Shown one piece after another: positions 1 to 64,000 of a stretch of DNA of 64,000 nucleotides (position 1 is the first letter of the stretch; each line of letters opens with the position of its first letter). The notes below the pieces were generated by a model. It searched no databases, had not been told where the DNA came from, and saw only the letters and a list, made by a program, of their open reading frames with translations. This stretch comes from Labilibaculum filiforme (GTDB lineage: Bacteria; Bacteroidota; Bacteroidia; Bacteroidales; Marinifilaceae): contig NZ_MVDD01000021.1 in assembly GCF_002843315.1 (NCBI RefSeq), positions 1 through 64,000 of the forward strand. Direction: 5' to 3'. The position numbers and the translations under genes are program-made.

Positions 1-379
1 TTGATAGATATCATAACAGAGATCATCAAGGCATCGATAGGAAGAAGCCGTTTATAATCTATAATATGGCAGCTTAAATTCAACTTAGAAAACAGAAATC
101 TTGGTCCAACAAAACGAGGGTACTATATTGTTCTGATGTTGCTGATGAATAAATTTGGAATTAGCCTGATCATTGAAGCATTCCATCAGATCAGATTTAC
201 TTTGGAGTAGGCGTTGAAAAGATGTGAAAGGTATTTCAGGTGAGTTTGTATTTTTAATACAAATTTATCAGGTCCTTCGACTCTCGATAGTTGTCGGGGT
301 TGAAGGGTTTTCGCCTGCTTTGGTTTGAACCTGACGGAGTCTTTAGACCCGTCAGAGTTTAAATGCATGTAGATACTAT
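1..379. other. Left-edge non-coding stretch
   Basis: No convincing gene was found on either strand; the only open frames are short, lack a recognisable product and cross a hairpin-forming segment. The right part (about 265-360) is rich in inverted repeats and lies just downstream of the minus-strand HutD-like gene, so it is probably that gene's 3' region. Confidence 0.5.
331..355 (-). terminator. Hairpin downstream of the HutD-like gene
   Basis: Arms CTGACGG (331-337) and CCGTCAG (349-355) are perfect inverted repeats, and GTCT/AGAC inside them can extend the stem around a bulged A. The hairpin lies 25 bases past the stop of the minus-strand gene that ends at 380. A terminator role is inferred; the T-run is weak. 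The sequence style also resembles short palindromic repeats dispersed in Bacteroidota genomes. Confidence 0.4.
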
Positions 380-961
380 TTAATTCGCGATTTCCGATAG
401 GATCACCTCACTATTCGTAATTCCTTTGATCTCAAGCTTTGCGCTATCCAATTGAGTAATCACGCATAAGCTACCTTGTTTTACTATTTGTCTTTCTTCT
501 TTGGTGTTTAGTTCAATTTCTCCCGAAAAAACAGATAAAATCAGGAAGTCCGTTTCTTTTTTAAAAGGAAGAGGCACAGTCTGATTTTTTTCCAGAGTAA
601 GAGCCGATAATTCTCCTTTTGCATTTCCTCTTGTCATTAAATTAAAGTCAATACATTTCCCAACCGATGAGGTGTTCCAGTCGCCTTCAAAGCTGTCGGT
701 ATTGAATTTATTAAGTTTTTTGCGGTATTTATTTTCGTGAATAATTTCTATTGCACCCTCTAAAATCATTAGTTTTCTAGATACCCCTGGTAGGGAAGTG
801 AAATCCGATTTTTCAATTTCTACCGTAGCGGTGCTTAATCTAAATGTAAAATCTCTTTGCTGATAAGTGGATGTTGGCGGGTAAATAAACAATTGGGTGC
901 TGGTTCCGCCTGCCCAATTAATGGTTTGGAATGCATCTGCACGTAGTATTTCGATATTCAT
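380..961 (-). CDS. HutD/Ves family cupin-like protein
   Basis: A 193-residue soluble protein with no signal peptide. It begins with a HutD/Ves-like segment in which a Trp-Ala-Gly-Gly-Thr-Ser motif (near residue 17) is followed by beta-strand-rich sequence, as in the two-cupin HutD fold. HutD proteins are linked to histidine utilisation and Ves to cold-induced expression in E. coli; neither has a firmly settled biochemical role. No hut genes are adjacent, so a histidine-catabolic role cannot be inferred from context. It stands alone, separated from the next minus-strand gene by a terminator hairpin. The ATG start gives a normal family length. Family assignment is fairly safe; function is unknown. 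Confidence 0.8.
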   Translation of the reverse strand: MNIEILRADAFQTINWAGGTSTQLFIYPPTSTYQQRDFTFRLSTATVEIEKSDFTSLPGVSRKLMILEGAIEIIHENKYRKKLNKFNTDSFEGDWNTSSVGKCIDFNLMTRGNAKGELSALTLEKNQTVPLPFKKETDFLILSVFSGEIELNTKEERQIVKQGSLCVITQLDSAKLEIKGITNSEVILSEIAN

Positions 962-1025
962 AGCATGCTTTGTTGTGTTTGTAAATCAAAATTACAAAAG
1001 ACAAATGAGATTTTTTCTAAAAAAG

Positions 1026-1060
1026 AAAAGGGAATCCATTCTAAAAATGGACTCCCTTTT
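1026..1060 (-). terminator. Rho-independent terminator of the S9 peptidase gene
   Basis: AAAAGGGA-TCCATT and AATGGA-TCCCTTTT form a long stem with a five-base loop, 19 bases after the peptidase stop codon. On the minus strand the stem is followed by a T-rich run, the usual intrinsic terminator layout. Confidence 0.75.
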
Positions 1061-1078
1061 TATTTTATCGCGATAAGC

Positions 1079-3499
1079 TTATTCTGCTTTTCGGTTTTTC
1101 ACGTATTTTTCCAACCACTGGTCTTGTTCCCACAACATGTGTAGAATACTCTCTTTGGCTCTGTAGCTATGACTTTCTTTGGGGAATATTACCAATCGAA
1201 CATTAGCTCCCAAGCCTTTTAGTGCATTAAAATATCGTTCGCTTTGCATTGGGTAAGTACCCGAATTGTTGTCGGCCTCACCGTGAATTAAGAGCAAAGG
1301 AGTTTTCATTTTGTCGGCATGCATAAATGGCGACATTTTGTAGTACACTTCAGGACTATCCCAATACGAGCGCTCTTCACTCTGAAAGCCAAATGGGGTA
1401 AGCGTTCTGTTGTAGGCACCACTTCGTGCGATTCCTGCGGCAAATAAATCGGAATGACTTAGCAGATTGGCCACCATAAAAGCACCGTAACTATGTCCGC
1501 CAACGGCAACTTTATTTCTATCAATATATCCCAAAGCATCCACAGCATCAATTGCAGCTTTTGCATTCGAAACTAGTTGCTTGCGAAAGGAGTCGTTTGG
1601 TTCTGTATCGCCTTCTCCAACAATAGGAAACGAGGCATCGTCTAAAACAACATAGCCTTTGGTAACCCAGTAAATTGGCGATGCCCAGTAAGGATAGGTA
1701 AACTCATTTGGATTTTGAGTGTTTTGCGAAGCACTTGCTTTGTCCTTAAATTCCTCGGGATAAGCCCACAAAATCATTGGCATTTTTTCCTTCTTCGTTA
1801 CATCATATCCTACAGGAAGATACAAGGTTCCAGATAGTTCCAAGCCATCTTCTCGCTTGTAGTTCAAAACCTCTTTGTGCACGTTTTGAATACTTTTAAA
1901 AGGATTTTCGAATTTGGTAAGTTGTTTTAAATTAGCCTTTTCTATATTTCTAAAGAAGTAGTTCGGGTATTCTGTTTTTGATTCAATTCGAACTAATAAA
2001 TTTTTATTGGAAGGGTCAAAATCCTGAATGTTTTCTACCTTATCTTCGTAGGTAGATTGATACAAACGTTCGGTTTTCTCTGTATTTAAATTTAACTGAT
2101 CAACAAAAGGATACTGCCCTTTCTCCGAATAGCCGTCGCCAATTAAGAAGGCATTATCGCCTTCTAACGCAAGAATATAATTGCCGTATTTATTTCTTTT
2201 CTGTACAAAATTTCCCGGATCATTGTATTTATCTTGGTAGTTACGATCCGAAATTATTTTGGGTGTTTGATTAGCATCCGATGGATTAAATACGTAAACT
2301 TTTAGGTTTCTCGAATTCCACCAATAATCCATGGCAATGGCCGTAGTTTCGTTGGCCCAATTAATGGTGTACAATCGGTTAATTGTTTTTAAGATACTTT
2401 TTGGTGTTCCATTAAAGGGAGCTTCCAATTGAAAAACTTCATCGCGAAAATCTACTTCATTTTCAGGATCTCCACCATCTAGCGCCTCGGTGTAAATAAG
2501 CGATGCAGCCTTGTCGTCGCGCCAACTTAAAGCTCTTCTGCCGGTTCTTACTGCCATAAATCCTTTTGGCAATTCTTCAATTAAGGGCACTTCCAATACG
2601 GTTTGTACCATTTGGCCTTTGCTCGAATAAATAGTGGTTTTTGAAGGAAAACGGTTGTAGGGTACTAGGTACGAGAAAGGTTTCTCGATAGTGGTAAGCA
2701 TTACATAACTACCATCGGGCGAGAAGCTAATATTGTCGTACATGGCAGCTCCTAACCATTTTTCTTTCTCCCCTTTAAGGGATATTTTGTAAAGATCCGA
2801 TTTTGCCAATTGCTCAAAATTGTATTCATCATTCTTGTTTTTCAACAAATCCTGATAGGTTCTGTTTTGAGCCTTACTGCCTTCATTAACCGAAATTGTT
2901 GGTCCGGTGGGTATGCTGTTTTCGGTATCAATAAGTGCTTTTCTGTCCTCCGAAATCATTTTCACCAATATAGATTCACTGTCTTCAAACCAGTTAATAA
3001 CATCGTCCATATTGGCATTTACATTGGCATCGGTTAATTTTCTTGTCGAAGCTTTTTTTAGATCCAAAACCCAAACTTCAACGCCGGTTAGGTTGGTATG
3101 GGTAAATGCAATTTTTTTCTGATCGGGCGACCATTTAAAATTCGCTAAACGCGGATTTTCCGGTAAGCCGGATACCTCTTTGGCACTTGCATTTGTTTCT
3201 TTTAAATTAAGAATTTTAAGGTCGTTGTAATAGTTGGTTCTGCTGCCAATATTAGTTTTCGGATTTATTCGCAAACCTCCCAAACGTAATTCTACTTCCG
3301 AAAGTTCAGCAATAGTTTTGTACGAATCGCGATATCGTAAAAGCATAAAATCTTTACTTTCATCAATAAGCACCGATGGGGCAATTTTTACATCTACCAA
3401 ATCTAAAATTTCGGAAGACGGCTTCTGATAGATACTGTTTTCCTGAGCATTTGCATTTGTAATGCCGAGGAGTAATACTAAATAAATTAATTGTTTCAT
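1079..3499 (-). CDS. Secreted S9 family (prolyl oligopeptidase-like) serine peptidase
   Basis: An 806-residue precursor with a cleavable signal peptide (hydrophobic core at residues 4-14, Ala-Asn-Ala-Gln before the mature part), so it acts in the periplasm or outside the cell. The first two thirds are a WD40/TolB-like propeller with repeated S-P-D/D-x-x-x motifs. The C-terminal third is an alpha/beta hydrolase with Gly-His-Ser-Tyr-Gly (Ser670), Asp743 in a Gly-Glu-Ala-Asp motif and His777 in Glu-Ser-His-Ser, which is a complete S9 triad. The hydrolase end most resembles glutamyl-endopeptidase-type S9 enzymes; the substrate is not evident. The ATG is preceded by A-rich sequence and by a striking tandem repeat carrying small ORFs, the last of which stops 4 bases upstream of this start, suggesting translational coupling or leader control. 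It is transcribed alone. Confidence 0.88.
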   Translation of the reverse strand: MKQLIYLVLLLGITNANAQENSIYQKPSSEILDLVDVKIAPSVLIDESKDFMLLRYRDSYKTIAELSEVELRLGGLRINPKTNIGSRTNYYNDLKILNLKETNASAKEVSGLPENPRLANFKWSPDQKKIAFTHTNLTGVEVWVLDLKKASTRKLTDANVNANMDDVINWFEDSESILVKMISEDRKALIDTENSIPTGPTISVNEGSKAQNRTYQDLLKNKNDEYNFEQLAKSDLYKISLKGEKEKWLGAAMYDNISFSPDGSYVMLTTIEKPFSYLVPYNRFPSKTTIYSSKGQMVQTVLEVPLIEELPKGFMAVRTGRRALSWRDDKAASLIYTEALDGGDPENEVDFRDEVFQLEAPFNGTPKSILKTINRLYTINWANETTAIAMDYWWNSRNLKVYVFNPSDANQTPKIISDRNYQDKYNDPGNFVQKRNKYGNYILALEGDNAFLIGDGYSEKGQYPFVDQLNLNTEKTERLYQSTYEDKVENIQDFDPSNKNLLVRIESKTEYPNYFFRNIEKANLKQLTKFENPFKSIQNVHKEVLNYKREDGLELSGTLYLPVGYDVTKKEKMPMILWAYPEEFKDKASASQNTQNPNEFTYPYWASPIYWVTKGYVVLDDASFPIVGEGDTEPNDSFRKQLVSNAKAAIDAVDALGYIDRNKVAVGGHSYGAFMVANLLSHSDLFAAGIARSGAYNRTLTPFGFQSEERSYWDSPEVYYKMSPFMHADKMKTPLLLIHGEADNNSGTYPMQSERYFNALKGLGANVRLVIFPKESHSYRAKESILHMLWEQDQWLEKYVKNRKAE

Positions 3500-3870
3500 A
3501 TGATTATAATTTGTTTTTTAGTTGCCATATGGAACTTACCATGTTGGGATAATCATTTCCCTGTGTGTCAAAACACCTTTGACATGGACGTTTCATATGA
3601 TTATAATTTGTTTTTTAGTTGCCATATGGAACTTACCATGTTGGAATAATCATTTCCCTGTGTGTAGAAAGCTTTATACATGGACGTTTCATATGATTAT
3701 AATTTGTTTTTTAGTTGCCATATGGAACTTACCATGCTGGAATAATCATCTCCCTGTGTGTAGAAAGCTTTATACATGGACGTTTCATATGTTTTTACTT
3801 TAAGTTTTTATCGTATGAAATTTGCCGAATACGGATCTTTCTGTGTAGAAAGCTGTAGGTAGTGTTTCAT
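3494..3870. repeat. Tandem 97/96/96-bp repeat plus a degenerate fourth copy
   Basis: Units start at 3494, 3591 and 3687, each beginning TTTCATATG. The second and third are almost identical; the first differs mainly in an 11-base patch and is one base longer. A fourth, diverged unit of about 82 bp runs from 3783 and ends with another TTTCAT at 3865-3870. Each unit contains an imperfect inverted repeat (CATATGGAACTTACCATG against CATGGACGTTTCATATG). The array sits directly in front of, and includes, the start codon of the S9 peptidase on the minus strand, so it was probably amplified from the gene's own 5' leader. Confidence 0.9.
3504..3870 (-). other. Four consecutive tiny ORFs in the peptidase leader
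   Basis: On the minus strand each repeat unit carries an ATG-AAA start and a stop. In transcription order: 3870-3808 (20 aa), 3788-3729 (19 aa), 3692-3633 (19 aa) and 3596-3504 (30 aa). The first three share a Met-Lys start and an internal Leu-Ser-Thr; the last is frame-shifted by the extra base in its unit and reads through to 4 bases before the peptidase ATG. There is no direct evidence of translation. They could be leader peptides or a by-product of repeat amplification. Confidence 0.3.
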
Positions 3871-4021
3871 AATAAAACAGTTATTTTTGGTGAACTTTTA
3901 CGTGTTTGTTGATGTTTGAATTAATAGTTTATTAAGTTAATAATAAATTAGGGAATATTATAAATTGATTGCTGAAAAAAATATCAAAAGTTCTAATTTA
4001 ATGAGGTATAGGTGCAAAAAA

Positions 4022-4062
4022 GCCGAAAAAAACAACGGCCCCTATTCCGTGTTGTTTTCGGC
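4022..4062. other. Strong imperfect hairpin
   Basis: GCCGAAAA...ACAACGG pairs with CCGTGTTGTTTTCGGC around a short loop. It is GC-capped and far from either flanking gene end, so it is not an obvious terminator for them. It might be part of a small structured RNA or a mobile-repeat remnant. Confidence 0.45.
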
Positions 4063-4069
4063 AAAAATT

Positions 4070-4105
4070 GTCTGTTCAGGTTCTAATAAAAGTAGGCGAA
4101 CAGAC
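4070..4105. other. Perfect 8-bp inverted repeat
   Basis: GTCTGTTC (4070-4077) and GAACAGAC (4098-4105) are exact reverse complements with a 20-base loop. It follows the preceding hairpin by only 7 bases, so the two could form one structured transcript or a regulator-binding dyad. Confidence 0.4.
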
Positions 4106-4345
4106 CCCTATAATATCCTTTGCAATGTTTTTTTTGAAATTTTTAAAAGGGAAATATAAACAAAATTCAGCGTATTTAAGTTGTTAAATAAAGGGGTGAG
4201 CTTTGTTCTAATCTACCTAATAATTCAGTTTATTCAGTGTATGTAGTTATTTCAAATTAAGATCAAAAATTGTATCGTTTTGTTACGGATATTTTTGAAA
4301 TTAATTGTTGTTGTTCGTAATTTAATTGCAAAGGAAATTGTTTTC

Positions 4346-4387
4346 CCGCAACACACTTCCTCAAATAGAAGAAGTGTGTTCTTGCGG
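4346..4387 (-). terminator. Hairpin after the tricorn-like protease gene
   Basis: CCGCA-ACACACTTC (4346-4359) pairs with GAAGTGTGT-TCTTGCGG (4371-4387) with a small internal bulge. It starts 18 bases beyond the stop codon of the minus-strand gene. There is no clear T-run on the minus strand, so a termination role is probable rather than certain. Confidence 0.55.
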
Positions 4388-4405
4388 AATTATTGATTAC
4401 ACAGA

Positions 4406-7400
4406 CTATTTGTTATCAATTTCTTTTAAAAGAGATTCTACACCTTTTTTAAGTTGCTGATCGTCTCCTTTTGTTACAACTTCATACTTATTTGCAACTT
4501 TAATATCGGGTTCAATTTGCTGATTTTCGATGTATTTTCCTTTGGTATCTTTTACTCCTACCATTGGCATTCCAAAATACAGACTTGGATCTTGAAGTGT
4601 TTCCCACCACACAGCAGTCATGGTTCCAGGAACAGGCATTCCAATTAATTTTCCAAGTTTTAATGTTTGGTACACATATGGAAATGCACAAGCATCCGAA
4701 TAGTTACTTTCGCTAATTAAAACAGCCGATGGCTTTTTCCATTTCGAAAGTGGTTCGGTTCCAAAATCTTGTCCTCGTGGCGAAAGGGTAGAGTAAACTT
4801 CTCCACTAAGCAATGTTGCTAAATCGTCGTGCAGCCAGCCTCCGCCATTAAATCTTGTATCTACAATAATAGCTTCGTAAGTTGCATATTTTCCTAATAC
4901 TTCAGAGTATACTTTTCGGTAACTTGGCGAATCCATTCCTTTTACATGAACATATCCAATTCTTCCGTTCGATAAGCGCTCACATTCTTCTTGGCGCTTT
5001 TTCACCCAACGTTCGTATAGTAAAGTACTAATGCTCGAAACAGGTTTTACGGTTTCTTCCCATCGTTCTTTTGTGTAAGGATTATAAAGAGCTAAAAGTA
5101 CTTTTTTGCCTGCCTTGTGGTTCAATAACGGAAAGTAACTCTCGTTTTTAGGAATTGTAATTCCATCTATTTTTTCGATAATAGTACCGGCTTTTATTTT
5201 CGAGTCGGCCTGATTTAGTGGTCCTTTTTCTAAAATCTCGGCAATTCGCAAACCATCGCCATCGTAATCCCAATCAAAGAAAGCGCCTAATTCAGCCGTT
5301 TGGTCAGGATTCTTAGAGCCAGAACGATATCCCGAACCAGTATGCGAAGCATTTAGCTCACCTAATAACTCACTTAGCATTTCTGCAAAATCATGATTGT
5401 TATTAATGTAAGGTAAAAATCGTTTGTACTCACTTTTGTAAAATTCCCAGTCGAGCTGATGCATTTCAGGATCGTAAAATTTCCTTAGCATGGTACGCCA
5501 AACGTGTTCAAAAAGGTATTCTCTTTCTTTGGCTTTGTCTAAATACATTTCTGCTGTGTAGCTAATGTCTTTTCGTTTATTGGTAGCAACATCTACTTTA
5601 ATAATGCTGTTTCCCGACATTAAAAATAGATTTTTTGCATCCTTATCAAACTGCATTGCGCCACCGCCACCTTTTAAATCAAGAACTTTTTTGGTTTCTT
5701 TTTCTTCCAAATCGTTCACCCAAAGATCGTATCCATCTTCGAATTTACTTAGGTAGAATAATTTTTTTCCATCAGGGGTTAAAATTGCATCCGATAGGTT
5801 CGAAGGGTTTATCGTTAAACATACCTGACGGTCTTCCATTCCGGTAAATTCAATGTTTAAATCCTCTTCTTTTTCATCCTTTTTGTCTTTTTTATCTTTT
5901 TTCTTGTCTTTGTCGGCGTCTTTGTCGTCCTCTTTTTTCGCTTTTTCAGCAGCTTCATTTATTTCTTTTTCTTCTTTCGAAAGTTTGAAATCGTCAAGCG
6001 CTTTTTGGTTGAAGAATTGAACGTAAACATCCGATTGTGAACCCCAACTTCCATGACTTCGGTAGCCACGTTTGTCGGTAAACCAGATCATAGCATTTCC
6101 TTTTAACGACCACTTGGCCTCCGAATCGCTATAACCACTTTCGGTAAGGTTAATTACTTTTTGATTTCCCTGTGCATCTACCATTGCAGCATCTGGCATA
6201 AAAATGGTGTGAGGGTAAATATTAACAAGAAACCACTTTCCATCGGGCGACCAATCGTAATGCTGATCTCCGTCGGAGTAAGAGTAGTTCCATTCTTTTC
6301 CTAAAATGGTTCTAACTTTTTTCGATTCCAGATTAATTACTTTAAGAATTACCCGCTCTTCTAAAAAAGCAACTTCTTTGCCATCTGGCGAATATTTTGG
6401 TTGAAAGGTTTCGGCTTCAGTTTCTAAAACAGCCTCTTCTTTTAAAATAGTAGAATTGGCAAACTGAGTTTCCTCTTCTCTTGTCATTTTTGTTTGATAC
6501 AAGTTCCAGCTACCATTTCTTTCCGATGCATACAGTAATGCTTTTCCATCAGGACTAAAACTTACCGAGCGTTCTTGTTCGGGAGTGTTGGTAATTCGTT
6601 TTGTAGTTCCGTAATCAACTGCGGTTACAAAAACTTCTCCACGTACTATAAAAGCAACTTCTTTTCCGTTTGGCGAAACGCTCATTTCAGTGGCACCACT
6701 GCTTAGTTTTTCATAGCTAACTTCATTTTCTTTGTTGTCAACAGCAATTTTCACTTGTAATTTTACTGGTGCTTTTCCTTCTTCTTGTGTGTAAATTTCA
6801 CCGTTCCAGAAATAACAAAGTTTGTTCTTGTCCGAAATACTTAAAAAACGAACTGGGTGTTTTTCAAATGTACTGATTTGGGTAAGTTGCGTATTGTTTT
6901 TTACAGGAGCTTTCCAAACATTAAAACTGCCTGATTTTTCAGTTAGGTAGTAAATCTCATCGTTGGAGGTATTAAAAACAGGATATAAATCCTCGCCTTC
7001 AAATGTAGAGAACATCTTGTGTGTTTTATTCGCAATGTCGTACAGGTAAATGTCGCGAGTAACTGCCGAAGTATGGTGTTTCCTCCAATGGTCCTCATAT
7101 CCTTTGCTGTCGCGATATAAAATGTACTTCATGTCTTTGCTATATTTCGCATCTAATGCAGGCGAAGTAAGTATCTGACTTACTTTGCCACCTTTTGCAG
7201 GTACGCTATATAGTTCAGGCAGCACACCTGATGGAAACATCGCATTTCTATAATCGTCGCTAATTGTTGAAGAAAAGAGTATGTTTTGGCCATCTGGAGT
7301 AAAACTAGATGGTACTTCTCCTTTGGAATTAAATGTAATTCGATTGGGAGTTCCTCCTTTAGCAGCTATTGTAAATAGGTCAAAATTTCCATATCGATCG

Positions 7401-7651
7401 GAAGCAAACGCAATGGTTTTACTGTCGGGAGACCATACCGGCTGGTAATCGTAGGCTTGGTTACTTGTGATAGCGGTGGCGGTGCCACCTTCCGATGAAA
7501 TGGTGAATAAATCGCCATCGTATTCAAAAACGATCGTTTGACCATCGGGAGAGATAGATGGATACCTCAACCATTGAGGACTATCCATGCCAAGAAGACT
7601 TTGTGCTAGTGCAGTTAAGAATGTAGTGATGAAAAACAGCTTTTTAATCAT
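4406..7651 (-). CDS. Secreted tricorn-like S41 family protease
   Basis: A 1081-residue protein with an N-terminal signal peptide (residues about 1-21) followed by two TolB/WD40-type beta-propellers full of Ser-Pro-Asp-Gly-lysine motifs, a PDZ-like segment (about 790-870) and an S41 catalytic domain. The Asn-Ala-Ser-His motif near residue 769 and Ser985-Asp986 match the tricorn catalytic His and Ser-Asp pair. Tricorn-type enzymes degrade peptides downstream of larger proteases; the export signal here implies processing of periplasmic peptides. An extremely charged Lys/Asp/Glu insertion at about 560-600 lies between the propeller and catalytic halves and looks unstructured. The length fits the family. 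It is monocistronic, with a terminator-like hairpin behind it. Confidence 0.9.
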   Translation of the reverse strand: MIKKLFFITTFLTALAQSLLGMDSPQWLRYPSISPDGQTIVFEYDGDLFTISSEGGTATAITSNQAYDYQPVWSPDSKTIAFASDRYGNFDLFTIAAKGGTPNRITFNSKGEVPSSFTPDGQNILFSSTISDDYRNAMFPSGVLPELYSVPAKGGKVSQILTSPALDAKYSKDMKYILYRDSKGYEDHWRKHHTSAVTRDIYLYDIANKTHKMFSTFEGEDLYPVFNTSNDEIYYLTEKSGSFNVWKAPVKNNTQLTQISTFEKHPVRFLSISDKNKLCYFWNGEIYTQEEGKAPVKLQVKIAVDNKENEVSYEKLSSGATEMSVSPNGKEVAFIVRGEVFVTAVDYGTTKRITNTPEQERSVSFSPDGKALLYASERNGSWNLYQTKMTREEETQFANSTILKEEAVLETEAETFQPKYSPDGKEVAFLEERVILKVINLESKKVRTILGKEWNYSYSDGDQHYDWSPDGKWFLVNIYPHTIFMPDAAMVDAQGNQKVINLTESGYSDSEAKWSLKGNAMIWFTDKRGYRSHGSWGSQSDVYVQFFNQKALDDFKLSKEEKEINEAAEKAKKEDDKDADKDKKKDKKDKKDEKEEDLNIEFTGMEDRQVCLTINPSNLSDAILTPDGKKLFYLSKFEDGYDLWVNDLEEKETKKVLDLKGGGGAMQFDKDAKNLFLMSGNSIIKVDVATNKRKDISYTAEMYLDKAKEREYLFEHVWRTMLRKFYDPEMHQLDWEFYKSEYKRFLPYINNNHDFAEMLSELLGELNASHTGSGYRSGSKNPDQTAELGAFFDWDYDGDGLRIAEILEKGPLNQADSKIKAGTIIEKIDGITIPKNESYFPLLNHKAGKKVLLALYNPYTKERWEETVKPVSSISTLLYERWVKKRQEECERLSNGRIGYVHVKGMDSPSYRKVYSEVLGKYATYEAIIVDTRFNGGGWLHDDLATLLSGEVYSTLSPRGQDFGTEPLSKWKKPSAVLISESNYSDACAFPYVYQTLKLGKLIGMPVPGTMTAVWWETLQDPSLYFGMPMVGVKDTKGKYIENQQIEPDIKVANKYEVVTKGDDQQLKKGVESLLKEIDNK

Positions 7652-7863
7652 ACTTTATCGAATTGTGTTAAAAATTAGGACATAGGTTCTCCATGAACAA
7701 AACTATTAATTCGATACCCCCTTCATAATTTGTACCAAAGCTAATAAGCCGTTGATTGATTGTGTTATTGTGCGGAAGGTGTTGGCTTGCAGTTCATTAT
7801 TATTGTTCGGATGTGAACAAAACACTGTTCGTTTTCGTACTATTTTTCGGTGGAGATTGTGTT

Positions 7864-8382
7864 TTATAGGTTCTGGAATTCTTTTGGATATTCAACAGTT
7901 CCCGAAACGTTTTTTAGAGCATCCTTTTCTAATTCTATTGCCATAAAAACTTCGTTTGGAACTTCGAACGGACAAGTAATTTCGAATAAAGAAGCAGGGG
8001 TAAATTTGAATTTGGTGTAAAAGGCAGCGTGGCCCAAAACAATTACCGATTGGTGTCCCATTTTTTTTGCTTTTGCCAATCCATTCTCTATTAATTGTGA
8101 ACCAATTCCTAATCCTTGTAGTTCTGGAATTACCGACATAGGTGCTAAAGCCAGTGATTTAAAACTGCTATTTCCTGATTTAATTTCTATTGGAGAAAAT
8201 AAAATGTGACCAACAATTTCATTCCCCATACAAGCAACTAAAGAAAGATCTTTAAGGTACTTTTTATTTTTACGAAGTTTTTCCACTAATAATCCTTCCG
8301 ATTCTTGACCAAATGCCATGTCGTTAATCATAGATATTGTTTTGTAGTCATTTTTATTTTCTGGTCGTATCTGAATTTTCAT
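7864..8382 (-). CDS. GNAT family N-acetyltransferase (YhbS-like)
   Basis: A 172-residue cytoplasmic protein with the GNAT fold. The acetyl-CoA-binding motif is Val-Ile-Pro-Glu-Leu-Gln-Gly-Leu-Gly-Ile-Gly-Ser (about residues 89-100), followed by the Gly-His-Ala-Ala-Phe-Tyr segment typical of YhbS-type members. The acceptor substrate cannot be read from sequence; some relatives act on proteins or small amines. Its stop is more than 200 bases from the tricorn-like gene start, and it sits just downstream of the miaB terminator, so it is probably transcribed separately. Confidence 0.85.
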   Translation of the reverse strand: MKIQIRPENKNDYKTISMINDMAFGQESEGLLVEKLRKNKKYLKDLSLVACMGNEIVGHILFSPIEIKSGNSSFKSLALAPMSVIPELQGLGIGSQLIENGLAKAKKMGHQSVIVLGHAAFYTKFKFTPASLFEITCPFEVPNEVFMAIELEKDALKNVSGTVEYPKEFQNL

Positions 8383-8422
8383 ACTGGTTCGTTTCTAGTA
8401 GAAGTTGATGATTAAAAATACC

Positions 8423-8468
8423 AAAAAAAATCCAACGTCACTGAAAATCTCAGTCTTGTTGGATTTTT
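8423..8468 (-). terminator. Rho-independent terminator of miaB
   Basis: AAAATCCAAC (8427-8436) pairs with GTTGGATTTT (8458-8467), with a second inner stem ACTGA/TCAGT. On the minus strand the stem is followed by a run of eight T. It starts 20 bases after the miaB stop. Confidence 0.85.
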
Positions 8469-8487
8469 ATAATATATTGTTTTGAAA

Positions 8488-9819
8488 CTAAATTGCTTCT
8501 CCCACAAGTGTTGCTTTGGTGCATTCCTTAACAATTACATTTACGAAATCGCCAACGTGATAGTCTTTTTTTGGAAATACAACTACTTTGTTTTGTGAGG
8601 TTCTACCATAAACTTCCTGATCTGATTTTTTAGAAATTCCCTCTACTAAAACCTCAAAAACTTTTCCAATATCGGTTTGATTGTTTTCCAATGAAATCTG
8701 ATTTTGTAAAACGATCATTTCTTCTAGTCTTCTCTGTTTTACATCTTCAGGAATATTGTCTTTTAAATGTTTATAGGCATAGGTTCCCGGGCGTTCCGAA
8801 TATTTAAACATATATGCTAAATCGAATTTCGCCCATTTCATTAATTCAATGGTTTGATGAAAGTCTTCTTCACTTTCATTATGAAATCCACAAAAAATAT
8901 CGGAAGAAATTCCACATCCCGGAATAATTCTGCGAATGGCTTCAATTCTTTCCTTATACCATTCCTGAGTGTATTTTCTACGCATATCTTTCAACACCGA
9001 ATCGCTTCCCGATTGCACGGGAAGGTGAATAAAATTGCAGATATTATCGTATTTTGCTATCGTATTCAAAGTGTCATCACTCATATCTTTTGGATTCGAA
9101 GTTGCGAATCTGATTCTCATTTTGGGTACTGCAATGGCAACCATTGCTAAAAGTTCGGGAAAACTAACCTCCGAAACAGAATCTTTAAAGGCAAATGAAT
9201 TTACATTTTGACCCAAAAGAGTAACTTCTTTGTATCCTTTTTCTTCTAAATCTTTAACTTCCTTTAATATGCTTTCCGGATTCCGACTTCGTTCACGTCC
9301 TCTTGTATAGGGAACAATACAATAGGTGCAAAAATTATTGCATCCTCGCATAATGGAAACAAAACCAGATATCGAAGTCTCGTCGATTCTTGTAGGACAA
9401 ATATCTTTATAGGTTTCGGTTAGGGAAAGTTCTATATTAATAGCTTTTTCTCCATTTTCAGCTTTTTTCACTAAAAGAGGGAGGTCCATATAAGCATCTG
9501 GTCCAACAATAATATTTACATTTTTTTCCTGCTCAAATAATTTTGCACCAAGTCGTTCGGCCATGCAACCAATTACGCCAACCAAAAGTTTAGGGTTCTT
9601 TTTCTTTATTTCACTAAAGCCTTGCACTCTTCCTCGAACTCGGGTTTCTGCATTTTCGCGTACCGAGCATGTGTTTACTAAAATTAAATCAGCTTCCTCT
9701 CGGTTTTTTGTAATCGTAAAACCATCATGTTCCATTATCGAAGCCACAACTTCGCTATCTGCAACATTCATTTGGCAACCGTAAGTTTCCAAAAATAATT
9801 TTTTGTTCTTATTGCTCAT
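8488..9819 (-). CDS. miaB: tRNA-2-methylthio-N6-dimethylallyladenosine synthase
   Basis: A 443-residue radical-SAM methylthiotransferase that adds the 2-methylthio group to i6A at position 37 of tRNAs reading UNN codons. The N-terminal UPF0004 domain supplies Cys15, Cys51 and Cys85 for the auxiliary iron-sulfur cluster, and the radical-SAM motif is Cys160-x3-Cys164-x2-Cys167. The last about 65 residues form a TRAM domain for tRNA binding. The N-terminal Glu-Thr-Tyr-Gly-Cys-Gln-Met-Asn is the standard MiaB opening, distinguishing it from MtaB and RimO. Full family length, ATG start, single-gene unit. Confidence 0.95.
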   Translation of the reverse strand: MSNKNKKLFLETYGCQMNVADSEVVASIMEHDGFTITKNREEADLILVNTCSVRENAETRVRGRVQGFSEIKKKNPKLLVGVIGCMAERLGAKLFEQEKNVNIIVGPDAYMDLPLLVKKAENGEKAINIELSLTETYKDICPTRIDETSISGFVSIMRGCNNFCTYCIVPYTRGRERSRNPESILKEVKDLEEKGYKEVTLLGQNVNSFAFKDSVSEVSFPELLAMVAIAVPKMRIRFATSNPKDMSDDTLNTIAKYDNICNFIHLPVQSGSDSVLKDMRRKYTQEWYKERIEAIRRIIPGCGISSDIFCGFHNESEEDFHQTIELMKWAKFDLAYMFKYSERPGTYAYKHLKDNIPEDVKQRRLEEMIVLQNQISLENNQTDIGKVFEVLVEGISKKSDQEVYGRTSQNKVVVFPKKDYHVGDFVNVIVKECTKATLVGEAI

Positions 9820-10245
9820 TTTTGTATTCCCATGTTAAAAATTCGGTGCAAAGTTATACTATCTGTCTTGAATGGCAAGAAAAGGATAGGTGATTTAGAA
9901 TGGGTATGGCGTAAAGTACTCCATTGGAAATTCAATGTTTAAGTTTCTGGTTGCTACGGTGGTGTCTTTTTGTAGTTTAATTCGTACTTTTAATACAACG
10001 GGTAAAGCATTTTTAGAAATAATTTGGAGAAGCGGATTTAAGTGAATATTGGCTCGGTAATTGTGTTTGTTGCTAAATATTTTTGTGTATTTTTATCCCA
10101 CAAATCAAGGGCTTAGGAAAGTGTTGATTGATAGTGGGTTTGTGAAAAAATAAGCTCTTTTATATTCTGTTTGAATAACCGATAGTTCAAATTAGGAATA
10201 GTTCTTGCTTTACGGTTATATAGTTTTAATGTAAAAGTTAATATC
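9820..10245. other. Divergent intergenic region between miaB and the usp gene
   Basis: It separates the leftward miaB from the rightward universal stress protein gene, so it should hold both promoters, but no clear TTTG/TANNTTTG pair was assigned. Its centre carries a coding-like remnant on the minus strand, listed separately. Confidence 0.45.
9895..10092 (-). pseudogene. Possible C-terminal gene remnant
   Basis: On the minus strand 65 sense codons are open up to a TAA at 9895-9897. The reading has protein-like composition (alternating hydrophobic strands, a Leu-Pro-Val-Val-Leu-Lys run, and an end of Glu-Phe-Pro-Met-Glu-Tyr-Phe-Thr-Pro-Tyr-Pro-Phe). No suitable start codon exists, and an in-frame stop lies directly upstream. 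It therefore looks like the 3' end of a decayed gene, but chance cannot be excluded. The family was not recognised. Confidence 0.3.
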
Positions 10246-11079
10246 ATGAAACGTATTTTAGTTCCGGTAGATTTTTCTGGCGATTCTCTTAGAGCCTTGA
10301 GGTTTGGCATTTATTTGGCCAATAAATTAGATTGTCATCTTAGGATGATTCATGTTCAAAAGTCTGAAAAATTCGAAATTCCTTTTCATTTCGAAGAGTT
10401 GAAAAATGAAATTATTCATACTGTACAAGAATATTTTGATAAGTTGATTAAACTTCATTCTGCTGACTATTGTGTTAAGAATGGAGTTTTTGATTTTAAA
10501 ATAAGAACAGGAAGTGTTTATCGTGAAATTGTAAATCAGGCAAAGTATGGCGACGCATTTATGATTTTGATGGGTGCTTACGGGGCTTCTGGTTTCGAAG
10601 AGTTTTTTATTGGTAGTAATGCGGTTAAGGTGGTTACTAATGCAACTTGCCCTGTTATTACCGTACAAAAAGAGTTTGACAAAGGGAAACTGAACACAAT
10701 TGTAATGCCAATTGACGCAAGTACCGAAACAAGAAAGAAAATCCCATTTGTTGCAGAAATAGCAGCTCAATGCAAAGCAACTATTCATATTTTGGGAGTA
10801 CACGAAACTTCCGATGCTAATGTGATTGGTAAAATTGAGAATTATATGCGACAAGCGGAGGACTACTTTAAGGAAGGGAATATAAACTACGTGAAGAGTA
10901 TCCGTAAAGGAGAAAATAATACCTTATCATCCTTGGATTACGCTCGCGAAGTGGATGCCGATTTAATTGCTATTATGACAGAACAGGCTGAAAGTTCGAT
11001 TAATATGTTTTTTGGATCCTATGCACAACAAATGATAAATAGTTCCGAAATTCCAATTTTATCTGTTCCTAACGATTAA
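10246..11079 (+). CDS. Universal stress protein with two tandem UspA domains
   Basis: A 277-residue cytoplasmic protein made of two Usp domains (about 1-140 and 150-277). The first opens with Arg-Ile-Leu-Val-Pro-Val-Asp-Phe-Ser-Gly and ends with the ATP-binding type motif G-x2-G-x9-G-S starting at Gly110. The second begins Asn-Thr-Ile-Val-Met-Pro-Ile-Asp and keeps a shorter, less canonical Phe-Gly-Ser-Tyr-Ala segment. Tandem UspA proteins are common stress-response proteins in Bacteroidota; a specific role is not predictable. The ATG is well placed, and no operon partner overlaps. Confidence 0.9.
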   Translation: MKRILVPVDFSGDSLRALRFGIYLANKLDCHLRMIHVQKSEKFEIPFHFEELKNEIIHTVQEYFDKLIKLHSADYCVKNGVFDFKIRTGSVYREIVNQAKYGDAFMILMGAYGASGFEEFFIGSNAVKVVTNATCPVITVQKEFDKGKLNTIVMPIDASTETRKKIPFVAEIAAQCKATIHILGVHETSDANVIGKIENYMRQAEDYFKEGNINYVKSIRKGENNTLSSLDYAREVDADLIAIMTEQAESSINMFFGSYAQQMINSSEIPILSVPND

Positions 11080-11155
11080 AAATAATGAATCCAACAACTA
11101 GTGATGCGCAGATGATGTGTTTTCTGTTGCATAAATTGTTGATAAACAAAGAAAA

Positions 11156-11668
11156 ATGCAGTACGTAAAATTAGTATTCTTATCTATATTTATTCTATTC
11201 GGGATTACCTCAAATGCACAGTTTGAGAACAATGTGAAATTTAGCAGGGAACTAAAAAACGATGCTCCGGGGCAGGTTAAGATCATTCAAGATGCTCGAA
11301 TTAAGCAGCTGCTGGATACCGATAAAATGGTTAATTCTAAAGATCCAGGTTTTCCTGGATATAGAATTCAGATTTTTTCAGGCCGAAGTACCGATCGGGA
11401 AAAAGCGTTTAAGATTAAAAAAGAATTTCAAGAATTATTTCCTGAAGAAAGAGCTTATGTAGTATATAAAGCACCCGATTTTAGAGTGAGTGTTGGAAAT
11501 TTTCGTAGTAAAATAGAATCAATTGAACTTTATAAGGCTTGTTTAAAATTCTTCCCGAATTGTTATCCGGTAAAGACGAATATTTTATTTTCGGATTTAA
11601 TTCCAATCGAGAAAGAGGTGGAAGAGCCTATCTTGGAGAATGAGAGCGAACAACAGAATGCAAACTAA
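11156..11668 (+). CDS. Exported SPOR domain protein
   Basis: A 170-residue protein with a signal peptide (hydrophobic residues about 5-19, ending Thr-Ser-Asn-Ala-Gln) and a C-terminal SPOR domain (about 60-145; the Tyr-Arg-Ile-Gln-Ile-Phe-Ser-Gly strand and Phe-Arg-Val-Ser-Val-Gly-Asn-Phe strand are diagnostic). SPOR domains bind denuded glycan strands of septal peptidoglycan, so the protein probably acts in the periplasm. The tail is acidic and Asn/Gln rich. It starts 76 bases after the usp gene and ends 22 bases before the PurF-like gene, so it may be co-transcribed with either. Confidence 0.85.
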   Translation: MQYVKLVFLSIFILFGITSNAQFENNVKFSRELKNDAPGQVKIIQDARIKQLLDTDKMVNSKDPGFPGYRIQIFSGRSTDREKAFKIKKEFQELFPEERAYVVYKAPDFRVSVGNFRSKIESIELYKACLKFFPNCYPVKTNILFSDLIPIEKEVEEPILENESEQQNAN

Positions 11669-11690
11669 ATAACCATTTAAGAAGTTAATA

Positions 11691-13592
11691 ATGAGTGACC
11701 AACTAAAGCACGAGTGCGGGATAGCAATGATTCGATTGCTAAAGCCTCTCGAGTACTATCAGGAAAAATACGGATCGTGGAGATATGGGATTCAAAAACT
11801 CTATCTGTTGATGGAAAAACAACACAACAGAGGCCAGGAAGGTGCTGGAGCTGTTGGGTTAAAATTGGATATGCCTCCAGGATTCAAATACATCCATCGG
11901 GAGCGTTCATGTAGTGATCAGCCAATAAAAGATGTTTTTGATGGAGTATACAAAGAATTAGCTGCTGCGGAGGCAAAAAATCCTGAGAAATTTAATGATC
12001 CTGTATGGGCCAAAGAAAATTTACCATTTGCAGGAGAATTGTATTTGGGTCATCTTCGATATGGAACTTTTGGACGAAACAGTATCGATTTTGTTCATCC
12101 AGTAATGAGAGAAAATAACTGGAAGTCGAGAAATTTAGTATTGGCAGGAAATTTTAACTTGACGAATGTTGATGAACTTTTCGATTTATTAGTAGGCTTA
12201 GGACAGCATCCTAAGAATTATACCGATACAGTAACTATTCTGGAAAAAGTTGGGCATTATTTAGATGAAGAAAATCAAATGTTATTTCGTCAGTATAAAA
12301 ATGATGGTTTAACAAATCAAGAAATATCACCTCGAATTGAGGAAAGTATTGATATACAACACGTACTTTCGAGCGCGAGTAGAGATTGGGATGGAGGTTA
12401 CGCTATTGCTGGTTTATTTGGTCATGGCGACTCTTTTGTAATGAGAGATCCCTGGGGAATTCGCCCAGCGTTTTATTATCATGATGATGAAATTGTTGTT
12501 GTTGCTTCCGAGCGACCAGTGATTCAAACAGCTTTAAATGTACGAGCGAACACCATAAAAGAAATTGCTCCCGGAAATGCAGTTATTGTTCGTAAAAATG
12601 GCGATGTTGCTGAGGTTCCGGTTCGAGTAGCTCAAAAAAGAAAGTCGTGTTCGTTCGAAAGAATTTATTTTTCTCGCGGAAGTGATAAGGATATTTATAA
12701 GGAAAGAAAAAAGTTGGGAGAACTATTAACTCCTGCTATCCTTGAATCGGTTGATCACGATATAAAAAATACGGTATTTTCATTTATTCCTAATACGGCC
12801 GAAACAGCATTTTATGGAATGATGGAAGGGGTTCGCAGGCGTTTGATGGAGGAGAAAAAGCAGCAGATTCATGATTTGAATGGAAGCTGGACAGAGGAAA
12901 AACTTCAGGAGATTATTTCGGTGGAGCCTAGAGTCGAGAAAATAGCCATTAAGGATGTGAAAATGAGAACTTTCATATCCAATGATGAGGGGCGAGACGA
13001 TTTAGTAGGTCATGTTTATGATGTTACCTATGGAATTGTAAAGAATTACGAGGATAACTTGGTTGTTATTGATGATTCGATTGTAAGAGGGACTACTTTA
13101 AAACAAAGTATTCTTCGAATTTTAGATCGTCTTCATCCTAAAAAAATTGTGATTGTTTCGTCTGCTCCACAAATTCGATATCCAGATTGTTATGGAATTG
13201 ATATGACTCGAATGGGCGAATTTATTGCTTTTAATGCTGCAATTGCAATGTTGAAAGAGCGTGGCATGGAAAGTGTTATTGATGAGACTTATAAGAAATG
13301 TAAGGCGCAGGAAAATTTACCTAAAGAAGAGGTAGTTAACTTTGTGAAAGAAATTTATAAGCCATTTACACCGGAAGAAGTATCGGATAAAATTGCAGTG
13401 CTGTTAACTCCGGAAGTAATGAATGCTGAGGTGAAAATTGTTTATCAAACTGTTGAAAACCTTCATGTAGCATGTCCCGAAAATACTGGAGATTGGTATT
13501 TTACTGGCAATTATCCAACGCCAGGCGGAAATAAAGTCGTGAACACTTCTTTTATTAATTACTGCGAAGGAAACGATAGAAGAGCTTACTAA
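11691..13592 (+). CDS. Amidophosphoribosyltransferase-like protein (long PurF paralogue)
   Basis: A 633-residue protein with an N-terminal class II glutamine amidotransferase domain (putative nucleophile Cys9 in Cys-Gly-Ile-Ala after a short propeptide-like stretch; Arg-Gly-Gln-Glu-Gly-Ala-Gly motif) and a phosphoribosyltransferase domain whose PRPP loop is Val-Ile-Asp-Asp-Ser-Ile-Val-Arg-Gly-Thr-Thr (Asp461 to Thr469). PurF makes phosphoribosylamine, the first step of purine synthesis. This form is about 150 residues longer than usual PurF, with extra segments in the N-terminal half and at the C-terminus. Whether it is the housekeeping enzyme or a specialised paralogue cannot be told from this window. 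No other pur gene is adjacent. Confidence 0.82.
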   Translation: MSDQLKHECGIAMIRLLKPLEYYQEKYGSWRYGIQKLYLLMEKQHNRGQEGAGAVGLKLDMPPGFKYIHRERSCSDQPIKDVFDGVYKELAAAEAKNPEKFNDPVWAKENLPFAGELYLGHLRYGTFGRNSIDFVHPVMRENNWKSRNLVLAGNFNLTNVDELFDLLVGLGQHPKNYTDTVTILEKVGHYLDEENQMLFRQYKNDGLTNQEISPRIEESIDIQHVLSSASRDWDGGYAIAGLFGHGDSFVMRDPWGIRPAFYYHDDEIVVVASERPVIQTALNVRANTIKEIAPGNAVIVRKNGDVAEVPVRVAQKRKSCSFERIYFSRGSDKDIYKERKKLGELLTPAILESVDHDIKNTVFSFIPNTAETAFYGMMEGVRRRLMEEKKQQIHDLNGSWTEEKLQEIISVEPRVEKIAIKDVKMRTFISNDEGRDDLVGHVYDVTYGIVKNYEDNLVVIDDSIVRGTTLKQSILRILDRLHPKKIVIVSSAPQIRYPDCYGIDMTRMGEFIAFNAAIAMLKERGMESVIDETYKKCKAQENLPKEEVVNFVKEIYKPFTPEEVSDKIAVLLTPEVMNAEVKIVYQTVENLHVACPENTGDWYFTGNYPTPGGNKVVNTSFINYCEGNDRRAY

Positions 13593-13612
13593 ACTAAGTT
13601 GGACTGAAAATA

Positions 13613-13645
13613 AAAACCCGTCTTGGAAAAAGACGGGTTTCTTTG
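13613..13645 (+). terminator. Rho-independent terminator of the PurF-like gene
   Basis: AAACCCGTCTT and AAGACGGGTTT flank a short GGAAA-type loop and are followed by a T-rich run. It lies 21 bases after the stop codon. Confidence 0.9.
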
Positions 13646-13661
13646 TTTACTAATTTTCGTA

Positions 13662-13688
13662 AAAAAGCATTCTTTTCAGAATGCTTTT
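13662..13688 (-). terminator. Rho-independent terminator of glsB
   Basis: AAAAGCATTC and GAATGCTTTT form a 10-bp stem with a six-base loop, just downstream of the minus-strand acyltransferase stop. The T-rich side on the minus strand (complement of GTAAAAAA) supports termination in that direction. Together with the hairpin at 13613 it separates convergent transcripts. Confidence 0.8.
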
Positions 13689-13692
13689 GCGA

Positions 13693-14670
13693 TTATTTCT
13701 TTTTAAAGATATTCAGTTTTGTTTTGGGAAATCTAATGTGCAGTAAGGAAAGATAAGACGATGTGTGTCTTTCTACTTTTGTATCGTATACATCCGCAAT
13801 CGTAATCATAATTCCTGTTTCTTCTACGTCACCAAAGTGAGTGTTAACGGCTGTTCCAAAGCATCGCATTGTTGGCGATAAACCCATGTATGCATTAATA
13901 AGCGGAGGAACATTTTCCCCATTTTTACGAACATTTTGCGATAGAACTTTGTAGTTCTCTTCAAAAGTATCCTTGCAAAAATCCTTGTCCAGTTGCTCTA
14001 TGTCCATATTGGTTTCCAGTGGAGTAGTTGGAGTAGCTAATTTGTCTGGATCGTTAAACATTTTGTTCATGAAATACAAAATGTGATTACGTGCATCTCT
14101 ATTATAATCTGGATACATAGTAACCTTACCAAAGAAATATTTAATTTCAGGATAATCAACAATTAAAGCACCTAAGCCATCCCATAAATTATCAAGAGCA
14201 TATAAGCTTTTACGACCTTTTCGAATGGATTGATATTCGGGTTGAACAAACGACCGGCCCAATTCGATCATGTGAGGCATGTAGTCTTTTTTAAATTCTT
14301 CCGAAAAATTAAACAATCGAGAAGTAGCTAAATAAACATTTCCATTTTTATCAAGAGGAGCTTCGCTGCATAAAATATAGCGGTATCCACCAAGAATTTC
14401 CTTCGCTTTTGGATCCCAAACAATTAGTTGATGATATGGTTTTTCGTCTAAATCGAAATCATCAATGTCAATTTCTTTGCCAGTACCACCTCCAGCTTTT
14501 CGGAAAGTAATTTCTCGCAAACGACCAACCTCTTTCATTAAATTTGGAGAGTCGTGATGAGTGAAGCTATAGATTTCATTCGACCCCTTGTTGGTTTTGC
14601 GTACAAATCTTTCTTCAGTCAATTCTTTCTCAAGTTCCTCTCGCGATACAGGGGGAATAATTTCTTTCAT
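13693..14670 (-). CDS. glsB: GNAT-like N-acyltransferase, probable glycine N-acyltransferase of glycine lipid synthesis
   Basis: The protein (325 residues from the ATG at 14668-14670) belongs to the OlsB/hemolysin-like acyl-ACP N-acyltransferase family, with a central Ile-Glu-Leu-Gly-Arg-Ser-Phe-Val motif and a Thr-Met-Tyr-Pro-Asp-Tyr-Asn segment. In Bacteroides the adjacent pair GlsB/GlsA makes N-acyl-3-acyloxy-acyl glycine (glycine lipid): GlsB acylates glycine, GlsA adds the second acyl chain. Here the same two families are neighbours on one strand, which supports that role over ornithine as acceptor, although the acceptor is inferred. A longer frame to 14754 exists, but its extra 28 residues are atypical, and the family usually opens at Met-Lys-Glu-Ile-Ile-Pro-Pro-Val. 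Confidence 0.8.
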   Translation of the reverse strand: MKEIIPPVSREELEKELTEERFVRKTNKGSNEIYSFTHHDSPNLMKEVGRLREITFRKAGGGTGKEIDIDDFDLDEKPYHQLIVWDPKAKEILGGYRYILCSEAPLDKNGNVYLATSRLFNFSEEFKKDYMPHMIELGRSFVQPEYQSIRKGRKSLYALDNLWDGLGALIVDYPEIKYFFGKVTMYPDYNRDARNHILYFMNKMFNDPDKLATPTTPLETNMDIEQLDKDFCKDTFEENYKVLSQNVRKNGENVPPLINAYMGLSPTMRCFGTAVNTHFGDVEETGIMITIADVYDTKVERHTSSYLSLLHIRFPKTKLNIFKKK

Positions 14671-14825
14671 CAGTCGGTGTATTGATTCCTTGCTTAAAAG
14701 GATAATTATTATTTTGGTTTTCTTTAATAAGTTTCGATTGTCAAAAATACTCACATTATCAATAATAATGAATAGTATTCGGGCTAATTATTTGATAAAA
14801 AATATTGAATTTTAGGGATAGGTGT

Positions 14826-15662
14826 TTATTGATCTACTAAACCGTATGTTTCTCTTTTCATTTTTTCAGCCCACTTGTCATACGACATGCTTTTGTCAAA
14901 GGTTTGATATGCTACAGGTTTGCCAATACAAATAGTGAATTTTTTTCCTCTTTGCTTAAAAAGTTCATTTGGCAAATATAGCATTTCCAAATTAGATTTT
15001 AAGCCAAGGAACTTTCTGAGATTCGCCAGATTATAGAAAAAATTGGAGTTTCTTCCGCTAATATGAATTGGAACAATATCTCGTTGGTACTTTTTAGCTT
15101 TGGCAATAAAACTTTTTTTCCATTCCAAATCTTCAATTTTTCCTTTTTGTTTTCGCGATACTAAGCCTGCCGGAAAAGTAATCATAGTTGCTGGAGATTG
15201 GTATGCTTCTTCAATTATTTTAGCCGCTTCTTTGGCTTGCCCTCCATGTTTATTTATAGGAACAAAAATATCCGATAAGTTTTTGATATTCATAAGGATG
15301 TCATTCACTAAGAATCTAATTTTTGGAAAATGCTTGCCAAAAATACTGATAAGAATAATCCCGTCGGGACCACCCAGTGGATGGTTGGATGCGAAGATAT
15401 ACCTTCCTTCTTTATTGATATTTTCAAGGCCTTTAATTTCAAATTTAATTTGAAGCTCTTCTAACACACTATCCGCAAATTCAATACCTTGTTTTTGATG
15501 ATTTCTCGATAAAAAATCATTAAGCTCATCCTGATGAATGATTCTTTTAAGGTAGCGAATGATAAAACCAGGCAATAGTTTGGAGATTCTTTCGCTTTTG
15601 CTCGCAAAAACCTTCTCTATGTTAATTTTTAAATAGCTATCGGGAGTGTTTTCTTTTTGCAT
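14826..15662 (-). CDS. glsA: PlsC-type lysophospholipid/glycine-lipid O-acyltransferase
   Basis: A 278-residue 1-acyl-glycerol-phosphate-acyltransferase-like protein. The catalytic motif is Ser-Asn-His-Pro-Leu-Gly-Gly-Pro-Asp-Gly (about residues 92-101), the variant H-x5-D form found in GlsA/OlsA-like enzymes, and the second substrate motif is Thr-Phe-Pro-Ala-Gly-Leu-Val-Ser-Arg. It is the upstream partner of glsB on the minus strand with a gap of about 155 bases to that gene's chosen start, so the pair is probably one transcript. By analogy with Bacteroides it O-acylates the hydroxy fatty acid of N-acyl glycine. It could alternatively act on another lyso-lipid. Confidence 0.8.
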   Translation of the reverse strand: MQKENTPDSYLKINIEKVFASKSERISKLLPGFIIRYLKRIIHQDELNDFLSRNHQKQGIEFADSVLEELQIKFEIKGLENINKEGRYIFASNHPLGGPDGIILISIFGKHFPKIRFLVNDILMNIKNLSDIFVPINKHGGQAKEAAKIIEEAYQSPATMITFPAGLVSRKQKGKIEDLEWKKSFIAKAKKYQRDIVPIHISGRNSNFFYNLANLRKFLGLKSNLEMLYLPNELFKQRGKKFTICIGKPVAYQTFDKSMSYDKWAEKMKRETYGLVDQ

Positions 15663-15803
15663 GAAAATCGTAAATAATTAAATATGGTGAGCAAATATCG
15701 CAATTTTCTTGCATTGTTTTTCGAAGTTTTACAACAATCTGAATATAATTGAGTGATAATTAGTTGGCTTGTGTGCGAAAAGTTATCAACAAAACAATAA
15801 AAG

Positions 15804-15828
15804 TGGGAGGATGTGGTTGAAAGTGGGT
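15804..15828 (+). promoter_or_regulatory. MraZ operator: three TGG(G/T)N repeats at 10-bp spacing
   Basis: TGGGA (15804-15808), TGGTT (15814-15818) and TGGGT (15824-15828) are direct repeats separated by exactly five bases. MraZ in E. coli binds TGGGN direct repeats with five-base spacers upstream of its own operon. The repeats overlap the upstream half of the putative mraZ promoter, which fits autorepression. Confidence 0.7.
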
Positions 15829-15847
15829 AAATTTTTCTCTAATTTTA
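15817..15847 (+). promoter_or_regulatory. Putative mraZ/dcw promoter
   Basis: TTG (15817-15819), a 20-base spacer and TAATTTTA (15840-15847) approximate the Bacteroidota TTG-N17-23-TANNTTTG promoter (last base A instead of G). It leaves a leader of roughly 15-20 bases before the mraZ ATG. Confidence 0.45.
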
Positions 15848-15869
15848 CAATTGTAAATTAATTTTCCCA

Positions 15870-16331
15870 ATGGTAACATTTATAGGTGATTATCCTTGTC
15901 GATTAGACGCTAAAGGCCGTGTTTTACTGCCTGCTGCTTTTCGGAAGCTCCTAAATGGAGGTTCTGAGAATCGTTGTGTTCTAAGGAAAAATCTCTACGA
16001 AAAATGTTTGGATCTATATTCTATTTCCGAATGGGAGAAGCAAACCGAAATGGTGCGGGCGAAGGTGAATCCTTTTAACAAGAAGCATGCAGGGTTTTTG
16101 CGCGAGTTTTTTAGAGGTACTGCAGAGGTATTAATTGATGGAAACGGACGGATATTAATTCCTAAGAAATTTTTTGAGTTTGCGGCGTTTTCGAAGGATG
16201 TAACGCTGGCCGGACAGGATGGGAAAATCGAAATATGGGATACTGAAACTTATGAGAAATCAGCTCTTGGGCAGGATGGATTTGGCGATTTAGCTGCTGA
16301 GATTTTGGGAGGTGATTCAAATGATGAATAA
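15870..16331 (+). CDS. mraZ: Division/cell-wall cluster transcriptional regulator MraZ
   Basis: A 153-residue protein with two SpoVT/AbrB-like MraZ domains: the first opens Gly-Asp-Tyr-Pro-Cys-Arg-Leu-Asp-Ala-Lys-Gly-Arg, the second carries Ile-Asp-Gly-Asn-Gly-Arg-Ile-Leu-Ile-Pro. MraZ forms ring-shaped oligomers that bind TGGGN repeats and repress the dcw operon. It is the first gene of the cluster, with matching operator repeats 42 bases upstream. The DNA-binding half has Asp-Ala-Lys-Gly-Arg, the typical signature. Acidic C-terminal tail; length normal. Confidence 0.95.
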   Translation: MVTFIGDYPCRLDAKGRVLLPAAFRKLLNGGSENRCVLRKNLYEKCLDLYSISEWEKQTEMVRAKVNPFNKKHAGFLREFFRGTAEVLIDGNGRILIPKKFFEFAAFSKDVTLAGQDGKIEIWDTETYEKSALGQDGFGDLAAEILGGDSNDE

Positions 16332-16388
16332 TCGTTGATTATAAGTGTTTAGTGTTGTTCCTTTGTGTTTCAATTAAAAGATAAAAAA

Positions 16389-17291
16389 ATGAGTACGTAT
16401 CATATTCCAGTTTTATTAGGAGAGAGTATTGAAGGGTTGGATATAAAGCCAGATGGAATTTATGTGGATCTTACTTTTGGTGGCGGAGGTCACTCAAAGG
16501 AGATTTTAAAACACTTAACTACTGGTAAGCTAATTGGTTTTGATCAGGATGTGGATGCTGAAGGAAATGTGCCGAAAGATGACCGGTTTATTTTTGTTCG
16601 TCACAATTTCAGATATTTTAAGAATTTCATGAGGTATTTGGGATATCCTAAGGTTGATGGAATTTTAGCCGATCTAGGGGTTTCTTCTCATGAATTTGAT
16701 GTCGCCGAACGTGGTTTTTCTTTTCGTTTTGATGGTGATTTAGATATGAGAATGAATCAGGATGCAGATTTTACGGCTGCTGATTTGTTGAATGAATATA
16801 GTGTTGAGGATTTGTTTCGAATCTTTAAATTTTATGGAGAAGTAAAAAATCCGGGTAAGTTGGTGCGATTAATCGATAACCAAAGAAAGGAAACACCTTT
16901 TACTACCATTCAACATTTTAAAGAAGTAATTGCTCCATGTACACCTAAGTTTAAAGAGCATAAATATTTGGCTCAAGTATTTCAAGCCATTCGAATTGAA
17001 GTGAATCAAGAAATGGATGTTTTAAAAGAAATGCTGTTGCAGTCTGCAGATGTATTAAAGCCGGATGGGAGATTGGTGGTAATAACCTACCATTCTTTGG
17101 AGGATCGATTGGTGAAGAATTTTATTCGTGATGGGAAGTTTGAAGGAAATGCAGAAAAAGATTTTTTTGGAAACATAAAAACTCCGTTAGTTGCAGTGAA
17201 TCGGAAAGTGATTCTTCCAAACGAAAAAGAAATTGAATTAAACGGACGAGCTCGAAGTGCAAAACTTCGAATTGCTCAGCCTAAAGCATAA
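16389..17291 (+). CDS. rsmH: 16S rRNA m4C1402 N4-methyltransferase
   Basis: A 300-residue SAM-dependent methyltransferase (MraW/RsmH) that methylates the exocyclic amine of C1402 in 16S rRNA. It begins Tyr-His-Ile-Pro-Val-Leu-Leu and has the SAM-binding Asp-Leu-Thr-Phe-Gly-Gly-Gly-Gly-His-Ser motif, Asp-Leu-Gly-Val-Ser-Ser-His and the C-terminal Tyr-His-Ser-Leu-Glu-Asp-Arg segment. The ATG at 16389 is preferred over a GTG at 16365, because family members start right before the Tyr-His-x-Pro-Val motif and the extra eight residues are not conserved-looking. Second gene of the dcw operon. Confidence 0.95.
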   Translation: MSTYHIPVLLGESIEGLDIKPDGIYVDLTFGGGGHSKEILKHLTTGKLIGFDQDVDAEGNVPKDDRFIFVRHNFRYFKNFMRYLGYPKVDGILADLGVSSHEFDVAERGFSFRFDGDLDMRMNQDADFTAADLLNEYSVEDLFRIFKFYGEVKNPGKLVRLIDNQRKETPFTTIQHFKEVIAPCTPKFKEHKYLAQVFQAIRIEVNQEMDVLKEMLLQSADVLKPDGRLVVITYHSLEDRLVKNFIRDGKFEGNAEKDFFGNIKTPLVAVNRKVILPNEKEIELNGRARSAKLRIAQPKA

Positions 17292-17297
17292 TGTGAA

Positions 17298-17678
17298 ATG
17301 TTTAAGTTTCGAAAAAAATATAACGATTTTATTAAGCCTAGCGAGGAGCTGAAGGAAACACCTTCAGGTTCGATCAAGGATTTTATTGATGGAAGTATTT
17401 TAACGAAAGCCGAAGTTGTTTATCAATTGCCTTTTATCATTTTTCTGGTTGTTCTAGGAATTTTTTATATCAGTAACAGGTATCGTTCCGAACGTGTTTA
17501 TCGCGATATGGTAAGCTTAGAGCAAGAGCTTAAAGAGTTAAGATTCGAGGCAATTACAACAGCCTCTGCTTTGATGTATATGAGTAAGCAATCGGAAGTA
17601 GTAAAAAGAGTAGAAAACGAGGGGCTTGATTTGATGGAAGCAACCGAGCCTCCAATTAAAATATATTTGAAGAAATAG
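17298..17678 (+). CDS. ftsL: FtsL-like divisome membrane protein
   Basis: A 126-residue bitopic protein: a cytoplasmic N-terminal 50 residues, one transmembrane helix (about 43-62, Leu-Pro-Phe-Ile-Ile-Phe-Leu-Val-Val) and a periplasmic coiled coil with heptad-like Leu/Glu spacing. This layout and its place between rsmH and ftsI match FtsL of Bacteroidota, which joins FtsQ and FtsB to activate FtsWI. Sequence similarity within this family is low, so the call rests on position and topology. The stop codon shares one base with the GTG start of ftsI, indicating translational coupling. Confidence 0.8.
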   Translation: MFKFRKKYNDFIKPSEELKETPSGSIKDFIDGSILTKAEVVYQLPFIIFLVVLGIFYISNRYRSERVYRDMVSLEQELKELRFEAITTASALMYMSKQSEVVKRVENEGLDLMEATEPPIKIYLKK

Positions 17679-19795
17679 TGCCGATAAAAAAAGATATCAT
17701 ATGGCGAGTTGGGGCGATCTACACTTTGGTGATTATTTTTGCAATACTCATTGTAGGTAGGGTAGTAGCCTTGCAATTGTTCGAAGGAGATAAGTGGCGA
17801 AGTAAAGCCCAGTCTCTTACGCAACGAGATGTAATCGTGTCGGCCAATCGGGGAGATATTTGTGCTGCTGACGGACGATTGCTGGCAAGTTCATTGCCTT
17901 ACTATCAGCTCCGTATGGATTTTCGCGCTTCCGGATTAACCGATTCTCTTTTTCGTTCGGATGTTGATTCTTTAGCACTTTGTTTGTCGCGTTTTTTTCA
18001 AGATAAGTCTCCAAAGGAATATCGAAATATGCTTTGGAAAGCAAAGTATCGTACGAAATCAAATCGTTATTTTTTAATTCATCGAAATAAAATTAATTAT
18101 ATCGGGCTTAAAAAGATCAAGACTTTTCCAATTTTTCGTTTGGGACAAAATAAAGGAGGGTTGATTTGCGAACAGGAAAATAGACGTATACAACCTCATT
18201 TAAATCTGGCTAACCGAACAATCGGTTATTTGTTGGATGGGGAGCAAAATCAAAAAGTTGGGAAAGTAGGTATCGAAGGTGCTTTTGAAAGTGATTTGAA
18301 AGGGGTTGACGGGATTAGTATTATTCAAAAAATGTCTGGTCGATGGTTGCCTGTAAATATGGTAGAGCCGAAGGATGGAAACGACCTAATTACGACTATT
18401 GATGTGAATTATCAGGATGTGGCGCAATCGGCTTTGGAACATCAGCTAATAAAGTATAATGCACATCATGGATCGGTGGTTTTGATGGAAGTGAAAACCG
18501 GAGCAATAAAAGCAATTGCTAATTTGGGGTTCGACGAAAAGTCTCAATCTTATAAAGAAGACTACAATTACGCTATTGGAGAGGCTACTGAACCAGGCTC
18601 GACTTTTAAGTTGGCTTCCATAATGGCTTTATTCGAGGATGGGTATGTTGGACCGATGGATTCTGTGGATACAGGGAATGGGGTGTATAGTTATTACAAA
18701 GAAAAAATGCGCGATTCGCATGAAGGTGGATTTGGAAAAATTACGGTGCAGGATGCTTTTGAAAAATCCTCGAATGTGGGAATTTCAAAATTGGTAAACG
18801 ATCATTATAAGAACAAGCCAAAATCATTCATTAATCGACTTTACGAGTTTCGGTTGAATGAGCCTTTGGGGCTCGATATAAAGGGAGAAGGAATACCAAG
18901 TATTAAATATCCTGATGATCCATCCTGGTCGGGAGTTTCTTTGCCTTGGATGTCTATTGGTTATGCTGTGGAACAAACGCCTTTACAAACGCTTACTTTT
19001 TATAATGCAATTGCCAATAATGGAAAAATGATGAAGCCTCGATTCGTAAAAGAATTGAAGTATCATGGTGACGTGATTCGGACTTTTGATAAAGAAGTTT
19101 TAAAATCGAGAATCTGTTCTGGTGAAACACTAAAAAATGTGAAGAATATGTTGGAGGGTGTTGTTTTGCGAGGAACAGCTCGAAACCTACGAAATTCAAA
19201 CTATACGATTGCAGGTAAAACAGGAACTGCACAAATTGCAGATAAAAATAAAGGATATAAGGTGAAAGTATATCAGGCTTCTTTCGTGGGATATTTTCCT
19301 GCCGATGATCCGATGTATTCCTGTATTGTGGTTATTAACCGGCCAAATAAAACCAAAGGATTCTATGGAAATCAGGTGGCAGGTCCAGTCTTTAAAACAA
19401 TTGCGGATAAAGTATATGCTATGAGCTATTCCATGCATCCTATAAAAACAGACGAATCAAGTTTGGAACTAAAGGTGCCGGTTTCATTGAATGGATTTAA
19501 GGAGGATTTAGACATAGTTTTTGATGAATTAAATATCGAAGTGGCAAATAAAGATATTCAATCGGATTGGGTGATGACTTCCCGAAAAGATTCAATTATT
19601 GAATACAAATACAGAACAATTAAGAAGTTTATGGTCCCGAATGTGAAGGGAATGGGAGCTCAGGATGCCTTGTATATATTAGAAAATGCAGGACTTAAGG
19701 TGATGGTGAAAGGCGTTGGCACGGTAACCAAACAATCAATCGAACCTGGATCCTATTTTAAAAAGGGCGATTTTATTAGAATAGGTTTATCTTAA
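17678..19795 (+). CDS. ftsI: Septal penicillin-binding protein (FtsI/SpoVD type) with PASTA domain
   Basis: A 705-residue transpeptidase that crosslinks septal peptidoglycan. It has one N-terminal transmembrane helix (about 12-32), a dimerisation domain beginning Ala-Asn-Arg-Gly-Asp-Ile, and a transpeptidase domain with the active-site motifs Ser308-Thr-Phe-Lys, Ser364-Ser-Asn and Lys514-Thr-Gly-Thr. A PASTA domain follows at about 640-705 (Met-Val-Pro-Asn-Val-Lys-Gly-Met). Class B PBPs with PASTA are usual for FtsI in Bacteroidota. The start is GTG, one base inside the ftsL stop. It sits 10 bases before murE in the operon. Confidence 0.95.
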   Translation: MPIKKDIIWRVGAIYTLVIIFAILIVGRVVALQLFEGDKWRSKAQSLTQRDVIVSANRGDICAADGRLLASSLPYYQLRMDFRASGLTDSLFRSDVDSLALCLSRFFQDKSPKEYRNMLWKAKYRTKSNRYFLIHRNKINYIGLKKIKTFPIFRLGQNKGGLICEQENRRIQPHLNLANRTIGYLLDGEQNQKVGKVGIEGAFESDLKGVDGISIIQKMSGRWLPVNMVEPKDGNDLITTIDVNYQDVAQSALEHQLIKYNAHHGSVVLMEVKTGAIKAIANLGFDEKSQSYKEDYNYAIGEATEPGSTFKLASIMALFEDGYVGPMDSVDTGNGVYSYYKEKMRDSHEGGFGKITVQDAFEKSSNVGISKLVNDHYKNKPKSFINRLYEFRLNEPLGLDIKGEGIPSIKYPDDPSWSGVSLPWMSIGYAVEQTPLQTLTFYNAIANNGKMMKPRFVKELKYHGDVIRTFDKEVLKSRICSGETLKNVKNMLEGVVLRGTARNLRNSNYTIAGKTGTAQIADKNKGYKVKVYQASFVGYFPADDPMYSCIVVINRPNKTKGFYGNQVAGPVFKTIADKVYAMSYSMHPIKTDESSLELKVPVSLNGFKEDLDIVFDELNIEVANKDIQSDWVMTSRKDSIIEYKYRTIKKFMVPNVKGMGAQDALYILENAGLKVMVKGVGTVTKQSIEPGSYFKKGDFIRIGLS

Positions 19796-19805
19796 AAAGT
19801 GACAG

Positions 19806-21263
19806 ATGGGAAAAAATATCAACGAACTGTTTAGTTCGGTAACTATACAAAGCTTAAAGGGAAATAAAGATGTGGTCGTGAATGAGATTCATTTCGATTC
19901 CCGAAAAGTGAAACATGGCGATTTATTCGTTGCGTGCCGGGGTACTGTCTCCGATGGCCATGATTTTATTGATACGGCAGTGGCAAATGGTGCAAGAGTG
20001 ATTGTTTGTGAAGAATTACCTAAAAAAAGTTCTTCCGAAACAAGTTTTATTGTGGTGGAAGATTCTTCGGCAGTGCTTTCGCAGATTGCGCACAATTTTT
20101 ACAACAAACCAACCGAGAATATTCAATTGGTTGGAGTAACCGGAACAAATGGGAAAACAACAATTGCTACTTTGTTGTACAATTTATTTAGAAAACTAGG
20201 GTATAAAGTTGGCCTATTATCAACCGTTTGTAATTATGTGGATGAAAAAGCTGTGAAAGCAACCCATACCACACCAGATGCATTACAATTAAATGCTTTG
20301 TTGGCCGAAATGGTGGAGGCTGGCTGTGAATATTGTTTTATGGAAGTAAGCTCGCATGCTATCGATCAGAAAAGAGTGGGGGCATTGAATTTTAAAGGGG
20401 GGATTTTTACTAATATCACTCACGATCATCTCGATTATCACAAAACATTTGAGGCATACCTAAAGGTGAAAAAGGCATTTTTCGATCAGCTGGGAAATAA
20501 ATCCTTTGCGATTACCAATGTCGATGATAAAAATGGGAAGCTGATGCTTCAGAATATGAAAGGACATAAGTTTACTTATTCAACACGTTCTTTTGCTGAT
20601 TATCGTTGTCAGATTTTAGAAAAGCATTTTACAGGAATGCTTTTGGAAATGGATGGGGCAGAAATTTGGACCAATTTTATTGGTGATTTTAATGCTCATA
20701 ATTTGTTGGCTGTTTATGGTACAGCTCGTTTGCTTGATCAGGATAAAGAAGAAATATTGCGTGGAATTAGTGAGCTGAAGTCTGTTGACGGAAGGTTTGA
20801 AAGTATTATTTCGACAGATGGCATTATGGCTATTGTTGATTATGCTCATACACCGGATGCGTTGAAAAATGTTTTGGAAACAATTGCGGCTTTACGAACA
20901 GGAAACGAACAGGTAATTACGGTGGTTGGTGCTGGTGGCGATAGAGATAAATCGAAACGACCTTTAATGGCGAAAATAAGTGCCGAATTAAGTGATAAGG
21001 TAATTTTAACCTCGGATAATCCAAGATCGGAAGATCCAGATCAGATTATTCTGGACATGAAAGAAGGGGTGTCCGCAAATAACACAAGAAAAGTGTTGGC
21101 AATTACCGATAGAAAAGAGGCAATTCGTACTGCACATATGTTAGCACAAAAAGACGATATTATTTTGGTGGCAGGAAAAGGGCACGAAGATTATCAGGAG
21201 ATAAAAGGAGTCAAGCATCATTTTGATGATAAAGAAGTAATCAAAGAAATTTTTAAGCTGTAG
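19806..21263 (+). CDS. murE: UDP-N-acetylmuramoyl-tripeptide ligase MurE (meso-DAP type)
   Basis: A 485-residue cytoplasmic Mur ligase that adds the third amino acid to UDP-MurNAc-Ala-Glu. The ATP P-loop is [10 protein letters not shown], and the substrate-selecting motif is Asp-Asn-Pro-Arg-Ser-Glu-Asp-Pro, which in characterised enzymes specifies meso-diaminopimelate. The C-terminal Gly-Lys-Gly-His-Glu-Asp-Tyr-Gln is also diagnostic. ATG start 10 bases after ftsI, stop 2 bases before mraY. Confidence 0.96.
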
Positions 21264-21265
21264 TT

Positions 21266-22519
21266 ATGTTATACTATCTATTTAAGTATTTAAATCAATT
21301 GGATTTCCCGGGAGCAGGAATGTTTGAATATATTTCGTTTCGGGCAGCATTAGCCATTATGACGTCCTTGTTTATTGCTACTGTATTTGGGAAAAAGATC
21401 ATTCTCTTATTGCAGAAGCAACAAATCGGCGAAATTGTTCGTGATCTTGGTTTAGCTGGACAAATGGAAAAAAAGGGAACTCCAACAATGGGAGGAATTA
21501 TTATTATTCTTTCAATCGTTGTTCCAGTTCTATTGTTTGCGAAATTAGATAACATCTATATTCTATTAATGCTTATTACCACTGTTTGGTTAGGAATAAT
21601 CGGATTTGTTGATGATTATATTAAAGTTTTTAAGAAGGATAAAGCGGGCTTAAGTGGTAAGTTTAAAGTTGCAGGTCAAATAGGTTTAGGTTTAATTATT
21701 GGCTTAACACTTTATTTGAATGATGATGTGGTTGTACGTGAAAAAACAACAATGGCCGAAATTGGAATTCAAACCGAATTGGTGGACGAGGGATTTACCT
21801 CCGAAGATCCTAGCATAACTCGCTTAACAATGGATGTTAAATCAACCAAGACAACCATTCCATTTTTTAAGAATAACGAATTCGATTATGAATCTTTAGT
21901 TGCTTTTGGTGGTGAATATGCACCCATGTTGGCATGGCTGGTTTTTATAATTATTACCATATTTATTGTAACTGCCGTTTCAAATGGTGCAAATATTACC
22001 GATGGTTTAGATGGTTTGGCCACAGGTTCGTCGGCAATAATTGGCGCCACATTGGGAATATTAGCTTATGTGTCGGGTCACGTAGTATATGCCGATTATC
22101 TAAACATCATGTACATTCCTAATTCGGGAGAATTGGTGATTTTTATTGCTGCTTTTATTGGAGCAACCATCGGGTTCATGTGGTACAATTCTTATCCGGC
22201 GCAAGTTTTTATGGGCGATACGGGTAGTTTAGCTTTGGGAGGAATTATAGCTGTTTTTGCTATAATTATTCACAAAGAATTGTTGATTCCTGTTTTGTGC
22301 GGAATTTTTCTGGTAGAGAATATCTCGGTAATGATGCAGGTTTCGTGGTTTAAATATACCAGAAAGAGATTTGGAGAAGGCCGGAGGATTTTTAAAATGG
22401 CTCCTCTTCATCATCATTATCAGATGAAAGGATATCCAGAGCCAAAAATCGTTACCCGCTTCTGGATTATTGGCATATTTCTGGCCATCATAACAATAGT
22501 AACTCTTAAAATCAGATAA
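21266..22519 (+). CDS. mraY: Phospho-MurNAc-pentapeptide transferase (lipid I synthase)
   Basis: A 417-residue polytopic inner-membrane enzyme with about ten transmembrane helices. It transfers phospho-MurNAc-pentapeptide to undecaprenyl phosphate. Seen motifs are Lys-Lys-Gly-Thr-Pro-Thr-Met-Gly-Gly, Gly-Phe-Val-Asp-Asp-Tyr (the Asp-Asp motif), Asn-Ile-Thr-Asp-Gly-Leu-Asp-Gly-Leu and Pro-Leu-His-His-His-Tyr. It carries the long periplasmic insertion after the Asp-Asp motif (about residues 150-205) typical of Bacteroidota MraY. The spacing to murE (2 bases) and murD (6 bases) shows one operon. Confidence 0.96.
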
Positions 22520-22525
22520 GTAAAA

Positions 22526-23863
22526 ATGACAAAACGAATCGTCATATTAGGTGCAGGAGAAAGTGGGATTGGTGCAGCTGTTTTGGCTAAATCAAAAGGC
22601 TTTGATGTATTTGTTTCGGACTTAGGAGAAATAAGTCCCAAGTACAAGCTTGCGCTGAATAAATACCAACTAGCTTTTGAAGAAAAGCAACATACCGAAG
22701 CGCTTATAATTTCGGCTGATGAGGTGGTGAAAAGTCCAGGAATACCTGATTCTGCAACTCTAATAGGGAAGTTAAAAGAAAAAAATATTCCTGTGATTTC
22801 CGAAATAGAATTTGCAGGAAGGTTCTCCAATGCTAAAATGATATGTATTACTGGCAGTAATGGGAAAACAACAACTACTTTGCTTCTTTATCATATGTTG
22901 AAAAAAGCTGGCTTACATGTAGGGTTAGCCGGAAATGTGGGAGATAGTTTGGCTTGGCAGGTCGCTGAGAAAGACTATACACATTATGTAGTGGAGTTAA
23001 GTAGCTTTCAGCTCGATGGGATGTATGACTTTAGAGCAAATATTGCTATTCTCTTAAATATTACACCAGATCATTTAGATCGGTACGAGTATAAAATGGA
23101 AAATTATATCCATTCAAAATTCAGAATATTGCAAAATATGAAATCCGAGGATTCATTCGTGTTTTGCACCGATGATGATATCATCAAAAAGGAATTATTG
23201 AGTTGTGATACGCTTGCTCAATTATTACCATTTTCGGTTCGCGATGTAAAGAAAATGTGCGGATGGATTGAAAACGAACTTTTAAAAATTCAATACAACG
23301 AAAACCTCTTTTCTATGGATAAAAAAGATCTGTCTTTACCTGGAATTCACAATGTATATAATTCATTGGCATCAGGAATTGCTGGTAGTGTGTTGCAAAT
23401 TCGTAAAGAAGTAATTCGCGAAAGTTTAAGCGATTTTCAAGGTGTCGATCATCGACTAGAAAAAGTGGTTCGTGTACGGGGAATACAATTTATTAACGAT
23501 TCTAAAGCCACAAATATTAATTCTACTTGGTATGCTTTAGAAAGTATGGAAGAACCTGTGGTTTGGATCGTTGGTGGTGTTGATAAAGGAAACGATTATT
23601 CGGTTTTGAATGATTTGGTAATTGAAAAAGTGAAAGGAATTGTTTGTTTAGGTGTTGATAACTCTAAAATTCATGCGGCTTTTGATGGTAAAGTTGATTT
23701 TATTGTGGATGCAGGATCGATGAAAGAAGCGGTGACGCAAGCATATCAAATGGCGAATAAGGAAGAGATCGTTTTATTATCGCCTGCTTGTGCCAGTTTC
23801 GATTTGTTTAAGAATTATGAGGATCGCGGAAATCAGTTTAAAGAAGAAGTTAGAAATTTATAA
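22526..23863 (+). CDS. murD: UDP-N-acetylmuramoyl-alanine--D-glutamate ligase
   Basis: A 445-residue cytoplasmic Mur ligase adding D-glutamate to UDP-MurNAc-L-Ala. N-terminal Rossmann-like domain (Val-Ile-Leu-Gly-Ala-Gly-Glu-Ser-Gly), the ATP-binding Thr-Gly-Ser-Asn-Gly-Lys-Thr-Thr-Thr loop, the central Asp-His-Leu-Asp-Arg-Tyr motif and the C-terminal domain with Asn-Asp-Ser-Lys-Ala-Thr-Asn. Length and motifs are normal. Followed after 9 bases by ftsW. Confidence 0.95.
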   Translation: MTKRIVILGAGESGIGAAVLAKSKGFDVFVSDLGEISPKYKLALNKYQLAFEEKQHTEALIISADEVVKSPGIPDSATLIGKLKEKNIPVISEIEFAGRFSNAKMICITGSNGKTTTTLLLYHMLKKAGLHVGLAGNVGDSLAWQVAEKDYTHYVVELSSFQLDGMYDFRANIAILLNITPDHLDRYEYKMENYIHSKFRILQNMKSEDSFVFCTDDDIIKKELLSCDTLAQLLPFSVRDVKKMCGWIENELLKIQYNENLFSMDKKDLSLPGIHNVYNSLASGIAGSVLQIRKEVIRESLSDFQGVDHRLEKVVRVRGIQFINDSKATNINSTWYALESMEEPVVWIVGGVDKGNDYSVLNDLVIEKVKGIVCLGVDNSKIHAAFDGKVDFIVDAGSMKEAVTQAYQMANKEEIVLLSPACASFDLFKNYEDRGNQFKEEVRNL

Positions 23864-23872
23864 ATTAAGAAT

Positions 23873-25060
23873 ATGGTAAGTTTTTTTAAGAATTTTAGCT
23901 TAAAGGGGGATAAGACCATTTGGATCATTATCTTCTTTTTGTCGATGATTTCTTTACTGGTTGTTTATAGCTCAACCGGAACACTTGCCTATAAAGTAAA
24001 AGGTGGAAATACATCCTATTTCTTTATTAAACAGCTGATTCTCTTGGGAATGTGCTATTTAATTATTTATGTGGTTCACAAAATTCATTTTAAGGTATAT
24101 TCTAGTTCGGCTAATCTGGTACTACTCATTTCTATTGGTTTGCTCATATTAGCAAAACTGGTGGGCACAAATTTAAACGACGCATCCCGATGGATTACCA
24201 TTCCTGGAATTGGCTTCAATTTTCAGCCGTCGGAACTTGCAAAATTGGCGCTAATACTGCATGTTTCTAGAACTCTGTCGCGGTATCAGGCCGAAGATGC
24301 CTGTAAAAAGGAGGCGTTTTGGCATATCGTTATCCCTGTTGGAATTGTCTGTTTACTGATTTTTCTAGATGATTTCTCGACATCGGTATTGCTTGGTGGA
24401 GTTTGTTATTTACTGATGTTTATAGGTAGAATAGCAAAAAAATATTTGTTTGGATCGGTGGGTATCGTTTTGGGTTTTGTGACTATACTGATTGTGATGG
24501 CACCTTTGCTTCCTAGTATTGGTAGAGTGCAAACTGTAAGAAGTAGAATTGTTAATTTCTTTGATGAGGATCATGCCAATGCAAATAATAGTCAGAATTA
24601 TCAGGTTGAGCAGGCAAAAATAGCGGTGGTATCCGGGGGTATCTTTGGAAAATTTCCGGGGAACAGTACCCAACGAAATTTTTTACCACATCCGTATTCC
24701 GATTTTATTTATGCCATTATTTTGGAAGAAATGGGCTGGATTGGAGGTTTTGTAATATTGGCCTTTTATCTCATATTAATATATCGAGCCGGCTTGATTG
24801 TGCGGAAATGCAATCGAACTTTCCCAGCATTTTTGGTAATAGGGTTGGCACTTAGTATCGTGTTTCAGGCTTTAACCAATATGGCTGTGTCGGTTAATTT
24901 AATCCCGGTAACGGGGCAACCATTGCCTTTGGTGAGTATGGGCGGAACATCCTTAATTTTTACAAGTGCAGCATTTGGAATGATACTAAGTGTTAGTAAT
25001 TGGGTGAACGAGGAAGAAAAATTGAATGAAGAAGCTAAATTAAATGAAGCAGAAAATTAA
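23873..25060 (+). CDS. ftsW: SEDS glycosyltransferase FtsW
   Basis: A 395-residue integral membrane protein with about ten transmembrane helices that polymerises septal glycan from lipid II together with FtsI. The SEDS features are visible: Phe-Gln-Pro-Ser-Glu-Leu-Ala-Lys after the first half, a large periplasmic loop, and the C-terminal Thr-Gly-Gln-Pro-Leu-Pro-Leu-Val-Ser-x-Gly-Gly-Thr-Ser motif. The C-terminal tail is short and Glu/Asn-rich. Its 3' end overlaps the murG start by 17 bases, which indicates translational coupling. Confidence 0.93.
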   Translation: MVSFFKNFSLKGDKTIWIIIFFLSMISLLVVYSSTGTLAYKVKGGNTSYFFIKQLILLGMCYLIIYVVHKIHFKVYSSSANLVLLISIGLLILAKLVGTNLNDASRWITIPGIGFNFQPSELAKLALILHVSRTLSRYQAEDACKKEAFWHIVIPVGIVCLLIFLDDFSTSVLLGGVCYLLMFIGRIAKKYLFGSVGIVLGFVTILIVMAPLLPSIGRVQTVRSRIVNFFDEDHANANNSQNYQVEQAKIAVVSGGIFGKFPGNSTQRNFLPHPYSDFIYAIILEEMGWIGGFVILAFYLILIYRAGLIVRKCNRTFPAFLVIGLALSIVFQALTNMAVSVNLIPVTGQPLPLVSMGGTSLIFTSAAFGMILSVSNWVNEEEKLNEEAKLNEAEN

Positions 25061-26144
25061 AATAATAGTTAGCGGAGGCGGAACAGGCGGACATATATTT
25101 CCGGCTATTTCAATTGCGAATGCTTTAAAACAAAAGCATAACGATTGTGATATTTTATTTGTTGGAGCCGAAGGAAAAATGGAAATGGAAAAAGTTCCTT
25201 CTGCAGGATATAAAATAGTAGGATTGCCAATTCGTGGACTACAGAGGAATTTTTCGAAAGAAAATTTGAAGTTTTTTTCTCGACTTTTTAAAAGTATAAG
25301 AAAGGCAAAGACAATTGTGAAGGACTTTAAGCCCGATGCAGTAGTTGGTGTAGGCGGATATGCTAGTGGACCATTATTACATGTAGCGGCTAAAATGGGA
25401 ATTCCAACCTTAATTCAGGAGCAGAATTCTTATGCTGGAATAACGAATAAACTTTTAGCAAAAAAAGCCAAAAAGATTTGTGTTGCTTATGAGGGAATGG
25501 AGCGGTTTTTTCCTGCGGACAAAATTTTATTGACAGGAAACCCTGTTCGGAATGATTTACTAAATATCGCTTCGAAAAAACAGGAAGCTATGGCTCATTT
25601 TCAACTAAATCCCGAGAAGAAAACAATTCTGGTTGTGGGAGGAAGTTTAGGGGCAAGAACTATTAATAACAGTATGCTTGCTTCTCTTACTGCTATTTCA
25701 GACTCTGGGGTTCAGGTGATTTGGCAAACAGGGAAGTTTTATATTGAAAAAGTACGCGAAGAATTAAAAAATTGGGATATTCCTGGGTTGAAGGTTTTTG
25801 ATTTTCTTGGGAAAATGGACTTGGCTTATGCTGCGGCCGATATGGTTATATCCAGAGCCGGAGCGGGTACTATATCCGAACTTTGTTTGGTAGAGAAAGC
25901 TTGTATTTTGGTGCCATCTCCTAATGTTTCCGAAGATCATCAAACCAAAAATGCCATGGCTTTGGTAACTAAAAATGCTGCCATAATGGTAAAAGATAGT
26001 AGTGCGGAACAAGAATTAGTTGTTACTGCATTAAAATTGATACACGATGCTGATAAATTAGCTGAACTTTCAGTGAATTGTAAGGCTTTAGCAAAACCTA
26101 ACGCTGCGGCAGATATTGCAGAACAAATAATAGCATTAACATAG
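25044..26144 (+). CDS. murG: Undecaprenyl-PP-MurNAc-pentapeptide GlcNAc transferase (lipid II synthase)
   Basis: A 366-residue peripheral inner-membrane GT28 glycosyltransferase. The N-terminal loop is Ser-Gly-Gly-Gly-Thr-Gly-Gly-His-Ile-Phe-Pro-Ala, the second glycine loop Gly-Gly-Ser-Leu-Gly-Ala-Arg, and the donor-binding region carries Ser-Arg-Ala-Gly-Ala-Gly-Thr-Ile-Ser-Glu. It converts lipid I to lipid II. The ATG lies inside the 3' end of ftsW; murC follows after 3 bases. Confidence 0.96.
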   Translation: MKQKIKIIVSGGGTGGHIFPAISIANALKQKHNDCDILFVGAEGKMEMEKVPSAGYKIVGLPIRGLQRNFSKENLKFFSRLFKSIRKAKTIVKDFKPDAVVGVGGYASGPLLHVAAKMGIPTLIQEQNSYAGITNKLLAKKAKKICVAYEGMERFFPADKILLTGNPVRNDLLNIASKKQEAMAHFQLNPEKKTILVVGGSLGARTINNSMLASLTAISDSGVQVIWQTGKFYIEKVREELKNWDIPGLKVFDFLGKMDLAYAAADMVISRAGAGTISELCLVEKACILVPSPNVSEDHQTKNAMALVTKNAAIMVKDSSAEQELVVTALKLIHDADKLAELSVNCKALAKPNAAADIAEQIIALT

Positions 26145-26147
26145 ATT

Positions 26148-27521
26148 ATGCAGATTAAGGATTATAAAAATATTTACTTTATTGGAATTGGTGGAATAGG
26201 AATGAGTGCTCTTGCACGTTATTTTTATTCTATTGGGAAGAATGTGTTTGGTTACGACCGAATGGATACTCAACTTACCGCCGAATTAACTGCCGAAGGT
26301 ATCGACATTACTTTCCAGGAAAGTGTGGATCAGATTCCTAAAATCTACCAATCAAAGGAGGATACTTTAATTGTGTATACACCTGCTGTTCCTGTAAATC
26401 ATCCTCAATTAATCTATTTTCAGGAGCAACAATTTGCAATTAAAAAGCGATCGCAAGTTCTAGGATTACTTTCTGATAATCTGAAAGGAATAGGTATTGC
26501 TGGAACACATGGAAAAACTACAGTTTCAACCATTACTGCGCATATCTTTAAATCGTCAGCTTTAGACTGTAATGCCTTTTTAGGTGGAATATCAAGAAAT
26601 TATCAGTCTAATTTGTTACTGTCGAAGGATAGTCCATGGATGGTTCTTGAAGCAGATGAGTTCGATCGTTCTTTTCTACAATTGCATCCTCAGTTGGCTG
26701 TAATTACTTCTATGGATGCCGATCATTTAGATATTTATGGAGATAAAAGTGAATTAGAAAAAAGCTTTCAGGCTTTTGTTCATCAGATAAAAGAGGGTGG
26801 AATTTTAGTGCATAAAAAGGGATTAATTCTTACTCACCAAGGGCTTACTGCTTACACTTATTCTTTAAACGAAAAAGCCGATTTTTATGCAGAAAACATC
26901 CATTTAGTAGAAGGTTTCTACCAATTTAACTTGGTGCATCCCGGCGGAGTAATTAAGGATATTCTATTCTCCTACCCAGGTAAAATTAATGTGGAAAATG
27001 CCATTGCTGCAGCTTCTATGGCATTGCTTTGTGGTGTGAATGCAGATGAGTTAAAAAAGGCACTTTCTACTTTTAAAGGAGTTAGGAGAAGGTTCGATTA
27101 CCAAATTAGAACAGAAAAAATAGTTTTTATTGATGATTATGCACATCATCCAAAAGAGCTATGGGAAAGTATATCATCGGTAAGAGAATTATATCCAAAT
27201 AAGAAAATAACCGGAATATTTCAGCCTCACTTATATTCTCGAACAAGGGATTTTGCAGATGGTTTTGCTAGTAGCTTAAATCTTTTAGATGAAGTAATTC
27301 TTTTGGATATTTATCCAGCCAGAGAATTGCCAATTGAGGGGGTTAGTTCCGAAATTATTTTAAAAAATATAAACGTACCCGCTCAAATTTGTGGTAAAAA
27401 TGAATTGTTAAACTTGCTTAAAGAGAAAGACTTTGAAGTTTTACTAACTTTAGGAGCAGGGGATATCGATAAGTTGGTGGTACCAATTAAAAACTTAATA
27501 AGCAAGCGATTGGAATGCTAA
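26148..27521 (+). CDS. murC: UDP-N-acetylmuramate--L-alanine ligase
   Basis: A 457-residue Mur ligase that adds the first L-alanine to UDP-MurNAc. It opens Ile-Gly-Ile-Gly-Gly-Ile-Gly-Met-Ser-Ala, contains the P-loop Gly-Thr-His-Gly-Lys-Thr-Thr and the substrate motif Glu-Ala-Asp-Glu-Phe-Asp-Arg-Ser-Phe, and ends with the Asp-Asp-Tyr-Ala-His-His-Pro motif region and a ligase C-domain. The last 7 bases overlap ftsQ, so the two are coupled. Confidence 0.95.
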   Translation: MQIKDYKNIYFIGIGGIGMSALARYFYSIGKNVFGYDRMDTQLTAELTAEGIDITFQESVDQIPKIYQSKEDTLIVYTPAVPVNHPQLIYFQEQQFAIKKRSQVLGLLSDNLKGIGIAGTHGKTTVSTITAHIFKSSALDCNAFLGGISRNYQSNLLLSKDSPWMVLEADEFDRSFLQLHPQLAVITSMDADHLDIYGDKSELEKSFQAFVHQIKEGGILVHKKGLILTHQGLTAYTYSLNEKADFYAENIHLVEGFYQFNLVHPGGVIKDILFSYPGKINVENAIAAASMALLCGVNADELKKALSTFKGVRRRFDYQIRTEKIVFIDDYAHHPKELWESISSVRELYPNKKITGIFQPHLYSRTRDFADGFASSLNLLDEVILLDIYPARELPIEGVSSEIILKNINVPAQICGKNELLNLLKEKDFEVLLTLGAGDIDKLVVPIKNLISKRLEC

Positions 27522-28246
27522 AAAAGATTACAAACATATTAATTTGGGTATGCTTGTTTGGATACTTAATTGTTGTTTTTTCATTTGCAAATGGCAAATC
27601 GAAGAAGCTGGTGTTCTCAGGTACCCTTGTAAATGTGGTTGATAGTGTTTCCAGAGGCTTTGTTCGTGATTCGGATATTAAAAGAATTATTAAAAAGAAA
27701 TATCCAGGAATGGTAGGAACATCTATTTCTGGAGTGAATAAAGAAGTATTAGAGGATCTTATAGACAAGATACCTTATGTAAAAAAATCGGAAGTGTATA
27801 ATTCACTTTCCGGAAAATTAATTGTTGAAATTAAACAACGTAATCCAATTGTGCGGATTTTATCGGAAAAAGGTTACTATATCGACGCCGAAGGAGAGAA
27901 AATGCCACTGTCCAGCAATTTTACATCAAGGGTTTTGGTCGTTTCAGGGGCAGTAAATGATCAGTTGATAAAAGAAGAACTGTTTGAGTTGGTAAAATTT
28001 ATTACAAATGATGAATTTTGGAGATCGCAGATCACGCAAATTGATGTAGACAGAAATAGGGAATATGTTTTAATTCCTCGGGTTGGAGCTCATAAAATTG
28101 AATTGGGTAGTATGGAAGACTACCAAGAGAAATTTTTAAAGTTGAGTGCTATGTATTCCAAAGGTTTTTCGAAAAAAGGATGGAATGCATATAGCAAAAT
28201 CAATTTGAAGTATAAGGATCAGGTAGTTTGCACAAAAAAGAATTAA
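27515..28246 (+). CDS. ftsQ: Cell division protein FtsQ
   Basis: A 243-residue bitopic inner-membrane protein: short cytoplasmic start, one transmembrane helix (about 7-26), then a periplasmic POTRA domain (about 30-100; Ile-Lys-Gln-Arg-Asn-Pro-Ile-Val-Arg-Ile near its end) and a beta domain. It is part of the FtsQLB subcomplex. Sequence conservation is low as expected, but the position between murC and ftsA and the topology are decisive. The stop is one base before the ftsA ATG. Confidence 0.88.
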   Translation: MLKKITNILIWVCLFGYLIVVFSFANGKSKKLVFSGTLVNVVDSVSRGFVRDSDIKRIIKKKYPGMVGTSISGVNKEVLEDLIDKIPYVKKSEVYNSLSGKLIVEIKQRNPIVRILSEKGYYIDAEGEKMPLSSNFTSRVLVVSGAVNDQLIKEELFELVKFITNDEFWRSQITQIDVDRNREYVLIPRVGAHKIELGSMEDYQEKFLKLSAMYSKGFSKKGWNAYSKINLKYKDQVVCTKKN

Positions 28247-28247
28247 A

Positions 28248-29510
28248 ATGACTAGCAGGAACAATATTATAGCAGCTATCGACATAGGTACAACAAAAAT
28301 TGTTGCCATATTAGGGGAAGTTGATTCCGAAGGAAAGTTGAGAATTATCGGTATGGAAAAAACTGTATCGAGAGGTGTTAAGAGAGGAGTAATACATAGT
28401 ATTGAAGATACAATTGGTGCAATACGTGAAGTGGTGGACCGATTGGTGGAGAAAACAAACCAGAATATCTCTAAAGTATATGTAGGTATTGCCGGACAAC
28501 ATATTCGTAGTATTAAAAACCGACAATTTAAATACATACAAAATGGGGTAGGTGAAATTACCAAGTTAGATGTTGAAGAGATTGTTAATGAGAACTATAG
28601 AATTCCAATTGAGGTTGGAGAACAAATATTACACGTTATTCCACAAGATTATGTGGTAGATAAAGAGGCTGGCATTCGCAATCCGGTAGGAATGGCGGGA
28701 AGAAGATTGGATGGTAATTTTAATATTATTATTGGAAGAACTGCATCGGCACGCAATATCGAAAAATGTGTGAAGGAAGTTGGATTGGAAATTGAAGAAT
28801 TGGTATTGGAACCATTGGCCTCCTCTTTGGCTGTGTTAAGCGAAGAAGAAAAGGAAGCCGGAGTTGTTTTGGTGGATATAGGTGGAGGCACAACCGATAT
28901 AACTGTATATTTTGATGGTATATTAAGACATACCGCAGTAATTCCTTTTGGGGGTGATATTGTTACTCGCGATATAAAGGAAGGTTGTTCGGTACTTATA
29001 AAACAAGCCGAGGCTCTAAAAATCCAGTTTGGCGAAGCTGTCGCTGATTTAGTGGACGAAGAAAAAGTGGTTACTATTCCTAGTGTAGGTGGTTGGGATC
29101 CTAAAGAAATTTCTTTTAAAACTTTGGCTCAAATTATTCAATGCCGAATGGAGGAGATTATCGATAGCGTGAAATTCCAAATTGAACTAACCGGACTGCA
29201 CGATAAAATAGGCGCTGGTATTGTTTTAACCGGAGGTGGTGCATTATTAACAAATTTAGATGTGCTAACTCAAAAACAAACAGGGATAGATGTTCGTATC
29301 GGTTATCCGGGAACTTCCTCTAAAATTATTTTAGAGGAAAGCTTAAACCTGCCTATTTATGCAACAGGAATCGGATTGATACTAAAAGGCTTGAATAAAC
29401 CTGTTAAAAAAACTCAAAATCAGAATACAGATAAGAACAAAACGGGCAAAAAGAAAGGATTTCAGAAATTTTTTAGTGCCTTGTTCGATACTGATGATTT
29501 AAAAATGTAA
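28248..29510 (+). CDS. ftsA: Cell division actin-like ATPase FtsA
   Basis: A 420-residue actin-fold protein that tethers FtsZ to the membrane. ATP-binding motifs are Ala-Ala-Ile-Asp-Ile-Gly-Thr-Thr-Lys (N-terminus), Val-Asp-Ile-Gly-Gly-Gly-Thr-Thr-Asp in the middle, and Val-Leu-Thr-Gly-Gly-Gly-Ala-Leu late in the protein; the SHS2-type 1C domain follows the first lobe. The extreme C-terminus (Gly-Phe-Gln-Lys-Phe-Phe-Ser-Ala-Leu-Phe after a Lys-rich linker) is an amphipathic membrane-targeting helix. The similar C-terminus of the next gene product, the first FtsZ, is notable. Confidence 0.95.
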   Translation: MTSRNNIIAAIDIGTTKIVAILGEVDSEGKLRIIGMEKTVSRGVKRGVIHSIEDTIGAIREVVDRLVEKTNQNISKVYVGIAGQHIRSIKNRQFKYIQNGVGEITKLDVEEIVNENYRIPIEVGEQILHVIPQDYVVDKEAGIRNPVGMAGRRLDGNFNIIIGRTASARNIEKCVKEVGLEIEELVLEPLASSLAVLSEEEKEAGVVLVDIGGGTTDITVYFDGILRHTAVIPFGGDIVTRDIKEGCSVLIKQAEALKIQFGEAVADLVDEEKVVTIPSVGGWDPKEISFKTLAQIIQCRMEEIIDSVKFQIELTGLHDKIGAGIVLTGGGALLTNLDVLTQKQTGIDVRIGYPGTSSKIILEESLNLPIYATGIGLILKGLNKPVKKTQNQNTDKNKTGKKKGFQKFFSALFDTDDLKM

Positions 29511-29543
29511 ATAAAATAGTGTAACCCTAATACTTGTGACATC

Positions 29544-30866
29544 ATGATTGACGAATTGTTACCGGTTGATTTTGAACCTAAAGAAAAATCCATTATTAAA
29601 GTGATTGGTGTGGGTGGCGGTGGAAGTAACGCTGTTAATCACATGTTAAAAGAAGGAATTACGGGGGTCGACTTTGTAATATGTAACACCGATTCTCAGG
29701 CTTTGGAAAATAGTCAGGTACCTATTAAGGTACAGCTTGGTAAATCACTAACCGAAGGGAGAGGTGCTGGAAATAAACCGGAAAGAGGACGGGAATCTGC
29801 ATTGGAAAGCATCGATGATATCAACAAAGTGTTGAGTCAGAAAACAAAAATGATATTTGTAACTGCCGGTATGGGCGGTGGAACCGGAACTGGTGCTGCT
29901 CCTATTATTGCAGAAACAGCCAGAAAACAAGGTGTATTAACTGTTGGAATTGTAACTATACCTTTTCGTTTCGAAGGAAAACGAAGAATTGAGCAAGCCA
30001 TGGAAGGAATTGCCAATTTAGAAAAGCATGTAGATGCACTTCTTATCATCAATAACGAAAAGTTGAGGATGATGTATGGTGATTTAAAATTGTCTGATGC
30101 TTTTGCAAAAGCGGATGATGTTTTATCTATTGCCGCCAAAAGTATTGCCGAAATAATTACGGTTCATGGCTATGTAAATGTCGATTTTGCCGATGTTGAA
30201 ACAGTAATGAGAGATAGTGGTGTTGCCGTTATGGGATCAGCTTCTGCATCAGGTAAAGATAGAGCAATTCGTGCTATTGAAGAGGCTCTAACGTCGCCAT
30301 TATTAAATAGCAATAATATTTGTGGTGCAAGAAATATCTTATTAAATATTATTTCGGGTAAAGATGAGGTAACCATGCAGGAGGTAAGTGTGATTACTGA
30401 TTACGTGCACGATGTTGTAGGGGATGAGGTAAGCATTATTTGGGGGAATGGTAACAGCGATAAGTTAGACGATGAATTAAGCGTTACAATTATTGCTACT
30501 GGTTTTTCCGAAAGCCCAATTCCCGAACTAAGTATCGAACCTCGAAAATCGGTTCCGAATGTAGCTCCAAAATTAGAGTTGATTATTGAAAACCCTGCCG
30601 AAGCGGAAGAGGTTGCAGCAATCAAAAAGAGAGAGGAAAGAGAGCGACGCGAAGAATTGATGAGAAAAAGATCGGAGGAAGATCAAGAGGAAGAAGATGA
30701 GGAAATTATTGAGGTGAAAGAGAAGAAAAAGGTAGTAGTCGAAAAGAAAAAACCGGTTAAGGTAGAGGAAGATAAAGGGGAAGGGGAACATAAAAAAGGA
30801 AGTCTTGATAATTGGTTTAAGGATAAGTTTACCCAGATTTTTGATAATAATGATTCTTCAATGTAG
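29544..30866 (+). CDS. ftsZ: Tubulin-like GTPase FtsZ, first copy, with FtsA-like amphipathic tail
   Basis: A 440-residue FtsZ. The GTPase core is intact: Gly-Gly-Gly-Gly-Ser-Asn-Ala-Val-Asn near residue 25, the tubulin signature Gly-Gly-Gly-Thr-Gly-Thr-Gly, and the T7 catalytic loop Asn212-x-Asp214-x2-Asp217. After the core (about 320) comes a linker of over 80 residues that is extremely rich in Glu, Lys and Arg. The protein ends with Ser-Leu-Asp-Asn-Trp-Phe-Lys-Asp-Lys-Phe-Thr-Gln-Ile-Phe, an amphipathic helix pattern. It lacks the Arg-Phe-Thr-Leu-type C-terminal peptide seen in the second copy. By sequence it may attach directly to the membrane; this is inference. It lies between ftsA and the second ftsZ in the same operon. 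Confidence 0.93.
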   Translation: MIDELLPVDFEPKEKSIIKVIGVGGGGSNAVNHMLKEGITGVDFVICNTDSQALENSQVPIKVQLGKSLTEGRGAGNKPERGRESALESIDDINKVLSQKTKMIFVTAGMGGGTGTGAAPIIAETARKQGVLTVGIVTIPFRFEGKRRIEQAMEGIANLEKHVDALLIINNEKLRMMYGDLKLSDAFAKADDVLSIAAKSIAEIITVHGYVNVDFADVETVMRDSGVAVMGSASASGKDRAIRAIEEALTSPLLNSNNICGARNILLNIISGKDEVTMQEVSVITDYVHDVVGDEVSIIWGNGNSDKLDDELSVTIIATGFSESPIPELSIEPRKSVPNVAPKLELIIENPAEAEEVAAIKKREERERREELMRKRSEEDQEEEDEEIIEVKEKKKVVVEKKKPVKVEEDKGEGEHKKGSLDNWFKDKFTQIFDNNDSSM

Positions 30867-30903
30867 CGTTATGCGTAACGTGAAATAATAATATGAGAGA
30901 TTA

Positions 30904-32142
30904 ATGACTGAGGATTTAATTGATTTTAGCTTACAGGAAAACGAATCGTCGATTATAAAAGTAATCGGTGTAGGTGGTGGCGGTGGTAACGCTGTGAATT
31001 ACATGTATAAGCAAGGAATTAAGGATGTCGATTTTGTAATTTGCAATACCGATGCCCAAGCCTTGGAAACCAGCGAAATTCCTATTAAAATTCAGCTGGG
31101 AGAATCGCTTACAGAAGGTCGTGGTGCTGGAAACAAACCCGAACGGGGCGAGCAATCTGCTATTGAAAATTTAGAGGATATTAATGAAGTATTGGCGGAT
31201 AATACTAAAATGGTTTTTATCACTGCCGGTATGGGAGGAGGAACAGGTACTGGAGCTGCCCCGGTGATCGCGAAAGCGGCCAAGGAAATGGGAATTTTAA
31301 CTGTTGGTATCGTAACCATTCCGTTTCGTTTTGAAGGTCGTCAGCGCCTGCATCAAGCTATCGAAGGGATTAACAAACTTAAAGAGAATGTAGATTCACT
31401 TTTAGTGATAAATAATGAGAAACTAAGCGAAATTTATGGCGATTTAAAATTGTCGACCGCTTTTTCTAAGGCAGATGATGTATTAGCAACTGCAGCCAAA
31501 GGAATTGCCGAAATTATAACGCTTCATGGTTATATCAATGTTGATTTCGAAGATGTAAAAACAGTAATGACTGATAGTGGGGTTGCCGTTATGGGGTCTG
31601 CTTCGGCCGAAGGAGAAGATCGTGCTGTTACTGCAATTCGCGAAGCGCTTACTTCTCCACTATTAAATAGTAACGACGTTAGAGGAGCTAGAAACATCCT
31701 TCTAAATATTAGTTCCGGTCTGGAAGAGGTAACCATGGACGAGGTGGGACAAATTACCGATTACGTTCAGGAAGCGGTTGGTGATAGTGCCTCTATTATT
31801 TGGGGAACTGGTCAGGATCTCAATTTGGGAAATAAGATTTCGGTGACCATCATTGCTACAGGTTTCGATAATGGTTTGATTCCAGAAGAAAAGTCGGTTC
31901 CAAAAACTACCTCTTTTCAAGCAGGAAGAGGACGTAATAGTGCTTCCGATACGGTAAGAAATATTTTAGAGGAGGAGGAGAATGAAAAATCGGACAAGAA
32001 TAAATTGATTTTGACCGATTTAAAGGATACCGAAATAGATGAAATTGAAAATATCCCCGCTTATAAGCGGAAGCTAAAGAATTTAGACAATCAACGTTTT
32101 CAATCGGGTAAGGTAATTCGCTTTACTTTAGACGAAGAGTAG
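30904..32142 (+). CDS. ftsZ: Tubulin-like GTPase FtsZ, second copy, canonical tail
   Basis: A 412-residue FtsZ paralogue of the preceding gene. Core motifs fall at identical positions: glycine-rich loop near residue 25, Gly-Gly-Gly-Thr-Gly-Thr-Gly, and Asn212-x-Asp214-x2-Asp217 in the T7 loop, so it should hydrolyse GTP. The linker is shorter and less charged than in the first copy. The tail Ile-Pro-Ala-Tyr-Lys-Arg-Lys...Ile-Arg-Phe-Thr-Leu-Asp-Glu-Glu resembles the Bacteroidota FtsZ C-terminal peptide that binds FtsA. It is probably the standard Z-ring subunit. The ATG is 37 bases after the first ftsZ stop. Confidence 0.95.
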   Translation: MTEDLIDFSLQENESSIIKVIGVGGGGGNAVNYMYKQGIKDVDFVICNTDAQALETSEIPIKIQLGESLTEGRGAGNKPERGEQSAIENLEDINEVLADNTKMVFITAGMGGGTGTGAAPVIAKAAKEMGILTVGIVTIPFRFEGRQRLHQAIEGINKLKENVDSLLVINNEKLSEIYGDLKLSTAFSKADDVLATAAKGIAEIITLHGYINVDFEDVKTVMTDSGVAVMGSASAEGEDRAVTAIREALTSPLLNSNDVRGARNILLNISSGLEEVTMDEVGQITDYVQEAVGDSASIIWGTGQDLNLGNKISVTIIATGFDNGLIPEEKSVPKTTSFQAGRGRNSASDTVRNILEEEENEKSDKNKLILTDLKDTEIDEIENIPAYKRKLKNLDNQRFQSGKVIRFTLDEE

Positions 32143-32180
32143 TTAGATAATAGCTTATAAAAACTTAAAAACACAAAACA

Positions 32181-32627
32181 ATGGGTTTATTAGAACAAAT
32201 CAATTCGGATATAAAAAGCGCTATGAAGGCGAAAGAAAGAGAGCGATTAGAAGCGCTTCGTGCTGTGAAAACAGCCTTTACTATGGAAATGACCAAGACT
32301 GGAGTTAAGGATATCGAGAATGATGATGCACTTAAAATTATTCAACGATTGGTGAAACAACGTAAAGATTCGGCCAGTACTTTTTCTGCTGGTGGTCGTG
32401 AAGATTTAGCCGAGAAGGAACTTTTGGAATTAAGTTTTTTAGAAGTGTATCTTCCCGCTCAATTGTCCGATGCCGATTTAACTACTGCTGTTCAAGGAAT
32501 TATTACAAAAACCGGAGCATCTTCTATGAAAGATATGGGTAAAGTAATGGGTTTAGCATCCAAAGAATTAACTGGCAAAGCCGATGGTAAAGCTATTGCT
32601 GATAAAGTGAAGGAACTGTTATCCTAG
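32181..32627 (+). CDS. GatB/YqeY domain protein
   Basis: A 148-residue soluble protein almost entirely made of the GatB/YqeY helical tail domain (Leu-Arg-Ala-Val-Lys-Thr-Ala-Phe near the start, a central Leu-Pro-Ala-Gln-Leu, and a Gly-Lys-Val-Met-Gly-Leu motif). In GatB this domain contacts tRNA; the role of the stand-alone form is unknown. It follows ftsZ by 38 bases and is the last gene before a strong terminator, a position often seen for yqeY homologues in this phylum. Confidence 0.9.
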   Translation: MGLLEQINSDIKSAMKAKERERLEALRAVKTAFTMEMTKTGVKDIENDDALKIIQRLVKQRKDSASTFSAGGREDLAEKELLELSFLEVYLPAQLSDADLTTAVQGIITKTGASSMKDMGKVMGLASKELTGKADGKAIADKVKELLS

Positions 32628-32647
32628 TTTCGAATAAAAGATATTGA

Positions 32648-32680
32648 AGAGATGTTGCTTTTCGCAGTATCTCTTTTTTT
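32648..32680 (+). terminator. Rho-independent terminator of the dcw operon
   Basis: AGAGAT (32648-32653) and ATCTCT (32669-32674) with an inner GC pairing, followed by a run of T on the plus strand, 20 bases after the last gene of the cluster. Confidence 0.8.
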
Positions 32681-32702
32681 ATGCTTAAATTTTTAGGGCA
32701 TA

Positions 32703-32738
32703 AAAAAAGCGGGATGATAATGTATCATCCCGCTTTTT
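32703..32738 (-). terminator. Rho-independent terminator of the ppiD-like gene
   Basis: AAAAAGCGGGATGATA and TATCATCCCGCTTTTT form a near-perfect stem with a three-base loop, 15 bases beyond the minus-strand stop. Its symmetrical A/T flanks make it bidirectional. Confidence 0.9.
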
Positions 32739-32753
32739 AATGAGTTTTACTCT

Positions 32754-34877
32754 CTAATAAAACTTGTATCTTTTATCAATAACATTCGCATTATCTTTCA
32801 ATGCTTGAAATGCCTGATAGTTTGTTCTGTATTGGTAGCCTTGCTCTAATCTTGATTTAAAAGCTTCTACTGTAACATCAGAAACTTCATCGCTGTTTTC
32901 GTTGGTAATAACAAGCATGTAAACACCTTGGTTTCCTTTTACAGGAGATGAAATTTTACCTTTTCCCAACAGGGAAGCAGTACTAATTACTTTAGGTTCA
33001 ATTCCAGCACCAGGAATTTGGAACGATTGGAAACTAATACCAGTTGCATTTTTAAGTTCTAAGTTTTCTTTTTGTGCTACAGAAAGTAAACTTTGAGCAC
33101 CAGCACTATTCTTTGCCATATCAGCAATAATAAGTTCTGCTTTTTTATCTTGTCGAATTGCTCTTTTAATTTCCGAAACTTTTTCTTGAATAGATGCAAT
33201 TCCTTCTTCTTTAATGTCGGTAAGGAAAGCAACAACAAATTTATCTCCAAATTCGAAAACTGCTGAGTTATCTCCATTCAATAAAACACTTTCCATATCT
33301 TCAGTGTTATACGCTGCTCTAACAAGATCTCTTGAGTTTTCAAGTCCAGGGATCAATTTAGTTTCTCTTTTAAGATTTGCAGTTCTACGACTTAAGTTCT
33401 CTGCTGTTATTGCTTTTGCAAATGCATCTTTTTCAATGTTTTTACCTGCAAAAGTACGAGCTTTAGCATAAGCTGTCTGAATTGTTTTTTGACTAGCTTC
33501 AACCTTACGGTCAACAATAGCAAGTTGAACTTTTTTAACTGGAGTGCTCATATTGGTTACTTGAATAACGTGAGCTCCAAATTGAGTAAGAACAACTTTT
33601 ACTTCATTTTTATTCGAAGAGAAAGCTGCATCGTTGAATGGTTGTACCATTTTACCTTGAGTAAACCATCCAAGGTCACCGCCATTAACAGCAGAACCTT
33701 GATCTGCAGAATTTTCTTTTGCTAAACTTGCAAATTCACTTCCTTTAGCAAGCAATGCTTTTAAACTGTCCGCTTTAGCTTCGGCACTTTTAAAATCACC
33801 ATTAATAGGACGAATTAAAATGTGACGAGCGGCTACTGAATCAGGAAGCATTTTTACATCATGCAACTTAGCCATTTGGTACATTTCGTTTTCAAAGTAA
33901 GGACCAAAAATATCGCCTTTATTTGCTGAAAACGCGAATGCGTTAAGTTCTGAATTTGTAATTTCACCTTCTTTAAAATAGTAGGCGTTAAAGTCATTGT
34001 CAGCATTTAACTCTACAAATTGAATGTCGTTTACTTCTTTTGTGAAGTCTTCTTTTAAGTCAACTACCCATTTTTCAGTTTCTTTGTAATCTTCTGTCGA
34101 AGGCACAACGTCAAACGATACGTAATCAATCTTTCTTGATTCTGCTTGCTTAAATAAGTCTTCGTGCTTATTATAGTAATCTCTAATTTCCGATTCGCTT
34201 ACTGTAATTGTACTGTCCGAAATTAGATTGTAGCTTTTTACGATGTAATTGAAATCAACTTTCTTGCTTCCTTTAGCAGCCATATCTTTAACCAAAGCAT
34301 TTGGCATGTAAAGACCTTTTTGAACTAGCGTATTGTATTTAGCAAGATTTCTTTGTGTTATAATTGACTCTTCGATATTTAACCAATAGGCTTTTTGAGG
34401 AGTTCCGTTTGGAGCTGCAATTAGTTGCTTTAAAGTTGCAACTACCTGATCCTTATCAACCATTCCGTTTTCGTTCTGAAACAATTGACGAATAGTTGGG
34501 TCAATATTTCGACCTTGAACCATATCAAATAATTCTTCAGACGTAACTGAAATTCCTAATTCATCGTATTCACGATTCATTACAAACTCTTGAACCATTT
34601 GCTGATAAACTTGTTCTCTTAAACGCTCAACCTGTTCCGATGGAATTGAGTTCTGTCCGGACATGAGTTTATTAACCTCAAGACTGTGATTGAATCGGTT
34701 TTGGAAATCACGAATGTTAATTGATTCCCCTGCAATTTCTGCCATCTCATTTCGTGAGTTTGCTAATATCGAACCACCCGATTTTAGGGCATCTCCAGCA
34801 ATAAATGCAAGAAGAGCACCACCAATAATGATTCCTATAAAAACACCACGGTTTCTTATTTTTTGTAATGTTGCCAT
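32754..34877 (-). CDS. PpiD/SurA-type periplasmic peptidyl-prolyl isomerase
   Basis: A 707-residue protein anchored by one N-terminal transmembrane helix (about 12-29, Gly-Val-Phe-Ile-Gly-Ile-Ile-Ile-Gly-Gly). It has a SurA-N-like chaperone region with the Asn-Glu-Met-Ala-Glu-Ile-Ala-Gly-Glu segment, then a parvulin domain at about 345-445 (Ala-Arg-His-Ile-Leu-Ile-Arg, Gly-Gly-Asp-Leu-Gly-Trp-Phe, Gly-Ala-His-Val-Ile-Gln-Val) and further C-terminal helical and parvulin-like sequence. PpiD-like foldases help outer-membrane and secreted proteins fold as they leave the Sec channel. Last gene of the minus-strand envelope block. Confidence 0.88.
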   Translation of the reverse strand: MATLQKIRNRGVFIGIIIGGALLAFIAGDALKSGGSILANSRNEMAEIAGESINIRDFQNRFNHSLEVNKLMSGQNSIPSEQVERLREQVYQQMVQEFVMNREYDELGISVTSEELFDMVQGRNIDPTIRQLFQNENGMVDKDQVVATLKQLIAAPNGTPQKAYWLNIEESIITQRNLAKYNTLVQKGLYMPNALVKDMAAKGSKKVDFNYIVKSYNLISDSTITVSESEIRDYYNKHEDLFKQAESRKIDYVSFDVVPSTEDYKETEKWVVDLKEDFTKEVNDIQFVELNADNDFNAYYFKEGEITNSELNAFAFSANKGDIFGPYFENEMYQMAKLHDVKMLPDSVAARHILIRPINGDFKSAEAKADSLKALLAKGSEFASLAKENSADQGSAVNGGDLGWFTQGKMVQPFNDAAFSSNKNEVKVVLTQFGAHVIQVTNMSTPVKKVQLAIVDRKVEASQKTIQTAYAKARTFAGKNIEKDAFAKAITAENLSRRTANLKRETKLIPGLENSRDLVRAAYNTEDMESVLLNGDNSAVFEFGDKFVVAFLTDIKEEGIASIQEKVSEIKRAIRQDKKAELIIADMAKNSAGAQSLLSVAQKENLELKNATGISFQSFQIPGAGIEPKVISTASLLGKGKISSPVKGNQGVYMLVITNENSDEVSDVTVEAFKSRLEQGYQYRTNYQAFQALKDNANVIDKRYKFY

Positions 34878-35011
34878 CGAAAAAGATTTAAATATTCTTA
34901 ATTAGGCTACGAATATACAAAAAAATGGGAAATGATTGCTTTTTATTCCAATAGGATTACTTGCTTTTATAGTAAAATAAAAAGAGACTTGGCAGTTGTT
35001 AATTTTATTGA

Positions 35012-35155
35012 GCAGATTATAGCCCTTATGCTACTTCTATTATAGAAGGAGACGATGCTCAAATATTTATTTTGGATATAAATAAAGCTACTTTTATCGC
35101 GAATAAAACGCGGAACTTTGATGGAAGTTTTAAAGTATGGTTAGACGAGTTTTAA
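35012..35155 (+). pseudogene. Possible C-terminal gene remnant
   Basis: On the plus strand, between a TGA at 35009 and a TAA at 35153-35155, 47 codons read as protein-like sequence (Ser-Ile-Ile-Glu-Gly-Asp-Asp-Ala-Gln-Ile-Phe-Ile-Leu-Asp-Ile in the middle, ending Lys-Val-Trp-Leu-Asp-Glu-Phe). There is no start codon, and the 3' end overlaps the end of the oppositely oriented CorC-like gene by 26 bases. It looks like the tail of a decayed gene of unrecognised family; chance is possible. Confidence 0.3.
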
Positions 35156-36386
35156 TAACACGCGTATTGCTCACTTCCAGTATTTTGAAATTGAACTTTT
35201 CGATTCGAATTGTTTCATTATACTTAGGAATACTTTCGTAGGTATAAATAAGATATCCATTTAAGGTTTCAAAATCTTCCGAACCTGGTAAGTTAAGTTC
35301 ATATTTGTCATTTAGGTAATCTATTTCTAAACGGCCGGCAAGTATATATTCGGTATCCGATATTTTTTGTTCTTCCAAATCAATATCATCATGTTCGTCC
35401 TCAATTTCTCCAAAAATCTCTTCCATGATATCTTCAATGGTAACCATTCCTGCAGTACCACCAAATTCATCAACTACAATAGCAACACTTTTATGCTCCT
35501 GTGTAAAAAGATTTAGTAGTTTGTGTGCAGGCATTGTTTCTGGAACAATTATAATATTGGTTAAGCCAGACTTTATACTTTGAGGATTTTTAAAAATAAC
35601 GGAAGAATGCACGTAACCAACAATATTGTCGATGGAATCTTTGTAAATTAAAATTCTAGAGAATCCTGTTTCGATAAATCGTTGTGTAAGTTGGTCAATT
35701 TCTCCATTAATTTCCATCGCCTCAATTTCGTTTCGAGGCACAATGCATTCTCGTAATTTCACTTTCGAGAAATCAAGAGCATTTCTAAATATTTTTATAT
35801 CATGTCGATCGTCATCGGAAATAGTCTGGGCATCTTGTCCTTCCTGAACCAAATGATCAAGGTCTACCTTGCCAAATGCTTGCGATTCTTCCTCTTCGGT
35901 AATGATTGTTTTAAAAACTTTACGGATAATGTTTTTTGATAAGAAGATGGTAAAGGAGGTAATCGGATAAAAAAGAATGTAAAAGAACATCACCGGAAGG
36001 GCAAACAGGTTTAAAGCCATGTTTGGATTAATCCGAAAAAGGGTTTTTGGAATAAATTCTGCAGTTACTAGAATTAGTATGGTCGAAATAAATGTTTGTA
36101 TTGCTAATATTAGCGACTCGGTATCAACAAACAGAGCAATAGAGGGTTCCAATAATTTAGCCATAAGAATACCATATACTACAAGAGCAATGTTATTTCC
36201 AACAAGCATTGTACTAATGTAATAACCCGGATTCTGAGCGAATATAGATAGGACTTTTGCCGAAGCGGTGTTTTTATTTCGGTCCAGTTCCATCCGTAAC
36301 TTGTTTGCAGCAATAAAAGCAATTTCCATTCCTGAGAAAAATGCCGATAAGGCCAACATGATAAAAATGATGATCAGGTCATTCAT
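35130..36386 (-). CDS. CorC/HlyC-like transporter-associated protein (CNNM-CBS, possibly GldE-like)
   Basis: A 418-residue inner-membrane protein. An N-terminal CNNM/DUF21 domain with about four transmembrane helices (Ser-Ala-Phe-Phe-Ser-Gly-Met-Glu-Ile-Ala at about 14-23) is followed by a CBS pair (about 205-330; Val-Asp-Glu-Phe-Gly-Gly-Thr-Ala-Gly-Met-Val-Thr at its end) and a CorC_HlyC C-terminal domain. Family members are tied to magnesium or cobalt export; in gliding Bacteroidota the related GldE is named for motility. No other gld gene is present here, so the neutral name is used. Stop of the small membrane protein and this ATG are adjacent, so they are coupled. Confidence 0.87.
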   Translation of the reverse strand: MNDLIIIFIMLALSAFFSGMEIAFIAANKLRMELDRNKNTASAKVLSIFAQNPGYYISTMLVGNNIALVVYGILMAKLLEPSIALFVDTESLILAIQTFISTILILVTAEFIPKTLFRINPNMALNLFALPVMFFYILFYPITSFTIFLSKNIIRKVFKTIITEEEESQAFGKVDLDHLVQEGQDAQTISDDDRHDIKIFRNALDFSKVKLRECIVPRNEIEAMEINGEIDQLTQRFIETGFSRILIYKDSIDNIVGYVHSSVIFKNPQSIKSGLTNIIIVPETMPAHKLLNLFTQEHKSVAIVVDEFGGTAGMVTIEDIMEEIFGEIEDEHDDIDLEEQKISDTEYILAGRLEIDYLNDKYELNLPGSEDFETLNGYLIYTYESIPKYNETIRIEKFNFKILEVSNTRVIKTRLTIL

Positions 36387-36590
36387 TTATTTCGGGGCTT
36401 GATTTTTTTCCTGTATTTTTCGCATGTATCTTCTCCCAATATACATCAAACCAGCTATGCCGGCAATAACGTATAGTAAAATGCTTTCGGTAAAACCATA
36501 ATCCATGGTTTTATGAATTGCTGCAAGTAAGCCAACAATCATAACTAGTAACCAAATAATTTCTAAAATAAAAGGGAGTTTTTGTTTCAT
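36387..36590 (-). CDS. Small two-helix membrane protein
   Basis: A 67-residue protein with two predicted transmembrane helices (about 7-25 and 34-51), then a Tyr-Ile-Gly-Arg-Arg-Tyr-Met-Arg-Lys positive tail. The positive-inside rule suggests the tail is cytoplasmic. It directly abuts the CorC-like gene downstream, and lptC lies 41 bases upstream on the same strand, so it is part of the block. No function can be assigned, but its regular topology, A-rich leader and tight packing make it a real gene. Confidence 0.75.
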   Translation of the reverse strand: MKQKLPFILEIIWLLVMIVGLLAAIHKTMDYGFTESILLYVIAGIAGLMYIGRRYMRKIQEKNQAPK

Positions 36591-36631
36591 GCGTTTGATG
36601 ATTTTAGATGCAATATAATACGATTTTATTT

Positions 36632-37201
36632 TTATTGTTCTGTTTCATCGTTTAAATATACTTCTCCGGTAACTTTTTTAAGGGTAATTTTGTTCATTTT
36701 ATCATCAGAAGAAAAACCTATTCCTTCTAAAACTTGACCGTCGTCGGTAGTGATTCTAACGTATTGATCTGAATAAATAAGGCCTTTGCCTTGATCCCAA
36801 AACATCAATTCGGTATTTATGTTTTTTCCATCGTCGCTAATTGCAACTACTTTATTTCTTAATTCCCATAGTTGGTCTGAAATTAAGTGTTTGGCATAGT
36901 TTGCTTCAATTTGTCCTGCTATGCTACCATCTTTATCGTAGGAAGTAATTCTTCCTCCTTTTGGGAAATCCTGATATTCAGAATCCTCTGTTTTTACCTC
37001 CAAAAATTCAAGGGCAAATGCACGACTTTTGATTCGGGTGGAATCGGTGAAAATAAATTCGACATTCTTGCCTGAACGTTCTGGTGCTTTTTCATTGCTT
37101 GTAATACTTTGTACTTCTTTAATACTGTTTTCACAAGACAAAAGCATTGCAATCCCAGAAAGGATTACAATGCTTTTAATAATATTGTTGGTATTTTTCA
37201 A
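36632..37201 (-). CDS. lptC: LPS export protein LptC, lipoprotein-like
   Basis: A 189-residue protein with an N-terminal signal and lipobox-like Leu-Leu-Ser-Cys (Cys about 23), followed by an OstA/LptC beta-jellyroll (Asp-Phe-Pro-Lys-Gly-Gly-Arg-Ile-Thr-Ser-Tyr-Asp-Lys-Asp-Gly and Leu-Ile-Tyr-Ser-Asp-Gln-Tyr-Val-Arg-Ile). LptC bridges the LptBFG ABC transporter to LptA in the periplasm to carry lipopolysaccharide outward. A Cys-anchored form rather than a transmembrane anchor is common in this phylum. It is 4 bases downstream of the TPR gene, which is typical of Bacteroidales lptC loci. Confidence 0.85.
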   Translation of the reverse strand: MKNTNNIIKSIVILSGIAMLLSCENSIKEVQSITSNEKAPERSGKNVEFIFTDSTRIKSRAFALEFLEVKTEDSEYQDFPKGGRITSYDKDGSIAGQIEANYAKHLISDQLWELRNKVVAISDDGKNINTELMFWDQGKGLIYSDQYVRITTDDGQVLEGIGFSSDDKMNKITLKKVTGEVYLNDETEQ

Positions 37202-37205
37202 TGTT

Positions 37206-38543
37206 CTATTCTGTTAATCTTGCTTTGGTTGATTCGTTAATCCAGTCACCAACTTTGTAAGTATCACCTTCTTTAACTCCTTCAAAAAATGCTTCTTCTT
37301 TGCGAGGAAAATACTGAGAATAAGTATTAATTAATTCGCGAGCTTCTTCTGAACAATCAGGATCCATAGCTTTTGCTTTTAAGAATTTATCAACAGCTAC
37401 CCAGTAAACAGATTGCTTTTCAAGTGCCGATGTTCCGTAGTTTTTGCTGTATGCAGCATAAGCTTTACCAATCAACAAGTAAGGTTGTCCCCAATTAGCT
37501 CTAAAACCAGCAGCTTTTAATGCATTCGATTTAGCATTACTATATTGTCCCTGCATTAAAAGGATAGTAGCTAATTTGAAATGAAGATCTGCTTTAATAT
37601 CAGCTTCTTTCTCCAACTCGATTGATTTTACTAAATATTCTTTACTCTTATCAAATTCTTTTTTCTTGATAAACATTTTTGCCAGGTTGTGTGCAGCATC
37701 AGCAGTTGGATCTAGTTCGTATTTTCTTTCTGCAACTTCAGCATACAAAGCTCCATCTTCACATTCCTGACGATTTAGCATTCTTAAAATTTTATTAATA
37801 AGAACTAAGTCATCGTGATTAGCATGGAATTTAGGAGTAAAGATATTACTCAAAGTTTCACAATCAGCAACACCAGCTGCGAAGAAAATTTGCTCCACAT
37901 TTAATCTTGCATTGTTGATATTATCTTTTTTAGCTGGATCTGTTTCCGCATCCATTTGCTTCTTAGCCATATCCATGAAAAGAAGGTAGTTGTCGATTAC
38001 TTCTTCCGCTTCAATTTGATTGTTTTGTACCAAAACTTTCGATGCTTCCATTGTGTTTGCAATTACTTTGGCTTCAGCATCTAATCCTTGCATTTTAATA
38101 GATTTCTGCATGATAGCATATGCTTCTTTAACCGCAGGAACATCATTTGGCTTATACTGAAATAAGTCGCCACCTTTACGTCCAAGAATCCAGCCTGTAT
38201 TGTATTTACGATCGGTACCAAAATATTTAATTCGGTTATCGTAAACCATCATTAAGGTATCGATATATTTTTCATTCTTAGTAGAACGGTATAAACCTTC
38301 CATTATTTTCACACCATTTATATAAGTGGATTTTTGGTAGGCAGGAGCATTTTTATAAACGTATCTCCATCCCTTAAGGGCATCTTTGTAATTTCCTTGC
38401 TTTACCATTTCTATGTAAAGAGATGCGTTCAAAATTGTTTGCGCACTATCCAATCCATATTTTGATTCCAAAGTCTGAGCTTCCGCCTTAAACAAACCCG
38501 AAAACAAAAGAGCCATTGTTACAATTAAAAGTCTTGTCTTCAT
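37206..38543 (-). CDS. Periplasmic tetratricopeptide-repeat protein
   Basis: A 445-residue exported protein (signal peptide ending Ala-Glu-Ala-Gln, about residues 1-23 from the chosen ATG). The mature part is helical with several TPR units, clearest at about 285-345 (Asp-Ala-Ala-His-Asn-Leu-Ala-Lys-Met-Phe and Lys-Leu-Ala-Thr-Ile-Leu-Leu-Met-Gln-Gly). TPR arrays mediate protein-protein contacts. Its position between coaX and lptC is a recurring arrangement in Bacteroidales, but its function is not established. An in-frame ATG eight codons upstream is rejected because the sequence before Met-Lys-Thr-Arg-Leu-Leu-Ile would disrupt the signal peptide. Confidence 0.85.
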   Translation of the reverse strand: MKTRLLIVTMALLFSGLFKAEAQTLESKYGLDSAQTILNASLYIEMVKQGNYKDALKGWRYVYKNAPAYQKSTYINGVKIMEGLYRSTKNEKYIDTLMMVYDNRIKYFGTDRKYNTGWILGRKGGDLFQYKPNDVPAVKEAYAIMQKSIKMQGLDAEAKVIANTMEASKVLVQNNQIEAEEVIDNYLLFMDMAKKQMDAETDPAKKDNINNARLNVEQIFFAAGVADCETLSNIFTPKFHANHDDLVLINKILRMLNRQECEDGALYAEVAERKYELDPTADAAHNLAKMFIKKKEFDKSKEYLVKSIELEKEADIKADLHFKLATILLMQGQYSNAKSNALKAAGFRANWGQPYLLIGKAYAAYSKNYGTSALEKQSVYWVAVDKFLKAKAMDPDCSEEARELINTYSQYFPRKEEAFFEGVKEGDTYKVGDWINESTKARLTE

Positions 38544-38794
38544 ATCACTATTTTTTTTTATAATCAAGTTATCTTTTATTTCAAAACCAAAATTATTATT
38601 CCTATTTCCCGATCGAAATCCTATTTATTTTAATCAGGGTCTAAATATAACGAAAGTTTTAGTTTTGTCGGAACTAAAACTGCAAAACTCATACCAAAAA
38701 ATAGTACAAGCTTGAAATTTGTTTGAAACATCCTTATTTTGGAGGTCTTTGCAAAACTATAAATAAAAAATAAAGTTGCAAAAAATACTCCTTA

Positions 38795-39532
38795 TTAAGA
38801 GTGATTCAATAAATTAAATTCCAATATCTTATTCAAACCGGTTAACACAATTTCGGGATGAAAATTAACTTTATTATCGAGCAAATTTTTTAAAAAATGA
38901 GCGTCGCCTCCAGTAATTATAATTTGTAAATCAGAATGCATCATTTTTAGTTTATTAATATAGGCATCAATTTCAAATATCAAGCCATTTTGAACGCCTG
39001 ATACTATTGCATCATCGGTGTTTTTACCTATTAAATGGAATGTTTCATTTCTCGACAATTCGGGTAAGTTCTGAGTAAAAGTATGTAAAGCTTTAAATCT
39101 CATTTTTAATCCGGGCGAGATACATCCTCCTAAATATTGGGCTTTGCTGTTTACAAAATCGAAAGTGATAGCGGTTCCGGCATCAATAACTAAAAGGTTA
39201 TTTTTTGGGTATAAGGCAAACGCACCAGCACAGGCTGCCAAGCGATCGTAGCCCAGTGTACTTTTCGATTCGTATAAGTTTTCGAGCGGAGTTTCAATTT
39301 TGGAATTGAAAAAAAGAACTACGTTCCCAGCTAATTTTAATTCAGAAATTAATTCTTCAGGATATTTTCTTACCGAAGAAATAATAATAGGAGGTATCGT
39401 TTCGCATTTCGAAACTAAGTTCGAAATGAATTCCAATTCTCCTGAATTCGAATTTTCAAGCCTAACTAATTGATTGTTTTCAAAGAAGCCGGCCTTTATT
39501 TGCGTGTTGCCTATATCTACTATTAAATTCAA
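38795..39532 (-). CDS. coaX: Type III pantothenate kinase
   Basis: A 245-residue CoaX that phosphorylates pantothenate, the first step of coenzyme A synthesis, without feedback inhibition by CoA. ASKHA-fold motifs are Val-Asp-Ile-Gly-Asn-Thr (residues 5-10), Gly-Tyr-Asp-Arg-Leu-Ala-Ala (about 98) and Val-Ile-Asp-Ala-Gly-Thr-Ala (about 119). First gene of the minus-strand envelope block. The gap to the TPR gene is about 250 bases, so the downstream genes may have their own promoter there. Confidence 0.93.
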   Translation of the reverse strand: MNLIVDIGNTQIKAGFFENNQLVRLENSNSGELEFISNLVSKCETIPPIIISSVRKYPEELISELKLAGNVVLFFNSKIETPLENLYESKSTLGYDRLAACAGAFALYPKNNLLVIDAGTAITFDFVNSKAQYLGGCISPGLKMRFKALHTFTQNLPELSRNETFHLIGKNTDDAIVSGVQNGLIFEIDAYINKLKMMHSDLQIIITGGDAHFLKNLLDNKVNFHPEIVLTGLNKILEFNLLNHS

Positions 39533-39736
39533 AAGTGTTGGATTGAAGGTAAATTATTGTAAATGTCTTGTAAAATCGCATAAAATTAGTAAACTTTAGG
39601 CATATTAATCTAGAGGTAGAAAGGTTTTTTATATTCGTTTTAAATAAGAAGCTTTTATTTGTAGGAATTCCAAATAAATGAAGGCGTACTCATTACAAGC
39701 TAGGTTAAAGTCGTTTATACATTCAATTTATAATTG

Positions 39737-40849
39737 ATGAAGAAAAAAATTTTAATTGTTGAGGATGACAGTTTAATATCGACCATCTTTCGGATGTTCC
39801 TTAAAGAGTTGGGATATGATCTTATTGGAATTGTTGAAGACGGAAAAGAAGCTATTCGAATATGCGAAAAAACGAAGCCGGATATTATTTTGATGGATGT
39901 GCACCTAGGAGGCGATTTAGATGGTATTCAAACGACCGAATTAATCAAAACAAAATTTGATATTCCGGTAATATTTCTTTCCAGCGACACCGAAGAGAGT
40001 ACTATTCAAAGAGTTATAAATATTCATTCTTATGGGTATTTGGTAAAACCAATTGACAAAAAGGAGCTTGGTATTTCTATAGAGTTGGCTTTTTATAAGC
40101 ATCAATTCGATTTGGATCAGAAAATGCGGGAACAACGTTTTCGAAATTTTATTACCGATTCTCCCGAAGCTATTATAGTAATTAATGAAAATGGTTTAAT
40201 TGAGTACTTAAATTGTTTGGGATTGAAATTATTCAAAACCGCCTATATTGAGGATTTAATGGGTTTACCATTGTTATCGTTTGTGGCCGATGATTATTCT
40301 GCAATTTTTAAAGAGAGATTAGAGAATTCACTAACTCTAGAAACGGGAATAGCCTATACGCATCTTAAATTGAAAAGCATACATGGCGATTTAATTGATG
40401 TTGGTTTAACAGGTGCGCAAATAGAATTTAATGGGAAGAAAAATCTACAATTAATTGTTCGAGATATCACCCAAGAGTTTGCATACCGTCAATTATTAGC
40501 CGAAAAAGCAAATATCATTAATAATTTTAATGATGGGGTGGTTACTTTCGATTTGGAAGGGAATGTGAAATCGTGGAACCGGGCATGTGAGCGAATTTTT
40601 GGGGTTACCGAAGCCAAAACTATTGGAAAAGCTTATGCTTCTCTTTTTGTTTACGAAGCGCAAAAATCGTTTGCCGAAGATATTTTAATTCCGGTTGAAA
40701 AAAGCGGGAAATATGAAACCGATTTCACATTAGAGTTTTTGGAGAAAAAGACAGATGTGAAACTAATTGCTAATTTGCTTAAAAATGAAAAAGGGGAGGA
40801 TACTGGTGTAGTATGTTACATACGGGATCAATTCTGTTCTCAAAAATAA
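39737..40849 (+). CDS. Response regulator receiver protein with two PAS domains
   Basis: A 370-residue cytoplasmic protein from the ATG at 39737 (a TTG one codon earlier also fits). The receiver (about 1-120) has the acidic pair Glu9-Asp10-Asp11, phospho-acceptor Asp54 in Ile-Leu-Met-Asp-Val-His-Leu, and Leu-Val-Lys-Pro near 105. Two PAS domains follow (about 135-255 and 260-370; Ile-Glu-Tyr-Leu-Asn-Cys and Val-Lys-Ser-Trp-Asn-Arg-Ala-Cys-Glu-Arg-Ile-Phe-Gly). There is no histidine-kinase, GGDEF or DNA-binding output domain, and the protein ends right after PAS2. It probably relays by protein contact with a kinase elsewhere. Confidence 0.88.
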   Translation: MKKKILIVEDDSLISTIFRMFLKELGYDLIGIVEDGKEAIRICEKTKPDIILMDVHLGGDLDGIQTTELIKTKFDIPVIFLSSDTEESTIQRVINIHSYGYLVKPIDKKELGISIELAFYKHQFDLDQKMREQRFRNFITDSPEAIIVINENGLIEYLNCLGLKLFKTAYIEDLMGLPLLSFVADDYSAIFKERLENSLTLETGIAYTHLKLKSIHGDLIDVGLTGAQIEFNGKKNLQLIVRDITQEFAYRQLLAEKANIINNFNDGVVTFDLEGNVKSWNRACERIFGVTEAKTIGKAYASLFVYEAQKSFAEDILIPVEKSGKYETDFTLEFLEKKTDVKLIANLLKNEKGEDTGVVCYIRDQFCSQK

Positions 40850-40876
40850 ACTCCGACCAAAATATGGATCGGAGTT
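40849..40876. terminator. Bidirectional terminator between the receiver-PAS gene and mfd
   Basis: AACTCCGA-CC (40849-40858) pairs with GG-A-TCGGAGTT (40866-40876). It lies between two convergent genes, immediately past both stop codons. Confidence 0.75.
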
Positions 40877-40882
40877 ATATGA

Positions 40883-43800
40883 TTAGATATTATTCATTAG
40901 AGCCAGTATTTCGCTGGCTTTTTTAATGTTCTTTATTTTTTCGAAACTAAGACTTAATCGGTTTTTCGACTCTTTCATTTTGCAGGGAACAACTTGTGTT
41001 TGTAAAAATTGTAACACTTTACTGAATTGTGCCGATTTATAGAAAGCAGAATCCTGATCAGCAATAAAATACAGCACAAGTTTTCCATTTTTTAAAATAA
41101 GCTTTTCAATTCCTAAATCTAACGAAATCCAGCGCAAGCGAACTACATTTAAGAGTTCGATACATTGTTCGGGTAATTCTCCAAAACGATCTTTTAACTG
41201 AGATTCAAACGTATTAATTTCTTCTTCAGTTTCAATATTATCCAATTCGCGATACAAACGAATTCTTTCTGAAATGCTTTCTACATATTTTTCAGGGAAA
41301 AGAATTTCCAAGTCGGTATCTATTTGGCATTCGCTAATAAATCGTAGTACATTTTTGCCTTCCGGTTTCTTTTCATCTTTAAACACATCTTTAAATTCGT
41401 TTTCTTTTAATTCCAGAAGCGCTTCATTTAAAATTTTGTGATAGGTTTCGTATCCTATATCAGCAATAAAACCACTTTGTTCGCCACCAAGCAGATTGCC
41501 AGCTCCTCGAATATCCAAATCTTGCATGGCAATATTAAAACCACTTCCTAATTCGGAGAAATTTTCGATGGCAGTTAATCTCTGACGAGCTTCCTGAGTC
41601 ATGGAATCGTGAGGAGGAGTAAGTAAATAGCAAAATGCTTTCTTGTTCGATCGACCAACACGGCCTCTTAGCTGGTGCAGTTCGCTCAAACCAAAATTCT
41701 GACCGTTATTAATAATGATTGTATTTGCATTGGGAATGTCTAAACCCGATTCAATAATGGTTGTTGCAATGAGAACATCAAAATCGCCACGAATAAAATC
41801 GAGCATGATTTTTTCTAGTTTTGGTCCCTCCATTTGTCCGTGAGCAACTACCGTGGATACGCCAGGAACGGTTCTCTGAATCATTGCCTCTACATCTTTG
41901 ATATTTTGAACCCTGTTGTGAATAAAGAAAACTTGTCCGTTTCGTTCCACTTCGTAGGTAATTGCTTCGCGAATAATGTCTTCGTTAAAATTATGAATTT
42001 CGGTTACAATCGGATACCGATTTGGTGGTGGCGTATTAATAATAGACAAATCTCTTGCTCCTAATAAGGAAAACTGCAGGGTTCGTGGAATTGGTGTAGC
42101 CGTTAAGGTTAAGGTGTCCACATTTACTTTAAACTGTTTTAGTTTCTCTTTTACAGCTACGCCAAACTTTTGTTCTTCATCGATAATGAGTAAACCTAGG
42201 TCTTTAAATTCAACATCTTTGCCAATAATTCGGTGTGTACCAATAATGATATCGGTTTGTCCGGCTTTTAAATTTTTCAGAATCTGTTTCTGATCTTTGG
42301 AGGTTCTCATGCGACTGATATAATCTACCGTGCATGGGAAATTTTTTAATCGATCGTTAAAAGTCTTAAAATGCTGAAAGGCCAATATGGTGGTGGGTAC
42401 CAAAATAGCAACTTGTTTATTGTCGGCAACTGCCTTAAAAGCAGCGCGGATAGCAATTTCGGTTTTTCCGAAACCAACATCGCCGCATACTAGTCGATCC
42501 ATTGGGTAGGGCGATTCCATGCCTTCTTTGGTGGCAACCGTTGCTTTTACCTGATCGGGAGTATCCTCATAAATAAAGGAAGCTTCTAATTCTTGTTGCA
42601 TGTAGGTGTCGGGACTGAATGCAAAGCCTTTTTCGGCTTTTCGTTTGGCATAAAGGGCAATTAATTCTTTGGCAATATCTTTTACCTTGCCTTTGGTTTT
42701 ATCCTTTAGTTTTTGCCAGGTGCCATTGCCTAATTTGTATATTTTTGGCGAAGATCCGTCTTTGCCTTTGTATTTTGAAATTTTGTGTAACGAGTGCAAA
42801 CTTACATACAGAATGTCATTATCCTTGTAAACTAAGCGAATAACTTCTTGCTGTTTTCCGTTTACATCGATTAGATGTAAACCGCCAAATCGTCCAATTC
42901 CATGATCGGAATGAACAATGTAATCGCCCGGATGCAGCTGATTAATCTCTTTTAAGCTTACCGTTTCTTTGGCTTTATGAACCGTAGCGTTTTTTAGCTG
43001 AAACTTGTGGTAACGATCAAAAATCTGATGATCGGTAAAGATAGAGATTCTGAGGTCTTTATCCGAAAAGCCTTCGTGAATGGTATGATTTACATCCTGA
43101 AACTCTACTTCAATGCCTTGATCTTCGAAAATCTGATGAATTCTTTCGATTTGTTTCGCATTGTCGGAAAGGACATAATTCGATTCTGCTTTGGCGTTGT
43201 TGTTTAGTAAATGTTGTCCGAGTAATTTAAAATTTTTATTGAATGCTGGTTGTGGACTTTGGCTAAATTGCACCTCTTCCTGAGCCGCAAAAAAGAATTT
43301 CTGGCCGAACTCTAAGGTCGAAAAACTAGTTAATTGATTCAAAAATTCTTTGCTGTCTATCAGATAATCTTTTGTAGAAACCGAATCTTCGCCCAATTGT
43401 AAGTACGGCACTTTTTCGAGTGTGCTTTCATAAATGGATTGAATTCGATCGCAGGAAAACTGAAGGTTTTTGCACCAAAAAGTGGCCGTTTCAGGTACAA
43501 AAGATAGAAATGATATTCGCGAATCTTTCAGCAGACTTTCCTGAATGTTTGGTATGATATCAACGGTATTCAGTTTTTCTATCGAAAGTTGATTTTCCAC
43601 ATTAAACATTCGAATAGAATCTACTTCTTCACCAAAGAAATCGATTCGAAATGGGTATTCATCCGAAAAGGAAAAAATATCAATAATGCTTCCGCGGATA
43701 GAATACTGACCCGGTTCCACAACAAAATCGGCTCGTTCAAATTCATAATCGATTAAAACTTCTTCTACAAATTCGGGCGAAAGCTTCTCTCCTACGGTAA

Positions 43801-44233
43801 TACTAAGCGTGTTTTCTTCTAATTGTGCTTTGCTAATTACTTTTTCGACTATGGCTTCGGGAAAAGTAATAATAAAAGTAGGATGCTTTTCGGATTTTAA
43901 ACGGTTCAGACATTCGGCTCGAAGAATAATATTCGAACTATCGGTTTTTTCGTACTGAACAGAACGTTTAAAGGTGGATGGAAAAAACAAAACGGTATTG
44001 TCATCCAATAAATTACACAAATCATTGTAAAAATAAGCAGCCTCTTCCTTATCGTTAAAAAGTAAAATATGAGGATGCTTGCCCGGTTCCAGTCCTGCAA
44101 GCAATAAGGGAAGCGAAGAACCAACCAAACCTTTTAGGTGAAGCTGAAACTTGTCCTTTTGTTGCAAGTATTTTTCGATGCTGTATCGAGCAGGATGCTC
44201 GGAGAATATTTGTATAAGCTGCTTTAGTTCCAA
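40883..44233 (-). CDS. mfd: Transcription-repair coupling factor Mfd
   Basis: A 1116-residue SF2 translocase that removes stalled RNA polymerase and recruits UvrA. Order: UvrB-homology N-terminal part, the RNA-polymerase-interaction domain (Gly-Asp-Tyr-Ile-Val-His-Ser-Asp-His-Gly-Ile-Gly-Arg at about 440), the ATPase with Gly-Phe-Gly-Lys-Thr-Glu near 585 and Asp-Glu-Glu-Gln Walker B, Gln-Leu-Arg-Gly-Arg-Val-Gly-Arg-Ser helicase motif VI, and a C-terminal TRCF regulatory domain. Length and motif set are normal. The gene is monocistronic, convergent with the receiver-PAS gene. Confidence 0.96.
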   Translation of the reverse strand: MELKQLIQIFSEHPARYSIEKYLQQKDKFQLHLKGLVGSSLPLLLAGLEPGKHPHILLFNDKEEAAYFYNDLCNLLDDNTVLFFPSTFKRSVQYEKTDSSNIILRAECLNRLKSEKHPTFIITFPEAIVEKVISKAQLEENTLSITVGEKLSPEFVEEVLIDYEFERADFVVEPGQYSIRGSIIDIFSFSDEYPFRIDFFGEEVDSIRMFNVENQLSIEKLNTVDIIPNIQESLLKDSRISFLSFVPETATFWCKNLQFSCDRIQSIYESTLEKVPYLQLGEDSVSTKDYLIDSKEFLNQLTSFSTLEFGQKFFFAAQEEVQFSQSPQPAFNKNFKLLGQHLLNNNAKAESNYVLSDNAKQIERIHQIFEDQGIEVEFQDVNHTIHEGFSDKDLRISIFTDHQIFDRYHKFQLKNATVHKAKETVSLKEINQLHPGDYIVHSDHGIGRFGGLHLIDVNGKQQEVIRLVYKDNDILYVSLHSLHKISKYKGKDGSSPKIYKLGNGTWQKLKDKTKGKVKDIAKELIALYAKRKAEKGFAFSPDTYMQQELEASFIYEDTPDQVKATVATKEGMESPYPMDRLVCGDVGFGKTEIAIRAAFKAVADNKQVAILVPTTILAFQHFKTFNDRLKNFPCTVDYISRMRTSKDQKQILKNLKAGQTDIIIGTHRIIGKDVEFKDLGLLIIDEEQKFGVAVKEKLKQFKVNVDTLTLTATPIPRTLQFSLLGARDLSIINTPPPNRYPIVTEIHNFNEDIIREAITYEVERNGQVFFIHNRVQNIKDVEAMIQRTVPGVSTVVAHGQMEGPKLEKIMLDFIRGDFDVLIATTIIESGLDIPNANTIIINNGQNFGLSELHQLRGRVGRSNKKAFCYLLTPPHDSMTQEARQRLTAIENFSELGSGFNIAMQDLDIRGAGNLLGGEQSGFIADIGYETYHKILNEALLELKENEFKDVFKDEKKPEGKNVLRFISECQIDTDLEILFPEKYVESISERIRLYRELDNIETEEEINTFESQLKDRFGELPEQCIELLNVVRLRWISLDLGIEKLILKNGKLVLYFIADQDSAFYKSAQFSKVLQFLQTQVVPCKMKESKNRLSLSFEKIKNIKKASEILALMNNI

Positions 44234-44665
44234 AACTCTTGTCCTTTTATTTATTGAGTCGCAAATTTAGGGAAAATATTTTAGGGAGAAGGTAAAAGGG
44301 GAAAGGATCAGGAAACAAGCTATTGTTAATTCTTATTTAGGCATTTTAGAAGTAAGAATAGGGATTCAAATAATTTTAATGAATGTTACGCAATTAATAT
44401 TTCGATTATGATTTTAACGATTGTTTTATGTGTATAAATGCTATGCCGAGGAGGTAAGTTGATGACTATAAGGGGGAGAGGTTATTGTTTATTTTAATAA
44501 ATAATAGTATTTGATGTGCGATTCACAATGTTTTGTTAAATTTACAGTGTGATCATAAAAAATAATACTCTAGAATAGGATTGCGCTTGGCTTGTGTGGT
44601 AGCATTGAGAGGTGAATGGTCTTATGTTTATTTTAAAGACATATAAAAATACAAATATTATAAGA
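44234..44665. other. Intergenic region upstream of the unrecognised gene cluster
   Basis: No gene, repeat or clear promoter was recognised. It is markedly AT-rich and marks the transition from conserved housekeeping genes (mfd) to lineage-specific ones. Confidence 0.4.
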
Positions 44666-45301
44666 ATGAAAAAATTTGAAGATTACAAAGGTTCAGGTTG
44701 GGGACATGAAACAAGAAGAGAAATGTTTTTTGCAGCTTGTAAATATTTAGGGCAAAACCCAACTCATATTGAGAATATTTATGGTGCAGGCTTTCATTCC
44801 GTGCTTCAAACTAGTACTGTTCAGCTTACTGGCGAAGGCTTAAATAAAGTGAAAAATGATCCTGAAATACAAAGTCTGCAGACTAGCATTGTTAGAGACA
44901 TTAAGAGTGATAGTGATTATAAAAAAGCGATTGTTACTCGGAGTATAACTAAAAATATTCAATTGGGAGGGCAAAGAGCAGATGCTGCTATGTGGAAACA
45001 AGCATTGGGAATTTCGAAATGGGCCGATGAGTACAGTCCAACTTGGCAAGTTGCCTGTAACGAACTAACTTGGCTTTTGCGTTCGGTACCCGTAAGGTAT
45101 AGAGCTCAGGCTGATACTAGTGGAAAAATTACAATTTCGTATCGTTTTACCGATACATTCGATTTACGGCCGAATTGGCAAACTCGTTCTATGGAGTACA
45201 ATGCGATATGTACTGTTCTTGGGGTTATTTATCATGATGTGATTGGCTGCAACGATGAATTAAAAATACAAGGGAGTTGGGTTGTTGCAATAAATGATTA
45301 A
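44666..45301 (+). CDS. Unrecognised 211-residue protein, toxin-domain-like in style
   Basis: No family could be named with confidence. The chosen ATG (Met-Lys-Lys-Phe-Glu-Asp-Tyr) is preferred to one 18 codons upstream. No signal peptide is seen. It has a basic N-terminal half and a C-terminal part rich in aromatic strands (Ile-Thr-Ile-Ser-Tyr-Arg-Phe-Thr-Asp and Leu-Gly-Val-Ile-Tyr-His-Asp-Val). The C-terminal part vaguely recalls the C-terminal modules of Rhs-type polymorphic toxins of Bacteroidota, but this is an impression without support from a search. It overlaps the next gene's open frame, and the two are likely co-expressed. Confidence 0.6.
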   Translation: MKKFEDYKGSGWGHETRREMFFAACKYLGQNPTHIENIYGAGFHSVLQTSTVQLTGEGLNKVKNDPEIQSLQTSIVRDIKSDSDYKKAIVTRSITKNIQLGGQRADAAMWKQALGISKWADEYSPTWQVACNELTWLLRSVPVRYRAQADTSGKITISYRFTDTFDLRPNWQTRSMEYNAICTVLGVIYHDVIGCNDELKIQGSWVVAIND

Positions 45302-45305
45302 AGAG

Positions 45306-45956
45306 ATGAGAAAAATATTATTTGTATTGGGCTTGGCAGTTTTACTGTCAGCCTGTGATAATTCCAAGTCTAAAGTGAGTCGGTATTACAAAGCAACAAC
45401 CTGGAATCGAAATTGTCCTCGTCTTCCTTTATACGAGCCTTTGGCTATTTATAAAGATCTTTCGACTCCTCCTGAATGGTTCATGAGTTTTGATGATTTA
45501 TTAAGTGGCAAAAAAAATGAAATAGATTATCATTCTATTGGAGCTAATATTATTTCGATAAATGATATTGGAGCTGATAGAGGAGTTGTATATGGTTGTA
45601 TCAAGGAATCAGAACTCATAGAAACAGGTGCTGAGTTTGGAAATTATGCATTTATTAATAGCAAAGGAGGATTTAGTTTTCCTTTAAAGAATAGGCCTTC
45701 TCGTGAGAATGAGCAAGCATTAGTATTAATAGATTCCACTAAAAGATCTTTTTTGGTTCCAGAGCGTTGGTATTTAATAAACACGAAAGATACGACTTAC
45801 AAGTTCTTTTTTGATAAGAAGAACTACCAAGCTGAACTAAAGGAGTTAAATGTCTCTTCTCAATTGTATGATATTGATAGTGTTTACAATGAGTATGTAA
45901 GTACAGGTGTATTGCCTTGGTTTCCCGACAGTATAAAAGTGGCTTTAAGAAGATAA
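45306..45956 (+). CDS. Hypothetical lipoprotein
   Basis: A 216-residue protein with a lipoprotein signal (hydrophobic residues about 4-16 and lipobox Leu-Ser-Ala-Cys), so it should be lipid-anchored after export. The mature part has mixed alpha/beta composition with no recognised domain. Start chosen at the ATG giving Met-Arg-Lys-Ile-Leu-Phe, a standard signal-peptide opening; an ATG four codons upstream overlaps the previous stop. It is the second gene of the small lineage-specific cluster. If the upstream protein is a toxin this could be a partner, but nothing in the sequence proves it. Confidence 0.7.
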   Translation: MRKILFVLGLAVLLSACDNSKSKVSRYYKATTWNRNCPRLPLYEPLAIYKDLSTPPEWFMSFDDLLSGKKNEIDYHSIGANIISINDIGADRGVVYGCIKESELIETGAEFGNYAFINSKGGFSFPLKNRPSRENEQALVLIDSTKRSFLVPERWYLINTKDTTYKFFFDKKNYQAELKELNVSSQLYDIDSVYNEYVSTGVLPWFPDSIKVALRR

Positions 45957-45964
45957 TTAAAGAT

Positions 45965-46045
45965 ATGAGAAAAATAATACTTGTATTAACAGTATTGTTT
46001 TGTTCTTGTAAACGGATTAAAGATAGATTATTACAAATAATATAG
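45965..46045 (+). CDS. Very short lipoprotein-like ORF
   Basis: A 26-codon ORF: Met-Arg-Lys-Ile-Ile, a hydrophobic Leu-Val-Leu-Thr-Val-Leu-Phe, then Cys-Ser-Cys and a basic tail. Its start closely matches the signal peptide of the lipoprotein just upstream, so it is either a truncated duplicate of that gene or a micro-lipoprotein. It fills the gap between the two neighbouring genes exactly. Confidence 0.35.
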   Translation: MRKIILVLTVLFCSCKRIKDRLLQII

Positions 46046-46054
46046 ATCAGAAAC

Positions 46055-46459
46055 ATGAAAATAAAATACAAAAAGAAAAGGTTAAAATACTATCTGTATT
46101 TTGGAATTGCATGGTTGATATTAGGTTCGATTGTTGTAATTAGTGATGATGAGTTGAGGTGGAATGATTATGGGTATTTATTTTTAGGAGTGCTTCATAT
46201 AGGTAGTTTTATTTATGAGTCAAGAAATCAATATTTAAGTATAGAAGGAGGTTTTATTTCTAAGAATTCGTTGTTTCAAAAAAAAATGGAGTTATCAGCA
46301 ATTAAGTCCATAACATCGGGTTCTGGAAAATATATTTTAAAGACAAAGGGTAGAGAAATGAAAATTGATGTTGGCTTAATTGATGAATCATCTTTATGCG
46401 AATTGAATAAGGTTTTGGCAAACTTGAATATGGAGTCGGGCAAAACGATTTTTGTTTAG
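46055..46459 (+). CDS. Hypothetical small membrane protein
   Basis: A 134-residue protein with a Lys-rich start, two transmembrane helices (about 12-30 and 40-53) and a soluble C-terminal half of about 75 residues with beta-strand character (Gly-Gly-Phe-Ile-Ser-Lys-Asn-Ser, Tyr-Ile-Leu-Lys-Thr-Lys-Gly-Arg). This layout resembles small bacterial PH-domain-like membrane proteins, but the match is weak. It is the last gene of the cluster 44.6-46.5 kb and lies 9 bases after the micro-ORF. Confidence 0.65.
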   Translation: MKIKYKKKRLKYYLYFGIAWLILGSIVVISDDELRWNDYGYLFLGVLHIGSFIYESRNQYLSIEGGFISKNSLFQKKMELSAIKSITSGSGKYILKTKGREMKIDVGLIDESSLCELNKVLANLNMESGKTIFV

Positions 46460-46681
46460 TAAGTCTTTAAGAGGAATTGAAAACAAAGTCATTCCATTCG
46501 GAGTGCTTTTTACTTTATAAATAGGAAGCAAGAGTTTTGAAAAAGTATAAATTTATCCAAATAATGTTTACTTTCGAAAACTTTATGGATAATAGTATGG
46601 TTTTAGGAAGTATCGTAAGCCAAACAATCTGGGTGTTTTTCCTAAAGTGATAACTAATTATATTAAAATCACTTTTTATTA

Positions 46682-46704
46682 AGCCTTACAAAATGGAGTA
46701 AGGC
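46682..46704. other. Inverted repeat before the scramblase-like gene
   Basis: GCCTTAC and GTAAGGC are exact complements with an about nine-base loop, 22 bases before the next ATG. It could terminate the upstream cluster or act as a leader hairpin. There is no T-run. Confidence 0.4.
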
Positions 46705-46726
46705 TAATCTACAAAACAGAATAAAT

Positions 46727-47314
46727 ATGAATCCAATTTTAAGCCGAAATTCATTTTTCGTAAAGGAGCATGTTGGCATGTTCAAAGCCGCTAATAATTT
46801 TGATATTTACAATCCTGAAAATCAGGAAATGATTATGGCCTGTCGGGAAGAAAAGCTTGGTTTTTTTACCAAAATGTTGCGCTTTACCGATTACAAGAGA
46901 ATGACTCCTTTCCATATTGAGATTAAAACAGCTACGGGAGAAAAAGTGCTAACGATAAAGCGTGGTGTTTCTATCTTTTTGTCGACAGTTGAAGTTTTCG
47001 ATGAGAATGAAAATCTATTAGGAAAATTCAAACAAAAATTCTTCTCAATTGGAGGTAAATTTGATGTGATTGATTCTTCTGAAACTACTTTATGTACGCT
47101 CAAAGGAAAATGGACAAGTTGGGATTTTAAATTCAGTAAAGGAGAAACAGAGTTTGCTCATGTAAGTAAAAAATGGGCTGGAATTGGTAAAGAATTATTT
47201 ACTTCGGCAGACAATTATATGTTGACGATTGATGAGAAAGTAGCCTCAGACAATCCGATGAGAATACTAATTCTTGCAGCAGTAATGTGTATCGATATGG
47301 TTTTAAAAGAGTAA
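46727..47314 (+). CDS. Phospholipid-scramblase / LURP-one-related protein
   Basis: A 195-residue protein of the scramblase/LURP/Tubby-like beta-barrel family: Asn-Ser-Phe-Phe-Val-Lys-Glu-His-Val-Gly-Met-Phe-Lys-Ala near the start, repeating strands such as Ile-Lys-Arg-Gly-Val-Ser-Ile-Phe-Leu-Ser and Val-Glu-Val-Phe-Asp-Glu-Asn-Glu, and a hydrophobic C-terminal helix (Met-Arg-Ile-Leu-Ile-Leu-Ala-Ala-Val-Met). In eukaryotes such proteins move lipids; bacterial members have no proven role. It is transcribed alone, with a strong terminator behind it. Confidence 0.75.
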   Translation: MNPILSRNSFFVKEHVGMFKAANNFDIYNPENQEMIMACREEKLGFFTKMLRFTDYKRMTPFHIEIKTATGEKVLTIKRGVSIFLSTVEVFDENENLLGKFKQKFFSIGGKFDVIDSSETTLCTLKGKWTSWDFKFSKGETEFAHVSKKWAGIGKELFTSADNYMLTIDEKVASDNPMRILILAAVMCIDMVLKE

Positions 47315-47355
47315 AGGATTCAAAAAATGAACAACGTTTACTTTATATAGGTATA

Positions 47356-47397
47356 AAAAACAAAGCCACTTCCCAAGAAGTGGCTTTTGTTTTTTTA
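47356..47397 (+). terminator. Rho-independent terminator of the scramblase-like gene
   Basis: AAAGCCACTT and AAGTGGCTTT form a stable stem around CCCAAG-like loop sequence, followed by GTTTTTTT on the plus strand. The A-run on the other side makes it usable in both directions, and it lies between two convergent genes. Confidence 0.9.
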
Positions 47398-47470
47398 GAT
47401 TAAGCTAGCGATGGAGGATGAGTTTTGAAAGTCAATCTCATTTCTCACATCTGGCTTCTCACATCTCTTT

Positions 47471-48493
47471 TTAAATGTTATTGAAAAAATGTAAAAACTC
47501 TTCGGTTTTCTTCACCATGTTGGTCGATCCGGTATAAAACGGAACCCGCTCGTGAAGCGAAGTCGGTTTAATGGTTAAAATACGTTGCATCCCATCGGTA
47601 GCTTTACCACCAGCTTGCTCAGCAATAAAAGCAATCGGATTACATTCGTACATCAAGCGAAGTTTTCCTTCTGGATTTTTTCTGGTCTGCGGATAAATAA
47701 AAATACCACCATTCAATAAATTCCGGTGGAAATCGGCCACCAAAGATCCAATGTAGCGCGAGGTGTAAGGGCGATTCGATTTCTTATCGTATTCCTGACA
47801 ATACTTAATGTATTTTTTAACACCGCTTGGGAAATTGATGTAATTTCCTTCGTTAATGGAATAAATGGTTCCGGTTTTTGGTGTTTTAATGTTAGGATGC
47901 GACAAGCAAAATTCACCGATTGATGGATCCAATGTGAATCCGTTTACTCCTTTTCCGGTGGTGTATACCAACATGGTTGATGAACCATAAATGATATAAC
48001 CAGCAGCAACTTGTTTGGTTCCTTCCTGAAGGAAATCTTCCGTTTTAGCAACTTCTCCTCGCGGAGAAATACGCTCGTAAATAGAGAAAATGGTTCCAAT
48101 AGAAACATTAACATCGATGTTGGATGAACCATCGAGTGGATCCATGGCGAAAACATATTTCCCATGTTTGCTCAATTCGTCATCAAAAATGATGATTTCT
48201 TCATTTTCTTCCGACGCAACAGCACAGCATTCTCCGCTGGCTTTTAAGGCGTCAATAAAGTGAGTGTCAGCAAAAACATCTAGCTTTTGCTGATCTTCGC
48301 CCTGTACATTTCGATCCCCTTGTTCACCTAAAATATCAACCAGTCCTGCCTTATTTACAGCACGGTTTACAATTTTCGATGCAATACCAATATGATGAAG
48401 CAATCGGGATAATTCTCCCTTTGCTCCAGGATGATCGGATTGTCTTTGGATGATGAATTGATTAAGGGTTTGAACATTGTTGTGTTCAGTCAT
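47471..48493 (-). CDS. fbp: Class 1 fructose-1,6-bisphosphatase
   Basis: A 340-residue gluconeogenic enzyme hydrolysing fructose-1,6-bisphosphate. The metal/phosphate motif is [13 protein letters not shown] (about 110-122), with Ala-Ser-Glu-Glu-Asn-Glu-Glu upstream and the [11 protein letters not shown] segment later. Length and motifs are those of bacterial class 1 FBPase. Single-gene unit. Confidence 0.95.
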
Positions 48494-48843
48494 TTTTAAA
48501 GGCTTTTTGGTTTACATTCATTTGGTGCGATAAAGTTATGCTTTTTTATGAAACGCCGAAGCACTTATTTCAAACGTTTACGACAATGTTTTTTGGTTCT
48601 AAATTTTAGTTGTGTTGGAATCGTGATTGCTATTAAGGAAACAAGCTTATTTGGCTTGCTTAGTAATTTTTGTGTACAAAGGCTGTTTTTATTCTTTTTT
48701 GGAAGCAGAAAGTGTGAAAGGAATTACAGAATAGCCTTTAATTTTCACAAACTTTGTAATGCTGATACAATATTTTGTAACTTCAATATTTATTTTGAAA
48801 ACGGGTATCAGGAATTTTAGAGTACGAATTATTTAACAATATT
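48494..48843. other. Divergent intergenic region between fbp and aspartokinase
   Basis: It should hold the promoters of the leftward fbp and the rightward aspartokinase gene. A 90-codon open frame on the plus strand has low-complexity Phe/Cys/Lys-rich composition and no ordered start, so it was not called. No riboswitch-like core was seen in this leader, in contrast to the region before metY. Confidence 0.5.
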
Positions 48844-50103
48844 TTGATGAATATATTTAAATTTGGTGGGGCTTCGGTAAATAGTGCTGATGGAGTACGA
48901 AATTTTGTGAAAATAGTACAATCCTACAGAGAGGAGATGGTTATTGTATTGTCGGCAATGGGCAAAACAACCAATGCTTTGGAAGAGATAGTGGATGCTT
49001 TTGTAGCTAAAAAGGATGGAATTGAATTGCAGGTAGATGCTTTGAAAGCATACCATTTTAAGATTATCAATGAATTGTTTTCCAAAAAGGAGGACTTAGT
49101 TTTTTCCAAAATAGATTCTTTATTCAGTCAATTGGATGCTTATTTGCAAAAGTCGCCTTCTTTAAGTTATGATTTTGATTACGATCAAATTGTATGTTTT
49201 GGAGAGCTGATTTCTACTACTATTGTTTCGGAGTACCTGCGTTTAAGTGGAACTCCGAATAGGTGGGTAGATATTCGTACTTGTTTAAAAACGGATGATA
49301 CTTATAAGGAAGGACGAATTGATTGGGAGCTTTCGCAGAAATTAGTGCCTCAAACTTTCGGATTTACAAATACATTTGTATACGTTACGCAAGGATTTTT
49401 AGGAGGGACAACAACAAATCAGACCACAACATTAGGACGAGAGGGTTCTGATTACACGGCTGCAATTTTGTCTTATATTTTAGACGTAGAGAAATTGGCA
49501 ATTTGGAAAGATGTTCCTGGTATTATGAATGCAGATCCCAAATGGTTGCCCGATGCGCAAAAATTAGAGCGTATTTCTTATCAAGAAGCTATCGAGCTTG
49601 CTTTTTATGGCGCCAAAGTAATTCATCCGAAAACCATACAACCAATTAAGAAGAAGAAAATTCCTTTGCAAGTGCGCTCTTTTCTTAATTTGAACGAATC
49701 GGGAACTTTAATTAGCACTGCTTCCAAAAAACAGGATCAGCTAATTCCGGTTTATATCCGAAAACAGGATCAGGTGTTAATTTCGATTCGTCCAAGTGAC
49801 TTTTCGTTTATTCTAGAAGAAAATTTAAGTGCCTTATTCTCTATTTTTGCAAAACACCGGGTAAAAGTGAATTTAATTCAGAATTCAGCAATTAGTTTTT
49901 CGGTATGTGTTGATAATTCAGATCGAAGATTGAAAAATTTAATTGAGGAAATCTCTATCAATTTTGAAGTGAAATATAATGAGAATTTAGAATTGATTAC
50001 CATTCGTCATCATAATGATACCGCTGTTGAACGTATGACAAATGGCCGACAAATACTCCTGGAACAACGAAGTAGAGATACTGCGCAATTTGTGTTACTA
50101 TAA
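48844..50103 (+). CDS. Aspartokinase (first paralogue)
   Basis: A 419-residue monofunctional aspartate kinase, the first step of the Lys/Thr/Met/DAP pathway. It opens with Phe-Lys-Phe-Gly-Gly-Ala-Ser (Lys5), has the kinase loop [11 protein letters not shown] and the Ala-Lys-Val-Ile-His-Pro-Lys-Thr signature, then a C-terminal ACT-like regulatory part (about 300-419). It lies upstream of the repeat pair and the SAM-riboswitch leader, so it is transcribed independently of the met operon. It is paralogous to the second aspartokinase at 54967. Confidence 0.92.
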   Translation: MMNIFKFGGASVNSADGVRNFVKIVQSYREEMVIVLSAMGKTTNALEEIVDAFVAKKDGIELQVDALKAYHFKIINELFSKKEDLVFSKIDSLFSQLDAYLQKSPSLSYDFDYDQIVCFGELISTTIVSEYLRLSGTPNRWVDIRTCLKTDDTYKEGRIDWELSQKLVPQTFGFTNTFVYVTQGFLGGTTTNQTTTLGREGSDYTAAILSYILDVEKLAIWKDVPGIMNADPKWLPDAQKLERISYQEAIELAFYGAKVIHPKTIQPIKKKKIPLQVRSFLNLNESGTLISTASKKQDQLIPVYIRKQDQVLISIRPSDFSFILEENLSALFSIFAKHRVKVNLIQNSAISFSVCVDNSDRRLKNLIEEISINFEVKYNENLELITIRHHNDTAVERMTNGRQILLEQRSRDTAQFVLL

Positions 50104-50126
50104 GTTTTCATTTATTTGATGAGAAT

Positions 50127-50540
50127 TTCACCCCTCTGACCTTCGGACATCTCCCCTGAAAGGAGGAGAACTCATTAAACAGCTTATGCTCTTATTTTTT
50201 TGCAGAAAAATTGATTGTTTGAATCTTTCCCTTTTCAGGGAATCGTAGTGAAGCAGAGATCGTGAACACATTTTAAAAATAAATTACTGTGAACCAAGTG
50301 CCGACAGACGAAAGGGTGAAAAGTAGCCATTCCAATTTGTGTTTTTTTTCACCCCTCTGTCCTTCGGACATCTCCCCTGAAAGGAGGAGAACTCACTAAA
50401 CAGCTTATGCTCTTATTTTTTTGCAGAAAAATTGATTGTTTGAATCTTTCCCTTTTCAGGGAATCGTAGCGAAGCAGAGATCGTGAACACATTTTAAAAA
50501 TAAATTACTGTGAACCAAGTGCCAGCAAGCGAAAGGGTGA
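50127..50540. mobile_element. Tandem pair of 193-bp MITE-like palindromic repeats
   Basis: Copy 1 is 50127-50319 and copy 2 is 50348-50540, the copies differing at only a handful of positions. Each begins TTCACCC and ends GGGTGA(A), giving short terminal inverted repeats, and each has an internal inverted pair (CCCCTGAAAGG against CCCTTTTCAGGG). The core CCCTCTGTCCTTCGGACATCT has its own small hairpin. The style matches short dispersed palindromic repeats known across Bacteroidota. No transposase lies nearby, so they would be non-autonomous. Confidence 0.75.
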
Positions 50541-50593
50541 ATGAAAAAAAAATAGTTTTTTTAAAATAATAAAAGACAAAGAGGTCGGGAATG

Positions 50594-50624
50594 TTTGGAG
50601 AATTCAAAAACTTCCCTATCTTTG
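50594..50624 (+). promoter_or_regulatory. Bacteroidota-type promoter of the methionine operon
   Basis: TTTG at 50594-50597, exactly 19 bases of spacer, then TATCTTTG at 50617-50624, a perfect TANNTTTG. This matches the TTTG-N19-TANNTTTG consensus of the main sigma factor in this phylum. It is about 40 bases upstream of the riboswitch P1 stem. Confidence 0.8.
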
Positions 50625-50664
50625 TTTTCGTTATATAAGGTAAATCTCTTAGGAGAATATCTAT

Positions 50665-50771
50665 AATTTATACAGAAGAAGTAAGAGAACAGGCTCGTTG
50701 ACCTTCTGACAACCGCGGCTTCCACAGCTGAAAGGTGTCAAATCCTGACCAAATTTTGGTGAATATAAATT
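50665..50771 (+). ncRNA. SAM riboswitch (SAM-I/S-box-like)
   Basis: The core reads as an S-box-type aptamer. P1 is AATTTATA (50665-50672) with TATAAATT (50764-50771); P2 uses CAGG (50690-50693) with CCTG (50744-50747); GACAACC and AAAGGTGTCAAATCC are the conserved strands corresponding to S-box GGCAACC and GGTGCTAATTCC; P3 is CGGCT/AGCTG (50716-50730); a small ACCAAATTTTGGT element occupies the P4 position. It is placed between a consensus promoter and metY, as expected for SAM repression of methionine genes. The class within the SAM clan was judged by eye. Confidence 0.75.
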
Positions 50772-50779
50772 AACAGATT

Positions 50780-50893
50780 ATGAAGAAGACTCAAATTTAT
50801 TACAAGACACAGGCTCATCAGGAGCAAAACTACAGGTTGCAATCTTTAAATTCATTAAGGATGCGAATGCAACATATGATGCGTATGATTTAA
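50780..50893 (+). CDS. Methionine-rich leader peptide
   Basis: A 37-codon ORF beginning with ATG only 8 bases after the riboswitch P1 stem. The N-terminal part is polar (Tyr, Gln, Lys), and the last ten residues are Met-Arg-Met-Gln-His-Met-Met-Arg-Met-Ile, five Met codons out of ten before the stop. That is the classic composition of an amino-acid attenuator leader. Codons 34-35 and the bases after the stop form an inverted repeat followed by a T-rich run. No protein family is recognised; translation is inferred. Confidence 0.6.
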   Translation: MKKTQIYYKTQAHQEQNYRLQSLNSLRMRMQHMMRMI

Positions 50894-50925
50894 CGCATTC
50901 TTTCTAAAATCTTTCCCTTTTTTTT
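50885..50925 (+). promoter_or_regulatory. Candidate attenuator hairpin overlapping the leader-peptide end
   Basis: ATGCGT (50879-50884, codons 34-35) and ACGCAT (50892-50897) are exact inverted repeats spanning the leader stop codon, followed by TTCTTTC and then an eight-T run near 50918. An alternative pairing, GAATGC (codons 29-31) with GCATTC (50894-50899), competes for the same 3' arm. This is the layout of a transcription attenuator; activity is not proven. Confidence 0.45.
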
Positions 50926-52550
<1,625 letters not shown>

Positions 52551-52563
52551 TTTTTATAGACCA

Positions 52564-52602
52564 TCCCAGTCGGAAATTTTTTAGCCGGATTTTCGACTGG
52601 GA
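52564..52602 (+). other. Intercistronic hairpin between metY and metX
   Basis: TCCCAGTCG (52564-52572) and CGACTGGGA (52594-52602) are perfect inverted repeats with a 21-base loop. It is in the 134-base gap between two operon genes and lacks a T-run, so it may be an mRNA-processing or stability hairpin or a weak terminator. Confidence 0.5.
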
Positions 52603-52684
52603 ACTCAATGTTTTACTCTTAAGTTATTTGGAGTGGAATTTCTACAATGCAACAAAACAACAAAAAAAACAAAATCAATAAACT

Positions 52685-53716
52685 GTGAATCCAGAATATT
52701 ACATCCATAAAGAAGGTTTACAACTTGAATCAGGCGAGCGTTTGAAAGAGGTTGAACTTGCCTATCACACCTATGGGGAATACGATCCGCAAAGGAATAA
52801 TGTGATTTGGGTTTGTCATGCTCTTACAGCAAACTCTGATGTTTTTGATTGGTGGGAAGGATTATTTGGGAAAAATGATTTCTTTAATCCAAAAGATTAT
52901 TTCATTGTTTGCGACAATACTCTTGCTTCTTGCTACGGTTCAACAGGACCACTTTCTAAAAATCCGGACAACGGAAAGGCTTACTATCATGATTTTCCGC
53001 AACTAACGGTTCGCGATTTGGTGGCGGCTCATGAAATTTTAAGAAAGCATTTAAAAATAGAACGCATTCATATGATGATTGGTAGCTCGCTGGGCGGTAT
53101 GCAAGCTATGGAGTGGGCTTATCTTTTAAATGGGAAATTAGATAATTTGGTGATTTTAGCTTCCAATGCCAAGCATTCTCCTTGGGGAATTGCTTTCAAC
53201 GAATCGCAAAGAATGTCGATAGAGGTAGATCCAACTTGGAAAGAATCGAATGATGAAGCGGGTTTGAATGGCATGCGGGTAGCAAGATCGATTGCTCTTT
53301 TAAGTTACAGAACCTATTCTACCTACGATCATTCTCAGCAGGAAAATGAGGAGGGGAAAACAGATCACTACCGGGCAAGTTCTTATCAGCGATACCAAGG
53401 GGAGAAATTGGCAAAAAGATTTAATGCCTATTCTTATTGGCATCTTTCCAAAATAATGGATAGTCACGATATAGGGCGAGGAAGAAATGGTTTAGTTGCT
53501 GCATTGAATGAAATTAAATCAAGAACCTTAGTAATTGGCGTAAACTCCGATCAAATTTTTCCCATTCAGGAGCAACGATTTATTGCTGAAAACATTCCCA
53601 ATGCTCAATTTCTGGAAATTAATTCCATTTACGGACACGATGGATTTCTGTTGGAACAAGAACAATTAACCCAAGTTTTACAATCTTTCTTAATCGATAA
53701 TAAAAACCATGAGTAA
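52685..53716 (+). CDS. metX: Homoserine O-acetyltransferase
   Basis: A 343-residue alpha/beta hydrolase-fold acyltransferase that activates homoserine with acetyl-CoA. The nucleophile is Ser135 in Gly-Ser-Ser-Leu-Gly-Gly-Met-Gln-Ala-Met-Glu-Trp; the later acid and base lie in Gly-Val-Asn-Ser-Asp-Gln-Ile-Phe-Pro and Tyr-Gly-His-Asp-Gly-Phe-Leu. The start is GTG at 52685. It could in principle be a succinyltransferase, but pairing with metY supports acetyl. The 3' end overlaps hom by 8 bases, so the two are coupled. Confidence 0.93.
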   Translation: MNPEYYIHKEGLQLESGERLKEVELAYHTYGEYDPQRNNVIWVCHALTANSDVFDWWEGLFGKNDFFNPKDYFIVCDNTLASCYGSTGPLSKNPDNGKAYYHDFPQLTVRDLVAAHEILRKHLKIERIHMMIGSSLGGMQAMEWAYLLNGKLDNLVILASNAKHSPWGIAFNESQRMSIEVDPTWKESNDEAGLNGMRVARSIALLSYRTYSTYDHSQQENEEGKTDHYRASSYQRYQGEKLAKRFNAYSYWHLSKIMDSHDIGRGRNGLVAALNEIKSRTLVIGVNSDQIFPIQEQRFIAENIPNAQFLEINSIYGHDGFLLEQEQLTQVLQSFLIDNKNHE

Positions 53717-54899
53717 AAAATTAAAAATAGGCGTATTTGGCTACGGCGTTGTAGGTTCGGGCTTGGCTCATGTTCTAAAAAACAGCAAAGGATTAGATGC
53801 ATCTATCGTGAAAGTTTGTGTGAAAGATGCTGGAAAAGAAAGAGATTTGGATGCTCAACTAATCACCACAAATCCAGATGATATTTTAAACGATCCGGAA
53901 ATTAATGTGGTTGCAGAGTTAATTGATGATGCCGATGCAGCTTATCACATTGTGAAAACTGCTATGCAAAAGGGAAAGCACGTGGTTTCGGCCAATAAAA
54001 AAATGTTGGCCTATCATATCGAGGAGCTAATTCAAATCCAATGGCAATATAAAGTTTCCTTTTTATACGAGGCTTCGGCTTGTGGAAGTATTCCAATTAT
54101 CAGAAATTTAGAGGAGTACTACGACAATGATTTGTTGCAATCGGTGAGTGGAATACTGAATGGGTCGTCAAACTATATCCTGACAAAGATTTTTAATGAA
54201 AATTCAGATTATAAACTTGCTTTAAAAGAGGCTCAGGATTTAGGTTTTGCAGAGAGCGACCCGACCTCAGATGTTGGCGGTTTCGATACGTTATACAAAC
54301 TAATTATTCTTACCGTTCACGGATTTGGATTGTTTGTGCATCCCGATGAGGTTTTTAATTCGGGAATAGCCAGGCTTTCGCCAAAAGATATTGAGTTGGC
54401 CTCGCAAAAGGGATATAAAATCCGCTTGTTGGGAAAAGTAACTAAGGTGAACGGGAATCAAGTGAATTTGTTTGTTGCACCTAAGTTTGTGAAACCTGCC
54501 GAGCATGCTTATACCGTAGAGAGTCATTACAATGGCGTTTTAATTCAGGGGAATTTCTACGATAATCAGTTCATGTATGGAAAAGGAGCGGGTGCTCATC
54601 CAACAGGATCGGCTGTTTTATCGGACATTACGGCATTGGCTTACGATTATAAATACGAATATAAAAAACTGAAATATTATGGTGGTTTAGAATATACCAA
54701 CGATATGGATGTGGAGATTTATTTGAGATATACCGATAAAAACGATTTGGCTTTATTCAATTTTAAAGAGATATCCGAATCGCTGAAAGGGAAAGATTTT
54801 AACTATGTAATTGGAATAGTAAACCTTTCCGAACTAACGAAAATTCGTAAGCAAATTGCCGAAAAAGATATTTTCCTTGCCTATTTGGGAGATGAGTAA
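53709..54899 (+). CDS. hom: Homoserine dehydrogenase
   Basis: A 396-residue NAD(P)-dependent homoserine dehydrogenase. Rossmann motif Val-Phe-Gly-Tyr-Gly-Val-Val-Gly-Ser-Gly (about 8-17), the conserved Ser-Ala-Asn-Lys-Lys (catalytic region near 97) and the core Gly-Ile-Leu-Asn-Gly-Ser-Ser-Asn-Tyr-Ile-Leu-Thr. It supplies homoserine to the metX product directly upstream. There is no aspartokinase fusion, and the C-terminal regulatory part is short. The ATG lies inside the metX end. Position within the SAM-controlled operon suggests it serves methionine specifically. Confidence 0.9.
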   Translation: MSKKLKIGVFGYGVVGSGLAHVLKNSKGLDASIVKVCVKDAGKERDLDAQLITTNPDDILNDPEINVVAELIDDADAAYHIVKTAMQKGKHVVSANKKMLAYHIEELIQIQWQYKVSFLYEASACGSIPIIRNLEEYYDNDLLQSVSGILNGSSNYILTKIFNENSDYKLALKEAQDLGFAESDPTSDVGGFDTLYKLIILTVHGFGLFVHPDEVFNSGIARLSPKDIELASQKGYKIRLLGKVTKVNGNQVNLFVAPKFVKPAEHAYTVESHYNGVLIQGNFYDNQFMYGKGAGAHPTGSAVLSDITALAYDYKYEYKKLKYYGGLEYTNDMDVEIYLRYTDKNDLALFNFKEISESLKGKDFNYVIGIVNLSELTKIRKQIAEKDIFLAYLGDE

Positions 54900-54966
54900 T
54901 TTTTAGAGAATTGGATATGTGAATCAGTCTTGATTCTAATATCTCACATCTCAAATTTAATAAGAA

Positions 54967-56226
54967 ATGATCATATATAAATTTGGTGGTGCATCGGTTA
55001 AAGATGCTACTGCTATCAAAAACATTTGTCAAATTATTGGCAAAGTAAAGCGTCCGCTCACTGTCGTGATTTCGGCAATTGGTACAACAACCAATTTGTT
55101 GGAAGAACTGGTAGATGCTTATTTTTCTGGAAACGACAAGGCATTGGAGCTTTTTGATCTGCTGAAGAAAAACCACACTTCTCTGATCGGGAATTTATTC
55201 GAGGAAGTTCCCGCGCCAGTCTATTCGGAAGTAAACGCTCTTTTCATCGAGCTCAAAACCAAAATTTCAAAACCATCATCCGATCAGTTCAATTTCGAAT
55301 ACGATCAGGTGATTGGTTTTGGAGAATTACTTTCAACGACCATTGTGTCTGCATATTTAAATCACATCGGACAAAATAATAAGTGGATCGATGTTCGAAC
55401 TTGTCTGGATTCCGACGATAATTATGTAGATGCCAATATTCTTTGGGATAGCTCGAAAGAGAAAGCAAATGCTGTATTTCCGGATAATCCGACTGCATTA
55501 TATATTACGCAGGGTTTTATTGCCCGAGATCAAAATGGTTTTACCACCTCCTTAGGACGAGAGGGTTCCGATTATACTGCAGCAATTCTGGCTCATTTGC
55601 TTGGCGCAGATAAAATGATCATCTGGAAGGATGTGTTGGGAATTTTAAATGCCGATCCTGATTATTTTGAGGAAACAACAAAATTGGATCTGATTCCTTA
55701 TCAGGAGGCAATAGAGCTTTCCTACTACGGTGCCAGGGTAATTCATCCGAAAACCATAAAGCCTTTGCAGGCAAAAAAGATTCCTTTGTGGGTAAAATCA
55801 TTTATCGATCCTTCGCAAAAAGGAACTTTAATTACAAAAGGGGAGCAGCCACAACCTTTGTTGCCAAATTACATCGTTAAAAAAAGACAGCTATTAGTAA
55901 GTTTAAAACCCCTTAATTTTTCTTCTATTGGTGAAAAAGACCTGGTTTTTATCTTTACACTGGTGACAAAATATAGAATAAAGCTTAATTTTACTCAGAA
56001 CACTGCGGTTAGCTTTGCTTTTTGTGCCAATAGTACTGCAAGAAATATGCAGGATTTGGTGACCGAATTGGAAGAAAAGTACGAAGTGGAATTGAGTGAG
56101 GATCTGGAATTAATCACAGTTCGACATTATACGCCCGCAACAATCGAAGAAATACAAAATAAACATCATGTCTTGGTAGAACAGAAGAATAGTAATACCG
56201 CAATCTATCTAACAGTCGCAAATTAA
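54967..56226 (+). CDS. Aspartokinase (second paralogue, in the methionine operon)
   Basis: A 419-residue monofunctional aspartate kinase, the same length as the paralogue at 48844 and clearly homologous throughout (Tyr-Lys-Phe-Gly-Gly-Ala-Ser with Lys5, [12 protein letters not shown], Ala-Arg-Val-Ile-His-Pro-Lys-Thr), with a C-terminal ACT-like region. It sits between hom and metH, so its expression should follow the SAM leader. A second isozyme dedicated to methionine is the natural reading; the feedback effector is not evident. It is one base away from metH. Confidence 0.92.
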
Positions 56227-56227
56227 T

Positions 56228-59200
56228 ATGGAACAGAAATTTACATCTATTAAAGAGGCATTACAGAAGCAAATTCTTGTTTTAGACGGTGCTATGGGAA
56301 CAATGATTCAGGCTCATAAGTTGACTGAAGTAGATTTTCGTGGAACTCGTTTTGCGGATTTTTCAAGCGATCAGAAAGGACATAACGATTTGCTTACTTT
56401 AACGCAACCGGCAATTATTAAGGGGATTCATAAGAAATTTTTGGAGGCCGGAGCAAATATTATTGAAACCAATACATTCAACGCCAATGCAATTTCATTG
56501 GCCGATTATCACTTGGAAGAACTGGCATACGAACTAAATTTCGAAGCAGTGAAAAATGCTCGTGCTGCAATTGATGAAATGAATGCCATTGATCCAGATA
56601 CACCGCGTTGGGTAGCTGGTGCAATAGGACCAACCAACAAAACAACTTCCATGTCGCCAAAGGTCGAGGATCCTGGATATAGAGATGTGGGTTTTGATGA
56701 TTTGGTGAGAATTTATACCGAGCAGATTAAAGGATTATTGGATGGTGGCGTTGATACACTCTTAATAGAAACAATTTTTGATACTTTAAATGCAAAGGCT
56801 GCTATTTATGCTGCCGATGTATTGCTGAACGAAAGAGGATTGGATACTCCAATTATGATTTCGGGAACCATTACTGATAATAGTGGAAGAACTTTATCGG
56901 GACAAACTTTAGAGGCATTTGTTACTTCGGTAAAGTGCGATCGTTTATTGAGTATTGGTTTGAATTGTGCCTTTGGAGCGAAAGATTTGGTGCCTTATAT
57001 TCAGCAGTTAGATACCTTACTTCCTGTTTATGTGAGTGTTTATCCGAATGCTGGCTTGCCAAACGAATTGGGAGAGTACGACGAAACTCCGCAAACAATG
57101 TTACACGATCTGAAAGAATTATTAGATCATAAGAAGATAAATATTGTTGGTGGTTGCTGTGGAACGCGACCCGAACATATTAAAATATTAGCCGATGCAG
57201 TGAAAAATGCGGCTCCCCGTGAAATTCCAGTGGTTGAGAAGGAAACTCGTTTGAGTGGATTGGAATTACTCCGAATAAATTCGCTTACCAATTTTGTGAA
57301 TGTGGGGGAACGTACCAATGTAGCAGGTTCGTTAAAATTTGCACGTTTAATTCGCGAGAAAAAATACGAGGAAGCACTTTCCATAGCTCGTAATCAGGTG
57401 GAGAATGGCGCACAAATTATCGATGTGAACATGGATGATGCCATGCTGGATGCCGAAAAGGAAATGGAAGTTTTCTTGAAATTATTAGTGTCGGAACCGG
57501 AAATTTCCCGGGTTCCTATCATGATCGATTCTTCGAAATGGTCGGTGTTGGAAACTGGATTGAAATGTGTGCAAGGAAAATGTGTGGTAAATTCAATTTC
57601 ATTAAAAGAAGGAGAAGCAGAATTTATCGACCATGCAACAAAGATTAAAAGATACGGAGCCGCTGCAGTAATTATGGCATTCGATGAGAATGGTCAGGCC
57701 GATACTTTCGAGCGACGAACCAAAATTTGCGCTCGGGCTTATAAAATATTAACCGAAACAGTTGGTTTTCCAGCCGAGGATATCATTTTTGATCCCAATG
57801 TATTGGCAATTGCAACTGGTATCGAGGAGCATAATAACTATGCGGTGGATTATATCAAAACCGTAAAGTGGATCAAAGCCAATTTACCGCATGCGAAAAT
57901 AAGTGGTGGAATTAGTAATCTTTCTTTCTCTTTTCGTGGAAACAATACGGTTCGTGAGGCAATGCATTCGGTGTTCTTATATTACGCCATAAAAGAAGGC
58001 TTGGATATGGGAATTGTAAATCCGGGAATGTTGCAGATTTACGATGATATTGAACCCGAATTACTACAAAAAGTAGAGGATGTGGTTTTAAATAGGAAGC
58101 CAGAGGCTACCGAAATACTTATTGAATTTGCCGAAGGATTAAAATCGGTTGGAAAAGTTCAGGTGAAAGCCGATGCGTGGAGAGAAAAAGCTTGTTTCGA
58201 ACGACTTTCTTATTCCTTGGTAAAAGGAATTACCGATTATATAGAGCAAGATGCCGAAGAAGCCAGACAACTTTTGCCTCGCGCCTTGGATGTAATCGAA
58301 CAACCTTTAATGGATGGAATGAACATCGTAGGCAATTTGTTTGGCGATGGAAAAATGTTTTTGCCTCAGGTGGTAAAGTCGGCTAGGGTAATGAAAAAGG
58401 CCGTTGCTTATTTGCAACCTTTTATCGAGGACGAGAAAAATAGCTTGACCGATGCAAAAAATGCTGGTAAAATAGTGATGGCTACGGTGAAAGGCGATGT
58501 GCACGATATCGGTAAAAATATTGTTGGCGTTGTTTTAGGATGTAACAATTTCGAAGTGATCGACTTGGGTGTTATGGTTCCATGTTCGAAAATTTTAGAA
58601 GTGGCAATTCGTGAGAAAGTGGATGCCATTGGTTTAAGTGGTTTAATTACTCCTTCGCTGGAAGAGATGTGTTTTGTTGCCGAAGAAATGAAACGACAAG
58701 GTTTCAATATTCCTTTGGTAGTAGGCGGAGCAACCACTTCGGAATTGCATACGGCAGTAAAAATTGAGCCTAACTACGAAAATGGTGTGGTTCATGTTAT
58801 CGATGCGTCTAAGTCGGTTGGCATATTTAAGCAATTATGCGATAAAAATAAAAAAGCAGATTTTCTGGCAAAAACACGTGAAGAATATCAAATTGTGCGC
58901 GAAGATCATGAAAATAAAAAGCCTAAAGAGTACTACACCTTAGAGGAAGCACGAAATAATAGAGAGCAAATAGACTGGAAAACGGCTCCCATTGTTTCGC
59001 CCAACAAAACAGGATTGCAGGTTTTAAGTAACTTCTCGATTGACGAAATTCGCAAATACATCGATTGGACTTTCTTTTTTGTTGCCTGGGAGTTAAAGTG
59101 CATGTATCCCGAAATTATGGAAGATCCGGATTTGAAGGAGCAAGCTAAAATTCTTTTCGATGATGCTAATCACATGTTGGATATCATCGACAGAGAAAAT

Positions 59201-59899
59201 TTGATTCAGGCGAGTGCGGTTTATGGATTGTTTCCAGCCAATAGCGTTGGCGATGATATTGTGTTGTATACCGATGAGGAGAGAAAGCAAGAAATTACAC
59301 GCTTTTGTGGCATTCGTCAGCAGGAGAAGTTCAAAAAAGGCTTGAGCAGTTTGTGTTTGAGCGATTTTGTTGCTCCAATTGAATCGGAACGAATCGATTA
59401 TGTGGGTGCTTTCGTTGTGACTGCAGGCTTAGGAATTGAAGAAATACTGGAGAAATTTGCCGAAGATCATGACGACTATAACAGTATCATGATTAAGATT
59501 TTAGCCGATCGTCTGGCCGAGGCTTTCACCGAATTATTGCACGAAAAAATCCGTAAAGAGGATTGGGGATATGCTCCCGATGAGGATTTGAATATGGAGG
59601 AAATGCTTCGTGAACATTATCAGGGAATTCGTCCGGCTTTTGGATATCCATCCTTGCCCGAGCACTCCGAAAAACAAGTGCTTTGGGATTTTATGGAGGT
59701 TGAAAAGAACATAGGAGCAACATTAACCGAAAGCTTTGCGATGTATCCGGCAGCCTCGGTAAGCGGATTGGTTTTTGCACATCCAGAAGCAATGTATTTC
59801 ACTGTCGATAAAATAAAAGAGGATCAATTAAAAGATTATGCTTCCCGAAAAGGAATATCCGAAGAAAAAGCAAAGAAGCTGTTAACAGCAATTTTATAA
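56228..59899 (+). CDS. metH: Cobalamin-dependent methionine synthase
   Basis: A 1223-residue four-module enzyme that methylates homocysteine with methyl-tetrahydrofolate. The homocysteine/zinc domain has Cys247, Cys310 and Cys311, the pterin-binding domain follows (about 340-640; [10 protein letters not shown]), then the cap and cobalamin domain with Asp-x-His759-x-x-Gly as lower ligand, and a C-terminal AdoMet reactivation domain. These positions agree with E. coli MetH numbering, so nothing is missing. Being vitamin B12-dependent, its activity requires cobalamin supply, but no B12 riboswitch is visible; the SAM leader is the likely control. Confidence 0.97.
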
Positions 59900-59960
59900 A
59901 ATAGATTTTAGATGGGAGATATTAGTGATAAGAACCGAGAAGTAAATATTGGTTTTCTTT

Positions 59961-59993
59961 TATCTCAAATCTCTTATCTCAAATCTCTTATCT
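59961..59993. repeat. Short tandem repeat between metH and metF
   Basis: A 14-bp unit TATCTCAAATCTCT is repeated 2.4 times. Related TCTCACATCTC-type words occur at 54938-54958 and 47442-47468, also between genes. It is probably a small dispersed repeat remnant without function. Confidence 0.6.
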
Positions 59994-60004
59994 AATAGAA
60001 ACCA

Positions 60005-60964
60005 ATGAAAGTAATCGAACAATTAAACCAAGCAATCGAGAATAAAACCACACATTTCTCTTTTGAATTGTTGCCTCCTTTGCGGGGAAACAGTATTTAC
60101 AAAGTTTTTAACACGATAGATAAACTGAAGGAATTCGATCCGAAGTATATTAATATAACAGCACATCGCGATGAAATGGTGTTTACCGAAGCTGCAGATG
60201 GAACGATTGAAAAGAAAATCACGCGAAAGCGCCCCGGAACGGTAGCGGTTGCCGCAGCAATAAAAAATGAATACAAAATTACGGTGGTTCCTCATGTAAT
60301 TTGTAGCGGATTTTCACCCGAAGAAACCGAAAATGCATTGCTGGACCTCAATTTTTTGGATATTCATGATGTATTGCTCCTTCGCGGAGATTCTTCTTCT
60401 CGTCACGATTTTATTTCTAACGAGGGAGAGCATAAATATGCTATTGATCTGATTAATCAGGTAAATAAAATGAACCAAGGCGAGTTTTTAGATGGAACGC
60501 ATGTAGATCCTTTTGTTACACCTTTTTCTTTCGGTTCTGCCGGATATCCCGAAAAACACGAGGAAGCTCCTAACTTGGATTCCGATATTTATTGGTTGAA
60601 AAAGAAAGTAGATGCAGGAGCCGACTACATCGTTACGCAAATGTTCTTCGATAATCAGAAATTTTTCAATTTTGTAAAGAAAGCAAGAGCTGCGGGCATT
60701 ACTGTGCCTATTGTTCCGGGAATTAAGCCAATATCGGCGTTAAGCCAATTAAGCGTGCTTCCGCAGATTTTTAAAACCGATATTCCCGAAGCTTTAGCGG
60801 CCGAAGTTCGTAAATGTAAAACCAACGATGCGGTGAAACAAGTCGGAGTAGAGTGGGGAATTCAGCAGGGAAAGGAATTAATTCAGCACGGAGTCCCTTC
60901 CTTACACTTCTATACCTTAATGGCATCCGATTGTGTAAAAGAAATTGCTAAGGCAATATATTAA
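60005..60964 (+). CDS. metF: 5,10-methylenetetrahydrofolate reductase
   Basis: A 319-residue flavin TIM-barrel enzyme that makes the methyl-THF used by MetH. It opens with Thr-His-Phe-Ser-Phe-Glu-Leu-Leu-Pro-Pro (the conserved Glu in the F-E-x-x-P-P motif), has Leu-Leu-Arg-Gly-Asp (about 126) and the substrate-binding Ile-Val-Thr-Gln-Met-Phe-Phe-Asp, then Pro-Gly-Ile-Lys-Pro-Ile. Length is typical. It follows metH after about 105 bases and completes the operon. Confidence 0.93.
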   Translation: MKVIEQLNQAIENKTTHFSFELLPPLRGNSIYKVFNTIDKLKEFDPKYINITAHRDEMVFTEAADGTIEKKITRKRPGTVAVAAAIKNEYKITVVPHVICSGFSPEETENALLDLNFLDIHDVLLLRGDSSSRHDFISNEGEHKYAIDLINQVNKMNQGEFLDGTHVDPFVTPFSFGSAGYPEKHEEAPNLDSDIYWLKKKVDAGADYIVTQMFFDNQKFFNFVKKARAAGITVPIVPGIKPISALSQLSVLPQIFKTDIPEALAAEVRKCKTNDAVKQVGVEWGIQQGKELIQHGVPSLHFYTLMASDCVKEIAKAIY

Positions 60965-61007
60965 GGAGTTGGTTCCTCTTGTTGAATACTTAAGAGAAGA
61001 AAAATAA

Positions 61008-61601
61008 ATGTATAATAGCTTAAAAAGAATTTTTCCATTTTTATTACTGCTCATTATTAAATCTAGTTTGACATTTAGTCAAACAAGTCTTAATAAAGCT
61101 CTGAGAGATATGGCAAAGGAGGAAATACATCAAACTTCAATAAATTTGACAGAGTTAGATGTATTCCTAATACCAAAAATGGAAAGTAAATTCGTTGAGA
61201 AATATGAATTGATTAAACTAGATTGTACGGAGAAATATTCAGTGCAAAGTTTTGATGAAGCCGATTGTAAATTTATCTACTTTCACGAATGGAAAAATAT
61301 TAACTTATTAGTAGTTGTTTATTTTCCGTCAAGAGCAGGTGCTGGAAGTCCGAAAATTCAATTAACAACGATTACAAATGATGGAGAAGTTGTTGATCGA
61401 AAATTAATTTCGTATCTCTATTTTATTGATCCTGGATCTGAGCCTACTCAGATTTTTAAAATTATAGATGAAAATAAATTTGAATTAATAACTAGAGAGA
61501 TTAAGAGAGAACTTATTGATGATGAATTTGTTTTCAGTAGCGATAAGACAAAAAAAGAAGTTTTTATAATTAGGAATGGAATAATTGAAAAGCTTAGCTA
61601 G
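61008..61601 (+). CDS. Hypothetical exported protein
   Basis: A 197-residue protein with an N-terminal signal peptide (hydrophobic residues about 9-16 and 20-23; Leu-Thr-Phe-Ser-Gln before cleavage). The mature part is charged, with alternating strands (Ile-Asn-Leu-Leu-Val-Val-Val-Tyr-Phe) and no recognised domain. Codon and base use is as AT-rich as the neighbouring unknown genes. It may be a separate unit after metF (gap 43 bases). Array-like terminator hairpins follow it. Confidence 0.65.
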   Translation: MYNSLKRIFPFLLLLIIKSSLTFSQTSLNKALRDMAKEEIHQTSINLTELDVFLIPKMESKFVEKYELIKLDCTEKYSVQSFDEADCKFIYFHEWKNINLLVVVYFPSRAGAGSPKIQLTTITNDGEVVDRKLISYLYFIDPGSEPTQIFKIIDENKFELITREIKRELIDDEFVFSSDKTKKEVFIIRNGIIEKLS

Positions 61602-61701
61602 TAAAAGCTCAATAATGATGGGTGGTGACGAGTTTCCGATAATTATCGGACTTGAGAGTTTAGTTCACCCTTTAAAAAATGGGTGCGGAATATATAATTA
61701 G

Positions 61702-61869
61702 GTGGATAAGGTATAATAATACATGCCTTACCCACTTTTTTTTGTGGATGGGGCACGAAAAAACGTGCCTCCATCATCTTATTTTGTGGTCGGGGTACGA
61801 AAAAACATGCCTCGTCGACCTTTTTTTTGTGGTCGCGGTACGAAAAAACATCCTTCAACCATCTTTTTT
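61702..61869 (+). terminator. Array of four tandem terminator-like hairpins
   Basis: Four related units about 42 bp apart each contain a stem, an A-rich loop and a T-run on the plus strand. Stems: GTGGATAAGG/CCTTACCCAC (61702-61735), GATGGGGCACG/CGTGCC-T-CCATC (61747-61775), GGTCG...CGACC (61788-61820) and a weaker GGT/ACC pair (61831-61860). T-runs follow the first, third and fourth. The second and third stems differ by compensatory changes (GATGG/CCATC against GGTCG/CGACC), which argues that folding is conserved. They follow the exported-protein gene at 61008. Confidence 0.65.
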
Positions 61870-61920
61870 AATGCTTAAAAGATAAAAAAGTGCTTTAGGA
61901 GTAAATAACTTGGTCTTACT

Positions 61921-61957
61921 GATTAAATTTGAACTGGAATTTAAGTTCAATTTAATC
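61921..61957. other. Long inverted repeat upstream of the outer-membrane gene
   Basis: GATTAAATTTGAACT (61921-61935) pairs with AGTTCAATTTAATC (61944-61957) with one bulge and an eight-base loop. It may be an additional terminator or an operator for the downstream gene; nothing decides between them. Confidence 0.45.
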
Positions 61958-62034
61958 TGGACAGAGTATTTCTGGTATCGTACAATAAAGCTGCGATTGA
62001 AATGTTTTTACAGAAAATGATAAAATTTATTGAA

Positions 62035-62574
62035 ATGAAGAGAATACTATTTGTACTGATGTTTTTATTTGTTGCAGCATTTTCCAATGCTCAGGTATTT
62101 AATACATCAGGTATTTTAAAGAGTGGCGAAGCGGCCATCGGATTCGAACCTTCTATGCTGGTGAATGGTGGAACCAATGAGTTTTTAATGTTTTTTCATG
62201 CTGGTGTAGGTATTGGTAATAATCTTGATTTGGGAGCTAAAATTGGTGCTTTTGGCGATGAAACTTATTATGGTGGCGATGTGGAGTTTGGAATCAGCAG
62301 AAATCTGTCATTATCAGCAGGTATGCACCATTTTTACGATTTTGGTTTCGATGGAACAGCTAATGTAACCGTACCTTTGGCTTCAGGAACCAGTTTGATT
62401 ACCGGTTTAGACATGGACATTAATTTTGGCGACGAAACAACAATTCCTCTTTGGGTACCAATTGGCATTAGAGTTTCTATTGGTAATGGATGGTCGCTGA
62501 TTATGGAAGCAGAAATTGAATTAACCGATGAGGCTTATCATTACTTCGGAATTGGAATGGCTTACGGTTTCTAG
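62035..62574 (+). CDS. Outer-membrane beta-barrel-like protein
   Basis: A 179-residue exported protein (signal peptide residues about 1-20 from the chosen ATG; Ala-Ala-Phe-Ser-Asn-Ala-Gln). The mature part is Gly-rich with alternating hydrophobic strands (Leu-Asp-Leu-Gly-Ala-Lys-Ile-Gly-Ala-Phe, Leu-Ser-Leu-Ser-Ala-Gly-Met) and ends in Phe, as barrel proteins do. About eight strands would fit. No named family was recognised. An upstream in-frame ATG adds 11 non-signal-like residues, so the later start is chosen. Confidence 0.7.
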   Translation: MKRILFVLMFLFVAAFSNAQVFNTSGILKSGEAAIGFEPSMLVNGGTNEFLMFFHAGVGIGNNLDLGAKIGAFGDETYYGGDVEFGISRNLSLSAGMHHFYDFGFDGTANVTVPLASGTSLITGLDMDINFGDETTIPLWVPIGIRVSIGNGWSLIMEAEIELTDEAYHYFGIGMAYGF

Positions 62575-62690
62575 ATTTTCATTCTTTACTCTTTATTTGT
62601 TTTCACTCTAAAGGATATTTATGTTACATTCATCATTCGATTGTAGATCTTAATAAATCGTTGATAACGTAACTATTTAATCATTTTTTT

Positions 62691-63323
62691 ATGGAAGGGG
62701 AGAAATCAAGTATTCAAAATTTGCAGGATTTTGCGAAAAAGTCGGGTCGGGTTATTAAAGTCTCCGAAGGTGCTTATCCTTCAAATGCAATGCAACCAAT
62801 TGTGTACCATAAAAGGCTTGCATACATGAAAAATAATGCAAACAGCAAAACTTATTTTGCTTGTTATTCCGATCCAAAAAATGTTGGAGGAATAGAACAT
62901 TTTAGTGGAGTATTCTTTGCTTTGCCAGTATCTAAAGACACGAATATTTATCTTCGTAAGAAGTTTGTGATTGATAAGTTAAATTTCTTTGCCAAAAAAG
63001 AGACGCAAAGAACAGGAATGGAAGGATTTCATTCTAAGGTTGTTTTTGAAAAGTATCAATCCAACAGTACCGATCGAATTTTTACAAACGCAAGAGTACA
63101 AGAAACAATCAAAAATGCTCTAAAATTTGATATGCGTTTACGGGTTGGTATAAATAATGTCGACTTAAGTTTTATTCCTGAATTAAATGGGGAATCGCAT
63201 TTTGGAATCTATACAACACAAGATTGGTTTGTGGAACCAGAGAAAATTGAAATGCTGTTTAAATTTGTCGAGAAAATTCGAACTCATGTCATTCGAGAAG
63301 AAGAAGCCAGTTTTGTACATTAA
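62691..63323 (+). CDS. Hypothetical protein
   Basis: A 210-residue soluble protein without signal or transmembrane segment and with no recognised domain. It is Lys- and Phe-rich, with segments such as Phe-Phe-Ala-Leu-Pro-Val-Ser and Phe-Gly-Ile-Tyr-Thr-Thr-Gln-Asp-Trp-Phe that look like a folded globular core. The ATG start is well separated from the preceding gene, and a strong terminator lies behind it, so it is most likely real and monocistronic. Confidence 0.6.
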   Translation: MEGEKSSIQNLQDFAKKSGRVIKVSEGAYPSNAMQPIVYHKRLAYMKNNANSKTYFACYSDPKNVGGIEHFSGVFFALPVSKDTNIYLRKKFVIDKLNFFAKKETQRTGMEGFHSKVVFEKYQSNSTDRIFTNARVQETIKNALKFDMRLRVGINNVDLSFIPELNGESHFGIYTTQDWFVEPEKIEMLFKFVEKIRTHVIREEEASFVH

Positions 63324-63348
63324 ATAAAGCGTACAATAATTAAATAAC

Positions 63349-63382
63349 AAAGCCTTAATTCGTTCAACGAATTAAGGCTTTT
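63349..63382. terminator. Bidirectional terminator between convergent genes
   Basis: AAAGCCTTAATTCG and CGAATTAAGGCTTT form a 14-bp perfect stem with a six-base loop, A-rich on the left and T-rich on the right. It serves the plus-strand hypothetical gene and the minus-strand dehydrogenase. Confidence 0.92.
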
Positions 63383-63401
63383 CTTTAGCTATTAAATAGC
63401 T

Positions 63402-64000
63402 CTATTTTCCAAACGCATCAATAATTTTCTGAGCAGTAACTTCCGATAGTTTTATATTCGATTCGTGTGTCCAGCCACCAACGTGTGGACTCAACAATAC
63501 TTTCTCTGATTCTATTAAATATTGAAATGCTGCAGGAAGTTCAGAGGCATGTAAATCCTCAAAAGATGTCTTTTCAAATTCCAACACATCCAAGCAAGCA
63601 CCTTTCACCTGACCGGAGTCCAGGTTTTTCACCAAATCAGCAATTCGAACCACTTTTCCGCGTGCCGTATTAATCAAGTAAATTGGTTTTTTAAATTTTT
63701 TCAGGAATTCATCATTCACCATAAACATCGTCTCTTCGGTTTGTGGTACGTGCAGACTCAAAACATCACATTGTTCAAATAAGTCTTCTATTTGCTTTTC
63801 TTCACAAAATTCATCCGAGTAATCGAATTTGTATTTGTCGTAGGCAATTACTTTGCAGTCGAAACCTTTTAGGCGTTGGGCAAAAGCACCGCCCATATTT
63901 CCGTAACCAATAATACCAATGGTTTTTCCTTTTATTTCGATGCCTCTATTTTCTTCACGTCGCCACATTCCATTTCTTACTTCCCAATTGCATCGGCACA
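63402..64000 (-). CDS. D-2-hydroxyacid dehydrogenase, 5' end beyond the window
   Basis: The C-terminal about 199 residues of a phosphoglycerate-dehydrogenase-like NAD enzyme. The nucleotide motif is Gly-Ile-Ile-Gly-Tyr-Gly-Asn-Met-Gly after Ile-Lys-Gly-Lys-Thr, then Asn-Thr-Ala-Arg-Gly-Lys-Val-Val-Arg (Arg of the active site), Asp-Val-Leu-Glu (catalytic Glu region) and Leu-Ser-Pro-His-Val-Gly-Gly (catalytic His). The frame is open to the window edge (upstream reading Asn-Trp-Glu-Val-Arg-Asn-Gly), so the catalytic-domain N-terminus is missing here. SerA or another hydroxyacid dehydrogenase cannot be separated. Confidence 0.88.
   Translation of the reverse strand, partial: CRCNWEVRNGMWRREENRGIEIKGKTIGIIGYGNMGGAFAQRLKGFDCKVIAYDKYKFDYSDEFCEEKQIEDLFEQCDVLSLHVPQTEETMFMVNDEFLKKFKKPIYLINTARGKVVRIADLVKNLDSGQVKGACLDVLEFEKTSFEDLHASELPAAFQYLIESEKVLLSPHVGGWTHESNIKLSEVTAQKIIDAFGK

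Follow-up and report, generated by a model that had tools for sequence, protein, structure and literature searches.

Attachment of the FtsZ filament to the membrane, and the need of FtsZ for an adaptor, are central questions in cell division and have been much studied in vitro with artificial fusions, in which the FtsZ core and a flexible linker are followed by an amphipathic helix that replaces the C-terminal peptide. In E. coli, the C-terminal sequence of FtsA serves as the membrane-targeting sequence. Cyanobacteria, to our knowledge, have no true FtsA.

In the plant chloroplast, the C-terminal motif of FtsZ1, a protein without adaptor binding, binds the membrane, and the C-terminal peptide of FtsZ2 binds the adaptor ARC6, as described in the part of PMC11285052 drawn on here; the same part infers membrane binding of the cyanobacterial FtsZ C-terminal peptide from expression of a fusion in E. 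coli. In Odinarchaeota, an N-terminal amphipathic helix anchors OdinFtsZ1 and FtsZ2 is docked via SepF, according to the sections of PMC12583498 used here, which also cite chloroplast FtsZ1 and Mycoplasma FtsZs as membrane-binding. The FtsZ of Mycoplasma genitalium (Dutta et al. 2025, cited in PMC12583498) carries a membrane-binding sequence of its own, at the N- or the C-terminus depending on the clade. Extra bacterial FtsZ copies lie outside the dcw cluster, as stated in the portion of PMC9871819 cited here. The matches listed in our literature search (titles and abstract starts of open-licence papers) held no report of a tandem or a self-anchoring FtsZ from Bacteroidota, which is weak evidence of absence. 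An earlier note on the locus described below had held that a naturally self-anchoring FtsZ would be new biology; self-anchoring is already reported for Mycoplasma genitalium, chloroplast FtsZ1 and Odinarchaeal FtsZ1 in these parts of PMC12583498 and PMC11285052, and what is new, as far as we have seen, is the arrangement of two or three FtsZ genes in tandem, usually next to ftsA. In the pair described here, FtsZ1 is, judging from sequence, probably a self-anchoring polymerising FtsZ that works beside an FtsA-docked FtsZ2.

The ftsA–ftsZ1–ftsZ2 locus of Labilibaculum filiforme

The stretch analysed, referred to as the window, comprises 64,000 nt from Labilibaculum filiforme (Bacteroidota, Marinilabiliales, Marinifilaceae in the NCBI taxonomy). 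Within its dcw cluster, ftsA (28248..29510), ftsZ1 (29544..30866) and ftsZ2 (30904..32142) all lie on the + strand, with intergenic gaps of 33 bases between ftsA and ftsZ1 and 37 bases between ftsZ1 and ftsZ2. The genome has two FtsZ matches, and both belong to this tandem pair. FtsA (420 aa), which adjoins the pair, scored 361.8 bits with TIGR01174 (cut-off 175.85); with TIGR00065 (cut-off 295.2), FtsZ1 (440 aa), the first of the pair, scored 367.3 bits and FtsZ2 (412 aa) 372.8 bits. FtsZ1 has a full FtsZ core, with PF00091 and PF12327 both above cut-off and the GTP-binding and T7 residues intact, and is 60% identical to FtsZ2 in alignment. Identity with FtsZ-like 1/2 was rejected, FtsZ1 having an ordinary FtsZ core beside ftsA; those proteins are diverged and judged unlikely to act directly in division, and FtsZl1 mostly adjoins vWA-domain genes, in the part of Makarova and Koonin (2010, PMC2875224) used here.

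The two FtsZs end differently. E. coli FtsZ ends in LDIPAFLRKQAD, and the counterpart in FtsZ2, which we read as adaptor-docked, is IENIPAYKRK (32044..32073, +; LDIPAFLRKQ in E. coli), the proposed FtsA-binding site, with a dN/dS of 0.019. FtsZ2 also carries the end RFTLDEE (32119..32139, +), the peptide named in the earlier note. FtsZ1 has neither of these sequences, and after a charged, variable linker (30507..30788, +) its C-terminus reads LDNWFKDKFTQIFDNNDSSM. The earlier note was right that FtsZ1 is devoid of RFTL and that a strongly charged linker precedes its hydrophobic tail, but the canonical peptide missing from FtsZ1 is IPAYKRK rather than RFTL. It had also described L, W, F, F, I and F spaced 3-1-4-3-1, and this spacing is present in LDNWFKDKFTQIFD (30804..30845, +), the candidate amphipathic membrane-targeting helix, which lies within the last 25 residues of the protein (HKKGSLDNWFKDKFTQIFDNNDSSM; 30789..30863, +). 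The F-x2-F-F-x2-L-F pattern that it ascribed to the upstream FtsA is likewise borne out, the protein encoded at 28248–29510 ending in GFQKFFSALFD. This end belongs to the FtsA C-terminal tail KKKGFQKFFSALFDTDDLKM (29448..29507, +), expected from its sequence to be the membrane-targeting helix of FtsA, with a moment of 0.579.

The pair resembles the chloroplast FtsZ1/FtsZ2 system in having two paralogs, one with a membrane-type end and one with an adaptor-type end, here known from sequence. It differs in that the Arabidopsis motif, for which the last 10 residues were tested, is described as an amphiphilic beta-strand, and the adaptor is not FtsA (PMC11285052, same part), whereas the Labilibaculum-type tail has an FtsA-like helix pattern and stands in a bacterial tandem repeat. 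The cyanobacterial protein is alike as the FtsZ of a walled bacterium whose end is inferred to bind the membrane, but there one peptide binds both adaptor and membrane (PMC11285052, same part), whereas we propose that the two functions are split here between two genes. OdinFtsZ1 is similar in that one paralog is self-anchored by an amphipathic helix and the other held through an adaptor; its helix, however, lies at the N-terminus, and SepF is the adaptor (PMC12583498, sections used), whereas the tail described here is C-terminal and SepF was matched in 0 of 40 relatives (7 of 14 control genomes were positive). SepF was set aside as an alternative anchor on this result. For Mycoplasma genitalium FtsZ, the sections used of PMC12583498 mention no tandem partner, whereas here ftsA and a second FtsZ adjoin. 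The artificial fusions are man-made, whereas the tandem FtsZ1 arrangement is natural and conserved. Finally, the E. coli FtsA tail GSWIKRLNSWLRKEF shares the C-terminal position and the W-hydrophobic-K/R pattern but sits on an actin-like adaptor, and its moment is 0.746 compared with 0.533 for FtsZ1.

Distribution of tandem FtsZ arrays and their C-termini

Orders and families are genome groups according to GTDB, and we take the order of the present genomes to be GTDB's Bacteroidales. Two FtsZs were found in 34 of the 35 genomes of family f1, the exception being a genome 81% complete; they are in tandem on one locus in 33 genomes and on two contigs in G001, and a third weak hit in G003 had no FtsZ ORF within the fetched stretch. 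All 16 genomes of f70 hold FtsZ pairs, with the second copy cut by a contig end in G303 and masked letters in the first copy of G314. Three FtsZs are present in 3 of 4 genomes of f32, the fourth genome being 60% complete. In a draw of 148 genomes from the order, reading of the loci verified tandem arrays in 10 genomes from seven families; the families with such arrays are f1, f16, f23, f32, f67, f70 and f82. Eight more genomes of this draw (G088, G090, G112, G155, G159, G171, G173 and G183) gave extra FtsZ hits; the inspected loci, those of G088, G112, G173 and G183, hold one FtsZ each. None of the 115 genomes from outside the order in a class draw of 119 had two full FtsZs, the extra matches of that draw being fragments (G189, G299), an FtsZ in two pieces (G291) and a partial one (G237). 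In a phylum draw of 61 genomes, G351 and G365, both outside the class, have a further FtsZ match that is not in tandem but lies on a different contig. The two-FtsZ tail pattern is not peculiar to Labilibaculum filiforme and extends to its whole family and to other families of the order.

The loci sampled, 114 with the window included, gave 175 FtsZ ORFs (62 non-last copies of an array, 58 last copies and 55 single FtsZs). The last copy of G303 and the first of G314 were dropped for the contig end and the masked letters, leaving 173 usable sequences (61 non-last, 57 last, 55 single). Copies are on one strand in all 57 multi-FtsZ loci. An in-frame TAA is present in the FtsZ1 of G028 (L071); the FtsZ1 of G017, whose tail is the same, has none. 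GGGTGTG and the T7-loop residues N, D and D are intact in 61/61 non-last FtsZs, which should therefore bind GTP and polymerise, as far as sequence can tell; the strict glycine-rich T1 pattern was matched by 53/61, and of the 8 misses one is a truncated piece and the other 7 are close variants.

Most FtsZs carry a C-terminal adaptor-binding peptide; the FtsZ models do not demand it. The adaptor peptide, searched with one fixed pattern, was found in 55 of the 57 last copies, 38 of the 55 single FtsZs and none of the 61 non-last copies. The two missing last copies are G027, with MPAYERK, which the pattern does not allow, and G312, with none; the misses among single FtsZs include the variants TPTYKR and SPTYNR. 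A separate LHDNVD-like terminal motif is absent from FtsZ2 (32074–32139 of the window) and from all 34 last copies of f1; it occurs in 14/15 of f70, 7/8 of the other arrays, 14/14 class singles and 25/41 order singles.

The non-last copies end instead in a pattern of their own. Their alignment gives the consensus [ILV]-D-N-W-F-K-[RK]-K-F-G-x-[ILF]-F with acidic residues after it, and a hydrophobic core of [ILV]-x2-W-[FIL]-x3-[FLI]-x2-[ILF]-F. The W-[FIL] motif is present in 52 of the 60 distinct tails; eight tails lack it, four of them coming first in a triplet, and their moments range from 0.44 to 0.79. Across families, position +5 keeps F/L/I/V and +8 keeps I/L/F/M, so that hydrophobic class prevails over identity. 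In a set of ten close genomes, one from a neighbour genus and the other nine from the genus itself, FtsZ1 dN/dS was 0.023 in the core, 0.160 in the linker and 0.048 in the tail; over 14 genomes of five genera, it was 0.162 in the tail, hardly lower than the 0.175 of the linker. At that distance the tail residues vary and the hydrophobic pattern persists. A recent accident or chance is disfavoured by the family-wide pattern.

Amphipathicity of the tail and its likeness to FtsA

The tail of FtsZ1 contains the highest moment (0.533) of the 100 windows of 14 residues that follow the core. When the last 35 residues of the protein were shuffled, this value was reached in 14–15% of cases; placing six hydrophobic residues gave an arc as narrow in 8.8% of cases, and 8 of the window's 35 ORFs with a length of ≥200 aa, FtsZ1 and FtsA among the 8, attained the same moment. 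Amphipathicity of the single protein was rejected as proof of an anchor on this account (shuffle p ~0.14). Taken alone, the tail described in the earlier note is not beyond chance; the comparison across genomes is significant. Median maximum moments (14 residues) were 0.516 for non-last tails (n = 60 distinct), 0.323 for last (n = 51) and 0.341 for single FtsZs (n = 55), the non-last tails lying below FtsA (0.593, n = 86). The non-last moment exceeded the last in 53 of 56 genomes, and family means (7 vs 58) gave p = 9.8e-6 for higher non-last moments, with p ranging from 3.8e-7 to 3.1e-2 across three window lengths on two scales, and weakening to 0.01–0.03 at the family level on the Eisenberg scale. 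At least three F/W in the last 25 residues were found in 83% of non-last tails (n = 60), 53% of FtsA (n = 86), 2% of last (n = 51) and 5% of single FtsZs (n = 55). Just 8 of the 60 distinct non-last tails had p < 0.05 individually, and the mean column profile of the tails gave a permutation p of 0.09 at 100 degrees, with its peak at 90. Taken across species, these comparisons support the view that the FtsZ1 tail is a conserved terminal amphipathic segment, though not a significant one in the single protein.

That the pattern arose by chance, or is a decaying remnant without function, is most improbable. The single-protein statistics speak for it, as do the degenerate tails of G015 and G027 (moments 0.42 and 0.29), but such a remnant would not be expected to show purifying selection among close genomes or a pattern conserved across families. 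The FtsA of the same two genomes (L059 1192–2325 and L070 3318–4484) is barely recognisable.

A structure model built from a shallow 11-row alignment predicts a helix at residues 422–433 of FtsZ1 with a pLDDT of ~30–40. Two lysines lie inside the candidate helix and acidic residues follow it, and a strong pull to anionic lipid is therefore not expected.

With a profile of the 15 f70 tails, scores above 5 bits were obtained for 94% of the f1 tails (n = 34), 0/55 single FtsZs, 0/57 last copies and 1% of 445 shuffled FtsA tails; the f1 profile passed 5 bits on 73% of the 15 f70 tails. At the level of sequence, a tail motif common to f1 and f70 is firm. With either profile, 0 of 4 tails from f16, f67 and f82 exceeded 5 bits, and one third of six f32 tails did so with each. 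Recognition of FtsA tails by the f70 and f1 profiles was weak (24% and 13% of 89 above 5 bits, respectively), yet these tails outscored their own shuffles with p values of 2.7e-15 and 5.8e-10, nominal values as the rows are related. Against the E. coli FtsA tail, non-last tails had a mean score of 22.7 versus 15.4 when shuffled (z 4.2); the controls gave z 3.0 for single FtsZs and z 0.4 for FtsA tails of the same genomes. For a segment too short to decide the matter, convergence of the FtsZ1 and FtsA tails is as likely as common descent.

The similarity of tails between families favours one origin for those of f1 and f70. A single clade of tail-bearing FtsZs was not rejected (p-AU 0.265; the free tree needs four changes) in a test that covered 34 of the 61 non-last copies, after removal of 20 genomes (mostly long-branched, f16 among them) and of f1/f70 near-duplicates. 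In a 105-row tree, the non-last copies of f1 group together as a single clade (support 88); they do not in a 137-row tree, where the label first-of-two requires 6 changes. The core trees are compatible with one ancient duplication and with several, their deep branches being weak. The FtsZ cores have perhaps undergone later gene conversion.

In the chief rival reading, the tail is a peptide that docks onto a protein, either in another pocket of FtsA or on another divisome protein, and becomes helical upon binding only; each of the two FtsZs would then have a recruiting partner of its own, without direct lipid contact. We consider this unlikely, though to be taken seriously. E. coli FtsZ docks through a short C-terminal peptide, the tryptophan is nearly fixed among the non-last tails, and FtsA was matched in all 9 genomes searched (3 above cut-off, the others more or less diverged, some very). 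A docking site would fit less well with the other core positions, which retain hydrophobicity and not identity, and with FtsZ1-tail profiles that pick FtsA tails above shuffled ones. The same FtsA matches led us to reject replacement of FtsA. On the fetched stretch of G019 (L063), no ftsA precedes the FtsZ pair, and the best ftsA match is on another contig.

Putative anchoring of the two FtsZs

Self-anchoring of FtsZ1 is the reading that we prefer. From the observed gene order, complementary C-termini, tail conservation and FtsA-like pattern, we infer helix formation, membrane insertion, co-assembly of the two FtsZs and docking of FtsZ2 by FtsA. The core of FtsZ1 would form GTP-dependent filaments, and its flexible charged linker would end in a short amphipathic helix, the L/W/F/I face of which enters the inner leaflet like the FtsA tail. 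FtsZ2, which has no such helix, would be brought to the membrane by FtsA via IPAYKRK, with the FtsA helix as its anchor. The two FtsZs probably co-assemble in one Z-ring; its two anchors would act independently, and the ratio between them would determine how strongly the ring is attached. The self-anchoring FtsZ1 of the earlier note stands in so far as a conserved, selected, FtsA-like amphipathic motif replaces the adaptor peptide; the membrane binding it had proposed is our inference from that motif.

A tail acting within the filament, by packing on FtsZ2 or a neighbouring protofilament to control bundling or heteropolymers, is quite improbable. In the set of FtsZs read here, tails with the motif belong to non-last tandem copies, always with an adjoining FtsZ partner gene, which would suit such a role; the position of the tail after a long, variable, charged linker better suits a tether, and the resemblance to FtsA tails would be left unexplained.

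If FtsZ1 is self-anchored, attachment of the ring would be set by the relative amounts of the FtsZ isoforms and not solely by FtsA. Evolution would seem to have made an FtsZ-helix fusion in a natural clade with cultured strains and to have kept the adaptor-dependent form alongside, sometimes with a third copy. The two anchoring modes could be compared in one cell, and control of ring assembly by the isoform ratio becomes testable. Whether several families of the order have reached the chloroplast solution, a Z-ring of membrane-bound and FtsA-docked FtsZs encoded next to ftsA, with two self-anchored types and one adaptor-docked type in the triplets of two families, seems to us evenly balanced.

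Triplets of FtsZ follow ftsA in f32 and f67 (L099, L100, L101 and L134). In all four three-FtsZ loci, two differently tailed, amphipathic-looking copies precede a peptide-bearing third, which in G100 carries IPAYLRK. The FtsZ1 linker of the window contains an alternating-charge run (30603–30713) that is modelled, with low confidence, as a single long charged helix at residues 354–390 and possibly serves as a rigid spacer.
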